Notes: a model not told the origin generated them from the letters alone. 64,000 bases of DNA from Rhodothermia bacterium (GCA_017303715.1 JAFLBZ010000003.1:1-64000); one strand, 5' to 3'; shown: positions 1 through 64,000, numbered from the stretch's first letter. Translations and numbers: made by a program.

Positions 1-83
1 TGCCACATTTTCTGGCTTGCAATAAACCCTAATACTTTAGCGAGGGGTTTTCTGCATCGGCCACCACTTTCGGCTTTAGTCAT
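1..83 (-). CDS. Possible N-terminus of a gene running off the left edge
   Basis: On the minus strand an ATG at 83 opens a frame that stays open to base 1 (27 codons, beginning MTKAESGG). It contains no recognisable motif and may be spurious. In its favour, an iron-box-like palindrome lies upstream at 206-224, where an operator for a leftward gene could be. Against it, an 18-codon ORF (ATG at 132, stop overlapping this ATG) precedes it and no Shine-Dalgarno is visible. No function is proposed. Confidence 0.2.
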   Translation of the reverse strand, partial: MTKAESGGRCRKPLAKVLGFIASQKMW

Positions 84-205
84 GACGAATCGTGATTTGC
101 CGCATCAAAGCAACATCGTAATAGAAATTCATTTCCGAACAAGAGCAAAGGAATATGCAAAAGAAACAAAGCAAATTTAGCGTGAAAGCATTAATTAAAT
201 TTTTT

Positions 206-224
206 ATTTGGAATTGGTCTAAAT
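206..224. promoter_or_regulatory. Iron-box-like palindrome, copy 1 (one mismatch)
   Basis: The arms TTTGGA (207-212) and TCTAAA (218-223) flank five bases, with an extra A/T pair at each end, giving 19 bp. It differs at one base from the perfect palindromes before the TonB-dependent receptor (2566-2584) and the ferric ABC operon (8821-8837). It lies downstream of the HiPIP gene, so it would more likely serve a leftward gene beyond the edge. The weakest of the three copies. Confidence 0.4.
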
Positions 225-244
225 AAGAATTATTTTTTTCTCAC

Positions 245-280
245 TAAAAAACCCATCCTCCGGTGCAGGGAAGACGGGTT
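245..280 (-). terminator. Rho-independent terminator of the HiPIP gene
   Basis: Read on the minus strand, a 12-bp stem (arms 280-269 and 261-250, with two G-T wobbles) closes a 7-base loop and is followed by a run of T (plus-strand A at 245-249). It starts 19 bases after the HiPIP stop codon, the expected place for an intrinsic terminator. Confidence 0.75.
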
Positions 281-298
281 GATAAATCAGGATGCAGT

Positions 299-631
299 TT
301 AGGCTTTTTTAACCCAACTGGTGCAATATCCTTTTGGAGCTATCGGGCCTTTAACCACGCTACACTTGCCACAAGCAGCTCCGCCTGTTGCTGCAATGAA
401 GAGTTGGCAACCGTCACAGGGTTTTGCAGGATCCGGAGTGGCATCTACATACTTCAGGGTTTGACGCATGGTAATGTCTGCCGGAGCGAGTCCGGTGGTA
501 TCATTACAACCGGCTGCTGCTGCATCGCCACCGCCGCCACAAGCGGCTAAAGTTCCAGCCAAGACAGGTGCAACTGCGCCTACCATTGCGGCTTTAAATA
601 AAAAGTCTCTGCGGTTAAGTTTTTCTTGCAT
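299..631 (-). CDS. High-potential iron-sulfur protein (HiPIP), Tat-exported
   Basis: Small periplasmic electron carrier holding one [4Fe-4S] cluster, normally shuttling electrons between membrane complexes. The 110-residue protein starts with a twin-arginine signal (RRDFLF, residues 7-12) and a hydrophobic stretch ending LAAC. This may be a lipobox (Cys31), so the protein could be a lipoprotein. The C-terminal third has the HiPIP cysteine pattern: Cys72-x2-Cys75, Cys90 and Cys103, the last in a GYCTSW motif typical of the family. Cys42 and Cys87 are extra. Tat export fits a protein folded around its cluster in the cytoplasm. It is monocistronic, with its own terminator; a short dyad (ACCTC/GAGGT, 661-677) lies just upstream. 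The partner redox complex is not in the window. Confidence 0.88.
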   Translation of the reverse strand: MQEKLNRRDFLFKAAMVGAVAPVLAGTLAACGGGGDAAAAGCNDTTGLAPADITMRQTLKYVDATPDPAKPCDGCQLFIAATGGAACGKCSVVKGPIAPKGYCTSWVKKA

Positions 632-727
632 GAGATTTACGGTTTGAGTGAGAGAGAACCACCTCTAAAAATGAGGTCGAAATCATTATTTCATTAAGGT
701 ATTCTGTATTTCTAATCCAATTCAATA

Positions 728-760
728 GGTTTTTACGCATTGCGGTGTGCATAAAAAACC
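728..760. terminator. Hairpin after the MoxR-like gene
   Basis: An imperfect inverted repeat, GGTTTTTACGCA (728-739) against TGTGCATAAAAAACC (746-760), lies ten bases beyond the stop codon of the leftward ATPase gene. The T and A runs lie inside the stem rather than after it, so it may work as a terminator in both directions or only protect the 3' end. Confidence 0.35.
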
Positions 761-769
761 TACAAAACA

Positions 770-2341
770 TTATCTTCGCGGGCGGAGGTAGTTGTTATCG
801 TCCTCCCAATCGTTGTCATCTTCGTCATCCGTCATATTGCCTAAGCCCGAAAGCATAGACCCCACCAAGTCACTATATGAGGTAAGAAATTCGGCATAAT
901 CCTTACCCACCAAAGAGTGTTGGTGCAGGGCTTCAAGCACCCATTCCATCAAAACGAATTTCTCTGGAAGGGTACTTGTGGTAAAATGCTTTTGTACCAA
1001 CTTCTCCAGCCCGCTCACTTGCAGGAGGAGACTTTGGTAGTCGTTCTGGCCCATTTCGTGCCGGAAGGTAAGGCTATTCCCTTTTGCAAACCAATCCAAA
1101 ATAGGTTTATATGCCTGCTTCCCAATTTTTTTATCGGTTGGGTCTGGGAAGTAGCGTAAGAAGATCGCTTTGAGGGCTTTACCGATGAGGCGTCGTGCCA
1201 CATTTTGCGCACCTTCTTGTTCTCCCTCGTACACCAATTCCACTTTTCCAGTAATGGCGGGTTCCACTTGTAGCAAGTCCAAAATACGGAGGGTTGTTTC
1301 CGACTCGTGTTGGAGCAAGGTGCGGCGTTCTGCCGCAGAAATAAGGGCTTCAAGCGCAGATCGAGTCATACGAACGGAAACCCCTGACTTCTGGTCAATA
1401 TATTCACTTGTCCGCGCCTCGAAGGCCACTTGTTCTATGATTTCCCGAAAGAAGTGCGGTACATTTACGCGGATTCCACCCCGTTCTTGCCATGCTTCTT
1501 GCCGTGTGATCTCAATGCCTGTTTCCAAATCTTTTGGATAATGGGTAATAATCTGGCTATCAATCCGATCTTTGAGTGGTGTAATGATGTTACCACGGTT
1601 GGTATAGTCTTCCGGATTGGCCGTAAAAACCAGCAATAAATCTAAGGGAATACGCAGGTTAAAGCCGCGTATCTGGACGTCTTGCTCCTCCATGATGTTT
1701 AATAGCCCAACTTGAATACGTGGCTGAAGATCGGGTAATTCATTAATGGCAAAAATGCCCCGATTTGCACGCGGAATCAGTCCAAAATGGATAACTTCTT
1801 CATCGGCATATGTTAGCCGGCGGGTAGCAGCCTTGATGGGGTCTATATCGCCGATAAGGTCTGCCATATTGGTATCGGGTGTGGCTAATTTTTCGGTGTA
1901 TCGTTCGGAGCGATGAAGCCAAGCGATGGGGGCTTCGTCCCCTTTTTCAGCAAGGATGGTGCGCCCGAATTTACTAATCGGGTGCAAGGGATTTTCGTTT
2001 AGCTCACTGCCTTCTATATAGGGAATAAATTCGTCCAACAAAGAAGCCAACATTCGGATAAGGCGGGTTTTTCCCTGTCCACGAAGGCCCAGCAATATAA
2101 GGTCGTGCCTTGCAAGTAATGCGTGTTGGATTTGCGGGATAACGGTTCGTTCATACCCAATCATTCCTTGGAAAACAGGTTCTTTTGATTTGAGTTTGGT
2201 AATGAGGTTGTGGCGCAGTTCCTCTTTTACGGTTCGGAAAACATATCCAGAACGCTTTAATTCACCGATGGTGTGGATTTGGGGAGGGTTCATGGGTAAG
2301 TTAGATAAAGGATGACCTTGGGTGGGAAGGAACATACCCAC
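770..2341 (-). CDS. MoxR / Mg-chelatase-I-like AAA+ ATPase
   Basis: AAA+ ATPase of 523 residues related to MoxR and the ChlI/BchI chelatase subunit, families acting as chaperone-like ATPases with von Willebrand (VWA) partners. The Walker A motif is GLRGQGKT near residue 85. A Walker-B-like GIFAINELPDL is followed by the MoxR/ChlI region predicted to form inserts, ending FTANPEDYTNRG. The Walker B acidic pair is Asn-Glu rather than Asp-Glu. The C-terminus is a very acidic tail (DDEDDNDWEDDNN). The start may instead be Met17 (MNPPQIH), because the first 16 residues are not family-like. No VWA partner is adjacent and the neighbours are unrelated, so the substrate cannot be told. The batCDE genes, which often accompany MoxR, are 45 kb away. 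Confidence 0.75.
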   Translation of the reverse strand: MGMFLPTQGHPLSNLPMNPPQIHTIGELKRSGYVFRTVKEELRHNLITKLKSKEPVFQGMIGYERTVIPQIQHALLARHDLILLGLRGQGKTRLIRMLASLLDEFIPYIEGSELNENPLHPISKFGRTILAEKGDEAPIAWLHRSERYTEKLATPDTNMADLIGDIDPIKAATRRLTYADEEVIHFGLIPRANRGIFAINELPDLQPRIQVGLLNIMEEQDVQIRGFNLRIPLDLLLVFTANPEDYTNRGNIITPLKDRIDSQIITHYPKDLETGIEITRQEAWQERGGIRVNVPHFFREIIEQVAFEARTSEYIDQKSGVSVRMTRSALEALISAAERRTLLQHESETTLRILDLLQVEPAITGKVELVYEGEQEGAQNVARRLIGKALKAIFLRYFPDPTDKKIGKQAYKPILDWFAKGNSLTFRHEMGQNDYQSLLLQVSGLEKLVQKHFTTSTLPEKFVLMEWVLEALHQHSLVGKDYAEFLTSYSDLVGSMLSGLGNMTDDEDDNDWEDDNNYLRPRR

Positions 2342-2565
2342 AAAGAACCATTTGGTTCAGATCGCTGGTCTAAAGTAGCGGATTCCAAGAGAACTTCATG
2401 AAAGTCTTAGAAGGATGAAGAAATCAATAAGGCGTGGTTAATAAGCGCTTAGCATTAACCAATTCCATGTTTTGCGGTTATTCGTGTGCCTATGGACGAT
2501 TCCATAAACGTTTTTTAAAGTCTATTTGAAAGTTTGGTTGAAACGCATTCCTTTGTTGCAATACT

Positions 2566-2584
2566 ATTTAGAATAAGTCTAAAT
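2566..2584. promoter_or_regulatory. Iron-box-like palindrome before the TonB-dependent receptor
   Basis: Perfect inverted repeat ATTTAGA-N5-TCTAAAT (19 bp), centred about 49 bases before the receptor start. The same arms and spacing recur before the ferric ABC operon (8821-8837). Size and symmetry resemble DtxR/IdeR/MntR-family boxes more than a classical Fur box. This is inference, as no regulator gene lies in the window. Confidence 0.65.
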
Positions 2585-2623
2585 TAAAATAATATATTCA
2601 AATAAACATGAACTGATAGCCTT

Positions 2624-4774
2624 ATGTTTCGACTACAAAGCACCCTTAGAACACTTTTTTTTACCCTTTCATTAGCCACCCATCTGTTTGCCCAAACCCC
2701 TGATACTACACGAATCGTATTGCCTCCGGTAACGGTTATTGGAACGGCTCCGGAAGCCTTGCGTACCATCCCCGGCTCTGGGCGCACCTTTGGCCCAATG
2801 GCGATTGCAACCATCCAGCCGCGCGGTGCAGAAGACGTATTGCGCCATGTAAGCGGTGTTTATGTTCGTTCGGAAGATGGTCTTTCACTACGTCCCAACA
2901 TCGGCATCCGTGGACTATCGCCTACCCGGAGTTCTAAAATCTTGCTATTGGAAGACGGCATCCCGCTAACCACTGCTCCCTACGGCGATCCGGCGCTGTA
3001 TTACCACCCACCAATCGAACGCTTTTCGGGTGTAGAAGTCCTCAAAGGTGCAAGCCAATTGGCCTATGGCCCTCAAACCATTGGCGGGGTTATCAACTAT
3101 ATCACGCCATTGCCTAATAGCGACACGGGCTTTCTCCGCATGGGAGGTGGAAATCGGGGATACCGATCGGTACATGGTGGCTTCAGCAAACGCTTAACCG
3201 GAGAAAATGGGATAGGGGTGGACATTTTGCACAAGCGCTCTGACCTAAACCGCGATCACACCGGAACCACCCTGACAGATTTGATGCTGAAGGGCTTGCT
3301 TAAAACGGATACAAAGGGGCAAATTATCTTCAAATTTAATGCGTACCAAGAAAACTCGCAGGTTACCTATCCGGGCATCACAGAAGTACAATTTAAAGAA
3401 TCTCCCTATTACAATCCTTTTGAAAATGACCGTTTTCGGGTGCAACAATTTGCCGTTCATACAACGGGTAGTCGTCTATTAACCCCAAAAACCTTACTCT
3501 CTGGCCATCTCTACGGCTATACAATTGCGCGAGATTGGTGGCGACAAGGGACTTTGGTGATGAAAAATGGCGTATTAACGGAAGACGACAACTCTGCAAA
3601 TCCGGGTAATGCGCAAGGTGTTCGCATCCTCCTCGCTCCCAATCGGCGAGATGGGCGTCTCCGGAATTACCAGGTTGCTGGCATCGCACCACATCTCACG
3701 CATGAAGTGCATATCGGTAAGCGGGTGATGACCTTAGAAGGCGGTGTTCGTGCGCATTTTGAAACCCAAAAACGGCAACAACTACGGACGACTGCTGGCC
3801 CCACCGCCGAGTCCGGCACTTTGGTAGAAGACAACCTACGCCAAACGCAAGCCTATGCGGCCTTTATCGAAAACAAGGTCGAGTGGTCGCCACGCACTTC
3901 GGTCTCGGTTGGTTTTCGCTATGAAGCCATGAATTATCGCCGGAAAAACGCAATGGGAGCGTCCGGAAAAGGAATTGAGGGCGCAAAGAACTTACGTGTA
4001 TGGATTCCGGGCGGTGGTATTAGCTTTTTACCCAACAAAAACTGGACAATTTTTGCCGGTCTTCATCGTGGTTTTGCACCACCTCGGGTAGAAGATGTCA
4101 TAGACAATACGACAGGAACGGCCATTGAACTGGATGCCGAACTTAGCTGGAACACAGAATTTGGGGTACGCTGGCAAAAAAGTGGATTACGGGCCGAGTT
4201 TACCAGTTTCCGTATGGACTTCCAGAACCAGATTGTGCCAGCCTCGTTGGCGGGCGGAATTAGCTCAACCCTAACCAACGCAGGCGAAACACTACACATG
4301 GGCGCGGAAATGGCTTTGGAAGCAGATGCCACGGAGGCAGGATGGCCGCTTGTGCTATCTACCAATATGACGTGGCTCCCAGTAGCTCATTACAAGGGCA
4401 ACCGGAAAAGCGCAATTATTGTAACCGAAGACGTGGGCGGGAACCGTTTGCCGTATGCACCGGAATGGCTTGCAGCTGCCATTATAAAGGTAAAACCAAT
4501 GGAATTTCTAAACTTTGGCGTCGAGTGGGTTTATACCGGAAGTCAATTCTCGGACGATCTAAATTCGGTTACGCCTACTCCCAATGGCAGACAAGGGGAG
4601 ATTACAGCATATGGATTGTTTAACGCCACCGTTCAGGCAACCCTTAAAAACAAGTGGAGTTTCTCCGGAAATGTCAAAAACATGGCCAATAAAGTTTACA
4701 TTTCGGATCGTTCGCGAGGGATTATGGTCGGATCACCACGCAATTGGCAAATAGGCATTGCTAAAATATTCTGA
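2624..4774 (+). CDS. TonB-dependent receptor, FecA-like, ferric siderophore/citrate uptake
   Basis: Outer-membrane gated channel of 716 residues that imports an iron chelate using TonB energy. A signal peptide ends at LFAQ (about residue 24). A TonB-box-like PPVTVIGTAP follows, then the plug domain: VLRHVSGVYVRSEDG, IGIRGLSPTRSS, LLLEDGIPL and the VEVLKGASQLAYGP segment typical of plugs. The rest is a 22-strand barrel ending in GIAKIF, with a terminal Phe. The plug is closest in style to FecA-type iron dicitrate receptors, but the exact ligand cannot be read from the sequence. A palindrome shared with the fbpABC-like operon lies 40 bases upstream. Receptor and ABC operon converge and probably form one iron uptake route. 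Confidence 0.88.
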   Translation: MFRLQSTLRTLFFTLSLATHLFAQTPDTTRIVLPPVTVIGTAPEALRTIPGSGRTFGPMAIATIQPRGAEDVLRHVSGVYVRSEDGLSLRPNIGIRGLSPTRSSKILLLEDGIPLTTAPYGDPALYYHPPIERFSGVEVLKGASQLAYGPQTIGGVINYITPLPNSDTGFLRMGGGNRGYRSVHGGFSKRLTGENGIGVDILHKRSDLNRDHTGTTLTDLMLKGLLKTDTKGQIIFKFNAYQENSQVTYPGITEVQFKESPYYNPFENDRFRVQQFAVHTTGSRLLTPKTLLSGHLYGYTIARDWWRQGTLVMKNGVLTEDDNSANPGNAQGVRILLAPNRRDGRLRNYQVAGIAPHLTHEVHIGKRVMTLEGGVRAHFETQKRQQLRTTAGPTAESGTLVEDNLRQTQAYAAFIENKVEWSPRTSVSVGFRYEAMNYRRKNAMGASGKGIEGAKNLRVWIPGGGISFLPNKNWTIFAGLHRGFAPPRVEDVIDNTTGTAIELDAELSWNTEFGVRWQKSGLRAEFTSFRMDFQNQIVPASLAGGISSTLTNAGETLHMGAEMALEADATEAGWPLVLSTNMTWLPVAHYKGNRKSAIIVTEDVGGNRLPYAPEWLAAAIIKVKPMEFLNFGVEWVYTGSQFSDDLNSVTPTPNGRQGEITAYGLFNATVQATLKNKWSFSGNVKNMANKVYISDRSRGIMVGSPRNWQIGIAKIF

Positions 4775-4782
4775 TGCAGGCA

Positions 4783-4818
4783 TTGAGGTGGGCGAGAATG
4801 TTTAATCGTCCACCTCAA
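4783..4818 (+). terminator. Strong hairpin after the receptor gene
   Basis: TTGAGGTGG (4783-4791) pairs perfectly with CCACCTCAA (4810-4818). After one mismatch the stem continues CGA/TCG, around a 10-base loop. It starts nine bases after the receptor stop codon. No U-tract follows, so it may be a 3' stabiliser or a Rho-assisted terminator. Confidence 0.5.
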
Positions 4819-5059
4819 CCACGCTTGGGAAAAAGCAGTATAAACGCTACCACCCAATACAATCACAAACCATTATATTTATTACAACTTATACAACCTT
4901 ACTATTGGGTCATGTCTTGCGCATTTCATTTTTCGGGGAGATCGGATGTTAATGCTTCGGCGGATGTCCAAAGCCCTATCCAAAGTGGTACAGTGCCTCT
5001 TGTAGTGGCATAAGTAGAGGTAGCATCTTTAAGGATTGCTTTTCGTTTTCAAGGGGTTT

Positions 5060-6133
5060 CTAAATGGTTTCTGTTGCTTTTTTCAGCACCACACCCGGTT
5101 CTACGGGATTGACGGAGACGCAGTCACCTACCTTAAAATGGTGACGATTATCGGTATGTACCAAAAACTCCAATCCTTTTTGGCGCAAGCGATAGGTGAT
5201 GTCGTGACCGCGAAATGCCTTTGAAATGACCTCGGCATGTACAGAATCGGTATTGGCGACCAACTGGATGTCTAAATGCTCTGGGCGAAGCGCGACCAAT
5301 ACCCCACCTTCTGCTGCGTGTTTCAGCGGGATATTTCCAACCGGACTATTGGCCATATGGCCATGGGCTTCAGAAAAAAAGAGGTTTGTTTTACCCAAAA
5401 ATTGTGCGACAAACAAAGTATCTGGCTCATAATAGAGTTCTTCGGGTGTTCCTATTTGTTCGAGGTGGCCTTCTTGCATGACGCCAATACGGTCTGCAAA
5501 GGAAAAGGCTTCTTCTTGGTCGTGTGTCACTAAAATTGCACTCATTTTGGCTTCTTTCAACAAGTTGCGTAGCTCGTCGCGGGTTTCGTTGCGCAAAACT
5601 GCGTCTAAATTGGAGAAGGGTTCGTCTAAGAGAATCAGTTGCGGCTTTGGGGCCATAGCGCGTGCCAAAGCAACTCGTTGTTGTTGGCCGCCGGAGAGTT
5701 CGTGCGGCATTCGGTGAGCCAATTTTTGCAAGCCAACCAAGCCCAGCATTTCCTCGGTTCGCTTGGGTCTTTCGCTTTTGGGAAGGTGGTGTAGTCCAAA
5801 CATCACATTGGCGCGAACATCTAAGTGCGGAAAAAGGGCATATTCCTGAAACACAAAACCAATCCCCCGCTTTTCGGGGCGTACCCAAGTATCCTCATCC
5901 GCAAAAACCCGACCATTTAGGGCAATGCGTCCACCTTCGGGTCGCTCAAATCCGCCAATCATGCGGAGTACGGTGGTTTTGCCACATCCACTTGGGCCAA
6001 GTAGGGCGAAGATCTCTTCCGGCTGGACGTCGAAGGAGACCTGTTTAACCACATTGCCTTCAGCGGGGCAATAGCATTTGTTTAGGTTTTGGACGGATAA
6101 AAGGGGAACTTTTTCCATGGAGGTTATGCGCAT
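5060..6133 (-). CDS. fbpC: Ferric iron ABC transporter, ATP-binding subunit
   Basis: Cytoplasmic ATPase that powers ferric iron import through the FbpB-like permease. The 357-residue protein has Walker A GPSGCGKTT (about residues 52-60), a Q-loop VFQEYALFPH, the ABC signature LSGGQQQRVALARA, Walker B LILLDEPFSNLD and the switch His in LVTHDQEEA. About 110 further residues form the TOBE-type regulatory domain usual in the Pot/Fbp/CysA group. It is the last gene of a three-gene operon, 96 bases after the permease gene. The start could also be Met6. The substrate call rests on the adjacent binding protein and on the receptor across the way; a thiamine or other metal transporter is less likely. 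Confidence 0.85.
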   Translation of the reverse strand: MRITSMEKVPLLSVQNLNKCYCPAEGNVVKQVSFDVQPEEIFALLGPSGCGKTTVLRMIGGFERPEGGRIALNGRVFADEDTWVRPEKRGIGFVFQEYALFPHLDVRANVMFGLHHLPKSERPKRTEEMLGLVGLQKLAHRMPHELSGGQQQRVALARAMAPKPQLILLDEPFSNLDAVLRNETRDELRNLLKEAKMSAILVTHDQEEAFSFADRIGVMQEGHLEQIGTPEELYYEPDTLFVAQFLGKTNLFFSEAHGHMANSPVGNIPLKHAAEGGVLVALRPEHLDIQLVANTDSVHAEVISKAFRGHDITYRLRQKGLEFLVHTDNRHHFKVGDCVSVNPVEPGVVLKKATETI

Positions 6134-6229
6134 GAATAAACCTATAATTTAGCCTTCTGTTTATCACCATCGTCATCCCGCCGGCCTCGAATCATTCAAT
6201 ATTCATCATTTTATGCTATAAGCATCCTT

Positions 6230-7774
6230 TTATGCTTTTTCTTGGTACAAAAGCAAGCCGACGAAGACGGAAGAGATCAAAACAATGGTGAGGGCAAAAG
6301 GTGCAGCAGCCGAAAAATTCGCATTTGCCGTGTATTGCCATACGTTCATCGCCAAACTTTCGAAGCCTATAGGCGCCAAGAGCAATGTAATGGGCAGTTC
6401 CTTCATTATAGACAAAAAGACAAAGGCTATGCTCATCAATAAGCCGCGTTTTAGCAACGGAAGGGTTACTTTTCGAAAGGCCGCAAAGCCCGAAAATCCC
6501 AAAGAACGTGCAACTTCCTGAATACGGGGCGATGCCTGAAAGAGTGCAGAGCGAACAGGCCCGATGGCTTCGGCAAGTGCATGAAAAATGTAGGCAAAGA
6601 TTAATAGAACGAGGGTTTGGTATAAAAAGGGAACCACCTCCAAGGCAAATGCGACAAAGGCCAATCCAAAAACGATGGGTGGTGTAGCATACCCCATATA
6701 AGACAGGCGCTCAAAAATGCGGGTATAGCGCGAAGGATGCCTAACCGAGCCATAGGCCAATAAAAGCGCAAAGAAAGCCGCTCCTAACGCTGCTGGCCAT
6801 GCCACCAACGCCGACGCCCAAAGCGACATGAGCAAGTCTTGAAGATTAGTGGTGTCGTTTTGTTGAAATGCCCAAAATCCCACACAAAGCAAGGGTAAAA
6901 CAACCGTTATTATGGTCATCAGACCCGAAAAAAGGAAGAAGACGCCTTTTAAACCACCCATTTCATGTAGGCGAAAACGACGCTTGGTTGCTCGGCTCGA
7001 TGTGTCTAAACGGAGGCCACCGAGTTGTCTCGCCTCTAACCAAAGCATAAACAAGGTCATGGAGAGCGGAATCAGCGCCAATAACGCCACGGCTGCTGGA
7101 TTGCTCATCTCGGTGGCTTGATATAACACAAAACTGAAGGTGCGGTACCGCATAAGCGAAACAACGCCAAAATCTCCCAATACATGCAGGGCTACAAGAA
7201 GGCTTCCGGCCAATAGCGCTGGCCTCAGTTGGGGCAAAAGTACCCTAAACCAAGACCTCTGAACACTCATTCCCAAAGAACGGGCACTTTCTTCGATCGC
7301 AGGATCTAAACCTAGTAATGCTGTTCGGAGGTTAAGGAAGAGGTAGGGATACAAGGTGAAGGTGAGGGCGACACAAGCACCCCAAAACCCGTTTAAGCGT
7401 GGAACCGCAACGCCAAAAAGTTGTGCAGACATGCCGTAGTCGCCGCCAATGGCCAAAAGCGCATAAGCCATCACATAACCCGGAAAAGCAAGTGGCAATA
7501 CCGCCAGCCAAGTAAGTACTTTTCTGCCGGGCATGTTGGTACGGGTGGTAATCCATGCAATGGGGAAAGCGAGTAACACCACCAAGACCACAACAGCGAC
7601 CATCAGTAGAAACGTGTCGCTAAACAACGCCCAAGTCCGTGCGGAAAAGACCTCGGCCAATGCCGCTTCGTCAGCACGGAAAGCATTACGCAACAAAAAC
7701 AATAAGGGGAACAACATACCCACCGTAAGGAAGACGGATAATAACCAAAAGGGCGTATGTCGCTGGTTTTTCAT
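6230..7774 (-). CDS. fbpB: Ferric iron ABC transporter, permease subunit (duplicated)
   Basis: Inner-membrane channel of 514 residues with about twelve hydrophobic segments in two homologous halves, the FbpB/SfuB architecture in which one chain replaces two permease subunits. Each half has an EAA loop that contacts the ATPase: EESARSLGMS in the first and QEVARSLGFSG in the second, each followed by the usual LP-containing segment. It begins five bases after the binding-protein stop codon, so the two are surely co-transcribed. No frameshift or missing segment was seen. Confidence 0.88.
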   Translation of the reverse strand: MKNQRHTPFWLLSVFLTVGMLFPLLFLLRNAFRADEAALAEVFSARTWALFSDTFLLMVAVVVLVVLLAFPIAWITTRTNMPGRKVLTWLAVLPLAFPGYVMAYALLAIGGDYGMSAQLFGVAVPRLNGFWGACVALTFTLYPYLFLNLRTALLGLDPAIEESARSLGMSVQRSWFRVLLPQLRPALLAGSLLVALHVLGDFGVVSLMRYRTFSFVLYQATEMSNPAAVALLALIPLSMTLFMLWLEARQLGGLRLDTSSRATKRRFRLHEMGGLKGVFFLFSGLMTIITVVLPLLCVGFWAFQQNDTTNLQDLLMSLWASALVAWPAALGAAFFALLLAYGSVRHPSRYTRIFERLSYMGYATPPIVFGLAFVAFALEVVPFLYQTLVLLIFAYIFHALAEAIGPVRSALFQASPRIQEVARSLGFSGFAAFRKVTLPLLKRGLLMSIAFVFLSIMKELPITLLLAPIGFESLAMNVWQYTANANFSAAAPFALTIVLISSVFVGLLLYQEKA

Positions 7775-7779
7775 GGCGA

Positions 7780-8796
7780 TTACAAGACGCCCGTAGCCTT
7801 TAAGAGCGCCAAAGTGCCTTCCAAGTCTGCGAGTGTATTCAAATCAACGGCCATTTTAACTTTTCCCAATGCCTCAACTTGCATCAGTTTGGGATGAAGT
7901 TTAACCCCATCCACCACTGGATATTCAAATTCATCGTTTGCCATGTAGGTTTGTCCGGCTTGCGAAAGAATGAATTTAAGGAATGCCTTGGCAGCTTCTG
8001 GGTTTTTACCGGATTTCAGGATTCCCGCCCCCGAAACGTTTACCAAATTCCCTGCATCTCCGGCCTTAAACATGGTTTGCGCCACCGGATAGTTGGGGTC
8101 TTTGTCTGTGAACGACAAGAGATAATAATGGTTTGGCAGCCCCAAATCGGCTTCTCCAGCAGCAATGGCTTCAACAATGGCCGCGTTGTTGGTATAGGAC
8201 TTGGGTTCGTTTGCCTTCATGGCCAAAAGCCAAATACGTGCTTTTTCTTCGCCTTGCGTCATGCGGAGCGCTGTTACAAAAGATTGAAAAGAAGCATTAT
8301 CTGGCGCCCAAGCAATTTTCCCCTTCCATTTTGGATTCGTGAGGTCTTCAATCCCTTGTGGCAACTCTGCTACCTGTACACGTTTTACGGAATATGCCAA
8401 AGTTCTTGCACGTCCGGTAAGGGCCACCCATTGATCGTGTGGGTTTTGAAAGGTCTTGGCGACAGAGCCACTTAGCGCTTTGGGCAAATCGGCAAAAAGC
8501 CCAGCTTTCATCACTGCGCCTAAAGCACCTGCATCTTGCGCCCAGAAAAGGTCTGCCGGGCTTTTGTCCCCTTCCTGCTGTAACACCAAAGCAAGCTCCG
8601 CCGTTTTACCATATTTAACCTGTACATTTATACCGGTTTCCTTCATAAAACGCTCAATAATCCCATCTACCAACTCCTTCCCACGTCCGGCATACAGCAC
8701 TAAACTCTTATCATCGGAGGTATTGGATGGTTGTGGGTTACAACCGGAAATCAAAAAAACACCCAAGGCCAGCATCAGAAAAGTTCGTTTCATCAT
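7780..8796 (-). CDS. fbpA: Ferric iron ABC transporter, substrate-binding lipoprotein
   Basis: Binds ferric iron in the periplasm and delivers it to the FbpB-like permease. The 338-residue protein starts with a lipoprotein signal whose lipobox LISGC places the lipidated Cys at 19, so it is membrane-anchored. The mature part starts LVLYAGRGKELV, typical of FbpA/FutA (class II fold), and contains ADLFWAQDAGAL. The adjacent tyrosines Tyr224-Tyr225 (PNHYYLLSF) match the tyrosine pair that holds iron in FbpA. First gene of the operon. A perfect TTTAGA-N5-TCTAAA palindrome lies 25 bases upstream, consistent with repression when iron is plentiful. Confidence 0.88.
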   Translation of the reverse strand: MMKRTFLMLALGVFLISGCNPQPSNTSDDKSLVLYAGRGKELVDGIIERFMKETGINVQVKYGKTAELALVLQQEGDKSPADLFWAQDAGALGAVMKAGLFADLPKALSGSVAKTFQNPHDQWVALTGRARTLAYSVKRVQVAELPQGIEDLTNPKWKGKIAWAPDNASFQSFVTALRMTQGEEKARIWLLAMKANEPKSYTNNAAIVEAIAAGEADLGLPNHYYLLSFTDKDPNYPVAQTMFKAGDAGNLVNVSGAGILKSGKNPEAAKAFLKFILSQAGQTYMANDEFEYPVVDGVKLHPKLMQVEALGKVKMAVDLNTLADLEGTLALLKATGVL

Positions 8797-8820
8797 GGTA
8801 TTTGTTGATAATACTTTTTG

Positions 8821-8837
8821 TTTAGACTCAATCTAAA
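8821..8837. promoter_or_regulatory. Iron-box-like palindrome before the ferric ABC operon
   Basis: TTTAGA (8821-8826), five bases, TCTAAA (8832-8837): the same arms and spacing as before the TonB-dependent receptor. Its centre is 33 bases upstream of the fbpA start, a position that would block transcription. The spacer sequences differ, so the arms appear to be what is conserved. Confidence 0.65.
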
Positions 8838-8886
8838 TAAAATCAATCAAAATACCAACGGGCATACAAAAAAATCAACAACTCAC

Positions 8887-8949
8887 TTGACTATACGACG
8901 ATCATCGTAGTATATTAATTACGACGATCATCGTACTTTCATCATCGTA
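8887..8949 (+). promoter_or_regulatory. blaI promoter with two full operators and a half-site
   Basis: A sigma70-like promoter reads TTGACT (8887-8892), an 18-base spacer, TATATT (8911-8916). TACGACGATCATCGTA occurs twice, at 8894-8909 (inside the spacer) and at 8920-8935 (near the expected transcription start), with centres 26 bp apart. A half-site ATCATCGTA follows at 8941-8949. The outer arms TACGA/TCGTA form the dyad; the centre is nearly symmetrical. The arrangement fits autorepression by the BlaI-type repressor encoded at 8962. Confidence 0.75.
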
Positions 8950-8961
8950 AAAAAACACCCC

Positions 8962-9339
8962 ATGAAACGATCTTACACTGGACTTGGCGAAACAGAAATG
9001 GAACTGCTCCGACATGTATGGGAGGCGGGGCGTTGTACCGTAGCCGAAATCCATCAGGTGGTTACGAAATACCGTCCTGTAGCCTATACCACGATTATGT
9101 CTGTAATGAAAAAATTGGCGGACAAAGGCTACCTTAAATTTGAGCAAGAAGGCAATGCCTACGTTTATTGGTCTGCCGAGCCAGCCGAAGAGATGCAAGG
9201 CAAAGTTTTGCAAGAAGTGGTGGAAAAAGTGTTTAGTGGTTCACCCTCGGCTTTGGTACAAACCTTGGTGGCGCAAGGCAACATGAGTGAAGCACAACGC
9301 GAGGAAATCCTTGCAATTATAGAACAACTCAAACCTTGA
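8962..9339 (+). CDS. blaI: BlaI/MecI/CopY-family transcriptional repressor
   Basis: Winged-helix repressor of 125 residues that binds dyad operators as a dimer and is inactivated by proteolysis in the classical systems. The N-terminal half has the family pattern: LGETEMELLRHVWEAG, CTVAEIH, then YTTIMSVMKKLADKGYL (recognition helix and wing), ending with VYWSAEP. The C-terminal half is a helical dimerisation region. It is the first gene of an apparent operon with an outer-membrane-type protein and a BlaR1-like M56 protease. Two matching operators overlap its own promoter. No beta-lactamase gene is nearby, so the regulated stress may not be an antibiotic. Confidence 0.88.
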   Translation: MKRSYTGLGETEMELLRHVWEAGRCTVAEIHQVVTKYRPVAYTTIMSVMKKLADKGYLKFEQEGNAYVYWSAEPAEEMQGKVLQEVVEKVFSGSPSALVQTLVAQGNMSEAQREEILAIIEQLKP

Positions 9340-9436
9340 GCCTTCTTTTGGGTCATGGTTGTCACAAAATTGGCCCAACACCGTCTTTTCAGCATCCGCC
9401 CATTCATCACTCTTCACCCCCAAACCCTCCAACATC

Positions 9437-10726
9437 ATGAGGATTTTACTTGGACTTTTTTTAAGTTTATTACACATCGGCGGCGCGATGGTTTTTGCGC
9501 AAAGCCCGCCTCCACCTTCAAAACCACAAGTTTTCTTAGACTGTACATTCTGTGACCACGATTTTATCCGATCGGAGATCAAGTTTGTGGATTATGTCAC
9601 GGATCGTGCCATTGCTGATGTACACGCCCTTATTACCACCGAAACAAACGGGAGTGGTGGCGAGACCTATACAATAGATTTAATGGGGCTCCAGCGGTTC
9701 CAGTCGTTAAAACAGACGCTCAAATTTGGGACATCTGGAGCCGATACTGGAGATCATGTTCGGAAAAAATTGGTACAGCATTTAAAGGTGGGCTTGGTTC
9801 CTTTTGTATCTGCAACGCCCACCCTTGCAAGCCTCCAAATTGGTTACACACCGCCCTCCGCAGACCCGAATACGCTGCCTGTTCCGCTTAACGACAAATG
9901 GAACTTGTGGAACTTTCGGATAGGGACCAATGCAAATATAGAAGCGGAAAGCAGCTATAAATCGGCCAATTACAGTGGCCGCTTCAATGCAAACCGAACT
10001 TCAGATAAATGGAAAACCTCTCTTTCCGCCTACTTAAGTAAAAACCGGAATGAGTTCACTTATACCAATGACCAGAACCGAGATACCACCTTAATTAACC
10101 TGAACAAGAACTGGTCTGTCAATTCGTCTGCTATTCGTACATTGGCCAAGCAGTCTTCGGGGCGTGTTTCTGTATCGCTTTTTGGTTCAACATATAACAA
10201 CGTTTTACGCAACTTTCAGATAAGTCCGGGCTATGAATACAGTTTTACGCCCTACGAAGAATCCACACGCCGTGCCTTTAAGTTGCAGTGGAATCCCAAT
10301 ATTCAATTCGTGGAATACGAAGAAATCACCCTTTTTGATAAAAAAACTGAAACTTTATTCCAGAATCGGTTGAGCGCCATCTTATCACAACAACAACCGT
10401 GGGGATCCGCCTCGCTGACCTTAACCGGAACACATTACTTGCACGATTTTCAACTTTGGCAACTTTCGTTGATAGGCAATGTAGAGTGGCGGATTACCAA
10501 AGGTCTGTCGTTTAGTGTAGGGGGGTCTTTTGCCTCCATCAACGACCAAATTAGCCTGCCCAAAAACGATCCTTCCAGCGAAGACATTCTGACGCGCTTC
10601 AAACAACAAAAGACAAACTTCCGCTATTGGACGTTTATGGGACTTTCTTATCGCTTCGGTGCATTAACAAATAACATTGTAAACTCCAGATTTGACGAAG
10701 GAGGTGGATTTTACATTTCCTATTAA
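9437..10726 (+). CDS. Secreted outer-membrane beta-barrel-like protein between blaI and blaR1
   Basis: Unrecognised protein of about 429 residues. The frame opens at 9359, but the ATG at 9437 (MRILLGLFLSLLHIGG) starts a clear signal peptide ending MVFAQ and is preferred. After a short Pro-rich stretch comes a CTFCDHDF motif with two cysteines. The rest alternates polar and aromatic residues (for example FRIGTNANIEAESSYK) and ends SRFDEGGGFYISY, as in outer-membrane barrels with a terminal aromatic residue. It sits 97 bases after blaI and 33 bases before the M56 protease gene on the same strand, so it is probably under BlaI control. A role as target or sensor of the system is a guess. Confidence 0.65.
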   Translation: MRILLGLFLSLLHIGGAMVFAQSPPPPSKPQVFLDCTFCDHDFIRSEIKFVDYVTDRAIADVHALITTETNGSGGETYTIDLMGLQRFQSLKQTLKFGTSGADTGDHVRKKLVQHLKVGLVPFVSATPTLASLQIGYTPPSADPNTLPVPLNDKWNLWNFRIGTNANIEAESSYKSANYSGRFNANRTSDKWKTSLSAYLSKNRNEFTYTNDQNRDTTLINLNKNWSVNSSAIRTLAKQSSGRVSVSLFGSTYNNVLRNFQISPGYEYSFTPYEESTRRAFKLQWNPNIQFVEYEEITLFDKKTETLFQNRLSAILSQQQPWGSASLTLTGTHYLHDFQLWQLSLIGNVEWRITKGLSFSVGGSFASINDQISLPKNDPSSEDILTRFKQQKTNFRYWTFMGLSYRFGALTNNIVNSRFDEGGGFYISY

Positions 10727-10759
10727 CCCATTGTTTTTCAAAAACTAACTCTAAACACC

Positions 10760-13543
10760 ATGACGCTATTTTCTTCATTTAGCGACCAATACCTTTGGTT
10801 CAATGCTGGATTGGTACTCTTCATTTGGAGTGCAATTACACTGGCAACATGGGGCATTCTTGAGATCAAGAAAAACTGGCATCCGGTTTTACGAACGGGT
10901 TTATACCGTGCGCTTATGGTGGCACTACCGCTAAGTATTTTACTGGTCGTACTCGGTTTTCCAGCGCTGATGTCCATTGAAAGCCCATTTTTTTCGCAAG
11001 AATCGGAAGCAAAAACTACCCTCGTTACACAAGAAGCAGCATTTCACGCCACTTCAAAGGCCACAACACCACTGCCTACCACCGGATCACCTCCTCGGCC
11101 ACAGGTGCAACAAACAAACAGCCAGAAAATACACCCCCTTTTCGGTGGGAAAGACGTTTTCTGGGGCGTTTTCGGCTTAGGTATTGGGCTGCTATTGCTG
11201 ATCCAATTGGGGAAGTTTATCCACGAAACCGCACAATTATATCGGTTCCGTCAAGGGCTTAAAGTCACCCTTCATCCAGATTTTCAAGACATGCTGTATG
11301 CATTGTCTCTACAAGTGGGCCTTCGTCCAGATCGGGTTTTGTTGGCCACAATCGAGGCAGAGACCGTCCCGATGACCTTTGGTTGGCGTAGGCCGATGAT
11401 TGTTCTGCCCGCCTTTTTATTGGAAAAACCGTTAGAGGCAGAGATGGCCATTTTCCACGAATTGGTACACATCCGCCGCCATGATTTTGTCTGGAATTGG
11501 GTAGAACGGCTATTGAATCTTGCATTTTGGTTCCATCCTCTGATGTACCTCATCCGCAACCGAATTGTGCAGGCACGCGAACAGGTTTGCGACACCACGG
11601 TCTTGAGCATTGGTTGTTATCCAGCAGATGTGTATGCCAAGCTATTGTTCCAACTTTCTGCTGCTCCGGCGCACCGTCCAGCGTTGCAAATGGCAGACAC
11701 GTTTATGAGCCTTAAAACACGCCTCGAAGCCATCAAGTGCCAAACCCATAGCCAGTACCACATCCAACACGCACACCGTTTAGGCAAAGTATTGAGTATG
11801 GTACTTCTCGTTCTAACGACGCTTCTTGTGGCCGGAACCAAGTTTTACGAAACACCACCACCAAAAACGACCATCACGCCAGCCATTGCAAATTCCGCTG
11901 ATTGCGCATTGTCGTTCAAAAGTGGCCAGATTAACTTATACAACAACAACGACTTGGATGTGAACGTATCCTACCGTGCCCATCGGGGCTTTTGCACGGG
12001 CATAATCTTACACCCACAAACGGGCTTAATCCGGTTTTCTACCATGCCTTTTCAACAGGCCCACCAAGCCGGAAATGTATCGGGGAACCTAATCCGCTTC
12101 TCGGTAGAAGGCTTCCATGTGACAATTTCATCCCAAGAAGCAATCTTGGAAAACCCCGCTCGGCAAACGCTTTATGTGGCGCGTTATCCAAAATACCAAC
12201 CGGAAAATTGGCAGAACAACCGTCCTGAAGGCAGTTTTGAACGGTTTTCGGATCCACTTTGGTACTTTGGCTTAGAAGCCGAAATGCCACAAGAGGAAGA
12301 AAACGGGGTTCTGACACTTGCAAATTCCAGCTCAAATCTAATTTTCTCCCCCAAAATAGTAAATGGCCGACCTGTTAAAAACGGAAACGATGTTACACTT
12401 TCTTCCACTAACGCCAATAACCATTATTTTTATTGGTTTTTGGAAGATGTCGGACGCATCATTTTCTCGGTTTCCAAATTTAGAGGGGCGGTAGAAACAG
12501 GAAAGGTAGCAGGAAAAAAAATGACCCTCTACCATCAAGGAAGGACTATCGAGATCGAAAACCATTACAACCTTTTACAAGATCGCTCCAATGCGCAAAT
12601 TTGGGTTAGAATAGATCCGAGTCCGCGCTACAAACATAGTGGCATAACGGCAAAGCCCGACCATATTGATCGGGAGATAGAATCCCAAAATCCGTCAATC
12701 ATGGGCACTTTTAGTAGGTCTTCCAGAAACACTACGACGGAGATACCAATAGAAGGATTTGATATTGTTGCAGACAATGAACCTGCGAACACAAATCCCT
12801 TAGCAAATACCGAAAGCAAACTTGCACAATTGAGTACGTTGTTAGACCGTCAGGCCGAACAATTAGACTGGGAGTATTACCGTACCCAAGAACTTTACGG
12901 CCAGTACCAAGAAAATACAGAAGTACGGGACGAAATCATGCGGTATGGCTTTGCCATGAAGCAAAAGATGAGGGGGCTTTCTTTGCTCAAGTCCCAATTG
13001 GAGCAACAAAAAAGCCTGCTTCAGAAGGGTTCTTTAGGAAACGCCGAACAAAGGTTAGAGGAATTATCACAAAGAATTAACCAATTAAACCGAGAAACAG
13101 AACTCCTAAAGCGACAAAAGCCAAAGTATTCCGACAAAAATACCAATCGCTCAGGCCTCAATACCAATCGCTCAGGCGTAAAGGTGTGGACAACATCACC
13201 CAAAGGCTCTTCCAACACCTCTGTGGCAAAACCTCCAAGCGGTATTGATGCAAGTTCACCAGCCAGAGCGCCAAGTTCGCGTGAAGAGCCGTTTCCTACA
13301 AGACGTAATAGCACAATCACCTCCCACGGTTATCACTTTATATGTGAATCAGGCAAAGACTGTTCTTTCACAACATCGTGTACCGAGAACAACAACTGTA
13401 GTGTGAATTCCTTTGTTCGTACAAGTCCACAAAACCGTTTAGGTGCAACGGCTGAGACCAAACTGACAAAGCCTTGCAACACCAAACAGCCTTGTGCGGA
13501 ATCGCCAGAGTCGGTAGTTCGACCCAAAAATAAAACGCCTTAA
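10760..13543 (+). CDS. BlaR1-like M56 membrane metalloprotease with a long novel C-terminus
   Basis: Membrane zinc protease of 927 residues, presumably cleaving or inactivating the BlaI-type repressor encoded upstream. Hydrophobic segments near residues 12-35, 48-72 and 133-153 precede the cytoplasmic M56 domain. Its zinc motif HELVHIRRHD is near residue 233 and a third-ligand candidate lies in REQVCDTTVL. A further membrane segment at about 340-362 leads to a roughly 560-residue exported part. This part does not look like the penicillin-binding sensor of BlaR1: it has a beta-rich region, a coiled coil (about 690-790) with many Gln/Glu/Leu, a tandem NTNRSG repeat, and a Ser/Cys-rich tail. The sensed signal is therefore unknown. 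A terminator follows at 13568-13606. Confidence 0.8.
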   Translation: MTLFSSFSDQYLWFNAGLVLFIWSAITLATWGILEIKKNWHPVLRTGLYRALMVALPLSILLVVLGFPALMSIESPFFSQESEAKTTLVTQEAAFHATSKATTPLPTTGSPPRPQVQQTNSQKIHPLFGGKDVFWGVFGLGIGLLLLIQLGKFIHETAQLYRFRQGLKVTLHPDFQDMLYALSLQVGLRPDRVLLATIEAETVPMTFGWRRPMIVLPAFLLEKPLEAEMAIFHELVHIRRHDFVWNWVERLLNLAFWFHPLMYLIRNRIVQAREQVCDTTVLSIGCYPADVYAKLLFQLSAAPAHRPALQMADTFMSLKTRLEAIKCQTHSQYHIQHAHRLGKVLSMVLLVLTTLLVAGTKFYETPPPKTTITPAIANSADCALSFKSGQINLYNNNDLDVNVSYRAHRGFCTGIILHPQTGLIRFSTMPFQQAHQAGNVSGNLIRFSVEGFHVTISSQEAILENPARQTLYVARYPKYQPENWQNNRPEGSFERFSDPLWYFGLEAEMPQEEENGVLTLANSSSNLIFSPKIVNGRPVKNGNDVTLSSTNANNHYFYWFLEDVGRIIFSVSKFRGAVETGKVAGKKMTLYHQGRTIEIENHYNLLQDRSNAQIWVRIDPSPRYKHSGITAKPDHIDREIESQNPSIMGTFSRSSRNTTTEIPIEGFDIVADNEPANTNPLANTESKLAQLSTLLDRQAEQLDWEYYRTQELYGQYQENTEVRDEIMRYGFAMKQKMRGLSLLKSQLEQQKSLLQKGSLGNAEQRLEELSQRINQLNRETELLKRQKPKYSDKNTNRSGLNTNRSGVKVWTTSPKGSSNTSVAKPPSGIDASSPARAPSSREEPFPTRRNSTITSHGYHFICESGKDCSFTTSCTENNNCSVNSFVRTSPQNRLGATAETKLTKPCNTKQPCAESPESVVRPKNKTP
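13139..13179 (+). repeat. Short tandem repeat inside the M56 protease gene
   Basis: Two nearly identical copies of AATACCAATCGCTCAGGC, separated by CTC, encode NTNRSG-L-NTNRSG. They lie just after the coiled coil in the exported part and suggest a recent in-frame duplication. Confidence 0.7.
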
Positions 13544-13567
13544 CCCGTAACAATACCTCCTCCAAAA

Positions 13568-13606
13568 CAAGCCCGTTTGCTCCAAGCAGCGGGTTTGTTG
13601 TTTTTT
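13568..13606 (+). terminator. Rho-independent terminator of the blaI operon
   Basis: CAAGCCCG (13568-13575) pairs with CGGGTTTG (13590-13597) with one wobble. An inner GCT/AGC pair extends the stem and TTGTTTTTT follows. It begins about 25 bases after the M56 protease stop codon. Confidence 0.75.
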
Positions 13607-13900
13607 AACGAGACCGATGGGCTTTAACCCATTGTTATGCCATTTAGGAAAAAATGCTGTTTATGGGTTGATATTGCTAAAACTTTTGGGTGTTTGACAT
13701 GAGTAAACCGAAATAAGATTTGTGCCACAAGTGGCGAAGGTGCAAGAAACAAGCAATCAAGAGATTATAGGGCTGGCTTGTGGCTCACGAATGGTCTTTT
13801 TTGTTTGGTCAGAGATAAGGTCTATGAAAACAAAATTGCAATTTTTATAAAACAAAGAAAGGTGTTTTTTCATATATTTTCGTGCAAAAACATCATTACT
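13607..13900. other. Non-coding spacer before the Rpn-family pseudogene
   Basis: AT-rich, with no convincing ORF, RNA gene or repeat. An open frame running through it from 13778 is an upstream extension of the Rpn-family reading frame without family-like sequence. It should hold the promoter of the broken gene at 13901, but no clear promoter was recognised. Confidence 0.4.
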
Positions 13901-14880
13901 ATGCCCACATCCGAACCCATAGACCACGATAGCTTATTCAAAGAACTTATTCGGGTTTTCACCTACGAGTTCATTACGTTGTTTGCCCCTAAATTGGCAG
14001 CCGATCTCGACCGAGATTCATTCGAGTTTTGGACAAAGAATTGCTCCAGCTTTTGGATCAAGGTGAGCGCAAAGAAGTGGATTTACTCGTAAAAGCAAAA
14101 TTAAGTGGTCAACCTGTCTTTTTCTTGATTCATTTCGAGGTGCAATCTTCGTCCAATAATTGGTCGCCTGTGCGAATGTTCCAATACACAGCGCGTTTGT
14201 ACGAGCGTTTTGGACTTCCCATTTATCCGATTGCACTTTTGACTTGGGATAGCCCGAAAAAAGAAACGTCTAGTCATTTTTCGTTTGGCTTTCCACACTT
14301 CAACGTGTTGCAATTCAATTTCCACACCATCCAACTCAACCGTTTAAATTGGCGGGACTTTATGCGCATCGAAAACCCTGTGGCAACGGCACTCATGGCA
14401 AAAATGAACATTCCAAAAGAAGATCGTCCTTACGTAAAGTTGGAATACCTGCGCATGATCGTTACGCTGAAATTAGACCGCACCAAATCCGCACTGATTT
14501 GGCAATTCATGGAGACGTACCTTCAATTGAACCAAATAGAGGAACAAAAAGCCCAAACCTTGATAGAAATAGAACTTCCACCTGAAAATAAAAACGAAAT
14601 GAGACTTTATAACACTTCCTTCCATGACAAAGGGCGTGCCGAAGGAATCCTGATTGGCATCGAGCAAGGAAAAGCCGAAGGCGAATTTCAAGCCAAACTC
14701 GCAACGACCAAACACTTAATCGAGCGCAAATTTGGCGAATCGGTGTTAGCGATTTATCAAGCACGATTGGAGCAAATGTCCCTCAAAGAAATTGATGCGC
14801 TTTTTGATGTGGCGATATTCTTCAACGAACCAAATGAAATTGAGGAGTGGTTTAACGAAAAGATGTTACCAACCACATAA
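13901..14880 (+). pseudogene. Rpn-family recombination-promoting nuclease, frameshifted
   Basis: Relatives are PD-(D/E)XK nucleases (Rpn/transposase_31 group) linked to recombination and mobile DNA. The first frame (ATG 13901) reads MPTSEPIDHDSLFKELIR and LFAPKLAADLDRD, then leaves the family pattern and stops at 14092. The second frame, open to 14880, continues the family sequence: LDKELLQLLDQGERKEVDLLVKAKL and FLIHFEVQSS, holding the EVD and E-x-Q nuclease residues. The break is at a run of four T (14027-14030), where one additional T would restore FEF-LDKELL. The C-terminal part is intact, with a helical GRAEGILIGIEQGKAEG segment. Either a recent one-base deletion, a sequencing error at a homopolymer, or programmed slippage. 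Confidence 0.8.
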
Positions 14881-15002
14881 GAATTGTGCATAAAATCAGA
14901 TACTGTGTCTAAAATCAAGTTGCTTTCGGCCCGTGTGGAAGCGTTGAAGAATAAAGCGTACACGTAATTCCTACAGTAGTATTGGCTCTTCCCCCCCTTT
15001 CT

Positions 15003-15755
15003 TTAGAGTAACGCCACTTCCTCGTTCGCCAAAAGCGGATTGGGGACTGTTTCTATTTCTTCTACCACCCCATCACGGAAGCGCACAATTTTTCGGGCAT
15101 GGTGCGAGATGTCTTCCTCGTGCGTAACCATTACCACGGTATTTCCTGCACGATAAAGTGCTTCAAAGATACGCATGATTTCCGCGCTGGTGCGGGTATC
15201 CAAGTTGCCTGTAGGCTCATCGGCCAAGATCAACGAAGGACGGGTAACAATGGCCCGCGCAATAGCTACACGCTGGCGTTGCCCTCCAGAAAGTTCATTG
15301 GGTTTATGATTTACGCGGTCGCCCAAACCCACACTGTCTAAGGCATGTTGTGCCCGATCGCGCCGCTCGGAACGTTTAACCCCCGCATAGACCAAGGGGA
15401 GTTCCACGTTTTGCAAGATGCTAATCCGAGGAATCAGGTTAAAGGTTTGGAAAACGAAACCTATTTCACGGTTGCGCACCTCCGCCAATTCGTTGTCCCG
15501 CATCTTGCTCACATCTTGCCCATTGAGCATATACGTGCCAGCGGTTGGCGTGTCTAAACAGCCGACCATGTTCATCATCGTGGACTTTCCCGACCCCGAT
15601 GGCCCCATGATCGCTACAAATTCATTGGGATAAATATCCAACGAAACCCCGTTCAAGGCACGCACTTCCTGATCGCCCATTACATAGACCTTTGTCATCT
15701 CCCGAATGCTGATCAACGGTTCTGCCATTTTTCCTGCGGTTTGGTATTCGGTCAA
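15003..15755 (-). CDS. MacB/LolD-type ABC transporter ATP-binding protein
   Basis: ATPase of 250 residues in the MacB/LolD/FtsE group, which energises efflux or lipoprotein transport without moving substrate through the channel itself. It shows Walker [11 protein letters not shown]-loop [11 protein letters not shown], signature [14 protein letters not shown], Walker [13 protein letters not shown] and the switch His in VMVTHEED. The start may be Met10 (MAEPLIS). It is the third gene of an operon after TolC- and MacA-like proteins, 27 bases from the adaptor gene. No permease follows. The next genes downstream are an Rpn pseudogene and the blaI operon on the other strand, so the membrane subunit must be encoded elsewhere or has been lost. 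Confidence 0.82.
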
Positions 15756-15782
15756 GCCTTCGCCGACTGGTAGGTAATAATA

Positions 15783-17156
15783 TTAATTTTTCTTATTGTC
15801 TGTTTTGCGGGTACGTACCGCTTCGCCTTCTTCCAATTCACGGCTTACGATGCTATACGGCCCAATAATCACCTTTTCCGTACCAGATAAACCGGATTTA
15901 ATCTCGATATGAGTTTCATTCGCAATCCCCGTTTCTACCTGCACCATGTGTGCTTTGCCATCTCGTATCACAAAAACCACCTTTCGCAAGTCCTCTTTTT
16001 TCTTAACGGGGTTTGGGTTCGCCGCATCTGTAGGCGTTTCTTCTTCGGTTTTGGTACTTCCTTTGGCCTGTTTGCCTTTGGGTTTTGCATAATCACGCAC
16101 CGTAACGGCCTGAATAGGGACGGCCACCGCATTGATAATGGTATCCGTTGAAATATCTACCGTGCCACTCATACCGGGCCGGAACTCGGCTTGGGTTACT
16201 TGTACGGGTGTTTCTTCTGGACTGGGAATGGGGTTTAGCCTGCGTTGTACCCCCTCTTTTGTGATCGGCGCTTGTCCCACGAGGCGTACCTTTACCGGAA
16301 AATTAGTGACTTGGTCTTGGGTTCCTGTTCCGGTAGTACGAGCCGAGTTTGCGATTTCGGTCACAACGCCCTTAAACACACGTTCTGGATAGGCATCCAC
16401 CGATACATTCGCCGTATCCCCAACGGCCACATTGACGACATCGTTTTCGTTCACATCCACCTGCACTTCCATTTGGTCTAAACGGGCGATCCGCATCATT
16501 TCGGTTCCACTCATTTGGCTTGTCCCCACCACACGCTCACCCAACTCCACATTCAACTGGCTCACCACCCCGCTCATTGGTGCAAAAATAGAGGTTTTGT
16601 TCAACTGTTCACGGGCTTCACGGAGGCGTGCCTCGGCACTTTGGACGGCAAACTTGGCGGCATCGGTATTGGCCTTGGCAATGTTAAACTGTGTCTGAGC
16701 GGCCTCGAAGGTACTCTTGGGGATCACACCCTTCTCAAACAAGTCTTTTTGGCGGTTAAAGTCCAATTCAGCCCCCATAAGCTGTGCCTGAGACTGCGCC
16801 AAAGCAGCCTTAGCTTGGGAGACGCCAGCCTCGCTCTGCTCTACCTGTGCGGCATAAAAGTCCGATTTTATCCGAGCCAATAACATTCCTTTTTCCACCC
16901 AATCCCCTTCTTTCACGGCAAGGAAAACGATCTCGCCCGATACGTCGGGGGAAATTTTCACCTCCACTTCCGGCTGGATTTTTCCGGAAGCAGTAACCAC
17001 TTGCGTGATGTCGCGGCGCTCTACATTCGCCAACTCGATTTCTTTTCCTTCCTCGGTGTTCCGATCCTTGAAAATCCAGAGGAAGACGACCAATAACACG
17101 ATCACGACACCGCTTATAAGGAGCAGATTTCGGGTCGTATTGCGTTTTGCTGCCAT
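15783..17156 (-). CDS. MacA/HlyD-like periplasmic adaptor of an efflux pump
   Basis: Membrane-fusion protein of 457 residues bridging an inner-membrane ABC transporter and the TolC-like channel encoded upstream. One N-terminal membrane anchor (LLLISGVVIVLLVVFLWIF) is followed by the barrel-sandwich half VTASGKIQPEVEVKISPDVSGEI. A long coiled-coil hairpin spans about residues 100-185 (SQAKAALAQSQAQ, QLNKTSIFAPMSGVV) and beta-barrel domains follow. A charged, Lys/Thr/Pro-rich insert near residues 360-395 (KPKGKQAKGSTKTEEE) is unusual and probably a flexible loop. It lies between the TolC-like and ATPase genes, the typical tripartite order, so the proteins should act together. The cargo is unknown. 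Confidence 0.85.
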   Translation of the reverse strand: MAAKRNTTRNLLLISGVVIVLLVVFLWIFKDRNTEEGKEIELANVERRDITQVVTASGKIQPEVEVKISPDVSGEIVFLAVKEGDWVEKGMLLARIKSDFYAAQVEQSEAGVSQAKAALAQSQAQLMGAELDFNRQKDLFEKGVIPKSTFEAAQTQFNIAKANTDAAKFAVQSAEARLREAREQLNKTSIFAPMSGVVSQLNVELGERVVGTSQMSGTEMMRIARLDQMEVQVDVNENDVVNVAVGDTANVSVDAYPERVFKGVVTEIANSARTTGTGTQDQVTNFPVKVRLVGQAPITKEGVQRRLNPIPSPEETPVQVTQAEFRPGMSGTVDISTDTIINAVAVPIQAVTVRDYAKPKGKQAKGSTKTEEETPTDAANPNPVKKKEDLRKVVFVIRDGKAHMVQVETGIANETHIEIKSGLSGTEKVIIGPYSIVSRELEEGEAVRTRKTDNKKN

Positions 17157-17208
17157 GTTTTTATGATTTGATTACTGGCTTGCACGGTACATTCGCCAGC
17201 AGTTGGGT

Positions 17209-18612
17209 TTATTTTGAATTTGGAATGAGCGACATTTCCGGCTTAATGCGACCTATATAATACTCCAAGACCTGCTTTTGGAATACCAAGCCATACTTTG
17301 CTTGAATTTGTTGGCTTTGCGCCTCCACCAATCCTGCGCGTGCTTGTGTCAATTCGGTTAGTGTAGAAGCACCCAGATTATAGCGGTTCTGTTCGACCTC
17401 TAAGGCTTGCTTCCGAAAATTCACCTGAACCGCCGCCACTTGGAGTTGTTTATCCGCATTTAAATAGTCCAAATGTGCTTGACGGACTTCAGAAGCGACC
17501 GATTGTTCTAAGTTCCGAAGGTCTAAGACCGCATTTTCGGCCTGATAACGTGCCATTTCTAAAGAGCGACGAATTTGGTTGCGGTCATAAATCGTCCAAG
17601 ACAACGTAAAACCCACTCCAAAATTGCGGTTATCCAATAATTGACGGAAAATATTGTCATTCGCACGGCTTGAATATTGTGTACTGACGCTACCGCCCAA
17701 ATTCAGCGTAGGCATTCGATTCGCTCGGATCAAGTCCATATTCATCTGATTGGCCTCGATGGTTGCCTTCTGTGCCTGAATATCCATACGGTTTTGAAGT
17801 GCTGTGCGAATCATCAATTCAACATTATAGTTCTCTTTCAGCAAACTCGCTGTCCCCAAATCTGGAATTTCAAAGTCGTACACCACAAATGGATCTACTT
17901 CTAAGGTTTGGATAAGGCGTGTTTTTGCACGTTCGTAGGCCAATTGCTGGTTCAACAACTGGAGTTCTGCCTGCGCCACCAAGGCTTGTTGTTGGAGTGC
18001 ATCGGACTCCGCACGCACCCCACCGCGAACAAATTGCTGAATGCGTACCAACTGTTGTTTCTGTGCCGCAAGGTTTTCCTCTACCACCCGTATTTGTTCT
18101 TGGTTCCTAATGACGTCTAAATAACCAGAGGCCACAGCAAAGATAATGTTTTCGCGTGCGCGTTGTACCGTCAATTCACTGGCATCGGTTTGGCGCTTGG
18201 CCTGAAGATATGCTGGCGCTTGAGCATTTCCCCCAAATAACAACCGGTTCCAATAGCCTCCTTGCCATAACAACATCCCACCACTCACCGATACGCCGCT
18301 AGAAAGAGAAGGCGAAAAGGAAAAATTGATAGTGGTTTGGTCAAAACTCCGGCCATAACCCGGATTAAGACTGGCACTGGCTTGTGCCGAGGGTAAAAAC
18401 ACATCTAAGGCTTGCGCCTCTGCGACCCGCTGGATAGCAACCGCATTTTCGGCTTTATGAAGGGCTACACTATTGCTTAGTGCTGTTTGGATAGCATTTC
18501 TAAGGGTTAGTTTTTGGGGTGTTTGTGCTGCTACGCCTTCGTAACACACCCACAACACACCAACCCAAGTACAGAACTTTAAAAATTTCATCATAATGGA
18601 AATCACATTCAT
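17209..18612 (-). CDS. TolC-family outer-membrane efflux channel
   Basis: Outer-membrane channel and periplasmic tunnel of a tripartite efflux pump, 467 residues. A signal peptide ends EGVAAQ (the start may be Met8). It is followed by LTLRNAIQTALSNS, the classic first helix of TolC-like proteins. The sequence then has two homologous halves of long helices with short beta strands, for example GSVSTQYSSRANDN and the YNLGASTLTELTQARAGLVEAQ helix. First gene of the operon with adaptor and ATPase, 52 bases before the adaptor start. Specificity cannot be predicted. Confidence 0.87.
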   Translation of the reverse strand: MNVISIMMKFLKFCTWVGVLWVCYEGVAAQTPQKLTLRNAIQTALSNSVALHKAENAVAIQRVAEAQALDVFLPSAQASASLNPGYGRSFDQTTINFSFSPSLSSGVSVSGGMLLWQGGYWNRLLFGGNAQAPAYLQAKRQTDASELTVQRARENIIFAVASGYLDVIRNQEQIRVVEENLAAQKQQLVRIQQFVRGGVRAESDALQQQALVAQAELQLLNQQLAYERAKTRLIQTLEVDPFVVYDFEIPDLGTASLLKENYNVELMIRTALQNRMDIQAQKATIEANQMNMDLIRANRMPTLNLGGSVSTQYSSRANDNIFRQLLDNRNFGVGFTLSWTIYDRNQIRRSLEMARYQAENAVLDLRNLEQSVASEVRQAHLDYLNADKQLQVAAVQVNFRKQALEVEQNRYNLGASTLTELTQARAGLVEAQSQQIQAKYGLVFQKQVLEYYIGRIKPEMSLIPNSK

Positions 18613-18961
18613 GACATCGGAAGGACATTGTTTCTTTACACGAGAACTTTTCCGTTAGGTTACAGATTTACAAACAAAGGTAATACCGAAAACCACACTT
18701 GACACAACCTTCAAGAAAATAACGTTCTTTTGTTATGGTTGTATATGGCCAAGTAAGCCCATACACCCATAATCATCCATGAATAAGCATACACTGCTTG
18801 ATTTTGCACAAATCGCCCAGCACTAAAAACTTATTTGCCCCTTTTTACATCCATCGTGTAGAAACAGACCGAAAGTTCATGGCATCAAGTACCCGTTCAA
18901 TTTTAACTTCTTGGCTAATTAGTTTTTTTCTAATCAAGTTTTTGCACCAAATATTCCTTTC
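18613..18961. other. Divergent promoter region between tolC-like and purQ
   Basis: It separates two divergent operons. A short dyad, ATTAG-T7-CTAAT, lies about 40 bases before purQ. Regulation of purQ cannot be read from this: no purine riboswitch structure was recognised. No tRNA or other RNA gene was seen. Confidence 0.35.
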
Positions 18962-19663
18962 ATGGCTGTTTCGTTTGGTATCGTTGTATTCCCCGGCTCA
19001 AATTGTGATCACGACGCCTACCACAGTATAAAACACCTTTTAAACCAAGAGGCTCATTTTATCTGGCACAAAGATACGTCCCTAAGCAACGTGGATGTTG
19101 TTCTCTTACCGGGTGGCTTTTCTTATGGCGATTATTTACGTAGTGGTGCAATTGCCCGACTTTCGCCCATTATGAAGGCCGTTACTGATTTTGCCGAGGG
19201 CGGCGGTTTGGTCATGGGCATCTGTAATGGCTTTCAGGTGCTTTGTGAGTCCCACCTCTTGCCCGGTGGATTGGGACGTAACCGCGACCTGCGCTTCATT
19301 TGTAAGCCCACCTACTTGCGGACAGAGAACAACCAAACCCCTTTCACGAACCAGCTAACCAAGGGCCAAGTTCTGGATATTCCAATTGCCCACGGAGATG
19401 GGAATTATTATGCCGACGACGAGACAATAGCCCAATTGGAGGCCGAAAATCGGGTGGTTTTTCGGTATGCGACCTCAAAAGGTGAAATTACCGAAGGGGC
19501 AAACCCGAATGGATCTCGTAATAATATTGCCGGCATCATCAATGCGCGTGGGAATGTCCTCGGTATGATGCCCCATCCGGAACGGCATGTAGAACCCCTT
19601 TTAGGATCTGCCGACGGTGCATGGATATTCCGCTCCATCATTCAGTCTTTTGTAGGGATTTGA
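18962..19663 (+). CDS. purQ: Phosphoribosylformylglycinamidine synthase, glutaminase subunit
   Basis: Supplies ammonia from glutamine for the FGAM synthase step of purine synthesis. The 233-residue protein is a class I glutamine amidotransferase: FPGSNCDHD near the start, the [16 protein letters not shown] loop, nucleophile Cys in [10 protein letters not shown] (about residue 86) and the His/Glu pair in [10 protein letters not shown] stand-alone PurQ means the enzyme is the PurL-PurQ-PurS complex type; purL and purS must lie elsewhere. It is followed after two bases by purN and then purH, so three pathway steps are clustered. Confidence 0.96.
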
Positions 19664-19665
19664 AG

Positions 19666-20319
19666 ATGAACCTTGCGGTTTTTGCCTCCGGCAGTGGCTC
19701 AAACTTCCAAGCCATTGCACAAGCCATTGCAGCAGATAAACTTAAGGCCCGCCTTTGCGTAGTCATCAGCAATGCAGCAACCGCCGGCATACACGAGCGT
19801 GCCAAGCAATACAGCGTACCGTCTTTTACGCTAAACCCCCGCGACTTCACGGAAGAGGCGGTTTATGTGCAAAAATTAATGAATATCCTACAACAATATC
19901 ATGTTGATTTTATTGCACTTGCAGGGTACTTACGCAAGATCCCAACGCCAGTTCTAAGTGCTTTTCCAAACCGGATTTTAAACATTCATCCCTCTTTATT
20001 ACCCGCATTTGGTGGAAAAGGCATGTATGGTCATCGGGTACACGAGGCCGTTCTCGCACATGGCGTCCGCTGGACAGGCGCAACGGTGCATCTTGTGGAT
20101 TCGGAATATGATACGGGGCCTATTGTTTTACAAGAACCCGTACCTGTAAGACAACACGACACCCCCGAAACGCTGGCAGCCCGTGTACTTTTTAAGGAAC
20201 ACCGCCTCTTTCCAGAAGCACTCCAGTTGTTTGTGGAACAACGTGTACACATTACAGAACAGCGAACGACAATTATAGATGGCTCTTTACCCCGTGGCTA
20301 CCACCGACCAAAAACCTAA
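19666..20319 (+). CDS. purN: Phosphoribosylglycinamide formyltransferase
   Basis: Transfers the formyl group of 10-formyl-THF to GAR, the third step of purine synthesis. The ATG at 19666 is chosen: the frame is open from 19621, but the upstream part lies inside purQ and the family begins MNLAVFASGSGSNFQAI. The catalytic Asn and His are in LNIHPSLLPAFGG and the Asp in SEYDTGPI. The protein has 217 residues, slightly longer than many homologues because of a C-terminal tail. It starts two bases after the purQ stop, pointing to translational coupling. Confidence 0.95.
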   Translation: MNLAVFASGSGSNFQAIAQAIAADKLKARLCVVISNAATAGIHERAKQYSVPSFTLNPRDFTEEAVYVQKLMNILQQYHVDFIALAGYLRKIPTPVLSAFPNRILNIHPSLLPAFGGKGMYGHRVHEAVLAHGVRWTGATVHLVDSEYDTGPIVLQEPVPVRQHDTPETLAARVLFKEHRLFPEALQLFVEQRVHITEQRTTIIDGSLPRGYHRPKT

Positions 20320-20477
20320 GCGAATCCATAAAAGCGTTTTCTCCTTTCCGCCTCAACAATTCCTCGTTTTTGAAAGCCTTATCAGGTAAAATCCTCATGC
20401 GATCTTGAAACCAAGTATTCGCTACCAGACACGCTTTTCTCTATCTTACCTTCCGAAAATTTCGTTTGCTACCAAAA

Positions 20478-22079
20478 ATGATCAAACCAAAATCACTTCC
20501 GGCTGTCGAAAACCTACAAACGGTTTCGCGTGCTCTTTTGTCTGTTTCCGATAAAACCGATTTGATTCCATTTGCACAACGCTTGGCGCAATGTGGTATC
20601 GAAATCATTTCTACGGGCGGCACAGCACGCACCCTCCGCGAGGCAGGTCTTCAGGTGAAAGACGTTTCAGAAATCACGGGCTTTCCCGAAATTATGGACG
20701 GACGAGTCAAAACCCTGCACCCCAACATTCATGGAAGTCTTCTGGCTCGGCGCAACAATCCAGACGATTTGGTGCAACTTCGGGGAATAGGTTCTGAGCT
20801 TATAGATTTGGTCGTGGTGAACCTCTATCCGTTCCAGAAAGCGATCTCGCAAGAGGCGATTACAGACGCCTTAGCCATCGAAAATATAGACATTGGTGGC
20901 CCAACCATGATTCGTGCGGCGGCCAAAAATTTCTTCTTTGTTACGGTCGTCACCTCGTCTAAGGATTACGATACGGTCGCACAAATGCTTGAGGAAAACC
21001 ACAACACCCTGCCTTTGGAGTTTCGTCGCCAAATGGCCACAAAAGCCTTTGAGCATACAGCAGCCTATGATACAGCGATTGCGCAGTACTTCATTAAATC
21101 GCACCCCAAGACAGAAGACACCATTTTTGAGCGCCCACTTCAAGTAAATTTGCCCCTTGTTCAAGCCCTTAGATATGGCGAAAATCCACATCAGCGAGCT
21201 GCTTTTTTTGGGCATCCAGACCGCTACTTCAGAAAATTGCATGGCAAAGAATTGTCCTATAACAACCTTTTAGACCTGAGTGCGGCCCTATTCCTCATAG
21301 ATGAGTTTAAAGACGCAAGACCCACAGCGGCTATCCTAAAACACACCAATCCCTGTGGCGTTGGAACCGCCAACGTGCTCTCGGCAGCTTACAAAAAAGC
21401 GTTCTCCACCGACCGCCAGTCTCCTTTTGGGGGGATTGTGGCGGTTAACCGTCCCTTAGACTTGGCAACGGCCCAAGCCATAGACCAGATTTTTACCGAA
21501 ATGGTGATTGCACCGTCTTTCGACGAAGAAGCGCTGGCCTTGTTAAGCAAAAAACAGAATAGGCGCATCATACAAATGAACCAAGCCGCTCGATTTGACC
21601 ACGCGCCGGATATTCGCTCGGTTATTGGGGGCATGTTGGTACAAAGTAGGGATTCGGTCTTGCGCTCTATCGAGGATGCAAAAAAGCATTATGTGGTGGT
21701 GACCGACCGGCAACCCACTAACGCGGAATGGTTGGATTTAGACTTTGCTTGGCGGATTGCAAAACATGTTAAAAGCAATGCGATTGTCTATGCAAAAAAC
21801 GGCATGACCTTGGGCATCGGTGCGGGGCAAATGAGCCGCATAGACGCCTCCGAGGTTGCGGTCATGAAAGGCCAAAAAGAAGCGCTCGACTTTACGGGCT
21901 GTGTTGTGGCCTCCGATGCTTTTTTCCCTTTTGCCGACGGTTTATTGGCCGCAGCAAACGCAGGAGCAACCGCTGCCATCCAACCCGGCGGCTCGATTAG
22001 AGATGAAGAAGTGATTGAGGCCGCAAATCAACAAAATTTAGCGATGGTTTTTACGGCAAAACGTCACTTCCGACATTGA
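20478..22079 (+). CDS. purH: Bifunctional AICAR transformylase / IMP cyclohydrolase
   Basis: Catalyses the last two steps of IMP synthesis. The ATG at 20478 ([10 protein letters not shown]) is preferred over an in-frame TTG at 20466. The N-terminal MGS-like cyclohydrolase domain has [24 protein letters not shown] and [12 protein letters not shown]. The transformylase domain contains [22 protein letters not shown] (catalytic Lys-His) and [14 protein letters not shown], and ends in [16 protein letters not shown]. About 533 residues, normal for PurH. It follows purN after a 158-base gap, on the same strand, probably with its own promoter or as part of the same operon. Confidence 0.96.
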
Positions 22080-22233
22080 AATTAATTATCTTATATCTTG
22101 ATTAAGTATTCGATTTACCTTGCCCTTTGCCCCTTTAAATGTTGTATCTTGAAGTCTGCATTTGTGCAAGGAAATTCCCCCTGTATCCGATAACACACCC
22201 ACTGTCAACCACCGAACAGATTAATCACGACTC

Positions 22234-23247
22234 ATGGGCATCTTCAGCAGTTTTGCTACCGACGTAGCCATAGATTTGGGTACTGCCAATACCCTAATCT
22301 ACATCCGTGGACGCGGCATCGTCCTCAACGAACCGAGCATTGTAGCGGTCAATCGCAATACGCGCAAAATTGTGGCCATTGGTCACGAGGCGCAACAAAT
22401 GCACGAACGTACCCACAAAGACCTTGAAACCATCCGCCCGCTCAAAGATGGCGTCATTGCAGACTTTGACGTAGCCGAGCAGATGATCAAACGTCTGATC
22501 ATGAAGGTACAAACGAAGTGGTACACCAACATCCGCCGTATGGTGGTGTGCGTACCCAGCGGCATCACCGAGGTGGAAAAACGCGCCGTGCGAGACTCCT
22601 CCGAACATGCCGGCGCACGCCAAGTCTATCTGATAGACGAGCCGATGGCTGCCGCTATTGGGATTGGCTTGGACGTCCACGAGCCGGTCGGGAATATGAT
22701 TGTTGACATCGGGGGAGGAACCACCGAGATCGCCGTAATTGCCCTATCGGGGATTGTTATTGACGAATCTATCCGCTTGGCGGGTGATCAGTTGGACAAT
22801 TCCTTGGTGCAATACTTCCGCCGTAACCACAACCTTTTGATCGGACAACGCACCGCCGAGCGAATCAAGTGCGAAGTGGGTAGCGCCGTAGAGTTGGATC
22901 CCGAATTGGAACTCTCGGTAAAGGGTCGTGACTTGGTGAGCGGTATCCCGAAAATCCGAACCATTTCGTCCGAAGATGTTCGGGAGGCGATTAAAGATCC
23001 GGTAGATCAAATCGTTGCAGCTGTTGTTCGTGCATTAGAGCGCACCCCTCCAGAATTGGGGGCCGATATTCTGGAACGAGGCATTATGCTCACAGGAGGT
23101 GGCGCACTTTTGCGTGGTCTTGATCAGCGCATCCGCCGCCAAGCAGAATTGCCCGCATATGTTGCGGAGGATCCGTTAACCGCTGTGGTTCGTGGAACCG
23201 GAAAAGTACTTGAGAACTTAGAATATTACGAGACCGTCGTAAGTTGA
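22234..23247 (+). CDS. mreB: Rod shape-determining protein, actin-like
   Basis: Cytoplasmic actin homologue that polymerises under the membrane and directs lateral wall synthesis, so the cell is probably rod-shaped. The 337-residue protein has the phosphate-1 motif VAIDLGTANTLIYIRG at the start, VVCVPSGITEVEKRAV, the IVDIGGGTTEIAVI phosphate-2 loop and the adenosine motif LTGGGALLRGLD. Length and motifs are typical. The mreC gene follows 59 bases later. Confidence 0.96.
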   Translation: MGIFSSFATDVAIDLGTANTLIYIRGRGIVLNEPSIVAVNRNTRKIVAIGHEAQQMHERTHKDLETIRPLKDGVIADFDVAEQMIKRLIMKVQTKWYTNIRRMVVCVPSGITEVEKRAVRDSSEHAGARQVYLIDEPMAAAIGIGLDVHEPVGNMIVDIGGGTTEIAVIALSGIVIDESIRLAGDQLDNSLVQYFRRNHNLLIGQRTAERIKCEVGSAVELDPELELSVKGRDLVSGIPKIRTISSEDVREAIKDPVDQIVAAVVRALERTPPELGADILERGIMLTGGGALLRGLDQRIRRQAELPAYVAEDPLTAVVRGTGKVLENLEYYETVVS

Positions 23248-23306
23248 TTTGGTGCGGGATGCTGTTGGGTATCCCGCTCTCCTTTAACCTTTACCGTCGT
23301 TTTACC

Positions 23307-24149
23307 ATGCGTCTTTGGGATCGCATCCGAGACTTTGTCTTTTTAGCGGTCTTGCTTCTTACCTCTCTGACCGTCCTCTTGGGCGTTCAGTATGAGGCAT
23401 TTTTGTCCTTGCGGAGTGCTTCTTTGGAATTTACCTCAAGGGTAGAAAGTGCATTTGCTTGGGTGGGAAGATACGTAAATGCGCTAAATGAAAACGACCA
23501 ACTACGTGCCAATAACCTACGCCTTTCGAGTCGCTTAGCCCGTTTATTGGAAGAAGAAATCGAAAATCAGCGCTTGCGCGGCCTACTCAACCTAAAATCT
23601 AAATGGGCGGAATATCCGCGTGTTGCCGCACAAATTGTATCAAGAGACGTTACCAAGAGCAATAACCTCCTGACCATCAATGTTGGCAGCAACCAAGGCA
23701 TCGAGAAAGGTATGCCAGTCATCAGCGACCGAGGTTTAATTGGTCGTGTGGTATTGGTAAGCCGGAATTATAGTGTCGTGATGCCTTATCTCAATACTAC
23801 GTTTAAGGCCGCTGCCAAAATCCAGCCCCAACAGATTTACGGTATCATCCGATGGGAGGGTAACCGTCCAGATCGCCTTTTATTAGACCATGTTGTCAAA
23901 ACAGAAAAGGTTTCTAAAGGTGATACCATTGTAACGGCTGGTTACACACATGGATTTTACCCCGCAGGTATTCCAATTGGGTATGTTGATTCGACCGCTG
24001 TACGAAAAGGCCAAAACGACTGGCTCATTTACGTCCGACCAATGGTTATGATTTCTCAGACCGAACATGCGTTTGTATTACTCTTTAAACCAGATATAGA
24101 ACAAACCCATCTCCTTCAGAAAGCCGACTCCCTCCTCCAGACCAATTAA
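23307..24149 (+). CDS. mreC: Rod shape-determining protein MreC
   Basis: Bitopic membrane protein linking MreB to the wall synthases in the periplasm. The open frame begins at a TTG overlapping the mreB stop, but the ATG at 23307 (MRLWDRIRDFVFLAVLLL) gives the usual short cytoplasmic N-terminus before the membrane helix and is preferred, for 280 residues. A coiled coil follows (about residues 65-100: LRANNLRLSSRLARLLEEE). The MreC beta domains contain NNLLTINVGSNQGIEKGMPV and GDTIVTAGYTHGFYPAGIPIG, which are diagnostic. The usual mreD, pbp2 and rodA do not follow. Confidence 0.93.
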   Translation: MRLWDRIRDFVFLAVLLLTSLTVLLGVQYEAFLSLRSASLEFTSRVESAFAWVGRYVNALNENDQLRANNLRLSSRLARLLEEEIENQRLRGLLNLKSKWAEYPRVAAQIVSRDVTKSNNLLTINVGSNQGIEKGMPVISDRGLIGRVVLVSRNYSVVMPYLNTTFKAAAKIQPQQIYGIIRWEGNRPDRLLLDHVVKTEKVSKGDTIVTAGYTHGFYPAGIPIGYVDSTAVRKGQNDWLIYVRPMVMISQTEHAFVLLFKPDIEQTHLLQKADSLLQTN

Positions 24150-24160
24150 TTCGTTGGCTG

Positions 24161-24191
24161 TGCTTGTCAATCAAGCGTGCTTGTCAATCAA
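24161..24191. repeat. Two direct copies of a 14-bp sequence
   Basis: TGCTTGTCAATCAA occurs at 24161-24174 and 24178-24191, period 17. It lies between the mreC stop and the next start, in the likely leader of the RemB/Wzi-like gene. A regulator site or a chance duplication. Confidence 0.6.
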
Positions 24192-24249
24192 ACATTCGTT
24201 TTTGCATTTCCTTTGGAAATTGCCGCTATTTCTTTTAAACACGACATGT

Positions 24250-25938
24250 ATGCGTATCTCCATAAAAAGTATTTTCCTCTGCCTGCTTTGGGTCTTTTCC
24301 GTTCAAGCACAAAGTGACGGTTTACTCCAAATCAATGATGAGTTGTCTCAGTTTCTCCAACGGCAACAAACCAATGGCCTTTTGCCAGCGTCCTTTTTAA
24401 ACCACCAGCCCATTTCCGTACTAGAGGCCAAAACAGCCTTACAGACGATACAAGCCCAACAAGAAAAACTCTCCGAGACAGACCGTAAGCTCCTTTCGTT
24501 TTATCTCCATGAGAAACAAGACCCTTCAGCAAAATGGCTCAACAAAAAGTTGCCTTTTTTATACAAAAACAGCCATGACTTTTTGGAGACCAAAGGGGAT
24601 GGTTTTGGCATACAACTAAATCCCATTGCCTACATGGGTGCGGGGCCGGGGATCTTTGAGGAAACAGGCAAGGAGAACACACAAAAAACCGTCTGGCGAC
24701 GGACACTGGGGATTAGAGCCTCAGGCCATATCGGAAAAGGCGTGTTTTTTGAAACCCGCCTCTCCGGAAATGTGGAGCAAGTCCCCTACCCAGATTTAGA
24801 CGGCCATCCACCACGCCATGCCCACTTTTTCTACTATTTAGACTATGCGGGCAGAACCGATAACTACGACTATTTTGACGCGGCAGGCATTGCGGGCTAT
24901 CGCTCCAAACACTTTGAAGTGCGCTTCGGTCGTGATAGCAACCGCTGGACAGATGGGGTAAACAGCCTTTTATTGTCCAATTATCCCTCTAAATACGACC
25001 AGTTACAAATACGCACCACCCTTGGAAAACGTGCTCAATACGTAAACCTGTTCGCCGCATTTGATGATTATTCCAGACCGAGGCTAACCAATGGCATGAT
25101 TCCACGCCGTTTTGCCACATTTCATGAACTCACCCTTCGGATTGCCAATCGCTTGGATGTCTCGGTTTTTGAGAGCGTCGTCTTTTCGCGTCCAAGTGAA
25201 ACCGGAAAAGAGCTATACAATTTTGATTTGACGTACCTTAACCCGATTATTTTTTATCGTTCTGTAGAGCGCGACAGAGGCAGCCCCGATAATGCTTTGG
25301 TTGGAGCGCAACTCGCTTGGCAAACACGAAAAAAAGTCCGGCTGTATGGGCAAGTGATTCTGGATGAGTTTGACGCCAGTGAATTGAAGGCTCAAAATGG
25401 ATACTGGGCGAACAAATACGCTGGTTTATTGGGATTTCATTGGACAGGTTTGCCCAAGACAGACATCCGCATGGAGGCCGCTTCAGCAAGGCCATTTTTG
25501 TATGCGCACTTTAACCCCAGTACAGCATATTTGCACGGAGACGATATCTTAGGGCTACATTCTGGACCAAACTCCAGAACACTTCTGGCCAAGGCTCACC
25601 ACTTGTTCACTGAGCGGTTATATGGCAATCTGACGCTCACCTATGTGCAACGTGGGCGTAACACTGCCGACAAAAATGAGGGCGCAGATCCAACAATTTC
25701 CTATAACAGCACACCACAATTGCCCAGAAGCGATTATGAGAATGAGATGTTGCAAGGGATTCGCGTAAATACCCTATTGGTGGAATCCCGCCTTTCGTAC
25801 AGGGTTTTTAATACTGGTTTTTTTGATGCGGGCGTTATTTTCCAGAAAGAAGAAGACGCCGTTTTAGGAAATAAACAGTATTTACTGCCATTCTTACAAT
25901 ACCGAATTGGCTTGCCCTATTCGTTCCAAAGGTATTGA
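24250..25938 (+). CDS. RemB/Wzi-like outer-membrane barrel protein
   Basis: The ATG at 24250 (MRISIKSIFLCLLWVF) opens a signal peptide ending VQAQ, so about 562 residues; the frame upstream of it lacks family character. The mature part alternates barrel strands and carries the phrase YLNPIIFYRSVERDRGSPDN followed by ALVGAQLAW and GQVILDEF. I associate this phrase with the Bacteroidota RemB / capsule-assembly Wzi family. Wzi is an outer-membrane lectin that holds capsule, and RemB is linked to gliding; either role suits a gene facing a polysaccharide operon. It ends RIGLPYSFQRY, and its last 45 bases overlap the convergent glycosyltransferase gene. Confidence 0.6.
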   Translation: MRISIKSIFLCLLWVFSVQAQSDGLLQINDELSQFLQRQQTNGLLPASFLNHQPISVLEAKTALQTIQAQQEKLSETDRKLLSFYLHEKQDPSAKWLNKKLPFLYKNSHDFLETKGDGFGIQLNPIAYMGAGPGIFEETGKENTQKTVWRRTLGIRASGHIGKGVFFETRLSGNVEQVPYPDLDGHPPRHAHFFYYLDYAGRTDNYDYFDAAGIAGYRSKHFEVRFGRDSNRWTDGVNSLLLSNYPSKYDQLQIRTTLGKRAQYVNLFAAFDDYSRPRLTNGMIPRRFATFHELTLRIANRLDVSVFESVVFSRPSETGKELYNFDLTYLNPIIFYRSVERDRGSPDNALVGAQLAWQTRKKVRLYGQVILDEFDASELKAQNGYWANKYAGLLGFHWTGLPKTDIRMEAASARPFLYAHFNPSTAYLHGDDILGLHSGPNSRTLLAKAHHLFTERLYGNLTLTYVQRGRNTADKNEGADPTISYNSTPQLPRSDYENEMLQGIRVNTLLVESRLSYRVFNTGFFDAGVIFQKEEDAVLGNKQYLLPFLQYRIGLPYSFQRY

Positions 25939-27147
25939 GGGACTTTGATTGGGTAAGAGGGGCTTTCCGGCCACTTGCTCAAAAACACGTTCAAAATTAG
26001 TCACAATGCTCCAAAGGTCTTTCTGCTCAATGGCTTGTCTTGCATTGAGTCCGGCAATTTCTCTTTTGTAGGCATGTTGACTCCACCAGACAATGCGTTC
26101 TACCAGATTTTGGGTACTGAAGGATTCCAAAATGTCCCCCGTTTTGTTTTCCTGAATGAGTCTTGCCACTTCACTTTCCGCAGAACCCATAAAAATTACG
26201 GGACGGCCAACGGCCATGATCCCATACACCTTACTTGGAACCACCAAGCCCAATAGATTAGGGAACATGGTGGCCAAGTGGAGGTCTGCTGCACTAAGGC
26301 TCTCTGCCAAAACCTCTTTAGGCTGGTAAGGCAATAAGAGGACATTAACCAGATTTTGTTCTTGTATAAATTGTTCTATTTGTGCTTTACGTGGCCCGTC
26401 GCCAATCAGGACAAAGTGAATATTGGGATTTTGTTTTTGAAGGATCCGAGCGCTTTCTAATATTTCATCAAACGGATGCGCCAGCCCAAAATTACCCGAA
26501 TACATCACTATAAACTTCTTTCCCAAGTGGTGTAAGCTTCTGAAAGGATTAGACCCGTGTGGAATGGGGTACACTTTTTGGACATCTGTCCAATTCTGAA
26601 TGACAACTATTTTCTCCGACGGAATTCCACGCGCAATAAGACGATCTTTCATACACCGCCCTACGGCGATGATGGCATCTTGATGATTAAGCGCCCAAGT
26701 AGAAAGCCGGCGAAAAAAACGTGCCGTAAAGCCCTCTTTATTAAGTACTTCCAACTCTTCCGCCACTTCGGGATACAAATCTTGGCTCCAATGAATTAAT
26801 TGCGATCCTCTAAACTTTTTTAACAGCACCGCAAAGACATAGTGCATTGGGGGATCGGTAGAGGTGATGACAAGGGCATTTTGGGATAAACGCCACGCTT
26901 TTTTGTACAAATGAGGATACAACCGTAGATAAGACCAAGCACGGGAAACAAGACTTCCCCGCGAAAAGACCAGCTCTCCGCCTACTTTGTGCAGGGACAC
27001 CCCATTTCTATACCCACTAAAGTGCCCATTCGTGGCCAGTACCTCAACCCGATGCCCCTTTTTAGCAAGCGCTTCGGCAAGCTCGGTTAGCAACTGCCCA
27101 ACGGCTTCGGTATCTGGCGCATAAGTTCTATTGATAAACAGAATCAT
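25894..27147 (-). CDS. WbuB-like family 4 glycosyltransferase
   Basis: GT-B sugar transferase of 417 residues, likely adding a sugar to the lipid-linked repeat unit. The N-terminal Rossmann half begins MILFINRTYAPDTEAVGQLL, with AKKGHRVEVLATNG. The C-terminal half has IVMYSGNFGLAHPFDEIL, FVLIGDGPRKAQIE and LVVPSKVYGIMAVGRPVIFMG, a WbuB-type donor site. Last gene of the polysaccharide operon. Its 3' end overlaps the convergent barrel gene by 45 bases, so the extreme C-terminus may be evolving freely. Confidence 0.82.
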   Translation of the reverse strand: MILFINRTYAPDTEAVGQLLTELAEALAKKGHRVEVLATNGHFSGYRNGVSLHKVGGELVFSRGSLVSRAWSYLRLYPHLYKKAWRLSQNALVITSTDPPMHYVFAVLLKKFRGSQLIHWSQDLYPEVAEELEVLNKEGFTARFFRRLSTWALNHQDAIIAVGRCMKDRLIARGIPSEKIVVIQNWTDVQKVYPIPHGSNPFRSLHHLGKKFIVMYSGNFGLAHPFDEILESARILQKQNPNIHFVLIGDGPRKAQIEQFIQEQNLVNVLLLPYQPKEVLAESLSAADLHLATMFPNLLGLVVPSKVYGIMAVGRPVIFMGSAESEVARLIQENKTGDILESFSTQNLVERIVWWSQHAYKREIAGLNARQAIEQKDLWSIVTNFERVFEQVAGKPLLPNQSPSIPLERIGQANSVL

Positions 27148-27184
27148 TCCAAATTCCTACAGTGTTTCAAATTACTACCGTCTT

Positions 27185-28912
27185 TTAGGCCCGTGTCACG
27201 ACAAGGTTTCCCAGAACCAGCAAGTCCATTTTCGTCCGGAGATAACAGTCCAAAGCATGTTCTGGCCCATTTACGATGGGTTCATTTTCATTAAATGAGG
27301 TATTCAGCAAAATGGGAACGCCTGTTCTTTCGCCAAAATGCCGGATCAAGGCGTAATAACGTGGGTTATCCTTTTCCGCTACGGTTTGCAAACGTCCTGT
27401 TCCATCCACATGCACAACGGCTGGAATTAGCGCTTGTTTTTCTGGTTTTATCTTAAACACCTTTTCCATGTAAGGCACTTCATCATCTTGTTCAAAGAAA
27501 TCGGGAACAGCCTCTCTCAAGATTGAAGGTGCAAAGGGCCTAAAACGCTCCCGCCGCTTGATTTTTGCATTCAGCAAATCCTTGGCATCTCCCCGCCGAG
27601 GATCGGCCAAGATTGAGCGATTCCCCAACGCACGCGGCCCAAACTCGGCACGACCTTGAAACCACCCGACCACGCCACCGTTTATCAGACACTCACAAAC
27701 CTTTTCAAAAAGTACGGCATCGGTTAATCTTTCATAAGCAATCCCTTGCTCCTCCAAGAGTTTTGTAATTTGGTCATCCGTGAATGTAGCTCCGGTATAT
27801 GCCTGATGTTGATATGGGCCTCGAACCGCTTTTTTTTCTTGATGCCACACATAGAGCGCGGCGCCAATACACGTTCCGGCATCATGTCCCGCTGGGGGAA
27901 CAAACAATTTCTTAAATGAAGTGTTCTGAACCAATTTGCCATTGGCGACCGAGTTTTGAGCAACCCCACCCGTTAGGCACAGTTCCGGCAGTTTGGTTTT
28001 TTGGTATAAATCTTCCGCCATATGGAAGATAGCTTCTTCTGTAATACGCTGAACAGAGGCGGCTAAATTACGGTGCATATCGGTCAATGGGTCTTCTTTT
28101 TTCCGAGCGGGACCGAACTTTTCCACCATAAACTCGGAAAACATCGGCTCAATATGGGGCATTCCACCTTCCCAGCTCATGCTTACTCCTTCTTTAAAGT
28201 GGCGAAAATAATCCCCATTCAGTTCAAATAAACCATTATTTTTAAGCCTCAATACTTCGCGCAGCGCATTCACAAACGTTGGTTGACCATAAGGAGCAAG
28301 GCCCATTACCTTGTATTCGTCACCATAATAAGGAAAACCTAAATACTGAGTAAAAGCGGTGTAAAATGCCCCAATAGAATGTGGATACGATACGCTGTCC
28401 AAGACCTTGATTTGGGAGCCACTGCCCGTTGCCCGCATGGTGGAGGAAAAATCCCCGAAACCATCCACCGAGAGAATGACTGCCTCTTGGAAAGGAGAAA
28501 CGTAGAAGGCGGAAGCAATATGGCTACGGTGATGTTCAACAAAGCGCAATTCCGCCTTGATGTCTTGCTCCGAAAACCCCAAGGCTTCAGCCACTTCTTG
28601 TTTAAGTTGCTTGATTTTGAGGGAGTTTCCCGCTCGATCTTTAATCGCAGACCAAGACACCATCTTCTTGAGCGAATGGAAAATCTTTTGCTCAATTTTG
28701 GCCATGGGATCCCGTGAAAGGGCCATGATGTCCACCTTGTCCAAGGCAATACCCGCTTCTTTCAGGCAAAACTTGATGGCCTCCGTCGGCAATCCCGCCC
28801 AATGTTTGACCCGTCGGATCCGCTCCTCTTCTGTTGCAGCAACGAGAACACCATCCTTAAGAATACATGCCGAAGCATCGCCATGATACGCATTTATGCC
28901 AAGTATATACAT
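27185..28912 (-). CDS. NodU-family carbamoyltransferase
   Basis: Transfers a carbamoyl group from carbamoyl phosphate to a hydroxyl, here probably on a sugar of the polysaccharide. The 575-residue protein has the Kae1-like N-terminal domain: GINAYHGDASACILKDG, FVEHHRSHIASAFYVSPF and ILSVDGFGD. LCLTGGVAQNSVANGKL lies in the middle. The C-terminal domain has FQGRAEFGPRALGNRSILADP and PILLNTSFNENEPIV, which are diagnostic. It lies inside the glycosyltransferase operon, seven bases after the GT2 gene, so it probably tailors the surface glycan rather than an antibiotic or Nod factor. Confidence 0.93.
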   Translation of the reverse strand: MYILGINAYHGDASACILKDGVLVAATEEERIRRVKHWAGLPTEAIKFCLKEAGIALDKVDIMALSRDPMAKIEQKIFHSLKKMVSWSAIKDRAGNSLKIKQLKQEVAEALGFSEQDIKAELRFVEHHRSHIASAFYVSPFQEAVILSVDGFGDFSSTMRATGSGSQIKVLDSVSYPHSIGAFYTAFTQYLGFPYYGDEYKVMGLAPYGQPTFVNALREVLRLKNNGLFELNGDYFRHFKEGVSMSWEGGMPHIEPMFSEFMVEKFGPARKKEDPLTDMHRNLAASVQRITEEAIFHMAEDLYQKTKLPELCLTGGVAQNSVANGKLVQNTSFKKLFVPPAGHDAGTCIGAALYVWHQEKKAVRGPYQHQAYTGATFTDDQITKLLEEQGIAYERLTDAVLFEKVCECLINGGVVGWFQGRAEFGPRALGNRSILADPRRGDAKDLLNAKIKRRERFRPFAPSILREAVPDFFEQDDEVPYMEKVFKIKPEKQALIPAVVHVDGTGRLQTVAEKDNPRYYALIRHFGERTGVPILLNTSFNENEPIVNGPEHALDCYLRTKMDLLVLGNLVVTRA

Positions 28913-28919
28913 TTATATT

Positions 28920-29696
28920 TTATTTCAATTGTGGGTTTAATTCTTTTTCCATGAGATACAAGCAGAGCATTACCTCAAAACAAGTTCGTTGCCACGTATA
29001 AAACCATCCGGCCTTACCTTGAAAAATGAGACCTTTGGCCAATAAACAATACACGGGCATGACCAGTATGGCTGGTACTTTGAGCCATCGCATTTTTTGG
29101 ATCAGGCTCATTTGTTTCCAAGGCATAGTGGCCAATTTTGCGGCTTCGAGTCGTGCATATTTTTGTTGGGAGCCTAACCAATGGTTCATATTTTTTCGGT
29201 CGTCGTGCCGGATCGGGGTTGCAAGTCGCGTATGCGTACCTTCTAAAACCAATCGCTGAGTATGTCCATCTTGTCGGTATTGCCCCGCTTTTTTGCGATA
29301 TAAAACCACACGGGGCGGATATAGCGAAGCGCCTAACTCGGTCTCGTAGATGCAATACCTAAAAGTCGCCTCGAATCCACTCGTTTTTTCATCATCCTGC
29401 AAGCGCTTAAATTCATCAACCGCCTCTAGCATAAGAACATAATCAGCATCCAGCGACAAAACCCATTCGGTCTCCACTAGATCATGGCCATATTGCCATT
29501 GCATGGCATGGGTATCAAAAGCTCGCTCCACAAACCGGACATTTGGAAATGCCGTCGCAATCGCTTTTGTATTGTCACTGCTCATACTGTCCAACACAAT
29601 CACCTCCTTGGCCCATGTGAGGCGCGCCAATACCCGCCCAATATTGGCCGCTTCGTTGTACGTTAGGATTAAGGGCGTTATCTGTTCAATGTTCAT
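28920..29696 (-). CDS. Family 2 glycosyltransferase
   Basis: GT-A type transferase of 258 residues. ITPLILTYNEAANIGRVL opens the nucleotide-sugar fold, EVIVLDSMSSDNTKAIA follows, and the metal-binding DxD is in LSLDADYVL (about residue 82). Two hydrophobic stretches near the C-terminus (VPAILVMPVYCLLAKGLIF and a following amphipathic piece) suggest membrane association. Its start overlaps the end of the upstream GT4 gene by four bases (ATGA type), so they are coupled. The sugar is not known; WaaE/KdtX-type relatives are possible. Confidence 0.88.
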   Translation of the reverse strand: MNIEQITPLILTYNEAANIGRVLARLTWAKEVIVLDSMSSDNTKAIATAFPNVRFVERAFDTHAMQWQYGHDLVETEWVLSLDADYVLMLEAVDEFKRLQDDEKTSGFEATFRYCIYETELGASLYPPRVVLYRKKAGQYRQDGHTQRLVLEGTHTRLATPIRHDDRKNMNHWLGSQQKYARLEAAKLATMPWKQMSLIQKMRWLKVPAILVMPVYCLLAKGLIFQGKAGWFYTWQRTCFEVMLCLYLMEKELNPQLK

Positions 29697-30814
29697 CTTG
29701 TTAAGGATTCATACTTTTTCGCAAAGCTTTGTGCAACATGCGCCCATGTAAAATGGCCCAAGACATATTCACGCGCACGCAGTCCCATTGCATTTCTTAC
29801 TTCTGGAGGCGTGGCTGCCCCTTCTTTTATCGCTTCTTTCAATGATACAACGTCCGGATTAACCCACCACCCCATTTTCCCCCTATTCAAGACCTGCCAA
29901 GGCGTACCGGTTGTCGTAATTACAGGCAAGCCTGCGGCCATTGCTTCAGCGATTACGATACCAAAATTTTCACTCTTCGAGGGTAAAATAAAGAGATCCG
30001 ATGCTGCAAAAAGCGCCCATTTTCCTACATCATCCGCCGCCCCAAAAACCCTAACACTATGCGTAAGGTCGCAATCCTGTATTTTTTTAAAAACTTCTGC
30101 TGCATAACCGTCTTCATCTGGCCCAACAATATCCAAAGTCCAACCTTCGGGATTCGCCTCTTTCCACGCATCTAACAAGAGCATGATTCCCTTTATTGGA
30201 TGTAGCCGAGACAAGAATAATGCTTTCTTGGATGGTTGTTGCGTCCGAGAGGGTATCTCAGAAGGAAGCCGGATTGCATTTGGAATGACCCAGACAGGGT
30301 TGGTGATGCCTAAATCCGGCAACGAGGCTTTCTCCGTTTCCGAGGTTACATGTAGTGCATTCGCACGTCGTATGATCTGTTGTTGATACAACCGCCAACT
30401 GGCCCATTTCATATAGCCTTTGTGTGAAAAAGACTCCGGCATTAACATCCCATGCGGACTGATAACCATCGGAATTTTGTAGCGATGTGCCATCTTTGAT
30501 ACCAACCAATTACTCCAAAGCCATACCCCGTGATCGTGGATGACGTCTGGCTTTTGCTGCTGAAGCATGGTTTTTAAGGCTTCCTCAAATGCGCTTGCAA
30601 CCTGAAATCGTTCACCTAATGCTGTCTGCGGATGACAGACCTTAACCCGCACTTTGGCTCCATCTGGCAAAGACAATGTTTCTTCTTTTGTGCCAATGGT
30701 CATAAGAGAAACCTGCACTCCCAAGTCCGCCAACGATTCACAAAGGTAGGGTGTTGTACGAGAAGTACCACCTTTATGAACATTAAGACCGGCAATAGTG
30801 TGTAAAATGTGCAT
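29693..30814 (-). CDS. Family 4 glycosyltransferase
   Basis: GT-B transferase of 373 residues. It has MHILHTIAGLNVHKGGTSRT and PDVIHDHGVWLW in the N-terminal domain, and the donor-site motif SENFGIVIAEAMAAGLPVI (E-x7-E) in the C-terminal domain. Good fit over the whole length to capsule/LPS transferases. It overlaps the next gene by four bases and lies three bases after the preceding one. Confidence 0.88.
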   Translation of the reverse strand: MHILHTIAGLNVHKGGTSRTTPYLCESLADLGVQVSLMTIGTKEETLSLPDGAKVRVKVCHPQTALGERFQVASAFEEALKTMLQQQKPDVIHDHGVWLWSNWLVSKMAHRYKIPMVISPHGMLMPESFSHKGYMKWASWRLYQQQIIRRANALHVTSETEKASLPDLGITNPVWVIPNAIRLPSEIPSRTQQPSKKALFLSRLHPIKGIMLLLDAWKEANPEGWTLDIVGPDEDGYAAEVFKKIQDCDLTHSVRVFGAADDVGKWALFAASDLFILPSKSENFGIVIAEAMAAGLPVITTTGTPWQVLNRGKMGWWVNPDVVSLKEAIKEGAATPPEVRNAMGLRAREYVLGHFTWAHVAQSFAKKYESLTR

Positions 30815-30817
30815 GGT

Positions 30818-31858
30818 TTATTTAGATCCGTTTAACAGTTTTCCCAATCTGGCTGCCCAAATCTCAGGTGTATTTTGCAAACTTAAAATTATAGAACGTT
30901 TCCCCATTTCTGCAATTTCGGCCGCTGAGAAGGAGAAGATAAATTGCGAAATTACCGCCTTAATTTCCTCCTTTTCTTTTGGGCGAAACGACAAACCATT
31001 ATAACCCTCTACCAAAAACATATCGCTTGAAAATACGCCACGGGATAACATCAACGCACATCCTGACATAGCCGCCTCGTGTACGACAACACCAAAATGT
31101 TCTTCCCAACTTGGAAGACAAAACACCTTGCTTTTTTTCATGTATTCTGCAACCGCTTCCGGCTGAGAAAATGGAATATAATCAACTTTATTATGCGCTA
31201 AAAGGGTATCTTTCATTGGGCCATTGCCGATAATTACCAATCTCCAAGTATGTTGTCTTTCATTTGATATTGAGACAAAGGCTTCGTATAATTCTAAAAC
31301 ACCTTTCCAATCGAGAAGTCTTCCTACAAATAAAATTATTTGCTCTTTTTGAAATACTTCTCCATCTTCGCATAAATACAAAGTTGGGTCTCCTGTATAT
31401 AAACCTCTTAAAATATTTTTTTCCTTAAAACCGAGGCGCCTTGCATATTCATACTGGCTGGTAGCAGGAACCCAAGCATGGGTAAATAAATTCTTCACTA
31501 CCAATGACGAAAAAGCACATAATATATGTTGTTTCACGGTTCCCTTCCATGGATTATCCATACCGATAACAACCTTTTTACCATCTTTCTTTGCTTTTTT
31601 TGAAATGACACGAAATAATTTTTCACCCCAGCCACCAACAACTAAAACATCTGGATTAAAGCTATTATATACACGATCAATATCGTTTGTATTGTTGATG
31701 TGGTGTATTAAAATTTCTGAAGATACCGGAAAGGAGTATGGTGCATTTTTATCTTCTTTTGTAACGATAATAGAGACCTTATGCACATTAGAAAATTTTT
31801 TAATGGCATTATAATAGTACCAAGGCAAGTTTTGAAGGACAAATAAAACTTTTTTCAT
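30818..31858 (-). CDS. Family 4 glycosyltransferase (AT-rich segment)
   Basis: GT-B transferase of 346 residues: MKKVLFVLQNLPWYYYNAIKK, VLVVGGWGEKLF, LFVGRLLDWKGVLELYEAF, and the E-x7-E donor site in WEEHFGVVVHEAAMSGCALML. The start of the predicted AT-rich block (30.8-34.8 kb): Lys, Asn and Ile are frequent and codons prefer A/T, unlike the two transferases downstream. This suggests it arrived together with the polymerase and flippase genes. Confidence 0.87.
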   Translation of the reverse strand: MKKVLFVLQNLPWYYYNAIKKFSNVHKVSIIVTKEDKNAPYSFPVSSEILIHHINNTNDIDRVYNSFNPDVLVVGGWGEKLFRVISKKAKKDGKKVVIGMDNPWKGTVKQHILCAFSSLVVKNLFTHAWVPATSQYEYARRLGFKEKNILRGLYTGDPTLYLCEDGEVFQKEQIILFVGRLLDWKGVLELYEAFVSISNERQHTWRLVIIGNGPMKDTLLAHNKVDYIPFSQPEAVAEYMKKSKVFCLPSWEEHFGVVVHEAAMSGCALMLSRGVFSSDMFLVEGYNGLSFRPKEKEEIKAVISQFIFSFSAAEIAEMGKRSIILSLQNTPEIWAARLGKLLNGSK

Positions 31859-31883
31859 ACAATCAAATTGCTATGGGGGTTGT

Positions 31884-33233
31884 TCAATAAACGGCCCCAT
31901 GGTGGTTTATTTTATTTCTTTCCCTTTGCTTTACTTGTGCCCATGCTATGATTCCCAAGAAAACACCTCCTGCCCCATTTGGTGCCAATAAACACGCCTC
32001 TGCCAAATTAACAAGCAAAATGGTAATAAAAATTGAAGATAGAACGATGTCCTTCTTCAGGTATATAGACTTAAAAAGATATCCCAAGAGTAACAATAAA
32101 GCAAATCCTCCGAGAACACCAGCTTCAGCGAAAAAAGCAATGTACAAATTACCGGGTTCTACCGAATAAGAGATAGGGATATTCCAGAGATACTCACTAC
32201 GTACCAAGCGACGTTCTTCGATGGGGAAAGTTAGCCCAAAACCCGAGCCAATAAAAGGGCTTTGAGTAAAAGCAACTAAGGATTTTTCAATTAATCCTCC
32301 ACGACTACTGTTATAATTCTCGATAATAGAAGCCGTTTCAATTTTTCTATTTTTCTTAAAAAAATCAGAAACACTTTTTGTAATTACACTCGAAAACGAT
32401 ATAATTAGTATAATTATAATAGCTGAAACAAATTGAATGCCTCTCATTCTAAACAATCTACGTACTTTGTGTAACACTTCTGTACTGTAAAGAAAAAATG
32501 TAATAGCAACACTTATTACGGTACTTAATAATGCTGTTCTTGCTTCTGAAAGAATAATTAAACCTATTGCTGCAACAATAATTACCCCATAAAAATATTT
32601 CTTTTCATTAATGAACTTGACTATAAAATACGTTAAAATAACAGCCAATATGATTCCAAATGTTTGTGGATGGCTAAAAATACCTGATGACCCAGACTGA
32701 TATATATCCCATTCTTTCACATAGACATATCTATTAAAGATAAACCAACTCCCGATTATGACAGCTAAAAATGTATGGTACATAAATTCATTCACTTTTT
32801 CTCCTGCATAATAAATAGATTCAAAGAACACGTACACAACGAATAAAAGTAGGAACAACTTCAATATTGAGACGACAGGAAAAAGACCAGCAATTGAAAA
32901 TAGCAAATTAATTCCGATGAAGATTATAAATCGAATCGTATTGGGTTGAAGGCTAAGTTCTCCAGCCCTAAGTTTATACATCGTCAACCTACCAATAAAA
33001 GCAAATGTAATAAGATACCTAAATAAAATAGGAACTCCACCCGACAAAACATCTGGATGTAGAATTGAAAGAATACTCGTCAGAAAAAAAGCCTTATAAA
33101 TATTTTCAACTTTAGTAAAACCCCAGATCAATAATATCGTACCGCACACAATATTGCCAACAATTCCCAAGGCATTCACGTAAATTAATGCCAGAATTGA
33201 AAAGGTCTCTATAATCGAATTTCTGTATCTCAC
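31884..33233 (-). CDS. O-antigen polymerase/ligase-like membrane protein
   Basis: Polytopic protein of 449 residues with about ten to twelve hydrophobic segments and a larger periplasmic loop. The loop has the pattern SPFIGSGFGLTFPIEERRLV followed by YSVEPGNLYIAFFAEAGVLGG, characteristic of the O-antigen ligase (WaaL) / Wzy domain. In an operon with a flippase, a polymerase of repeat units is the simplest role; ligase cannot be excluded. Strongly AT-rich. Confidence 0.8.
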   Translation of the reverse strand: MRYRNSIIETFSILALIYVNALGIVGNIVCGTILLIWGFTKVENIYKAFFLTSILSILHPDVLSGGVPILFRYLITFAFIGRLTMYKLRAGELSLQPNTIRFIIFIGINLLFSIAGLFPVVSILKLFLLLFVVYVFFESIYYAGEKVNEFMYHTFLAVIIGSWFIFNRYVYVKEWDIYQSGSSGIFSHPQTFGIILAVILTYFIVKFINEKKYFYGVIIVAAIGLIILSEARTALLSTVISVAITFFLYSTEVLHKVRRLFRMRGIQFVSAIIIILIISFSSVITKSVSDFFKKNRKIETASIIENYNSSRGGLIEKSLVAFTQSPFIGSGFGLTFPIEERRLVRSEYLWNIPISYSVEPGNLYIAFFAEAGVLGGFALLLLLGYLFKSIYLKKDIVLSSIFITILLVNLAEACLLAPNGAGGVFLGIIAWAQVKQRERNKINHHGAVY

Positions 33234-33250
33234 AAATAGGTTGTATTAAA

Positions 33251-34762
33251 TTATATCCCACTTCGCAGCAATCTCATAAAAGACAATATTATTTTTTTCT
33301 GCATCATCACATAAAGCATGAAATATGCAATTCCACAGCCTATTAACACAACATAATCATGATTTTCTTTATGGGAAAATAAGAAAATCATCTTTACAAG
33401 GCTACCAAGTACACCAATTTTCAAAACAAGCTGTAGTATTTTAATCAAAACCTCTTTTACAAAAGTCAGGTTCATTTTATAAACTAAAAACCAGTACCCA
33501 ACAATAAGGTAAACTACATTAGAACCTATACCAAAATAAGCTGCGCCGGCCAACTGGTATTGCTGAATCAGCACATAGAGAATGGGTGACCCCATAATTA
33601 AAATACCCAAATACTGAAGAACAATAACCTTTGTATTTCCGGTTGCTGTTAATAAGGTATAGGGGATATTCATTAAAGATAAACACGTGGTACTAATCAA
33701 CAATAGTTTCAAAACTTCAGATGAAACATTTGTTACATGTTCATTGTGCGTCCATACCCATAGAATTTCCGAAGAAAAAAGATATAAAAAAAATGAAGTG
33801 GGTATTACAATCGCACTTGAAAGATATAAGAACTCTTGTAGTACAAGGTTTAATCTCTCGGTTTCTTTACCAAAATAAAACCTTGTAAAATTTGGCAATA
33901 AATACGTATTAAAGGTACTTCCTATAATTATAACACCACTACAAATAAGTGTAGCCGTTGTATAATACGTTAGATTTGACAATGGCAATAAACTGGTAAT
34001 AAATAATTTGTCCAGCTGAGATGCAACAACGGTCAAGATACCCACCAAAGACATTTGCCATAAAAATCCAGTAATTTCTTTTATTTTAGAAAGTTTGAAT
34101 TTAAATTTCTCTTTCAGGACATTTAAATAGTGCCAAACCCAGAAACGTTTTATAATCATAAAAAACAAGGAAACATAAAATTGTATTTGAAAATAAGTTC
34201 GGATATCTACATGATACCAATAAAAAAAAGGGATGACGCCAAAGATTCTAAAAATATTATATATTAGATAAAAAGAAGAAGCATCTAATTGACGGTTTAG
34301 CCCATTAAAAATACCCGCATATAATTGAAGTGGCCAATTTAAAGCGATCACTCCACCCATGAGCCAAATACATTCTTGAATAAGCGATTTCGATAACGTC
34401 TCTTCATTAATCCATTCAGAAAGCGGGGTTGAGAATAGGCCAATAAGCAAGCCTATTAAACCTCCAAAAAGCCAAAATAATACCTCTGAGGTGAATACAA
34501 TCGTGTTTATATTTCCCTCATTCATACCTACCGATTTCATGCGGGGAATTTCCCGCGCCATCACGTTTCCTATATTGAAATTTAGAAAACTTGTGGCGGC
34601 AAGAAGTGTTCCATAGACCCCAACAAGACCATAACTTTCTTCACCTAAATAATGTAAATATATAGGGAAAGAAATAAAGTTAAAAACCATAACCAGTACC
34701 TGAACTGTTGTATTACTTCCGACAACAAATAAAGTCTTGTACTGGGTAAAAAAGCGGGTCAT
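33251..34762 (-). CDS. Polysaccharide flippase, Wzx-like
   Basis: MOP-superfamily transporter of 503 residues with about 12-14 hydrophobic segments, turning lipid-linked repeat units to the outside of the inner membrane. The start FVVGSNTTVQVLVMVFNFIS and the following FPIYLHYLGEESYGLVGVYGTLLA are characteristic of the family. It lies 17 bases before the polymerase-like gene and 8 bases after the decarboxylase gene. The most AT-rich gene of the cluster. Confidence 0.88.
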   Translation of the reverse strand: MTRFFTQYKTLFVVGSNTTVQVLVMVFNFISFPIYLHYLGEESYGLVGVYGTLLAATSFLNFNIGNVMAREIPRMKSVGMNEGNINTIVFTSEVLFWLFGGLIGLLIGLFSTPLSEWINEETLSKSLIQECIWLMGGVIALNWPLQLYAGIFNGLNRQLDASSFYLIYNIFRIFGVIPFFYWYHVDIRTYFQIQFYVSLFFMIIKRFWVWHYLNVLKEKFKFKLSKIKEITGFLWQMSLVGILTVVASQLDKLFITSLLPLSNLTYYTTATLICSGVIIIGSTFNTYLLPNFTRFYFGKETERLNLVLQEFLYLSSAIVIPTSFFLYLFSSEILWVWTHNEHVTNVSSEVLKLLLISTTCLSLMNIPYTLLTATGNTKVIVLQYLGILIMGSPILYVLIQQYQLAGAAYFGIGSNVVYLIVGYWFLVYKMNLTFVKEVLIKILQLVLKIGVLGSLVKMIFLFSHKENHDYVVLIGCGIAYFMLYVMMQKKIILSFMRLLRSGI

Positions 34763-34770
34763 TCCTGTAT

Positions 34771-35712
34771 TTATTGTTCGTCTAAATGATCTCGGAAAAA
34801 AGAAATTGTTTTTCTAACCCCATCCTCACGACCAATAATGGGTTGCCAATTTAATATTTCCGTTGCTTTTGTGATATCTGGTTGTCGAATTTTGGGGTCA
34901 TCCTCCGGTAATAATTCAAAAACAATTTTGCTCGCGCTCTCCACCCAAGCGATCACTTCTTTGGCAAAATCTAAAATGGTGATTTCGTTCGGGTTCCCGA
35001 TATTTACAGGCTCATTTTCTGCACTATGCAATAAACGCCAAATTCCCTCGACGAGATCGTCACAATATTGGAAACTACGGGTCTGTGTACCATCGCCATA
35101 AACGGTTATGGGAAGATTGCGTAATGCCTGATTGATAAAGTTCGACACCACGCGCCCATCATTGGCCCGCATCCGAGGTCCATAAGTATTAAAGATGCGA
35201 ACGATCCGAGTTTCCACTCCATGATACCGCTGATAGGCCATTGTTATCGCCTCTGCAAAACGTTTGGCCTCGTCATAGACACCACGAACCCCCACGGGAT
35301 TTACATTTCCCCAATAACCTTCCTGTTGAGGATGGATGAGCGGGTCACCATACACCTCGGAGGTTGAGGCCAAGAGAAAGCGTGCTTTTTTTGCCTTAGC
35401 CAGTCCCAATAGATTATGGGTTCCAAGTGCGCCAACTTTTAGGGTTTGTATTGGAAGTTTGAGGTAGTCTATTGGCGATGCAGGACTTGCAAAATGGAGA
35501 ATAAAATCCAATTCCCCTGCTACATAGACATAATTAGAGACATCATGCCGGATTAGGCTGAACCGAGGATGCCCCATTAAATGAGCGATATTATCGGGAG
35601 ACCCTGTAATAAAATTATCCATACAGATCACTTCGTGCCCTTCTTGGATAAACCGATCACACAAATGGGATCCGATAAAGCCCGCTCCGCCAGTAATAAG
35701 TGTACGCTTCAT
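34771..35712 (-). CDS. UDP-glucuronate decarboxylase (UDP-xylose synthase)
   Basis: NAD-dependent extended SDR enzyme that turns UDP-glucuronate into UDP-xylose. [21 protein letters not shown] carries the nucleotide motif. The catalytic Tyr and Lys are in YDEAKRFAE, and [29 protein letters not shown] and [10 protein letters not shown] are typical of UXS. The start is put at Met10 of a frame open from 35739; that upstream ATG overlaps the previous stop (ATGA), so either could be used. Immediately after UDP-glucose dehydrogenase, which makes its substrate. Confidence 0.9.
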
Positions 35713-35735
35713 TGGTTCATGTTCTTTTAGGAAAC

Positions 35736-37085
35736 TCATGCTTCTTTCGGGTAAGGGCGTCCGATACTATGATAGTGGAACCCCAGTTCTTTCATATGTG
35801 ATGGGGCATATAAATTTCTCCCGTCGAAAACCGCAGGAAACTTGAGGCTATCTCGCACCATGTCCCAATCCGGCTTCCGAAACTCGTTCCATTCGGTACA
35901 AACAGCCAATACGTCACATCCTGCCACAGCATCATACAGATCATCGGCATATTCAATTTGATTTCCAAACACGGCCTTTGTGGTTGCCATCGCCTCTGGA
36001 TCGAAGACCCTAACCGTAGCACCTTCTTTTATCAGATCCGAGATCATGGCATGGGCAGAGGCTTCTCGGACATCATCGGTGTTCGCTTTAAACGCCAAAC
36101 CCCAGACCGCAATTTTTTTTCCGATCAAACGCCCACCTAAATACGTCCTCATCGGTGCGACCAATGCCCGTTGCTGGGTATGGTTTACCGCCAAAACGGC
36201 ATCCAAAATCTTGAATTGGTATCCGTATTCTTCAGAAGTGTGGGCAAGTGCCTGTACATCTTTCGGGAAACAAGAACCTCCGTACCCAATACCCGCATAA
36301 AGGAATTGCTTGCCAATCCGACTATCTGAGCCAATGCCCACCCGAATGGCATCCACATTCGCGCCGACACGTTCACAGAGGTTTGCAATTTCGTTCATGA
36401 ACGTAATTTTAGTTGCCAAAAAGGCATTCGCCGCATATTTGGTCATTTCAGCGGAGCGCTCGTCCATCATCAAAATGGGATTTCCATTGCGTACAAAAGG
36501 CTCATAGAGCTGCTTCATCAGGTCTCCCGCGTGCGTATTAGACGTTCCGATGACCACCCGTTCGGGTTTCATAAAATCATCTACGGCAACCCCTTCTCGT
36601 AAAAATTCGGGATTAGAGACGACGTCAAAATCTATACCAGCACGTTTACCCTGTTGTTCAAGCGCTTCCCTCACCAAATCGGCAGTACCAACCGGAACCG
36701 TACTTTTGTTGATGATGAGTTTGTATTCGTTTAACATAGGGCCAATTTGCCGTGTAACGCCCATTACATAGGACAAATCCGCAGAACCGTCTTCTCCCGG
36801 CGGGGTGGGTAAGGCCAGAAAGATGAACTTGCTTTTCTCTACTGCTTCTCCAAGATGCGTCGTGAATTTCAGTCTTCCGTTCTTTCTATTGCGATCAAAC
36901 AAGACCTTTAAACCTGGTTCAAAAATGGGAACAAACCCCTGTCGCATCTTTTCAACTTTTTTTTCATCAATGTCCACACATACAACAGCATATCCCATTT
37001 CTGCAAAGCAAGTGCCAGTCACTAAACCCACATATCCGGTTCCAACGACGGCTATCGTTTGGTTTCTCATGTCGTTTCCTTGCAT
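35736..37085 (-). CDS. ugd: UDP-glucose 6-dehydrogenase
   Basis: Oxidises UDP-glucose twice to UDP-glucuronate. The 449-residue protein has the NAD motif [18 protein letters not shown], the [18 protein letters not shown] helix, and the catalytic Cys in [11 protein letters not shown]. The C-terminal UDP-binding domain has [15 protein letters not shown]. The frame starts at MQGNDM; Met6 may be the true start. The following decarboxylase gene makes UDP-xylose from the product. Confidence 0.94.
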
Positions 37086-37117
37086 ATTTAGATTACGTAG
37101 CTTATTTCACGGCGGAC

Positions 37118-38242
37118 TCAGACTTCTTCAGCGTCCATTTTCGTGGTCTGAAGCCGCCCATGCACCCAAATATCCGTAGGTACACGGAATATCTTGAGTT
37201 TCATCAGGAATGCAAAAATCATAATAAACACGGTCAGTAAGGTGACGGCTTTACCCAGCGTGCCAACATTTGCATAAACCCATGCACTAACACCCAAGAT
37301 GGAGGCCATCAAATAAAGCAGAAGTACAGCAGCCAAGTGAGAAATTCCCCATACCTTTATTAGACGATGATGGATATGGTCTTGGTCGGGCGAGAACACG
37401 GATCGTCCCAAAATAATCCGCCGTACAATACTACTTATTGTATCCAAAATGGGTAACCCCAAAATTAAGAGTGCTGGAACCCACGCATCTGGTACGGCCA
37501 TTCTCGAAAAATAGAAGGGTGCATTAAAACTGGGAATGGCATATACAGCCAAGAAAAATCCGATGAATAAACTCCCTGTATCGCCCATAAAAATGGAAGC
37601 AGGACGAAAATTATACACCAAAAAACCTAATAATGCGCCAATTAATACCATACCCGTAACGGCATTGGGAATTACTTGCTGAGAAGCATAAACTGCCGTA
37701 AATGAAACAATCGCGATTACCGAAATTCCGGCTGCTAAGCCATCCAAGCCATCTGTCAAATTCATTGCATTGATGATACCCAACATCCAAAGAGTTGTCA
37801 GTAAGATCGAAAACACATGATGATTTATGCCCAATAACTGGAATTCGGGGAGATAAATACGATGACTGACATCACTTAGAACGACGACGAAAATAGAAAC
37901 GATCTGCCCAATTAATTTTTGTCTTACGCCAAGATGAAAAAAATCATCCAATACGCCCGTTAGAACAATACAAGCACCGCCTATCATAACATAAGCGTCC
38001 GGCAAGTTTGTTCGGAAGTCAACAATTTCAGCAACCAAAAGGTAAATTGCTAAACCCACTAAGGTTGCGAACACCATCGCAACGCCACCAAATCGAGGCG
38101 TTGGGACTTCATGTACCTTCCTATACAAATCGGGGTGATCTAACAGTTCATGACGAATTGCTACATCCCTGACCCATCGGGTTAAGAAAAGCGCAATTAC
38201 GAAACTGCCCAGAGACACCATGAGAAGCACAAAGACCTCCAT
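37118..38242 (-). CDS. WecA/TagO-like undecaprenyl-phosphate sugar-phosphotransferase
   Basis: Integral membrane enzyme that starts the repeat unit by moving a sugar-1-phosphate to undecaprenyl phosphate. About eleven membrane segments. Family motifs are HEVPTPRFGGVAM, the Mg-binding VLDDFFHLGVRQK (DD pair), NAMNLTDGLDGLAAG, MGDTGSLFIGF and the HIHHRL motif in loop 5 (PDQDHIHHRLIK). The ATG at 38242 gives a 374-residue protein that starts in the first helix; an in-frame ATG at 38305 would add 21 residues that look unrelated. First gene of the polysaccharide operon. A Bacteroidota-type promoter lies about 150 bases upstream. Confidence 0.9.
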   Translation of the reverse strand: MEVFVLLMVSLGSFVIALFLTRWVRDVAIRHELLDHPDLYRKVHEVPTPRFGGVAMVFATLVGLAIYLLVAEIVDFRTNLPDAYVMIGGACIVLTGVLDDFFHLGVRQKLIGQIVSIFVVVLSDVSHRIYLPEFQLLGINHHVFSILLTTLWMLGIINAMNLTDGLDGLAAGISVIAIVSFTAVYASQQVIPNAVTGMVLIGALLGFLVYNFRPASIFMGDTGSLFIGFFLAVYAIPSFNAPFYFSRMAVPDAWVPALLILGLPILDTISSIVRRIILGRSVFSPDQDHIHHRLIKVWGISHLAAVLLLYLMASILGVSAWVYANVGTLGKAVTLLTVFIMIFAFLMKLKIFRVPTDIWVHGRLQTTKMDAEEV

Positions 38243-38320
38243 CAAACTTTCCTGATCATCAAATTTAGTCAGCCAGTTAGGGATCAAGACCCAAGGTATT
38301 GGCATAAAAAGGTAAGCTAT

Positions 38321-38374
38321 ATTTATAGACTTCTGTCCATAATGGGTTATTTATAGACTTGTCCAGGATGGGTT
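38321..38374. repeat. Imperfect 28-bp tandem repeat in the polysaccharide operon leader
   Basis: Two copies: ATTTATAGACTTCTGTCCAT... (38321-38347) and ATTTATAGACTTGTCCAGGA... (38349-38374), both ending ATGGGTT. They lie between the promoter and the first start codon, in the transcribed leader, so they could bind a regulator or act in the RNA. Confidence 0.6.
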
Positions 38375-38395
38375 TTCTTTTTTGGACTTAAAAAA

Positions 38396-38423
38396 CAAAT
38401 ATACAAAAGAACAATGTTAACAA
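38396..38423 (-). promoter_or_regulatory. Bacteroidota-type promoter of the polysaccharide operon
   Basis: Reading leftward: TTG (38423-38421), 17 bases, then TATATTTG (38403-38396), an exact match to the Bacteroidota primary sigma pattern TTG-N17-23-TAnnTTTG. It gives a leader of roughly 140 bases to the ATG at 38242. Confidence 0.6.
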
Positions 38424-38823
38424 GGTTTTTGTATTGAGATTTTCATATGGAGGGAAGTGCATACCCCAAAACGAGACCATTAATCAGTACCGATTAGAAA
38501 TAACGTGCGTTATAGACCTTAGCATATTGTTATTAAAGGAATTAACGCCTTAAAATCAGTCTTGTTTTCTCAATGACGTAATTCCGTGAGTCCTCAACCA
38601 TTCGCGAAACACACGGCAGCATTCAATAACGTCCAGCCAACACCTCATCATAGGAATATGCCTGTCACCCCGTTGGGAGAAAAATATGCTTTTAGAACTG
38701 TAGTTTTCGCATCTATAAATCTTTGTTATTATTAGACCAATAAAAAGAATGTCCATGATTTTAGGGGCAATTCAATATCCGACGATCTATTATGGTGGAA
38801 TCTTGAACCACCCATCACGCCTC

Positions 38824-39447
38824 TCATATCTCTTGAGCCAATTGCGCCAAAAAAGCATGTAAATAAGCGGCACGCATTTCCCCTTCTTTCCGGCCAGATG
38901 CAGTTTGCAGCATTTCCGGTAGGCGCAAAAGTTTGGTATAAAAATGATCGAGGGTAAACACGCCATCGTTTGGTTCACGAGAATGGCAAAAGGGATCATC
39001 AAGAGCATAGAGCGGTCTTCCCCATTCCCCACCCAACATTAAACAACGCGCCAAGCCAACCGCACCGATAGAATCCAAGCGATCGGCATCTTGTACCACT
39101 TTGGCCTCAAGGGTTTCAGGTGTAATGTTGGCCGTGAAACTGTGCGCCACGATGGCATGTCGGATTGCAGGCAAGTGGTTTTTGGGATACCCTATTTCCT
39201 GCAAGAAAAGTACCGCTTGCTCTGCAGACATCCGCGACGCTTGCGAACGGAGCGGGCTATTTTTGGCCACATGCACACAATCGTGTAACCATGCTGCCGG
39301 AATCACAACAGCCACATTGGCTCCTTCCGAGTGTGCAAGGGCTTTTGCCGTTTTCACCACCCGCAAAAGGTGGGAAAGATCATGTGCGGCGTCTCCACCA
39401 ATTTGTGCTTCGATAAATGCCTTAAACTGGGCTTCCCAAATATCCAT
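38824..39447 (-). CDS. HD-domain phosphohydrolase (YedJ-like)
   Basis: Predicted metal-dependent phosphohydrolase of 207 residues. The metal ligands show in HDLSHLLRVVKTA (His near 26), AAWLHDCVH (His55-Asp56) and KVVQDADRLDSIGAVG. The order and the LARCL/GG segment match the YedJ-type HD family. The substrate is unknown; relatives act on nucleotides. Single gene, divergent from the lipoprotein gene at 39838. Confidence 0.85.
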   Translation of the reverse strand: MDIWEAQFKAFIEAQIGGDAAHDLSHLLRVVKTAKALAHSEGANVAVVIPAAWLHDCVHVAKNSPLRSQASRMSAEQAVLFLQEIGYPKNHLPAIRHAIVAHSFTANITPETLEAKVVQDADRLDSIGAVGLARCLMLGGEWGRPLYALDDPFCHSREPNDGVFTLDHFYTKLLRLPEMLQTASGRKEGEMRAAYLHAFLAQLAQEI

Positions 39448-39837
39448 TTTTTTAGTACGCTATTTAATGAACGACGTATTCTAATTTTGAATAAGCACCT
39501 AATAAATAAAAACTTGAATAATGCTAATAAATTAACATATCCTTTAAAATCCAAAGACTTGAATACCCTACTCTAAAAGATATACAGCTTTTTGCAAGAT
39601 CAGAACCTCGTGCTACGGTCTTATGTATTTGCGCAATTTTGTGTTCGCCTCCTCTGCCTGACCCTATTACACATATAAACCAAGAAAAAAACAACATGTT
39701 AAGAACACCTAAACAACTTTTTACAATTCGCTCCATGAAAGCCATAAAGTTGTGACAATCAAAAAAACGGGAAGATGTAGTTTTCTTGTAACCAAACACC
39801 GGATCAATATCCATACAACATAATAAGGAGTAACGCC
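39448..39837. other. Divergent spacer with a strong Shine-Dalgarno
   Basis: AT-rich region between the HD gene and a lipoprotein gene. AAGGAG (39825-39830) is seven bases before the ATG at 39838, an unusually good ribosome site for this window. No other feature was recognised; short frames here look like chance. Confidence 0.45.
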
Positions 39838-40791
39838 ATGCGTACCATCATCCAAAAACCTCTTCTCGTTTTCTTGACCTTGTGGTTTGTTGCAAGTGGT
39901 TGCGACACCATCCAATCGCCAGACGCCACTGACACCACTGAAATCTTATCTAAGGCACAAGTTGCCCAAATGGCGGTTCAGGTCTCAAGCGAATTACAAC
40001 TAAGCGGAACAGCCGCTCGCAATGTAGGAAATTCCTTTAGCCAACACGCCGATAAACAACCCGGCTTTTTGTGGAATGTAGCGAAAGACCTTCAAGCAAG
40101 CCTAACCGCAGAAGAAAAAGAAAAATTGCTCAATCCAGACCTCGACGCCGCAGGGAATCAGCAGGGCGGGATGCGTCCATTTTTCCCTATTCATGGGATG
40201 CGTGGTGATGGCATAAAAGGCACAGGACGTCCGGGATTCATCCCTTTCGACCTTCTGACCGAAGATCAAAAGGCACAAGTGAAGACCATTATGGAGAAGT
40301 ATGGCGCTCAAATCAAAGCTTTGATGGATCAAAAATCCACTTTAACTGCTGAAGCGTTCAAAGCCCAAATCGAGACCCTTCATACTGCACGTCAAGCAGA
40401 ACTGACTGCCCTCCTCACCGAAGAGCAAAAGGCAAGCATAGCCACTCGGATAGAAGAAGCCAAAGCCCGTTTGGAAGCGGCAAAAGCTGCTGAAAAAGAA
40501 GCCCGAAACACGGTTCTGGGCATTGACGCTGCCACTTCCGACAAATTGGATGCCGCATATACCGCCCAATTAACCGCATTAGAGGCTCTTGCAACCAAAG
40601 TTAAAAACAAAGAAATTGCTGCTGAAGATGTACCAGCACAATTACAAGCCATCCGAGAAGTCTTCAAGACAACCATTTCCGGGTTCTTGTCGGCTACACA
40701 AGTAGAAATCGTACTTATCCACGATGCACTCACGCATCGCAAACCAAAAGGACATGGCGGCAAAGGCAAAGGCGGCCCAGTAGGCGGCTAA
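39838..40791 (+). CDS. Helical lipoprotein with LTxEQ (Spy/CpxP-like) motifs
   Basis: Lipoprotein of 317 residues with lipobox VASGC (Cys22). The rest is highly helical and charged. LTEDQKAQVKTIMEKYGAQI and ALLTEEQKASIATRIEEA match the LTxxQ motif of Spy/CpxP periplasmic chaperones and metal-resistance proteins. Two GMRGDG/GTGRPG stretches form a flexible glycine-rich linker (about 112-138), and the protein ends in a Gly/Lys-rich tail KPKGHGGKGKGGPVGG. It could be a periplasmic stress or metal-binding protein. Strong Shine-Dalgarno site; own terminator downstream. Confidence 0.72.
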   Translation: MRTIIQKPLLVFLTLWFVASGCDTIQSPDATDTTEILSKAQVAQMAVQVSSELQLSGTAARNVGNSFSQHADKQPGFLWNVAKDLQASLTAEEKEKLLNPDLDAAGNQQGGMRPFFPIHGMRGDGIKGTGRPGFIPFDLLTEDQKAQVKTIMEKYGAQIKALMDQKSTLTAEAFKAQIETLHTARQAELTALLTEEQKASIATRIEEAKARLEAAKAAEKEARNTVLGIDAATSDKLDAAYTAQLTALEALATKVKNKEIAAEDVPAQLQAIREVFKTTISGFLSATQVEIVLIHDALTHRKPKGHGGKGKGGPVGG

Positions 40792-40816
40792 CCTCCTAAA
40801 ATCACCATATTCTAAG

Positions 40817-40837
40817 GCTCCGAAAGGAGCTTTTTTT
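40817..40837 (+). terminator. Rho-independent terminator
   Basis: GCTCC-GAAA-GGAGC (40817-40830) forms a GNRA-type tetraloop hairpin followed by seven T. It ends the transcript of the 317-residue lipoprotein. Confidence 0.85.
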
Positions 40838-40939
40838 ATTTATTAAGGCTTGTAACCAACTTGCCTACAGTGCGTAATCGGCGTACATTTCCGGAAGACA
40901 ACCATCACATTTTTCCTATCTCACCCCTCTTTAAACAAC

Positions 40940-41716
40940 ATGAGACGATTTTATTTCCTCCTATTCAGCCCTCTTGTCTTATGGTTCGCTGCCTGTGGCC
41001 CAACATCAGAACCAACAGAGCAAAAACCACTTTCTTTTAAAGAACAAACTTTTCAAGACCAAGTGGGAGACTGTACCAAAGACAATGACCTATGCACCAA
41101 AATGACCATTCAGCACGTGATCGCCGAAGGTGCAAATGCCTCAAAGATTAATACCGTATTAGACACCGTTTTTGTTAGAATGGCAGACATCGGCGAGGAA
41201 AACACGAAGACCAATAAAACGCTCCAAGAAGTGGCTGCACAATTCAAAAATTCTTATACAGAATTCCGTAAAGAATTTCCCGATGCAAGCCCAATGGGTT
41301 GGAATATGGACATTAAAACCAAAGTCCTACAAACCCAGCCCATCACAAGTCTTTCCATTTTGAGTTATTCCTTTATGGGTGGCGCTCACCCCAATACCTA
41401 TTTACGTTTGCTAAACTTTGATGCACAAGGCAACTATCTTGAACCCAAGAAACACATTACCGATGCCACTAAATTCCAAGCCGCTTTAGAAAAAAACTTC
41501 CGAAAAGCACGAGAAATTCCCGAAGGACAGACGTGGCAAGATGCGGGTCTCTTTGAAAACACGCTGCATTTGCCCAACGAAATGGCCTTCACCAAAGAAG
41601 GGCTTCACGTCTATTACAACCCCTACGAGGTTGCGGCATATGTATATGGCCCAACAGAATTTACCATTCCCTATGCCGATCTGGAAGGGGCGATGAACCT
41701 CGATGGTGTGAAATAG
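40940..41716 (+). CDS. Lipoprotein with DUF4163/DUF3298 (RsiV-like) domains
   Basis: Lipoprotein of 258 residues (lipobox FAAC, Cys19). An N-terminal DUF4163-like part (LCTKMTIQHVIAEG) is followed by a DUF3298-like end: SYSFMGGAHPNTYLRLLNFD and FTKEGLHVYYNPYEVAAYVYGPTEFTIPY. Such domains occur in RsiV (an anti-sigma factor that binds lysozyme) and in many solitary periplasmic proteins. With no sigma gene adjacent, an anti-sigma role is not supported. Two cysteine pairs (DCTKDNDLCTK) may form a disulfide. Confidence 0.8.
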   Translation: MRRFYFLLFSPLVLWFAACGPTSEPTEQKPLSFKEQTFQDQVGDCTKDNDLCTKMTIQHVIAEGANASKINTVLDTVFVRMADIGEENTKTNKTLQEVAAQFKNSYTEFRKEFPDASPMGWNMDIKTKVLQTQPITSLSILSYSFMGGAHPNTYLRLLNFDAQGNYLEPKKHITDATKFQAALEKNFRKAREIPEGQTWQDAGLFENTLHLPNEMAFTKEGLHVYYNPYEVAAYVYGPTEFTIPYADLEGAMNLDGVK

Positions 41717-41733
41717 GTCGCTGTTCAAATTAT

Positions 41734-41769
41734 GAATGGCCGAAAGACTAAACCATCTCTCGGCCATTC
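41734..41769. terminator. Perfect 10-bp hairpin after the DUF3298 gene
   Basis: GAATGGCCGA (41734-41743) and TCGGCCATTC (41760-41769) pair perfectly around 16 bases. It lies 17 bases after the stop codon. No clear U-tract follows, so termination may be Rho-aided; being symmetrical it may serve both this gene and the leftward peptide gene ending at 41839. Confidence 0.6.
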
Positions 41770-41838
41770 ATTACGGGTATTTTCTATCTGACATATCTGC
41801 CTGTGGAGGTTATCTCTTCACAGCTATGCCCACTGCAT

Positions 41839-42072
41839 TTAGACAGTTGGAGCGGGTGCTGGAATCCCAAAACGTGTTCCAAAAGCATCCAACGCGTTGG
41901 TGCGTGCCGTCACACTTGTAGGATTGGTGGTTTCTGGTAAAGCAGCAAGACGTTCTTTACGTGCAGTATAGGCAGCCGTTTTCGCTGTAGCAGCTTGTTC
42001 TGCAGTACCGCCTACAACTTTATCAAGATTGGAAAGGCGGAAATCGGAGAGCTGATCAAACTTGTTCATCAT
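41839..42072 (-). CDS. Small protein with a double-glycine leader (possible RiPP/peptide precursor)
   Basis: The ATG at 42072 gives 77 residues; an in-frame ATG at 42105 would add 11. The start reads MMNKFDQLSDFRLSNLD, then KVVGG, then TAEQAATAKTAAYTARK. The end of this leader matches double-glycine leaders: hydrophobic residues at -4 (Val) and -7 (Leu), and GG at -2/-1. These are cut by C39-type peptidase domains of export ABC transporters in bacteriocin and RiPP systems. The remaining 55 residues are Ala/Thr-rich, with no Cys, ending FGIPAPAPTV. No modification enzyme or peptidase transporter lies nearby. It is monocistronic. The function as a precursor is inference. Confidence 0.5.
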   Translation of the reverse strand: MMNKFDQLSDFRLSNLDKVVGGTAEQAATAKTAAYTARKERLAALPETTNPTSVTARTNALDAFGTRFGIPAPAPTV

Positions 42073-42105
42073 ATTATGTTTTAAAGAGTTAACAAAATTG
42101 GTCAA

Positions 42106-42665
42106 GTATTATTTACTGACCCATCTAAGAGACTCTAATGCTGAAAGAAGTTTAATCTTAACAGGTATCGCTCCCTTGAGACTGGCGTAAAGGTGTGGAA
42201 GATTATGGGTAAACAAGGCATAGGAACGCAACTCGGTAGCGGCGATTGTTGGAATAATACATACATCTGGAGTCAATACAACCCTCCTATTCTTACGAAC
42301 GAAAACCGTCTCGCTATTTTTTATAAGCCGATTGATCATTCAGGAACTTTAGATTGTACCGCCATTGGAATACGTAAAAACGGCTTGCGGCGGGAGGAAA
42401 ACAATGGTTTTGTATTATCTCGGTTTAGCATTGTTATCCTCCCGTTCCAAGTTGTCAAATCTAAAGTGCTTCCTATTTCGTTTTTTGCGCTCAAAGAATC
42501 CTAAGGTGGTTGTTTTCACCATTTCGTTTTTGTAGCTTAATTTTACATACCAATTGGACAATGTTTCGCCTATAAAGCACTTGCCGTACTGGTTCCAGCC
42601 GTTTAATATCGCATTTGAACATACACTGGGGAATACCCATCTTCTTTCGTAAAGCCCTTTCTGCT
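42106..42665. other. Spacer between the peptide gene and an outer-membrane barrel gene
   Basis: Two short overlapping frames (42109-42339 minus, 42193-42504 plus) show no family pattern and are probably not genes. The region must hold divergent promoters for the peptide gene and the barrel gene. No repeat or RNA gene was seen. Confidence 0.35.
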
Positions 42666-44348
42666 ATGCAAAAAAACAGGCATTGCGACCTTTGGTATTT
42701 AGGAATAATGCTCTTCTTTTCCTCTATAACCATTCAAGCGCAAGGAATACAAGTCCTTAAAGGCATTAAAATAGGCGGAACCATCGGTGTTTCGGGTGAA
42801 GCCTATGCCGTTTCTGGAATCGAAAACCGCCGCCCACCACTGCTTGGTCGGGCAAACGCCAACCTAACCGCCAATATTTTTGGTTTGGCCACAGGAATTA
42901 ACCTGCTTTACTCCACCGACGAATCCAAAATTCGCCAAAGCATCAACCGCTTGGCTTTTAACACCCAATACAAATCGGTGAGTGTGGGCATTGGTGGCGT
43001 TACGCCCGCCCTATCCAAGTACAGCTTAAATGGGGTGGTAGTTCGTGGTGGAATGATTGCCTTTGCACCGGGAAAGTTTGATCTGATGGTGACAGGTGGC
43101 CAATCCAAGCGTGCAACCACCGCAACAACCGAGGATGCTTTTCGTGGAGAGGCCATTGGCCAAAATTTAGGCGGCGCAAGAATTGGTTATGGACGTAAAG
43201 GACAGTCCTTTTTCAACCTTTCGGGTCTATATGGTCGCGATAAAGGCATTCAAATCAATGGGCTCCCGCTAACCCAAATCCCCGCAGAAAATTATGTATT
43301 GGCTCCACAAGCAGGTTTTTCCATATTTAAGGGAAAGGTTAAATTAGATGGTGGCCTAACCGCATCGGTATTTAACCGCAACCGCGAGACCGAGAATACA
43401 CCCAACCGCGAGGCAGCCTTTTTTGGCCTCATTCCCCTTCCCGCAACAACCCAATTGGCCTATGCAGGCGAAGGGAACCTCCAAATAAACCTAAAAACTT
43501 TCCGTTTACAAAGCAGTTACGAACTGGTAGAACAGGGCTTTGAAACAATGGGGCTTTCCCAAATGCGAGACGACCAAGCCTCATATCGTATAGCGCCACA
43601 AATTCGGCTCTTTGGCCAAAAAGTACAGGCACGTTTTAATTACCAGAACCGTCGTAATAACCTTAACAATACACGTAACCTTACAACCAACCGTACTCAA
43701 TGGGGGGGAAATGTGGTGGCTCAAGTTGCTGAATGGCTCTCCTTATCCGGTGCATACGACGAAAGCAACAACATTGGAACCAATACCGACGATGTACAAA
43801 CCGCACGCCAAGATGTACGCACGGTGATGTTTTCCCCCGTTCTTACCGTGCAAAAAGGAGAAATTGGGCACAGCCTCATGCTCAATGCGTCGCTACAAGA
43901 CCTCCAAGACCTCCGTACAACAACCCTTACAAAGACAAAAAACCTGAATGGAACCCTTAACTATAGTTTGAACTTGCCCAACAAGCGCACGTTAGGGCTT
44001 ACCGGAAATTATCTTAGGAGCGATGCACCGCAAGTGATCACGACGGCATCAGGACTACAAGCCAATTATGGATTTTCGCTGCTCAAAGAAAAACTGACTT
44101 TTGGCCTCGGTGCTTCTTGGTCTGGCAACCAAAGTGCCGTTGCCGCAATAGACAACACCACCCCAAGCCAAAACATTACGGGAAAACAGTTGGGCATAAC
44201 CCTGAACACCGCTTGGCTCCTACCTTGGAAAGATCGGCTACAATTAATGGTCAGAGGATTGAACAGCGAACAAAACAGCCGCAACGGTTCTCCTTCTCAA
44301 TCCTTCCGTGAGGTGCAAGCAACGTTACAACTAAGCCATTCGTTTTAA
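42666..44348 (+). CDS. Outer-membrane beta-barrel protein, unknown function
   Basis: The ATG at 42666 opens a signal peptide ending ITIQAQG; the frame is open from 42615 but the first 17 residues look unrelated. About 560 residues, built of alternating polar/aromatic strands (GVGIGGVTPALSKYSLNG, FRLQSSYELVEQGFETMG, NGTLNYSLNLPNKRTLGLTGNYL) and ending LQLSHSF with a C-terminal Phe, as in outer-membrane barrels. No TonB plug. I do not recognise a family. It is monocistronic and convergent with the bat operon. Confidence 0.7.
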   Translation: MQKNRHCDLWYLGIMLFFSSITIQAQGIQVLKGIKIGGTIGVSGEAYAVSGIENRRPPLLGRANANLTANIFGLATGINLLYSTDESKIRQSINRLAFNTQYKSVSVGIGGVTPALSKYSLNGVVVRGGMIAFAPGKFDLMVTGGQSKRATTATTEDAFRGEAIGQNLGGARIGYGRKGQSFFNLSGLYGRDKGIQINGLPLTQIPAENYVLAPQAGFSIFKGKVKLDGGLTASVFNRNRETENTPNREAAFFGLIPLPATTQLAYAGEGNLQINLKTFRLQSSYELVEQGFETMGLSQMRDDQASYRIAPQIRLFGQKVQARFNYQNRRNNLNNTRNLTTNRTQWGGNVVAQVAEWLSLSGAYDESNNIGTNTDDVQTARQDVRTVMFSPVLTVQKGEIGHSLMLNASLQDLQDLRTTTLTKTKNLNGTLNYSLNLPNKRTLGLTGNYLRSDAPQVITTASGLQANYGFSLLKEKLTFGLGASWSGNQSAVAAIDNTTPSQNITGKQLGITLNTAWLLPWKDRLQLMVRGLNSEQNSRNGSPSQSFREVQATLQLSHSF

Positions 44349-44370
44349 GACATTTTCAAATATCCAACAT

Positions 44371-44404
44371 AAAAAAGCCGACATCCTTACAGACGGACAT
44401 CGGC
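44371..44404 (-). terminator. Terminator of the bat operon / small membrane protein
   Basis: On the minus strand GCCGA (44404-44400) pairs with TCGGC (44381-44377), plus an inner TCC/GGA pair, and six T (44376-44371) follow. It lies about 22 bases beyond the 67-residue gene stop. The sequence also folds on the plus strand, close to the barrel gene end. Confidence 0.65.
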
Positions 44405-44425
44405 AAAAGGCTACAACTCTTAGCG

Positions 44426-44629
44426 TTATTCCGACTTATTGGTATTCATCCCTAAGGGCAAATAAAGCGGGCAGAAGCGTACCACGCTGGTCAGTACAAA
44501 AACAACGGCCAAAACAAGCAAAATAACACCGATAGTTCCCCTCACAATACCTGTCAGGTAGAGCGCGGCAAAGATAACTGCAACAACGACTCGGACAATC
44601 CGATCAGTTGATCCCATGTTGGGTTTCAT
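44426..44629 (-). CDS. Small inner-membrane protein, DUF2892-like
   Basis: 67 residues from the ATG at 44629 (MKPNMGSTDRIVRVVVAVI); the upstream part of the open frame is not protein-like. One or two membrane helices (VVVAVIFAALYLTGIVRG, GVILLVLAVVFVLTSVVRF) and then CPLYLPLGMNT match the YgaP-type DUF2892 domain, which often accompanies rhodanese proteins. The one Cys follows the second helix. 104 bases after batE on the same strand. Confidence 0.82.
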   Translation of the reverse strand: MKPNMGSTDRIVRVVVAVIFAALYLTGIVRGTIGVILLVLAVVFVLTSVVRFCPLYLPLGMNTNKSE

Positions 44630-44733
44630 AGGGTTGTGGATTAAGGTGAAGAGGGGGTCTGCGTATTGAGACCCAGTTAAGCATCTATAATATACATTGA
44701 TAAGCCTCAAAAAGCTATTATCATATGATTCCT

Positions 44734-45534
44734 CTAAATATTTGCCACGACACGTTGGAGGAGCCAGCCTGTTTCTCCGTTGGGCAATCGCACTTCGTAC
44801 CAATGCTCTCTCACCGAAAGCACCTCTAAGGTAATGCCTTCTGATACCGTTCTTGCGGTTGGTGCATCTTTAACGGGTCTTTGTCGCAGTTCCACCTGCT
44901 TTTCTATAACAACGACTTTCTTTTCTGTCTCCGATTGAAAGGAAGCCCAATAGGCCATTCCCAAAAACAGGACCATGAGAGGAACCAACACCATTAAGGC
45001 ACGTCGCCGCCAAACCATCTCCCCCTTAAACCAAATCCAATGTCCAACAAAAACAATAACGGCAATATACATCAAAACCCCAAGCCATAATAAGCCCCAA
45101 CCCCCAACAATGAACCGAATGTATTGCCAAGCACTTGAAAAAGGAGAGCCGGGCAATTGTGGGATCGGGAACTGGATTTTCTTTTGGGCAATCCTTAAAC
45201 TGTGCTGCGTCCGAGCATCGTAGGGCGACCATTTAAGAGCCTTTTCGTAATACAAAATGGCTTTTCCGACGTGGCCTTTTCGATAGTGCGCACTGGCTAA
45301 ATTATAGAACAAGGCATGGCTTTTCCCACCTTTTTCAAGTGCAAGTTCATATTGCTGAATTGCAACCTCATACTCGGAAGCACGGTAAGCCCGATTCCCA
45401 GCTTCAAAAAGTGAAATAACCTCTTGTTGTGCCTGTAAAAATGACAAAGGCAATGCCAAAAGACAACAAAACAAGATACTTAACCGAAACCCCGTTGTCT
45501 TTCTCTGCGCATTTAATGGATAAAGCCAAATCAT
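44734..45534 (-). CDS. batE: BatE-like TPR/SH3 membrane protein
   Basis: 266 residues: signal/anchor ending SFLQAQ, two to three TPR repeats (LFEAGNRAYRASEYEVAIQQYELAL, ALFYNLASAHYRKGHVGKAILYYEKAL), then two membrane helices (GLLWLGVLMYIAVIVFVGHW, ALMVLVPLMVLFLGMAYW). A C-terminal SH3b domain follows (VELRQRPVKDAP, EVLSVREHWYEVRLPNGETGWL). This is the BatE layout. Bat (Bacteroides aerotolerance) proteins act with MoxR ATPases and VWA proteins in an envelope process that is still poorly defined. It shares one base with batD. Confidence 0.78.
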   Translation of the reverse strand: MIWLYPLNAQRKTTGFRLSILFCCLLALPLSFLQAQQEVISLFEAGNRAYRASEYEVAIQQYELALEKGGKSHALFYNLASAHYRKGHVGKAILYYEKALKWSPYDARTQHSLRIAQKKIQFPIPQLPGSPFSSAWQYIRFIVGGWGLLWLGVLMYIAVIVFVGHWIWFKGEMVWRRRALMVLVPLMVLFLGMAYWASFQSETEKKVVVIEKQVELRQRPVKDAPTARTVSEGITLEVLSVREHWYEVRLPNGETGWLLQRVVANI

Positions 45535-47408
45535 TATTTCTTTTTCCGCTCCTGTTTGTAAAACATATCAATGCGCTGAATGAGTGAAGTTGCATCGTTA
45601 TACGACGTCTGCATCTTCAAAGGTGTTGGACGAACGGGTGAGAACCGTACCTCGTCCGAAGATTCCAAGAGGCTTCCAAAATCCATACAAAGTTGCTCAT
45701 CCATACCCACCTCCGTCATTTTGGCCAAAAGGTCTTGCCGCAACATGCCTTTTTCCGAGATATTGAGTCGGTCGCCCAAAAATCCCGTTACCGCACGCGC
45801 CACTTCGTCATAAAAAGCTTTCGGCTGATCCTCTCTTAGCAGTTTTTCGGCAAGATGCAGGTGTTTTTGCGCTTCGGATTGTGCGGTGCGGGTTCTCGCA
45901 AAGGCAACATCCGTTTGCATTCGGTCTTGTAATTGGCGGTAGTAAACCAATCCGGCCAAGCCCAACATAGGGATCAGGAAAACAAGAAAGGGCCACCAAT
46001 GGCGGTGCAATGGAATGGCTTCTTGTCTAATCCAGTCGCCAGATGTAGGTAAAATCGTCGCAATATCGTTTACCGGGAATACATTTTTGCCCGTAGCCAA
46101 ATTCTGCGCTGTTCCCGTAGCCCTAAAAGTAAAGGGGCCTGCCGAAATGGTTTTGTAGGCATTCGCTGAAATGTCAAAATAAGAAAAGGAGAAGGCGGGG
46201 ATGGTGTGTTGCCCGTTTTCACGCGGAATAAGGGTAAAGCGAAAGGTCTTATTGCCATACACCTGAACCGAGCGGTCTATCACATTGCTTATTTCGGGAT
46301 CGTACTTTTCGACTACTTCCGGGACATTGAACTGCGGTGCGGCCAAAGTCGCAATATTACCACTTCCACCAATCATGATGGTTACGGTTACGGGAGAACC
46401 CACTTCCACTTTTTCTTTATCCAATGTTGCGGTCATGTTTAAGCGACCAACAGCGCCCGAGAATCCAGCGGGGGCACCATTGGGCAAAGCCCGCACCTGA
46501 ATGGTAATTGGCTCCGAGACAATCGAAATGTTTTGTGCCGGCCCGACATTCCCACCCAGAAAAGCGTCAAAAGGATCGTCCATACGGATCATCGAAACAT
46601 CTGCCTGCACTTTTAGCGGATCAACAATCAATTTGCCGGTTCTTGTAGGGAAAACAGCAACCCGTTTAATCAAGATTTTACGGTAAGGCTCGCCGCCTAT
46701 CGTCTCCAATTCGGTATTTGCCTCTGCATTGAGTTCCTCCCGCCAAAATCCTTCAGCATCCCAAGAATCCGAGAGACGGCTATTCCGGATTTCAACCCCA
46801 CGACGCGCGAAAAGATAATAGGCAATAAACATCTGTTCCCCTTGTACAATTTGCGTGGAACTTGGGATGGCACGAATAAAGACATCCCGCTTAGAAACAT
46901 CAGGCGTAGGCGGCGCTTGTACACTGTTCTGCGGATCATTGGAAAAGGGGTCATCGAAAAGGCTCTTAGACCGAAAACTGGGCGCATTGGGTTTTTTGCC
47001 CTGCCCTACAATCCGAAGGGAAATGGGAGAAGTGGTAAGGGTTTCACGCCCAATTACCACCGTTGTACGCCCAATCGTAACTTCTCCCTCTCTCAAGGGA
47101 CGATAAAACCACGTATAGGTATAAGTTTGTGTGACCTGACCATTGGCAAAGATACTTTTTTTTCCCGTAGAAGCATTGTCGTGCAAGATTTCCAACCCTT
47201 GTGCGTCCGGCGCTTGCGGGGGGTATATATTGGGAAGCGTGCTATTGGCTGAACGAACTTCAACCGTATAAACCACCGACTCGTTCATGGCTACGGTATG
47301 ATCACCCACACTTGCCGTCACACTGATGCGCTGCCCATAGACAGCTGACCCTAATAAAACCGATAGAATGGCCAAGAAACCAATACGAAGTACTTTAATG
47401 CGCAACAT
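45534..47408 (-). CDS. batD: BatD-family envelope protein
   Basis: 624 residues: signal peptide ending AVYGQ, then ISVTASVGDHTVAMNESVVYTVEV and the Ig-like/beta-rich domain repeated through about residue 440 (for example GNIATLAAPQFNVPEVVEKY and PRENGQHTIPAFSFSYFD). A membrane helix (HWWPFLVFLIPMLGLAGLVYY) and a cytoplasmic helical tail follow. The pattern is BatD/oxygen-tolerance protein. It lies between batC and batE, with a six-base gap to batC. Confidence 0.88.
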   Translation of the reverse strand: MLRIKVLRIGFLAILSVLLGSAVYGQRISVTASVGDHTVAMNESVVYTVEVRSANSTLPNIYPPQAPDAQGLEILHDNASTGKKSIFANGQVTQTYTYTWFYRPLREGEVTIGRTTVVIGRETLTTSPISLRIVGQGKKPNAPSFRSKSLFDDPFSNDPQNSVQAPPTPDVSKRDVFIRAIPSSTQIVQGEQMFIAYYLFARRGVEIRNSRLSDSWDAEGFWREELNAEANTELETIGGEPYRKILIKRVAVFPTRTGKLIVDPLKVQADVSMIRMDDPFDAFLGGNVGPAQNISIVSEPITIQVRALPNGAPAGFSGAVGRLNMTATLDKEKVEVGSPVTVTIMIGGSGNIATLAAPQFNVPEVVEKYDPEISNVIDRSVQVYGNKTFRFTLIPRENGQHTIPAFSFSYFDISANAYKTISAGPFTFRATGTAQNLATGKNVFPVNDIATILPTSGDWIRQEAIPLHRHWWPFLVFLIPMLGLAGLVYYRQLQDRMQTDVAFARTRTAQSEAQKHLHLAEKLLREDQPKAFYDEVARAVTGFLGDRLNISEKGMLRQDLLAKMTEVGMDEQLCMDFGSLLESSDEVRFSPVRPTPLKMQTSYNDATSLIQRIDMFYKQERKKK

Positions 47409-47414
47409 CGGAGG

Positions 47415-48263
47415 TTACCAATCTTTTTCAATGGTGGAAGGTTGTGCCGGACGTCTCCGGAGTTGCTGTAAAAGCCGCTGTTCGTCGTTCTTCATGGCTT
47501 CCAGAATCTGCCGCGCTTGTTCAGGATTGACCTTTTTTTCGGGTTTTTGAGGCTGGGGCTTGGGTGGGTTCTGAGACTCCGGCTTTTGCTGGTCTTTGTT
47601 CTGTTGCTGGTCTTTGTTCTGTTGCTGGTCTTTGTTCTGTTGCTGGTCTTTGTTCTGTTGCTGGTCTTTGTTCTGTTGCTGGTCTTTGTTCTGTTGCTGG
47701 TCTTTGTTCTGTTGTTGCTCTTTGTTCTGTTGTTGGTCTTTGTTCTGTTGTTGGTCTTTGTTCTGTTGTTGGTCTTTGTTCTGTTGTTGGTCTTTGTTCT
47801 GTTTCCCACCTCCATTTTTTTGGAGTTGGCGGCGTGCTAATTCGTAATTATACCGTGCATTGGCATTGTTCGGGTCGGCCAACATTGCTTGACGATAAGC
47901 CTCTAAAGCTTGTTCTGGTTTTTGCGCACCCATTGCCGCATTACCACGGTTATATGCCCCTCGGCTAAAATCGCCTTTGTCCGTTGCGGCGAGCATTGCC
48001 CGTTCAAAGGCTTCATCGGCCTGTGCGTACTGCTTTTGACGGTACAAACTACTTCCAAGATTATTGTATAAAGCAGATAGGTCTTTGGAAGGCTGGGACT
48101 TCATCGTAGAAATTCCCTGACGATAATGCTGTGCCGCCTCCGCATATTTTTTTTCGGTATAACGCGCATTACCCTTCCGGCCCAATCCAGATCCGTCTTG
48201 GGCGTAGCCAAGTGTTGCGAAAAAAAACCACAACCCTAAAATTTGCACAAAAATGAACCTCAT
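47415..48263 (-). CDS. batC: BatC-like TPR protein with NKDQQQ repeats
   Basis: The ATG at 48263 (MRFIFVQILGLWFFF) opens a signal peptide ending LGYAQ; a frame open from 48311 adds unlikely residues. About 282 residues. Three or four TPRs follow (GNARYTEKKYAEAAQHYRQGIS, LYNNLGSSLYRQKQYAQADEAFERAM, PNNANARYNYELARRQL). Then come twelve copies of a six-residue NK(D/E)QQQ unit and a Pro/Lys-rich stretch (PESQNPPKPQPQKPEKK). The C-terminus RQILEAMKNDEQRLLQQLRR resembles that of BatC. Gene order batC-batD-batE is as in Bacteroidota, but batA and batB are not upstream. Confidence 0.78.
   Translation of the reverse strand: MRFIFVQILGLWFFFATLGYAQDGSGLGRKGNARYTEKKYAEAAQHYRQGISTMKSQPSKDLSALYNNLGSSLYRQKQYAQADEAFERAMLAATDKGDFSRGAYNRGNAAMGAQKPEQALEAYRQAMLADPNNANARYNYELARRQLQKNGGGKQNKDQQQNKDQQQNKDQQQNKDQQQNKEQQQNKDQQQNKDQQQNKDQQQNKDQQQNKDQQQNKDQQQNKDQQKPESQNPPKPQPQKPEKKVNPEQARQILEAMKNDEQRLLQQLRRRPAQPSTIEKDW
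47588..47800. repeat. 18-bp coding tandem repeat (12 units)
   Basis: Twelve units of 18 bp, each coding for NK(D/E)QQQ in the batC frame; the fifth is NKEQQQ and the last ends QQK. The first four (in gene direction) use CAA for the first Gln of the triplet, the later ones use CAG, so the array has two homogeneous blocks meeting near the NKE unit. Such arrays change copy number by slippage; whole units keep the frame. Confidence 0.9.
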
Positions 48264-48355
48264 AACCTGTAACTTCAAGGTAAAGTAAAAGCCGTTGTAG
48301 CGATAGACCAATCAAAGACGTTATGTATTTTAATTGGTTCCAAACCTGAGGACGA

Positions 48356-49051
48356 TCAATAGCGCTGCATCTCATTTGTTTTCCACCAATTTACGGCCGC
48401 TTTCTGTAGCGCAACCGGTGCATTTTTCAGGCTCGCATCCACCCGCATATCCGGCTTTTCGGCCAATTTACCCTGAATCCTCAATCCCCGCGTACCTCGG
48501 ATGGCATACTTTGTCTGGCCTTTATGGAGGATTAACTTCATATCGTCCGGACTTACATCCCCTTTACATGCCAAGGTGTATAACAAAAGTGTTTCTGCCT
48601 GCCCGTCGCCATCCAAATCTTCCACTTTTGGGGAATCCGGAAGATATTCTAAGGTAATATCCACCGGGCACTCTTTAACGAAATCCTGAATTTTCCATTG
48701 CTGGGTATAAGTATTACCCGTTTTTAAAAAATGATAGCCATACAAATAGGCCGATCGGGTATCCTCTTTCCACGCTTCTTCACGGATACTTTGGACAAGC
48801 AGGTGCTCGCCATTGCTTTCCTGCCAAGTTGCAACAGCAACCACACGCCCACTTGCTTGCACGCCCATGGGTAAAATTGGCTCCTCACGGTCAATCACCA
48901 AATGTTGCACGCCCACAACTTGCTGTATCTGATTTTCAGGAGCAGAGGCTGCTTCTGGCCGTTTTTTTGACGATGTTACCTGAGGAGGCTCATTTTTAGG
49001 CGTCTCGCAACCAACGCCCAAGAAGAGCAAAAAGGCTAAGAAAAATCGCAT
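48356..49051 (-). CDS. Lipoprotein of unknown function with a DLDGDG motif
   Basis: 231 residues, lipobox GVGC (Cys15), then a Ser/Pro/Lys-rich linker and a beta-rich body with KVEDLDGDGQAETLLLYT, resembling calcium-binding (FG-GAP/EF-like) loops, and LILHKGQTKYAIRGTRG. Seen as a hypothetical secreted lipoprotein in Bacteroidota. Monocistronic, upstream of batC in the same direction. No function can be named. Confidence 0.7.
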   Translation of the reverse strand: MRFFLAFLLFLGVGCETPKNEPPQVTSSKKRPEAASAPENQIQQVVGVQHLVIDREEPILPMGVQASGRVVAVATWQESNGEHLLVQSIREEAWKEDTRSAYLYGYHFLKTGNTYTQQWKIQDFVKECPVDITLEYLPDSPKVEDLDGDGQAETLLLYTLACKGDVSPDDMKLILHKGQTKYAIRGTRGLRIQGKLAEKPDMRVDASLKNAPVALQKAAVNWWKTNEMQRY

Positions 49052-49147
49052 AACGTAAGGATTTGTGATTAACTATTTGGTGACCAATTATTGAACCTAA
49101 TCTCCGAAATACAAGAGCTTGTCCAAAACAAAGACATGCTTTTTTAT

Positions 49148-49744
49148 TTAACGATTGGTGGTAATCCCTGCCAAGACATAGGCGGAATAATAATAAACTT
49201 CACGGATCAAAAAATCAAACTTGGTATCCCAAGTCTTATACCGCGAAGAAGGTGTAGGAGCAGGAAAAACAATCATCCCAGCATCTCGCCCCATTGTAAT
49301 CGCCCTTTTCATATGGAAGGGGTCGCTAACCAGTAATAGCCGCTTTAGTCCCAACTCCCGCGTAAGGCGGGTTGCTTCACGTACATTCTCCCAAGTCGTT
49401 TGAGAAACCGTCTCTATGTGGATTTGCGAAGCCGGTACACCTTGTTGAATGGCATAACGCCGTGCCACTTCCGACTCTGCCATGGGCGCACCTTTACCTT
49501 TTCCGCCAGTAAAAACCAATACCGATACCTGGCCTTTTTGAAAAAGTTGGATCGCGTGGTTCACCCGCTCACGCAATACGGGCGAGGGTTTGTTATACCA
49601 AGCCGCAGCACCCAACACAACCGCAGCATCTGCAACCCGCTCATCATGTACCGATGAATAGGTATAGATCAGTACCGTAACGCCCAATAACCACACCAAT
49701 GCCGCAAGAGGCAAGAACAAAATATAACGGACTTTTTTTCTCAT
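49148..49744 (-). CDS. YdcF/DUF218-family membrane protein
   Basis: The ATG at 49744 (MRKKVRYILFLPLAALVW) opens an N-terminal membrane anchor, for 198 residues. The DUF218 core follows: DAAVVLGAAAWYNKPSPVLRERV, VFTGGKGKGAPMAESEVAR and LLVSDPFHMKRAITMGRDAG. Relatives (YdcF, SanA, ElyC) affect envelope integrity. A single gene, 97 bases after the lipoprotein gene. Confidence 0.85.
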   Translation of the reverse strand: MRKKVRYILFLPLAALVWLLGVTVLIYTYSSVHDERVADAAVVLGAAAWYNKPSPVLRERVNHAIQLFQKGQVSVLVFTGGKGKGAPMAESEVARRYAIQQGVPASQIHIETVSQTTWENVREATRLTRELGLKRLLLVSDPFHMKRAITMGRDAGMIVFPAPTPSSRYKTWDTKFDFLIREVYYYSAYVLAGITTNR

Positions 49745-49774
49745 TAACAAGGGCGTTGAATGGCGAACATGCAA

Positions 49775-50161
49775 ACGTGGAATACTCTAATACACAAAAT
49801 ACGCTACATTAGGGGTTCTGTTTCATGCCAACTCTGTGAACCAATTCGTAAATCTTTCAAAATATTTTACACCAAGCCACCCTGCTTCTCTTAAATTTCA
49901 ATCTCTGATATTAAATTTACGTTACAAAAACATCTTTAATCGCAGTTTTTAAAAGCAATAACATGTTACTTCCTGAAAAAGAATTTAGGTATTGATATTA
50001 GGATGCTGTATATTGTTGAATCATTGAGCTTGCATCGCGGAATACTGCTTCTCATCTTGTTTCAAAAAGTTAACGCTCGTTTTTGTAATAAGAAATCCAA
50101 TTCAGTGGTCTCACATGCAGTTTAAAATCTCTATACTTCTTATTTATTTACGTATTGTTTT
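49775..50161. other. Long AT-rich leader of the RRM gene
   Basis: AT-rich region between the YdcF-like gene and the RNA-binding protein gene. No hairpin or clear promoter was recognised. Long untranslated leaders are common for RNA-binding and cold-shock genes, so a 5' regulatory leader is possible. Confidence 0.35.
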
Positions 50162-50638
50162 ATGAACATTTTTGTTGGTAACCTGTCTGGCGAAACAACT
50201 GCAGACGATCTGCGCGCCACGTTTTCTGAATATGGTTACGTGAAACACAGCGCGGTTATTAAAGACCGCGAGACGGGACAGTCCCGTGGCTTCGGGTTTG
50301 TTGAAATGCCCGATAATGATGAAGCAAAGGCCGCTATGGAGGCCCTCAACGGAGCAGACTTAGGAGGAAAAGACCTCCTCGTTAACGAAGCACGTCCACG
50401 TGAAGAGCGTTCGGGTGGATTCCAGCGCCGCGATGGTGGCGACCGTCCCCGCCGTGATTTTGGCGACCGTCCCCGCCGTGATTTTGGCGACCGTCCTCCC
50501 CGCCGTGATTTTGGCGACCGTCCTCCACGTCGCGAATTTGGTGGTGATCGCCCACCCCGTCGTGATTTTGGCGACCGTCCTCCACGTCGTGATAATTCTT
50601 CGAGACCTCCACGCCATTGGGATAATGACGAAGAATAG
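50162..50638 (+). CDS. RRM RNA-binding protein with an Arg/Gly/Pro-rich tail
   Basis: 158 residues. One RRM (residues 1-80) has both RNP motifs: RNP2 MNIFVGNLSG and RNP1 SRGFGFVEM. The tail is made of near-identical GDRP(P)RRDFG repeats, resembling RGG-type RNA-binding tails of eukaryotes. Bacterial proteins of this type (Rbp in cyanobacteria and Bacteroidota) often respond to cold. Monocistronic, with a strong terminator. Confidence 0.93.
   Translation: MNIFVGNLSGETTADDLRATFSEYGYVKHSAVIKDRETGQSRGFGFVEMPDNDEAKAAMEALNGADLGGKDLLVNEARPREERSGGFQRRDGGDRPRRDFGDRPRRDFGDRPPRRDFGDRPPRREFGGDRPPRRDFGDRPPRRDNSSRPPRHWDNDEE
50438..50593 (+). repeat. Coding repeats of the RRM tail
   Basis: Units of 24-27 bp, starting GGCGACCGTCC(CC) and ending CGTGATTTT, encode GDRP(P)RRDFG six times with small changes. 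The DNA is nearly identical between units, so the tail length may vary between strains. Confidence 0.85.
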
Positions 50639-50658
50639 TCAAATCTGATGTCTAAAGA

Positions 50659-50697
50659 TAAACCGCATTGCTTTTTGGTGATGCGGTTTATTTTTTA
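50659..50697. terminator. Bidirectional terminator between the RRM gene and pepE
   Basis: TAAACCGCAT (50659-50668) and ATGCGGTTTA (50681-50690) form a perfect 10-bp stem around 12 bases, followed on the plus strand by TTTTTT. It lies between two convergent genes. Confidence 0.9.
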
Positions 50698-51414
50698 TGG
50701 CCGCTGCAGCAATAACGCAAAATCGTCGTCCTCGCCAAGGTCTAACGGTGCTGTACCAAAATGGAAAATACGCACCTTTTTGGAGCCAACCATGCGCATA
50801 TCTTCGCCTTCTACCCGAAACAGACAACCCTCTGGCAAGCCAGCTACAAACATATCGCGATTAACCTCGATATATTCTTTTAAACGATCGTCTCTGGTTT
50901 CACCCATATGACCGGGCGGATGTAAAGAAGTGTAGTGTGGGTTGATCTGGAAAGGAATGAGGTCTAAGGCGTCAAAACTTGGGGGCTGTATGATTGGCAT
51001 GTCATTGGTTGTTTGGAGGGTAGGGCACGTAATATTACCTCCGGCACTCCAGCCCATATAGGGGACGCCAGCCAAAACTGACGACTGAATAGCCTCCACT
51101 AAATTGTTCTTATAAAGGTGGTACATTAAATGAAAGGTGTTTCCCCCGCCCACCAATAAGCCTTGTGCGTTCTGAATGGCCGCAATGGGGTCTGTCAATG
51201 TATGGATACTGATCACTTTAAACCCTAAGCGAAAAAGTCCGCCTTGTACCCAATTGGCATAGTCATCCCACGCCAGAGTTACACCAGCATAAGGTATAAA
51301 AATCAACTCTCGAACATCCGAACCAAAGAAGTCCTGTATTTCTTTAATAGCCCATTCAAAAGGCAGTTCATCCGGATGGTTACGCGAATTACTAAGCAGT
51401 AGAAGTCTTTTCAT
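50695..51414 (-). CDS. pepE: Peptidase E (alpha-aspartyl dipeptidase)
   Basis: Serine peptidase of family S51 that cleaves Asp-X dipeptides. The ATG at 51414 (MKRLLLLSNSRN) is preferred over one two codons upstream. 239 residues. The nucleophile Ser lies in YMGWSAGGNIT, with GGGNTFHLMYHL before it and INPHYTSLHPPGHMGE later (His of the triad). Last gene of its strand before the terminator. Confidence 0.92.
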   Translation of the reverse strand: MKRLLLLSNSRNHPDELPFEWAIKEIQDFFGSDVRELIFIPYAGVTLAWDDYANWVQGGLFRLGFKVISIHTLTDPIAAIQNAQGLLVGGGNTFHLMYHLYKNNLVEAIQSSVLAGVPYMGWSAGGNITCPTLQTTNDMPIIQPPSFDALDLIPFQINPHYTSLHPPGHMGETRDDRLKEYIEVNRDMFVAGLPEGCLFRVEGEDMRMVGSKKVRIFHFGTAPLDLGEDDDFALLLQRP

Positions 51415-51479
51415 GGTCATGACTTACCAAAAAAGGCAGGGATAAAATCCACTGCCTCTTCGATGAAAATAATCTGTTA

Positions 51480-52907
51480 TCAATTGGCTGTACGAACCAA
51501 ACGGAAGCCAATATTGGCGCCTTTAAAGTCACCGGGGGCTGCACCACGTACAAAGACCCGCATTTCGTCGGATGGTACATCAAAAGAGCCGCCACGAATT
51601 ACACGAGACGTACCCGATGATGGGCCCATTGGGTCTTTTGAGGCTTCGGGAAGTTTGTAGTACTCTTCATCATACCAATCCAAAACCCACTCGGCCACGT
51701 TCCCATGCACGTCATACACCCCAAAGGCATTCGGGAAGAAGCTGCCTACTGGAGAAGTTTCCTTCCCATCGAAGCGCGAGCCACAGTCCGCACAGTTTGC
51801 GCGCCCCGAACCCGTGTCGTTGCCCCATGTGAAAGAACGTGTAGAACCAGCCCGTGCCACATACTCCCATTCCGCTTCTGTTGGTAGGCGGTATAGCGTA
51901 GTTCCTTCGCGCTCGTTTAGGCGAGAAATGAAGACTTGAACCTCTTCATAGGATACGTTTTCTACTGGTTTTTTGGGATCCTTGGAGGAACTTGGATTTG
52001 CCCCCATAACGGCCACCCATTCTGCTTGGGTTACTTCAAATTTGCCAAACCACACCCCCTTGGTCAAGTCAACGGGATGTATTGGTCTTTGATCGAAGTA
52101 AGCATTTCCACCCATTTTAAAAATACCTCCCGGAATCCAGACCATTTGGGCATTAAGCGAATTCTCCCAAGATTGGCCAACATTGGGGCTTGCAGGTGGC
52201 GCAACAGCCATCCGAACAATTGGCGGGAGACTCGGCGCTGTATCGGCCACCGCAACTGGAGGTGTTTGCGTATTGGCCGCAGGCGGCGGGTCAACGGGGG
52301 GGGTAACTGGTTGTTCTGTTGTATTTTGCCGCGTGTTTTGTTGTACTTGAAAGAGGCTATCTACCACGCGTTGTTGGCGGCGGATAGCGTCCTCGGCATT
52401 AATTCTCAAGGCATCCAAACGGCGGAGCCGCTCGGCATACAACCGCGACATATCCAGTTCCCAAGACACATTTCTACCAGCCGCTACGCGAGGTGCACGC
52501 TGGATCCACGAAAAGTCCATATTGGGAACAATTACCTGAACATCGTTTGTTTGTCGTTGCAAGGTGATTGCATAGGGTTTTCCGGCCTCTAAATTAATGA
52601 CAGGGCCATTATTCACCCGAATTTGGACATTTTCCACGGTGGTAACCGTCAGAATGCGCTCGGCGTCATTTCGGGCAGGTGCTCCCTGATCGCTTGCCGG
52701 ACGACTGGTAGCGACGGCTGGCCTTGGAGCAGGGGCATTCCGAGTAGCTGTAGGCGTATTTGTTGGCCTAACGGGTGTTGTTGTGGTGGTTGCTGGTTTA
52801 GCTGCGGGTTTGGAGCCTGAAGGTTTTTTCTGTGCCCAAGTATTAGGTACAAACAACCCCATTCCTATCAACAAACACGCAATAACCAACTTTTTACTTT
52901 GCTTCAT
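51480..52907 (-). CDS. Secreted SUMF1/FGE-like protein without the oxidase cysteines
   Basis: 475 residues. A signal peptide ends NTWAQ, followed by an Ala/Pro/Thr-rich linker and a PEGA-like segment (ILTVTTVENVQIRVNNGPVI). A charged helix and a second Pro-rich linker come next. The formylglycine-generating-enzyme-type domain follows from about residue 255: MVWIPGGIFKMGGNAYFDQRP, KFEVTQAEWVAVMG, YRLPTEAEWEYVARAG, VYDVHGNVAEWVLDWYD, VIRGGSFDVPSDEMRVFVRG. The two Cys of true FGE are absent after the RGGS motif, so it is unlikely to make formylglycine; a binding or structural role is more probable. It has a CADC motif of its own. Downstream of the kinase with the same domain. Confidence 0.82.
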   Translation of the reverse strand: MKQSKKLVIACLLIGMGLFVPNTWAQKKPSGSKPAAKPATTTTTPVRPTNTPTATRNAPAPRPAVATSRPASDQGAPARNDAERILTVTTVENVQIRVNNGPVINLEAGKPYAITLQRQTNDVQVIVPNMDFSWIQRAPRVAAGRNVSWELDMSRLYAERLRRLDALRINAEDAIRRQQRVVDSLFQVQQNTRQNTTEQPVTPPVDPPPAANTQTPPVAVADTAPSLPPIVRMAVAPPASPNVGQSWENSLNAQMVWIPGGIFKMGGNAYFDQRPIHPVDLTKGVWFGKFEVTQAEWVAVMGANPSSSKDPKKPVENVSYEEVQVFISRLNEREGTTLYRLPTEAEWEYVARAGSTRSFTWGNDTGSGRANCADCGSRFDGKETSPVGSFFPNAFGVYDVHGNVAEWVLDWYDEEYYKLPEASKDPMGPSSGTSRVIRGGSFDVPSDEMRVFVRGAAPGDFKGANIGFRLVRTAN

Positions 52908-53040
52908 AGGGAATCAATCAATGGGCGGGGAAGCTTTTTGGTGATGGTTTAAAGATTCTCCCAAGCCGTCGTGAAGGAATTTCGATCTATCCTAAAAGCC
53001 ACGAATACGCGAAATATCAAGTCCTTTAGATGTTAAAAAC

Positions 53041-56000
53041 TTATTGCGTTTTAACAATCCGAAAACCGATATTTGTATTGCGTTTAGTGGGAACATCACT
53101 GTTTCGGTAACTTACAACCAACGCATCAGCATCATACGCCCAAGAGCCTCCTCTAAGCACACGGTCACTACCACCACTTGGGCCTTGTGGATCTTGTCTT
53201 GGTGCAGACTGGTAATACGCATCGTTATACCAATCACTCACCCACTCATACACGTTTCCGTGCATATCATGCACATTCCAAGCATTTGCACGTTTTTTAC
53301 CAACAGGCTGCGGCTGGTTGCCTGCATTTGCCGAGAACCAAGCATAGTCCGATAGAATGTCCGCAGAACTGCCAAAAGCATAAGGCGTGCCCGAACCAGC
53401 ACGAGCAGTATATTCCCATTCGGCCTCGGTTGGGAGACGATAACCGGTTGAACCTTCTTTGGTGTTCAGCCAATTCACAAATGCTTGGGCATCATTCCAA
53501 CTCACACAGACTGCAGGACGGTCGTCCCCGCTCATAAATCCCTTCCATGTGCCTGTGGTATCATCCACCCAATCACCATTTTGATAAACTTGGCAACTTT
53601 CTGCTTGTTCAGCTTCGGTGCGATAGCCCGTTTCGGTTTGGAAGCGCTTAAACTGTTTAGAGGTAATCTCATATTTACTCATCCAAAACGGCTGGGTAAT
53701 GCTTACTTCATGTTCGGGTCGTGCATCTGCATCACCATTGGGGTCGCCCATTGTAAAAGAGCCGGCAGGAATTTTCACCAATTCTAATCCCACACTATTT
53801 TTCATTTCGGTATCGCTTACCACCTCCATAGCAGATGGTGTTTTGCTACCCATCCATCCAAAGGGATCCATCACAAGCACATAAACAAGACCCAAAACCA
53901 ACAAGGCCACCAACCCAATCCAAAGCCACCGATTTGTATCAGTAGTCTCCGCATCAATCACGTCCAAAGGCAAGGGCTTAACAGGCGCGGGCGTAGATTT
54001 TTTACTCTTTTCAGGCACCGGAACGGGCTTGGGGGCTAGCTCAGACTTAGCGGCGGGTTGTGGTTTGTGAGTTTGTTTCGCAACGGGTAATGCTTTTGCG
54101 GAAGGCGTAGTTTTTACAGGAGCCGTTTGAGGCTTTACCGATGAAGGCTTGGGCGTTTCACTCGGCTTGGTTACCATAGGTAAGGGATCGTGAACGGCTT
54201 TTGACGCAAAGGCAGCAACTTCCGTTTGACGCTCTACTATAGGTGCAGGTTCTGGCTTGGGAACTACTGGTTCTGGTTTGGATGCTGGGACAACATCTTG
54301 ATGTTTTACGGTTGGCAAAGGAGCCTGTTTAGGTGATGGAGCAGGCTTAGGTAATACAGGTGCAGGTTTCGGATTCGGGGTATTTTTGGGATTAGACCGG
54401 ATTAACCCACCAAAGAGACCTCGAGACTGGCCAGAGGAGGGTTGAACCAAAGGCGTTATGCTCTCGATCTTTGCACGAAGCCCCTCGTGTTCTGGATGAA
54501 TGGCCAATGCCTGATTATACTTGTCTAATGCGGCCTTATATGAACTCACCGAGGCCAGTTGATCTCCCGTTTGGATTAGCAAATTAACTTGCTGGGTTTG
54601 CAGTTCGCGGACTTGATTGTTAATCCGGATGAAGTTTTCACATTCCATAAGCCGTTGTTTGGCTTCTGGATCATTTGGTTTAAGCTCAATCAATCCACGA
54701 TAAAGTGTTGCGGCTTTTTCGTAATTTTCTTCGGCAAACAGCAGGCCAGCCTTTTCACGTAGGTCTCTAATTTCCCCATTGGTACAATCCACAATACGTT
54801 CTTGCAAGGATTTGTCTCCGGGGGACTGTGCAAGCAATTGTTGGTATCTTTTTTTGGCCTCAATGTAGCGCCCACCCGCAAATAGCCGATCTGCCTCCGA
54901 GCGGGTTTCCTGAATCATCCGCCGGAAATCCGTTAGCAACTGGTTGGCTGCGCCCACTTTTTCTTGCAGTGCATTGTTACGCTTGCGGTAAACATTTGCA
55001 TCGCCCTCATATCCACGCTCAGCAAAGTGTTGGGCTTCCTTGTAGAGTTCAACAATCCGTTTATGGTATGCTTCATTAAAGCCTTTTTGTTGGGCTTCTG
55101 CCACCAAGTTATCCGCCTCTCGTTCTTTGTCAAAATGGATTTTCCAATATCGGCTCAGTTCTTCTTGTATGGTCTGTGCTTTCTGATTGGCCTCTGTGGA
55201 AAATTCAGGGGCAACATTTGCCAACTCAACCCAATATTGGCGTGCTTCGCGCAGTCGAAGTTCTTTTTGGGCACCTTCAGCCTGTTTACGCAACAAGTCT
55301 ATTTTTGACTGGCGTAGGGCTTCTTGCTCGCGAAGGCCATCTTCACAACGTTTAATCTGCTTAAGCGCGTCCAAGTCATTTTCGTATATCCCTAAAACTT
55401 CTTGATAGAACGGGATAGCTCCGGCAAAGTCTTGCACGGCCATCAACTGTGTGCCTCGCTCGCGCAAGCTACGTACCTTCTGCCCTCGTTCTGAAAGAAA
55501 TTCCAAGCGCTCGTCGCACTGACGAATCAGGCTCCGCACGGTATCTCCCATTCCACTAACGGCAAGATAGGTGCTTAACTTCACATAAAGTCTTTTCGCG
55601 TCCTGAAAGACCGGAACGGCTTCTTCGTAACGGTTTTCCTTCACCAAGCGCTCGGCTTCTGCGAGTCGTGCATCTGCAACCGATTTATCGGTAAGAATGC
55701 CAGTGTCAATGGCATCCATGAGTTCTTGTGCCGAGCTAAAGCGATTTGTTGCCTTTTTTTCGAGGCATCGCATGACAATGCCCGCAAACCAATCGGGGGC
55801 ATCTGTATTAAAATCATGTACCCGAAGTGGGGCTTTTTCTAAAATTTGCTGCTGCAAGCGGAGGCGAGAGGCGAAATTGCTGCCCTCCGACCGGAAAGGC
55901 GGTCTTCCGATCAAGGATTCATAAAGCACAACCCCCAAACTATAGATATCCGTTTGTGGAAAGAGTTGATCCCCTTCGATTTGTTCGGGACTCATGTACT

Positions 56001-56556
56001 CCGCTGTTCCGGCAAAATCTGTAGAGCGGGTAGAAAGTTTAGACTCGAACGCAATGCCGAAATCGGTCAATTTAAAGACCTTATCGGTTCCGCGCCGCAT
56101 AATATTTTGCGGTTTTATGTCGCGGTGGATCAGGTTTTGCGAGTGGATATAGCGGAGGGCGTCGGCCATTTCACGGGCAAGACGGATGACCTCGCCCACG
56201 GGCATAGGCTTTTCGCCAGAGGCAACTTGCTCCTGTATAAGCTCGTGAACGCTTTCCCCTTCGATGAACTCCATGTCCAAGAACGGGAAACCATTTTCTA
56301 TACCAGCATGGTAGATTTTGACAATGTGCGGATGATCAAATGCTCCCATTGCTTGGGCTTCATCCTGAAACTGTTTTAGGGTAACCGCTTCATTTTGAAT
56401 ACCGGGGGGCAGAATTTTGATCGCACGCAATTGCTTGGTGTAATTGTGTTGTGCCTTATAAACAGTTCCGAAGCCTCCAAGTCCTAACCGCGCAATCACT
56501 GTGTAATCGCGAAATGAGGGAAGGCTAACGGTATCCGCAATAACATCCTGAGCCAT
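53041..56556 (-). CDS. Transmembrane Ser/Thr kinase fused to TPRs and a SUMF1-like domain
   Basis: 1171 residues. N-terminal Hanks kinase: LGLGGFGTVYKAQ (Gly loop), RAIKIL (Lys), HRDIKPQNIM (catalytic loop), LTDFGIAF (DFG), EYMSPEQ, so likely active. TPR/coiled-coil repeats span about 290-710 (YEEAVPVFQDAKRLY, GRYIEAKKRYQQLLAQSPGDK), then a Pro/Lys-rich linker (720-880). A membrane helix (WLWIGLVALLVLGLVYVLVM, about 897-917) leads to a periplasmic SUMF1-type domain from about 930: KIPAGSFTMGDPNGD, YRLPTEAEWEYTARAG, VHDMHGNVYEWVSDWY, VLRGGSWAYDADALVV. As in the secreted protein, FGE cysteines are lacking. So the domain is probably the sensor or anchor of the kinase. Followed by the secreted SUMF1-like protein. 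Confidence 0.88.
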   Translation of the reverse strand: MAQDVIADTVSLPSFRDYTVIARLGLGGFGTVYKAQHNYTKQLRAIKILPPGIQNEAVTLKQFQDEAQAMGAFDHPHIVKIYHAGIENGFPFLDMEFIEGESVHELIQEQVASGEKPMPVGEVIRLAREMADALRYIHSQNLIHRDIKPQNIMRRGTDKVFKLTDFGIAFESKLSTRSTDFAGTAEYMSPEQIEGDQLFPQTDIYSLGVVLYESLIGRPPFRSEGSNFASRLRLQQQILEKAPLRVHDFNTDAPDWFAGIVMRCLEKKATNRFSSAQELMDAIDTGILTDKSVADARLAEAERLVKENRYEEAVPVFQDAKRLYVKLSTYLAVSGMGDTVRSLIRQCDERLEFLSERGQKVRSLRERGTQLMAVQDFAGAIPFYQEVLGIYENDLDALKQIKRCEDGLREQEALRQSKIDLLRKQAEGAQKELRLREARQYWVELANVAPEFSTEANQKAQTIQEELSRYWKIHFDKEREADNLVAEAQQKGFNEAYHKRIVELYKEAQHFAERGYEGDANVYRKRNNALQEKVGAANQLLTDFRRMIQETRSEADRLFAGGRYIEAKKRYQQLLAQSPGDKSLQERIVDCTNGEIRDLREKAGLLFAEENYEKAATLYRGLIELKPNDPEAKQRLMECENFIRINNQVRELQTQQVNLLIQTGDQLASVSSYKAALDKYNQALAIHPEHEGLRAKIESITPLVQPSSGQSRGLFGGLIRSNPKNTPNPKPAPVLPKPAPSPKQAPLPTVKHQDVVPASKPEPVVPKPEPAPIVERQTEVAAFASKAVHDPLPMVTKPSETPKPSSVKPQTAPVKTTPSAKALPVAKQTHKPQPAAKSELAPKPVPVPEKSKKSTPAPVKPLPLDVIDAETTDTNRWLWIGLVALLVLGLVYVLVMDPFGWMGSKTPSAMEVVSDTEMKNSVGLELVKIPAGSFTMGDPNGDADARPEHEVSITQPFWMSKYEITSKQFKRFQTETGYRTEAEQAESCQVYQNGDWVDDTTGTWKGFMSGDDRPAVCVSWNDAQAFVNWLNTKEGSTGYRLPTEAEWEYTARAGSGTPYAFGSSADILSDYAWFSANAGNQPQPVGKKRANAWNVHDMHGNVYEWVSDWYNDAYYQSAPRQDPQGPSGGSDRVLRGGSWAYDADALVVSYRNSDVPTKRNTNIGFRIVKTQ

Positions 56557-56669
56557 AATGTTTAGGGATATTTATCGTGAGGGTTTTAATTTTTTGGCAA
56601 CAAATTTCTACGTTACCCACTGTGCCAGACGAATCACCACTAAAAAGAGTTAGCAGAAGGTGGGAACGT

Positions 56670-57209
56670 TTAATGAATCCAATTTGCCCAGAAGTCTTCC
56701 GTAGTCTCAACGACCTCAAAAGACACTTCATGCTGGGGTTGTGCAAAACCCTCGCGTGAAAAATGAGCAAACAATTCAAACAAAGGATCATAAAAGCGGC
56801 GCGTATTTAGAAAGAAAATTTGTTTGTGATGAAAGCCTAAGTAGCGTGCCGTGATCACTTCGGTCACTTCTTCGAGCGTACCAAAACCTCCGGGTAGCGC
56901 CACAAATACATCAGCCAAATCATCCATTACAGCCTTTCGAGTACGCATATCGGGTGTGACCACCAAGCGATCAGCATGTATATAGGCCCTTTCTTTCAGT
57001 TTTAAGGATTCCGGAATTACACCAATAACCTGACCGTTCTCCTCATGCACAGCTCTTGCCAATTCCCCCATAAGTCCAACATTGCCACCACCATACACCA
57101 ATGTATGGCCGCGCTGTGCAATGGACAGACCAAACTGCCGAGCAACTTCTTTATACGTTTCAGCTATGGTTTCGCTGGATGCACAAAAAACACAGATATT
57201 CATACTCAC
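56670..57209 (-). CDS. LOG-family (TIGR00730) nucleotide hydrolase
   Basis: 179 residues. Predicted phosphoribohydrolase of the LOG family, which frees cytokinin-like bases or ribose-5-phosphate from nucleoside monophosphates. The motif VALPGGFGTLEEVTEV and the start MNICVFCASS are typical; GGGNVGLMGELARAV binds nucleotide. The start may be Met3. It lies between two kinase genes in the same direction; a link to them is not obvious. Confidence 0.9.
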   Translation of the reverse strand: MSMNICVFCASSETIAETYKEVARQFGLSIAQRGHTLVYGGGNVGLMGELARAVHEENGQVIGVIPESLKLKERAYIHADRLVVTPDMRTRKAVMDDLADVFVALPGGFGTLEEVTEVITARYLGFHHKQIFFLNTRRFYDPLFELFAHFSREGFAQPQHEVSFEVVETTEDFWANWIH

Positions 57210-57317
57210 TCAGGAACTGAGGTGAATTGGGCGTCTGAAAGATACAATGATGTGGCTCATTTACCAAGCCCGTTTTCTTAAATATGCGTCCTTAAACCTT
57301 GGTTAAGTAGGGAATTT

Positions 57318-60071
57318 TCACCCATTTGCAGTTTGCCATCGGCGATACGCTTTTTGCGTGGCCGGATTTGCTATCCCGCGTGTTTCCAGCAACATCTCAT
57401 AACCTGTTCGGAGGAGTGTATGTCCGGTTCTGTTTTGTTGCCATGCCAACCAACCTTCTGTACTTCTCAGTTCTCCCCATATACTTTGATGATATGTCTT
57501 GCTTTTTTCTTCAACCTCCCTTGCAATGGACAAAACGTTCGTCGCTATATCGTATTTTTGCATTAAGATGTACACTTCGGCCAAGCGAATGCGTGCTAAA
57601 GAGACTAAATGTCCTTCTTTTCCATCTGGGTTTACAACATTTATACAACGACCAAGTTGTGCAATGGCAGGCATATAGGCTCCGGTTGCGCTTAAGTTTT
57701 CGGCACGGGTAATACACGATTGTATCCATGGAACCTGATGAGGTTGGTATAATTTATTGGAGGCATTAAACAACTTCTCGGATAATGATAGCGATCGGCG
57801 TAAGGCTTGTTGATATTGTTCTGTTTTGCCGCTTTGGAAATATATACTTGCCAGATTCCAGCTTGCGGAAAGTTGTATGTTCAGATTACGCAAATGGGGA
57901 AATTGTTTTTTCATCTTTTCCTCAGCACGCACATAATATTCCACGGCTTTGTCGAAGCGTGCCTGACCATAAAAACTATTTGCGATTTCAATCTCTATCA
58001 TCGCCTGAATCCGTGGCAACTCGGTGTGGGAGGTCTTAGCAATGGCCTCGGCTTCGAGCAATAAATACTGCGCTTCGTCTTCCCTACGGGCCAGATTGAA
58101 CATCCTGCTCAGGTCCACCATTGCCTCAAGAACGGCAGGATGGTATCGCCCATACGCCAATTGAAAGGCCATAAGCGCCTCTTGATAATGTTTGGTGGCC
58201 AATGGCGGAGCCTCGCGCAAGACTTCTCTAAAGCCCAGTTGACGGTAGATTTCACCACGGAGCAGATAGGATTCGCGGTCTTCCAAGGGCTTCACCTCTG
58301 TTAAGGCGGCCTTCAATTCGGAATAAGCCCGTTCTGTATCATAGATTAACAGTGCATTTTGGGCACGGGCTGTTCGGATTCTTACACGTGTTTTACGATC
58401 TCTGGGCATTTGCTGGTTTAGTATCCCCCATGCCTTTTTCAAGTAGGTGTCTGATGTTGTGGTTTTTGACAAACTTGTTGCTGTCGTGGCGCCCTGCAAA
58501 TAAGCACGTATAGAAAGCGCAGGGGTTTGTTGAACGACCTCACTTTTGCGGATGGCATTCAGCGCCAAGGTGTCTGCCGTAATCCAAAAACCATTAGAAG
58601 AAGCAAGCTCCGATAGTGCCGTAAGAATACGCACCTGCATTTCGGGTTGCTGCTTAAGGCGGTCTTCGATTTTTTGCCAACCCAATTGGATTAATTGGCG
58701 TGCCCGAAGCGAGTCTAACTGTACCGCTTGCTGACCTTCATTGCTTTGTCCCAACAAGATATTTTCCAAGAAAATGGCCAATTCTTCAGACCGTTGTGTT
58801 TGTTTCCAATTTTCCATTTGCTGGAAAGCAATTGCACCAATGCCGAACATTAAAAAATGGAATATCAAAACTGCACTTAAAACGGCCCGTTTATTGCGTT
58901 CATAGAACTTAATAGTTTTATAGGTAATGGTTGGCTTTCTAGCATGTATGGGCTTATTTTCTAAAAAAAGCTGAATATCCTGCGCAAGCGTCTCCGCCGA
59001 GTTATAGCGTTCGTTCGGGTTTATGGTCAACGTTTTGCGAATAATCACATCCAGATCACCATTGAGCTTTCGCGTCAGGTATCCCGATGTTGTCTTGAGC
59101 ATCTGCGCAACCGCTTCGGCTTTTGCGGTTTCTAATGTTGTTAAATAGGCGCTTGGAACTTTAAGTTGATCGTTTTGGATAATTTCTAAAATTTGCCCGA
59201 GGTTTTTCTGCTCAAAATTATGCGGACGGACTTGAACCAGAAGTTCATACAACAATACCCCTAAACTATAGACATCCGATGCTGTGGTGATGGGTTCGCC
59301 CATCAGTTGTTCGGGGCTGGCATAGTCGGGGGTTAAAAAATGAAGTTGCGTTTTTACCCGATTTGAAGTGGGCTGGAGTAATTTTGCGATGCCAAAGTCT
59401 AAGAGTTTTAAACGGCCTTCTGGCGTAATCAGGATATTGGACGGCTTTAGGTCGCGGTGAACAACAAGGTGCTTATGTGCATATTTTACGGTTTCACAAA
59501 TCTCTAAAAAATAGTTCAACCGATGTTCAAGTGTTAACCGAAAACGGTTACAATACTCGGTAACGGGGATTCCCTCCACATATTCCATCACCAGATAAGA
59601 CAACCCATCGTGCGTAGTGCCGCAATCCAAAAAATAGGCGATGCCGGGGTGTCGCAGCCCTGCTAAAATACTTTGTTCTTGCTCAAACTGCCGCCGAATC
59701 GCTGGCGTACCCAATCGTAAAACCTTTACAGCCGCGATTAAGCCCTTTTGGTCTAACCTTTCGGCCAGATAGACCTCTCCCATCCCACCTTCACCAATCC
59801 AAACTTTCAGGAGATAATTCCCAAAGATTCTTCCCGCAAGATCATCAATATTATGCTCATTTGCGGCCTCATACAAGGGCTGGGCACGAGCAACAAAACG
59901 GTCTATGGGCAATTCCGGCTCACACATTTTTTGCCATATCATCCGCAACTCATCGGCGATTTCTGGCTCTTCTATCCGGATGACCTTCAACAGTTCATCC
60001 GCCTCGCTAAGAGATAAATCTTCGAGTTGGCTAATTCGTTCACGCAGGCGATGAAAGGCGTTGGTTTCCAT
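57318..60071 (-). CDS. Transmembrane Ser/Thr kinase with TPR region
   Basis: 917 residues. A helical N-terminal region (about 1-85) precedes the Hanks kinase: WIGEGGMGEVYLAE, IAAVKVL, HRDLKPSNILI, LLDFGIAK, DYASPEQLMGEPI, SDVYSLGVLLYELL. One membrane helix (about 393-415, AVLIFHFLMFGIGAIAFQQ) separates it from a TPR region to the C-terminus (for example YQEALMAFQLAYGRYHPAV and ARFDKAVEYYVRAEEKM). No SUMF1 domain. It is encoded 11 bases after the ECF sigma gene, which is typical of kinase-controlled sigma factors. Confidence 0.88.
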   Translation of the reverse strand: METNAFHRLRERISQLEDLSLSEADELLKVIRIEEPEIADELRMIWQKMCEPELPIDRFVARAQPLYEAANEHNIDDLAGRIFGNYLLKVWIGEGGMGEVYLAERLDQKGLIAAVKVLRLGTPAIRRQFEQEQSILAGLRHPGIAYFLDCGTTHDGLSYLVMEYVEGIPVTEYCNRFRLTLEHRLNYFLEICETVKYAHKHLVVHRDLKPSNILITPEGRLKLLDFGIAKLLQPTSNRVKTQLHFLTPDYASPEQLMGEPITTASDVYSLGVLLYELLVQVRPHNFEQKNLGQILEIIQNDQLKVPSAYLTTLETAKAEAVAQMLKTTSGYLTRKLNGDLDVIIRKTLTINPNERYNSAETLAQDIQLFLENKPIHARKPTITYKTIKFYERNKRAVLSAVLIFHFLMFGIGAIAFQQMENWKQTQRSEELAIFLENILLGQSNEGQQAVQLDSLRARQLIQLGWQKIEDRLKQQPEMQVRILTALSELASSNGFWITADTLALNAIRKSEVVQQTPALSIRAYLQGATTATSLSKTTTSDTYLKKAWGILNQQMPRDRKTRVRIRTARAQNALLIYDTERAYSELKAALTEVKPLEDRESYLLRGEIYRQLGFREVLREAPPLATKHYQEALMAFQLAYGRYHPAVLEAMVDLSRMFNLARREDEAQYLLLEAEAIAKTSHTELPRIQAMIEIEIANSFYGQARFDKAVEYYVRAEEKMKKQFPHLRNLNIQLSASWNLASIYFQSGKTEQYQQALRRSLSLSEKLFNASNKLYQPHQVPWIQSCITRAENLSATGAYMPAIAQLGRCINVVNPDGKEGHLVSLARIRLAEVYILMQKYDIATNVLSIAREVEEKSKTYHQSIWGELRSTEGWLAWQQNRTGHTLLRTGYEMLLETRGIANPATQKAYRRWQTANG

Positions 60072-60082
60072 TTCAACAACGG

Positions 60083-60670
60083 TTATTTGGGCTGAGACAG
60101 CATCTCTTCAATTCGGGTTTCGAGCCATGCTCTCGAGAACGCCCAGTCTCGGTTAACGGTTCGTGCATTAATCCCTAATAATTGTGCCGTTTCATTGATG
60201 TCTAAGCCCAAAAAAAATCGGTAATTCACCACATCGAAGCAACGTTTATCCGTCTTTTCCAACAACTGAAGGGCTTCGTTGAGGGCTTCGATACGCTCTG
60301 GTTCTTCGGCTACAAGCAGTTCAAGCTGTTCATCTAATTCTAAAACCGAGTGATGAATCCCTTTGCGCTTCTCGGCTTGTTTGTCTCGTACATAATTGAG
60401 GATGATCTGTCGCATGGCTTTGGCAACGGCATTATAGAAATGTGCCCGCCCCTGCCAATCGGGCGACTTGCCAGAGGTAATTTTTAAAAAGGTTTCGTGA
60501 ACCAATGCGCGGGTGTCAATGGTTGGACTTGCCTTCCGCCATGTTCGCAAGTTAACACGGGCAATCTGGCCTAACTCTTGGTAAACCAATTTAAACAAGG
60601 TGTCTCTGGCCTTTAGGTCTCCCTCGTTCATGGCCATGAGCAAGCCTTCGATGCGATCCGAATCATACAT
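60083..60670 (-). CDS. ECF sigma factor (TIGR02999-like) linked to a Ser/Thr kinase
   Basis: 195 residues. Sigma-2 region: ALVHETFLKITSG, AHFYNAVAKAMRQIILNYVRDKQAEKR. Sigma-4 helix-turn-helix: DINETAQLLGINARTVNRDWAFSRAWL. A TIGR02999/ECF43-like group that in other bacteria lies beside Ser/Thr kinases and is turned on by phosphorylation instead of by an anti-sigma factor. The kinase gene follows after 11 bases and no anti-sigma gene is present. The promoters it uses cannot be told. Confidence 0.87.
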   Translation of the reverse strand: MYDSDRIEGLLMAMNEGDLKARDTLFKLVYQELGQIARVNLRTWRKASPTIDTRALVHETFLKITSGKSPDWQGRAHFYNAVAKAMRQIILNYVRDKQAEKRKGIHHSVLELDEQLELLVAEEPERIEALNEALQLLEKTDKRCFDVVNYRFFLGLDINETAQLLGINARTVNRDWAFSRAWLETRIEEMLSQPK

Positions 60671-60698
60671 TGGTGGCGAGGTGGTTTGGTGATGGAAA

Positions 60699-60726
60699 GT
60701 CGCCGATTTAATGTCGCAGATTTAAC
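60699..60726. repeat. 14-bp tandem repeat before the sigma gene
   Basis: GTCGCCGATTTAAT (60699-60712) is followed at once by GTCGCAGATTTAAC (60713-60726), two differences in 14. It lies 30 bases before the ATG of the ECF sigma gene and could be a site for its regulation. Confidence 0.6.
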
Positions 60727-60756
60727 TCTTTTGGGGTATCTTCTTTTAGGGCCTTT

Positions 60757-60822
60757 ATGAACAAATTGCGTACCCGTCTAACCTATATGAACAAGCTACA
60801 TGCTTACTGCTCCTTCCGCTAA
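60757..60822 (+). CDS. Possible 21-residue peptide ORF
   Basis: ATG (60757) to TAA (60822), reading MNKLRTRLTYMNKLHAYCSF and R. No clear Shine-Dalgarno. It is notable only because a strong terminator follows 58 bases later on the same strand. Could be a leader peptide or chance; no function is proposed. Confidence 0.2.
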   Translation: MNKLRTRLTYMNKLHAYCSFR

Positions 60823-60879
60823 CTTACACAATTGCGCACGATCGTTCTCTTGAAAGGCCAAATGAATTAACTTTGTATC

Positions 60880-60911
60880 AAGCCCGATTTGAGACCTCGG
60901 GCTTTGTTTTT
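60880..60911 (+). terminator. Orphan Rho-independent terminator
   Basis: AAGCCCGA (60880-60887) pairs perfectly with TCGGGCTT (60897-60904) around nine bases, followed by TGTTTTT. On the plus strand no annotated gene ends upstream; reverse reading has no T run. It suggests a short transcript (sRNA or leader) beginning in the preceding 200 bases. Confidence 0.75.
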
Positions 60912-61090
60912 CCTTATCATATTAGGGAAGAGAAATCCTATGTTTTTCAACATACACCATTCTCAATCAAGAGTCAACCACAATTTATTGAAAAATAGAA
61001 ATTTGGATGACAGTTTTATGCTGGCTATTTTATAGACCTTGCTTTGTCGTACCAATACCTCTTTGCACCCTAAACCCCTACAAGGACAAA

Positions 61091-61912
61091 ATGTGTACAC
61101 TATTCTGTGCATTGGGCATCCATCCCGTTTACCCTTTTATCTTTGCAGGCAATAGAGACGAGTTTTTGAAGCGCCCAACAGAACCGGCTTCTTGGTGGGT
61201 AGATCAGCCGGGGGTATTCGCAGGCAAAGATTTGGAAGGCGGGGGAACTTGGTTGGGTATTTCAGCATCAGGGAAATTTGGTACACTCACAAACCACCGA
61301 GACCTAAAGAATATTATTGCCCAAGCCCCAACTCGTGGTGAATTGGTTGCAAATTTCCTCACTGGTAAAACAACGCCAGAAAACTACCTCAGCAAGTGTA
61401 TCCCACAAATGCGGTTGTACAACGGATTTAATCTTTTGGTTGGGCAATTACGTACCCTTAGCGGCTTACCTGAAATATGGTACCTACACAATGTCACCGC
61501 AACATCGGACACGTTCCGCCTACCACTACGGTTGGAAACGGGTGTTTATGGCCTCTCGAATGGCCTCTTAAATACACCTTGGCCCAAGGTTAAGGCTGGA
61601 TTAGCACAGTTTTCCACCTTAATCCAAAAAACAAAACTCGACCCTAATGACTTTTTTGAAATGCTTTCGGACGAGACGGTGTATCCAGACGAGCAACTCC
61701 CGAACACAGGTGTCTCATTAGCGTGGGAGCGTACACTTTCGGCACTATGTATTCACACGCCAAACTATGGCACCAGAATTAATTCTGTTATCTTCTTGAA
61801 AAATAATGGCTTTTTGACTTTTTGGGAACGTACCAATAACCCAAACGTTCCGTCTTTTAACCTAAAAAAGGTGCAGTTTTTCCTTGGATCTCCAGATCCA
61901 CTTTACCTTTAG
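61091..61912 (+). CDS. NRDE / TANGO2-family protein
   Basis: 273 residues from the ATG at 61091 (MCTLFCALGIHPVYPFIFAG); the frame is open from 61007 but homologues begin MC, with Cys2 as candidate N-terminal nucleophile of an Ntn-hydrolase fold. The family motif is AGNRDEFLKRPTEPASWW, then GGGTWLGISASGKFGTLTNHR. The biochemical role of the family is not settled. It lies 35 bases before gmhB on the same strand, possibly an operon. Confidence 0.9.
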   Translation: MCTLFCALGIHPVYPFIFAGNRDEFLKRPTEPASWWVDQPGVFAGKDLEGGGTWLGISASGKFGTLTNHRDLKNIIAQAPTRGELVANFLTGKTTPENYLSKCIPQMRLYNGFNLLVGQLRTLSGLPEIWYLHNVTATSDTFRLPLRLETGVYGLSNGLLNTPWPKVKAGLAQFSTLIQKTKLDPNDFFEMLSDETVYPDEQLPNTGVSLAWERTLSALCIHTPNYGTRINSVIFLKNNGFLTFWERTNNPNVPSFNLKKVQFFLGSPDPLYL

Positions 61913-61947
61913 ACCACGCTAACCCTCAAGCGATTACCCACAATGAT

Positions 61948-62673
61948 ATGGAAAATTGGGAAACTGAAAAGTTAGCACGTTTGATGGAGGAATTTGGGGA
62001 TGAATGGGCAGAAGATGAGAAAGTTGAAGACGAACCTTTATCACTTCCGGAAGTGATGTTCCAAACGGGCGATCGCCCAGCCGTTTTTTTAGACCGTGAC
62101 GGCACGATCAACGTGGAAGTCCAATATTTACACCGGATCGAAGACTTTCAGTGGGTATCGGGCGCACCAGAAGCCATCCGTTGGCTAAATGAAAACGGTT
62201 ATGCCGTCATTGTTGTCACCAACCAAGCCGGAATTGCTCATGGGTATTATCACGAAGAAGATGTAACGTGCCTTCATGAATTTATGCAGGCGGAGTTGTC
62301 AAAGACAAAGGCACATATAGACGCTTTTTATTATTCGCCTTATCACCCAGAAGGCAAGGTGGAAGCCTATCGTAGAGAACATCCGGACCGAAAACCGGGC
62401 ACGGGACTTTTCGTCCGAGCGATCGAAGAATGGGGAATTGACCCTAAGCACTCATTTGTAATCGGCGACCGCAATACCGATATTGATGCAGGGCGGGCAT
62501 TGGGCATGATGACCCTATTGGTCTTAACTGGATACGGAAAACAAGAACGTTTGGAGACCTTGGCACACTTCATTGTACGCGACGTTGTAGATGCCGTTGA
62601 ACACATCGAAATGCTACAGACCCGAAAGCGAAAGGGACTAAACTCCGACCTTTGGGACGAGGGAGACCAGTAA
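61948..62673 (+). CDS. gmhB: D,D-heptose 1,7-bisphosphate phosphatase-like HAD phosphatase
   Basis: HAD-IIIA phosphatase for ADP-heptose synthesis (LPS core). 241 residues, including an acidic N-terminal extension of about 44. The nucleophile motif is FLDRDGTIN, followed by VIVVTNQAGIAHG, RKPGTGL (motif III Lys) and VIGDRNTDIDAG (motif IV). In E. coli GmhB four Cys/His residues bind zinc in the loop here read as YYSPYHPEGKVEAYRREHPD; they are Ser, Tyr, His and Asp in this protein. So zinc binding appears lost, as in some homologues. Other HAD-IIIA phosphatases such as HisB are less likely. Confidence 0.85.
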   Translation: MENWETEKLARLMEEFGDEWAEDEKVEDEPLSLPEVMFQTGDRPAVFLDRDGTINVEVQYLHRIEDFQWVSGAPEAIRWLNENGYAVIVVTNQAGIAHGYYHEEDVTCLHEFMQAELSKTKAHIDAFYYSPYHPEGKVEAYRREHPDRKPGTGLFVRAIEEWGIDPKHSFVIGDRNTDIDAGRALGMMTLLVLTGYGKQERLETLAHFIVRDVVDAVEHIEMLQTRKRKGLNSDLWDEGDQ

Positions 62674-62687
62674 GTTTTTATACAAAT

Positions 62688-63446
62688 TCAGTAGGGCTTT
62701 TCTGCAAACAAGGTCTGCATCAAGTCTTTCACCCCAATAGGACTGTTGTGGTATAAAAACGGCTCGCCATATTTTGCACCAATGCGATAGCCAAAGGTAC
62801 GTGCCCGTGCCTCTAACCAGTCCATAAATGCAGGTGAAGAGATAAAGGTTTCTGGCTCATTTGATGCCGGATTGTAATCTGGCGTCCAGAATTGTGAACG
62901 AAATGCTTGCATGGCCTGTACCCGTTGCGCCCATACCTCGGTGACATCGACGACAAAGGTTGGCGAAAGGTCATCCATGTCCGATTGCAAATAATGCAGT
63001 ACATGGCTTGGTCGCCAAGGCAACTGCTCACTCCCCTCTGCTTCGTGGGTGACAATCTTACGAAGACCCGCATAAAAAATGGCCTCTATCGCCAAATTAG
63101 CCGCATTCGGATGGTCTGGATGACGATCCTTTGGCGCATTCACCAATACAATATGAGGGCGGTAACGTCGGAGAACCCGAATGACCTTTAGGCGATTTTC
63201 CGGCGTATTGACAATATTCCCATCCGCCATCCCCAAATTCTCCCTTGCATGGATGCCCATCACTTTAGATGCCGCTGCCGCTTCTTCTTCCCGAAGTTCT
63301 GGTGTTCCACGAGAACCCAACTCTCCACGTGTAAAATCCACAACGCCTACTTTGTAGCCTTGCTTCACCATTAAACAAACCGTTCCGCCGCAGGACAACT
63401 CGATATCATCAGGATGAGCCGCCAATGCCAATACGTCTAACTTCAT
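62688..63446 (-). CDS. bshB1: Bacillithiol biosynthesis deacetylase BshB1
   Basis: Zinc deacetylase of the PIG-L family that removes the acetyl group from GlcNAc-malate in bacillithiol synthesis. 252 residues. The zinc motif is LAAHPDDIELSCGG, with FTRGELGSRGTPELREEEA and DRHPDHPNAANLAIEA (second metal His) and VDVTEVWAQRV, all typical of BshB1. Bacillithiol is the usual low-molecular thiol in Bacteroidota. It is convergent with gmhB, 14 bases apart. Confidence 0.93.
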   Translation of the reverse strand: MKLDVLALAAHPDDIELSCGGTVCLMVKQGYKVGVVDFTRGELGSRGTPELREEEAAAASKVMGIHARENLGMADGNIVNTPENRLKVIRVLRRYRPHIVLVNAPKDRHPDHPNAANLAIEAIFYAGLRKIVTHEAEGSEQLPWRPSHVLHYLQSDMDDLSPTFVVDVTEVWAQRVQAMQAFRSQFWTPDYNPASNEPETFISSPAFMDWLEARARTFGYRIGAKYGEPFLYHNSPIGVKDLMQTLFAEKPY

Positions 63447-63517
63447 AAGTTTACTTTTTTTGAGGGGTAAAGTACAAATAAACAGGCCCTTTATAAAAAC
63501 AGAACTTTTTCAGAAGT

Positions 63518-63649
63518 ACATATGTGGATAACATGTTAACGATACTTTTTTAGCTGTTTCTACAAGTGTAAGATTTACAACAACAAAGGGGCTCCTCTTT
63601 GTCTTGTGCAGGTCAAGTTGTTATCCACAAATTACATATTACATATGTG
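63518..63649. promoter_or_regulatory. Two inverted perfect DnaA boxes in an AT-rich spacer
   Basis: TTATCCACA at 63621-63629 (plus) and its complement TGTGGATAA at 63523-63531 (minus box), 98 bases apart and facing each other in opposite orientation. ACATATGTG occurs at 63518-63526 and 63641-63649, flanking the region. Both boxes match the consensus TTATNCACA exactly. They could belong to an origin or to a DnaA-controlled promoter of the polymerase gene. Confidence 0.55.
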
Positions 63650-63682
63650 TAACTATTGTGTGGCTTGTAAATTCACCGTAAT

Positions 63683-64000
63683 ATGGTTCCAGAAACCATC
63701 CACAAGCCCATAACGAACATGATCGGCTATCTCTACATCCAAGACTTTCCGGCATGGGTTACCGCCCGCCAAAACAACAGAACCCAACAAACCGCTGTTT
63801 ACCAACGAAACCGCATTTCCTCTCGCACGCCTGATTTGGCGGAAGCGGGGCTTACCGTAGGAATGTCTTTGGAAGAAGCGCAATCTCGCTTTCCAGATGC
63901 TCATTTTGCGCCCTTAGACCCTGTTATGTGTACCCGAATTTGGCATGAGGTCATCCAAGAAGTCTATGCCCTAACGCCCTTTATGTACCCCATCGCGCCG
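63683..64000 (+). CDS. Y-family (ImuB-like) DNA polymerase, partial
   Basis: A frame open from an ATG at 63683 to the window end (106 codons). A second ATG at 63719 (MIGYLYIQDFPAWVTARQNN) is the likelier start. The matched motif is GLTVGMSLEEAQSRFPDAHF, the Y-family phrase for the finger region, followed by VIQEVYALTPFMYP, as in ImpB/MucB/SamB. The first catalytic Asp of active enzymes (in a DxD motif near the start) is not seen: the read is IQDF. This resembles the non-catalytic ImuB of mutasome systems. Divergent from bshB1; runs off the right edge. Confidence 0.7.
   Translation, partial: MVPETIHKPITNMIGYLYIQDFPAWVTARQNNRTQQTAVYQRNRISSRTPDLAEAGLTVGMSLEEAQSRFPDAHFAPLDPVMCTRIWHEVIQEVYALTPFMYPIAP

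Follow-up and report, generated by a model that had tools for sequence, protein, structure and literature searches.

A BlaI/BlaR-type switch with a different outside sensor that appears to control a barrel-like protein in a bacterium related to Bacteroidota

Staphylococci use a switch consisting of a repressor and a membrane protease against penicillin, and signalling of this BlaR1 type, by direct cleavage, is understood chiefly for beta-lactams in Gram-positive bacteria. Here we describe an operon of a Rhodothermia bacterium (GCA_017303715.1, JAFLBZ010000003.1:1-64000; this whole stretch of 64,000 nucleotides is referred to below as the window) that shares with the BlaI/BlaR1 and MecI/MecR1 systems of Staphylococcus and Bacillus a winged-helix repressor with paired inverted repeats in an autoregulated layout as well as a four-helix M56 protease with the HEXXH...E signature. 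It differs from these systems in the sensor, which consists of beta-repeats, a coiled coil and a Cys tail and in which no penicillin-binding domain was found, in having neither a beta-lactamase nor PBP2a, and in the presence of a gene for a barrel-like protein inside the operon. In this relative of Bacteroidota, a BlaI/BlaR-type switch seems to have been put to a new use, the control of what looks like an outer-membrane barrel protein, with another external sensor in place of the usual one. Searches of the open-access literature turned up no description of this operon or of M56 proteins with such sensors. The loci described below offer a Gram-negative version of such signalling that recurs within an order, has a named output and draws on a definable sensor domain common to M56 proteins, and make the role of BlaI/M56 pairs as general envelope switches a testable idea.

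Organization of the operon

The three co-directional genes (+ strand, as are all features of the operon given below) encode a BlaI/MecI-type repressor of 125 aa (8962..9339; Pfam match to PF03965), a secreted barrel-like protein of 429 aa (9437..10726; an open reading frame backed by conservation) and an M56/BlaR1-like membrane metalloprotease of 927 aa with a non-penicillin sensor (10760..13543; Pfam, NCBIfam and PDB matches), which bears out the gene arrangement proposed in an earlier note on this DNA. The best start of the barrel gene is the ATG at 9437, which gives the signal peptide MRILLGLFLSLLHIGGAMVFAQ. Both sister species have the same three genes in the same order, with the operators kept.

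A sigma-70-like promoter, recognized by its sequence pattern and by comparison with the sister species, precedes blaI (TTGACT-18-TATATT, 8887..8916; the boxes are TTGACA/TATATT in both sister species). Two exact 16-bp inverted repeats span 8894-8935, namely O1, TACGACGATCATCGTA, within the promoter spacer (8894..8909), and its exact copy O2, directly 3' of the -10 box (8920..8935). These paired candidate operators at the promoter of blaI itself are conserved in both sister species; a third, imperfect copy (75%; 8934..8949), the end of which is ATCATCGTA, is repeated in tandem in one of them. Elsewhere in the 4.35-Mb genome, the O1/O2 sequence does not occur at up to 2 mismatches, and the matches with 3 mismatches are at background (15+12 compared to 7+14 in the reversed control). 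Because the operators are unique in the genome, the operon itself is probably the whole BlaI regulon. A rho-independent-type terminator hairpin followed by a T-run is located downstream of the third gene (13566..13599; folding energy of -19.8 kcal/mol, z=-4.2, 0/200 shuffles). Given that the promoter and operators precede blaI and a strong terminator follows gene 3, the region from promoter to terminator is most likely a single transcription unit.

The repressor matches PF03965 over residues 8-122 (E=1.9e-26, 93.1 bits with a cut-off of 22.6). It belongs to the same BlaI/CopY superfamily as the CopY/TcrY copper repressors (TIGR02698, E 5.6e-16) but, with 59 bits, scores well under the cut-off of 121.95 for that family, and the operon includes no copper pump. 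In contrast to S. aureus BlaI, the cleavage residues of the N101-F102 type are not kept, and the aligned place reads T-L; cleavage at a different site is possible.

The 927-aa protein matches PF05569 over residues 202-325 (E=2.7e-26, 92.9 bits with a cut-off of 31). Hydropathy analysis predicts helices at residues 12-30, 52-70, 130-148 and 341-359, that is, the layout of BlaR1, with four helices, the third and fourth of which flank the protease (TM3 and TM4), and with the C-terminus exported. The sequence contains a HELVH zinc motif (residues 233-237; 11456..11470), with H233 and H237 as ligands, and the third ligand, E274, is at +41 from the first His, followed by D278 at +45. The first of these spacings matches that between H201 and E242 of S. 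aureus BlaR1, and the +45 Asp is matched likewise. The residues H201 and Asp246 of S. aureus BlaR1 are named in PMC9834060. The sole sensible match of the M56 protein in a phmmer search of PDB covers residues 196-283 and corresponds to the protease portion of S. aureus BlaR1 (8exp).

The earlier note had claimed that the sensor is not a penicillin-binding one and that no beta-lactamase is nearby, and both statements hold at the level of sequence: searches of Pfam, NCBIfam and PDB found no penicillin-binding sensor by sequence (no transpeptidase or penicillin-binding family matched the 927-aa protein at E<=1 in Pfam or NCBIfam), and neither a beta-lactamase nor a PBP2a gene is linked to the operon among its neighbours. 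The match to the NCBIfam family blaR1_generic is confined to residues 153-358 and, at 63.5 bits, is below the cut-off of 400. Because a penicillin-binding domain recognizable by sequence, a sufficient family score and a linked resistance gene are all lacking, the operon is assigned to the broader BlaI + M56 kind, outside the beta-lactam-sensing family, and the arrangement of its sensor and its barrel cargo appear new. PADLOC gave no match.

The exported sensor part

The exported part of the M56 protein comprises approximately 570 residues beyond TM4 (residues 341-359 by hydropathy; 11780..11836). It consists of a twofold beta-repeat (11900..12640; two related repeats of the form GLIxFSxxPFxxAxxxGxV..., delineated by repeat and homology comparison), a predicted helical/coiled-coil region (residues ~680-785; 12797..13114; coiled-coil-type Pfam and NCBIfam matches) and a tail with six cysteines (residues 862-912; 13343..13495) that align with those of the sister species. 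Identity to the two sister species is 47-58%, with the beta-rich, helical and Cys tail regions conserved. An AlphaFold model of the exported part, built from a shallow, two-sequence alignment, has a pLDDT of 37, too low to be informative, and reaches 60-70 in the helical region only. Three of the elements listed in the earlier note (beta-rich region, coiled coil, Cys-rich tail) stand. The fourth, the NTNRSG repeat, is present in two copies in the window and absent from both sister species, and was rejected as a sensor feature.

The beta-repeat is present also at another BlaI-M56 locus of the same genome, locus 4 (BLASTP, 6e-6). A profile search of 394 genomes of the phylum recovered matches in the genus itself and in 13 genomes of one other family of the class (denoted f16). 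Outside the genus, 13 of the 13 matches are within M56 open frames, which indicates that the beta-repeat is a true M56-associated sensor domain rather than a chance extension; its homologues occur exclusively in M56 proteins or next to them. In f16, BlaI adjoins M56 at all 15 loci examined, two of which have no detectable beta-repeat. Two M56 proteins of this family were read over their whole length; in both, the beta-domain precedes a region assigned as TonB_C-like from its similarity to the M56 protein of locus 3 of our genome, which ends in a Pfam-matched TonB_C domain. These sensors may contact outer-membrane receptors, as the architecture suggests. The conserved f16 loci (L251-L263), in which BlaI is encoded with an M56 protein containing the beta-repeat and the TonB_C-like region, also share a conserved downstream gene.

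The Bacteroidota pairs of this kind (locus 3 and the f16 loci) have the same type of BlaI as the operon in the window and, in f16, a homologous beta-repeat in the sensor. They differ in that they contain TonB_C or a TonB_C-like region and have no barrel beside them, whereas the M56 protein of the window has no TonB_C but possesses the coiled coil and the Cys tail. More generally, the M56 proteins of the order commonly carry HEAT repeats, DUF4097, GH115_C-like repeats, TonB_C or other regions, not a penicillin sensor. Because such sensors are common in this phylum, the non-penicillin nature of the sensor in the window is ordinary, and the view that it is unusual as such finds no support. In the order and the phylum, several M56 proteins have very long sensors made of HEAT or other regular repeats (L094, L095, L096, L099, L103, L108) and one contains DUF4097 (L093); most of these loci have BlaI upstream.

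The barrel family and its association with BlaI-M56 pairs

The product of the middle gene contains a signal peptide, an N-terminal alpha/beta-like domain and a region of beta-strand patterning that takes up the C-terminal two thirds. The cysteines C36 and C39, in a DCxxCD motif, are invariant across 23 diverse family members. The protein itself has no match in Pfam or NCBIfam, and the profile of the family has none in PDB; among the 23 homologues, three match DUF481 and one matches OMP_b-brl, all weakly (E 4e-4, 2.5e-3). On the strength of the sequence pattern and these weak matches in homologues, the protein looks like an outer-membrane barrel; the AlphaFold model, derived from a shallow, two-sequence alignment, has a pLDDT of 33 and is uninformative. 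Unlike the DUF481/OMP_b-brl barrels, it adds an N-terminal domain of ~120 residues with the invariant DCxxCD. TolB_N, a candidate likeness of this domain, is nearly missing from the relatives searched.

The barrel family is represented in 101 of the 394 sampled genomes of the phylum and in 74 of the 114 genomes of the order, and this widespread, uncharacterized family hereby gains its first regulatory context. The genome encodes a second, paralogous barrel (40% identity) and a third, very divergent barrel-like protein of 620 aa with a longer N-terminal part (L188, G000:C38:34135-35208) that shows no linkage to BlaI-M56. An apparent fusion of the barrel to a second domain in another genome (G402, a 955-aa frame) was rejected as merely an upstream open frame with no recognizable fusion.

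The second barrel belongs to another BlaI-M56 locus (locus 2), which is present in all three species of the genus in the order BlaI-M56-barrel, with its own operators (TGTTAAAAAATTAACA, twice). Accordingly, a BlaI-M56 pair adjoins the barrel gene at both paralogous loci in 3/3 species. Outside the genus, we examined 98 contexts and another 40 with 41 barrels (~139 barrels altogether) and identified four linked loci in three other families: L147 and L199, in the order BlaI-M56-barrel, and L218 (with two barrels) and L225, where BlaI-M56 is divergent from the barrels. This is a lower bound because contig ends cut some contexts, including those of L195 and L197, whose barrels are the two closest to that of L147. 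Of the ~139 barrels, few adjoin BlaI-M56, and the family is for the most part unlinked in the order and phylum. A rough Poisson estimate for the four linked loci gives P = 1e-4 to 0.015, depending on M56 density and the allowed distance, or 0.0016-0.07 if L218 and L225, which come from one family and might represent one event, are counted once. In L218, blaI and the first barrel gene share an 18-mer inverted repeat upstream (16/18 positions identical, 0/60 shuffles); the divergent operator pair of L225 is not above chance. These contexts, together with the conserved gene order in both sister species, support the contention of the earlier note that the barrel belongs to the locus, for which it had suggested looking for the same three-gene order in other genomes. 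Of the two outcomes that the note had named as refuting it, neither was observed: no penicillin-binding C-terminus was recognized by sequence, and the barrel gene is present at the locus in relatives. A broader role of the barrel, as a general member of BlaI regulons, was rejected, given that no palindrome excess was detected upstream of 116 barrels compared to shuffles. The two tandem barrels of L218 (4543-7706), which are divergent from a single BlaI-M56 pair, belong to different subfamilies.

A tree of 146 barrels places the barrels of locus 1 (the operon in the window) and locus 2 as sisters (99*); on it, linkage to BlaI-M56 requires approximately six changes, five of them forced by well-supported branches. 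The pairing of barrels with BlaI-M56 has arisen several times among the relatives. In the trees of BlaI and of the catalytic part of M56, supported splits (99/98 and 97/96) separate the regulators of the two loci, although several long branches leave the placement within each side unsure. The gene order differs as well, BlaI-barrel-M56 at locus 1 versus BlaI-M56-barrel at locus 2. These comparisons indicate that the regulator changed while the barrel stayed. At least four kinds of sensor occur among the linked M56 proteins: the beta-repeat, a short C-terminus, GH115_C-like repeats, which the linked M56 proteins of families f6 and f11 have in common, and another type. With sister barrels under regulators of different lineages, the simplest reading is an exchangeable sensor with the barrel as the regulated output. 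The earlier note had left the barrel as either target or co-sensor; with sensors varying by family and the barrel constant, the evidence favours the target.

Possible function and neighbouring loci

We therefore consider it fairly probable that the locus is an autoregulated BlaI/M56-protease operon with an outer-membrane-type barrel as its regulated output. In the uninduced state, BlaI dimers bound to O1, within the promoter spacer, and to O2, where transcription would start, would silence the operon. The M56 protein would reside in the inner membrane via its four helices, with the zinc protease on the cytoplasmic side, and an envelope condition that meets the exported beta-repeats, coiled coil and Cys tail would activate the protease; BlaI would then be cut and the operon, including the barrel gene, expressed. 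Repression, protease activation and BlaI cleavage are modelled here on BlaI/BlaR1 biology, whereas the gene content, the layout as a single transcription unit, operators, zinc site, BlaR1 topology, absence of a recognizable penicillin sensor, conservation and recurrent barrel linkage are read from the sequences themselves. Points against this mechanism include the prevalence of barrels unlinked to BlaI-M56, the replacement of the S. aureus BlaI cut residues by T-L, a barrel fold read from sequence pattern and weak matches of homologues, and the operator pair of L225, which does not exceed chance. Because most barrels are unlinked and have no upstream palindrome excess, the barrel evidently does not need the BlaI-M56 switch.

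A rather unlikely alternative is that the barrel acts as a co-sensor in the outer membrane, through ligand binding or by signalling its own folding state, and is read by an M56 coiled coil and Cys tail that reach across the periplasm, much as TonB-like domains make contact with outer-membrane receptors. The long helical region, the TonB_C-like region that follows the homologous sensor domain in f16, the TonB_C terminus of the locus 3 protein, the invariant CxxC of the barrel and the conserved Cys tail of the sensor are all compatible with this possibility. However, the linked barrels pair with different sensors, with no common barrel-reading interface evident, and no Cys tail was noticed in the remaining linked M56 proteins; with mostly unrelated sensors and different regulator lineages, an obligate co-sensor would not be expected. 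A related scheme, which we regard as doubtful, is a periplasm-spanning surveillance switch, where the coiled coil and Cys tail of the BlaR1-like protease would read the state of the barrel, or of its CxxC domain, and repressor cleavage would set the amount of the barrel, a logic that would have evolved repeatedly with different sensors. If so, direct repressor cleavage would tune the amount of the very outer-membrane barrel that is being monitored.

Within the favoured reading, with the barrel as output, an unlikely special case is that the Cys-rich tail reads a metal or the thiol/disulfide state, with a role for the barrel in handling metals or metal complexes. Besides the six conserved cysteines of the tail and the invariant CxxC of the barrel, the divergent neighbour would fit: it encodes metal import in the window (iron-type ABC, SBP_bac_6) as well as in the sister species (a DtxR-like regulator with a metal ABC importer), and a similar TTTAGnCTnAATCTAAA box lies between it and the operon. 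The neighbouring operons, however, vary between species and appear to carry their own box, and the CxxC is a family trait that is present in unlinked barrels too. The Cys tail, the barrel CxxC and the metal-uptake neighbours offer at most a lead toward metal or thiol state.

The divergent metal-uptake operon is located beside the blaI operon in 3/3 species (window 7780-8796; L041 and L042), differing in kind. In the window, similar TTTAGACTnAnTCTAAA boxes are found at 8820-8838 and 2566-2584, upstream of the iron-type ABC operon (8796, - strand) and of a TonB-dependent receptor gene (2624, + strand), respectively, and in a sister species the interval that separates blaI from the DtxR-like gene contains a closely similar box (L042:11478-11493). 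These are possibly DtxR-type iron/manganese boxes. Just 3' of the operon, the window encodes a protein with weak matches to Rpn/transposase_31 and DUF4351 (14029-14880) that is not adjacent to the operon in the sister species.

It is quite improbable that the barrel is a passenger, a member of a family common and mostly unlinked in the order (74/114 genomes), with no widely conserved partner among the neighbours of the unlinked barrels, that landed beside BlaI-M56 pairs and is co-transcribed with no functional link, given the linkage at both loci in 3/3 species of the genus with differing gene orders, its recurrence in three further families, for which the tree requires 5-6 changes, and the operator repeated ahead of the divergent barrel in L218.

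Finally, a fourth BlaI-M56 locus of the genus (locus 4; L037:4477-6962, corresponding to G000:C3:110.5-113 kb; L233 and L234 in the sister species) encodes a split BlaR-like protein. In 3/3 species, two in-frame ORFs encode a protease half of 299-302 aa and a half of 381-389 aa that contains TM4 and the sensor. In the window species, the split is located 80 residues past the first His of HEXXH, within approximately 3 residues of the place that corresponds to the autocleavage site of S. aureus BlaR1 (PMC9834060). This split protein may help to explain what BlaR1 autocleavage is for.
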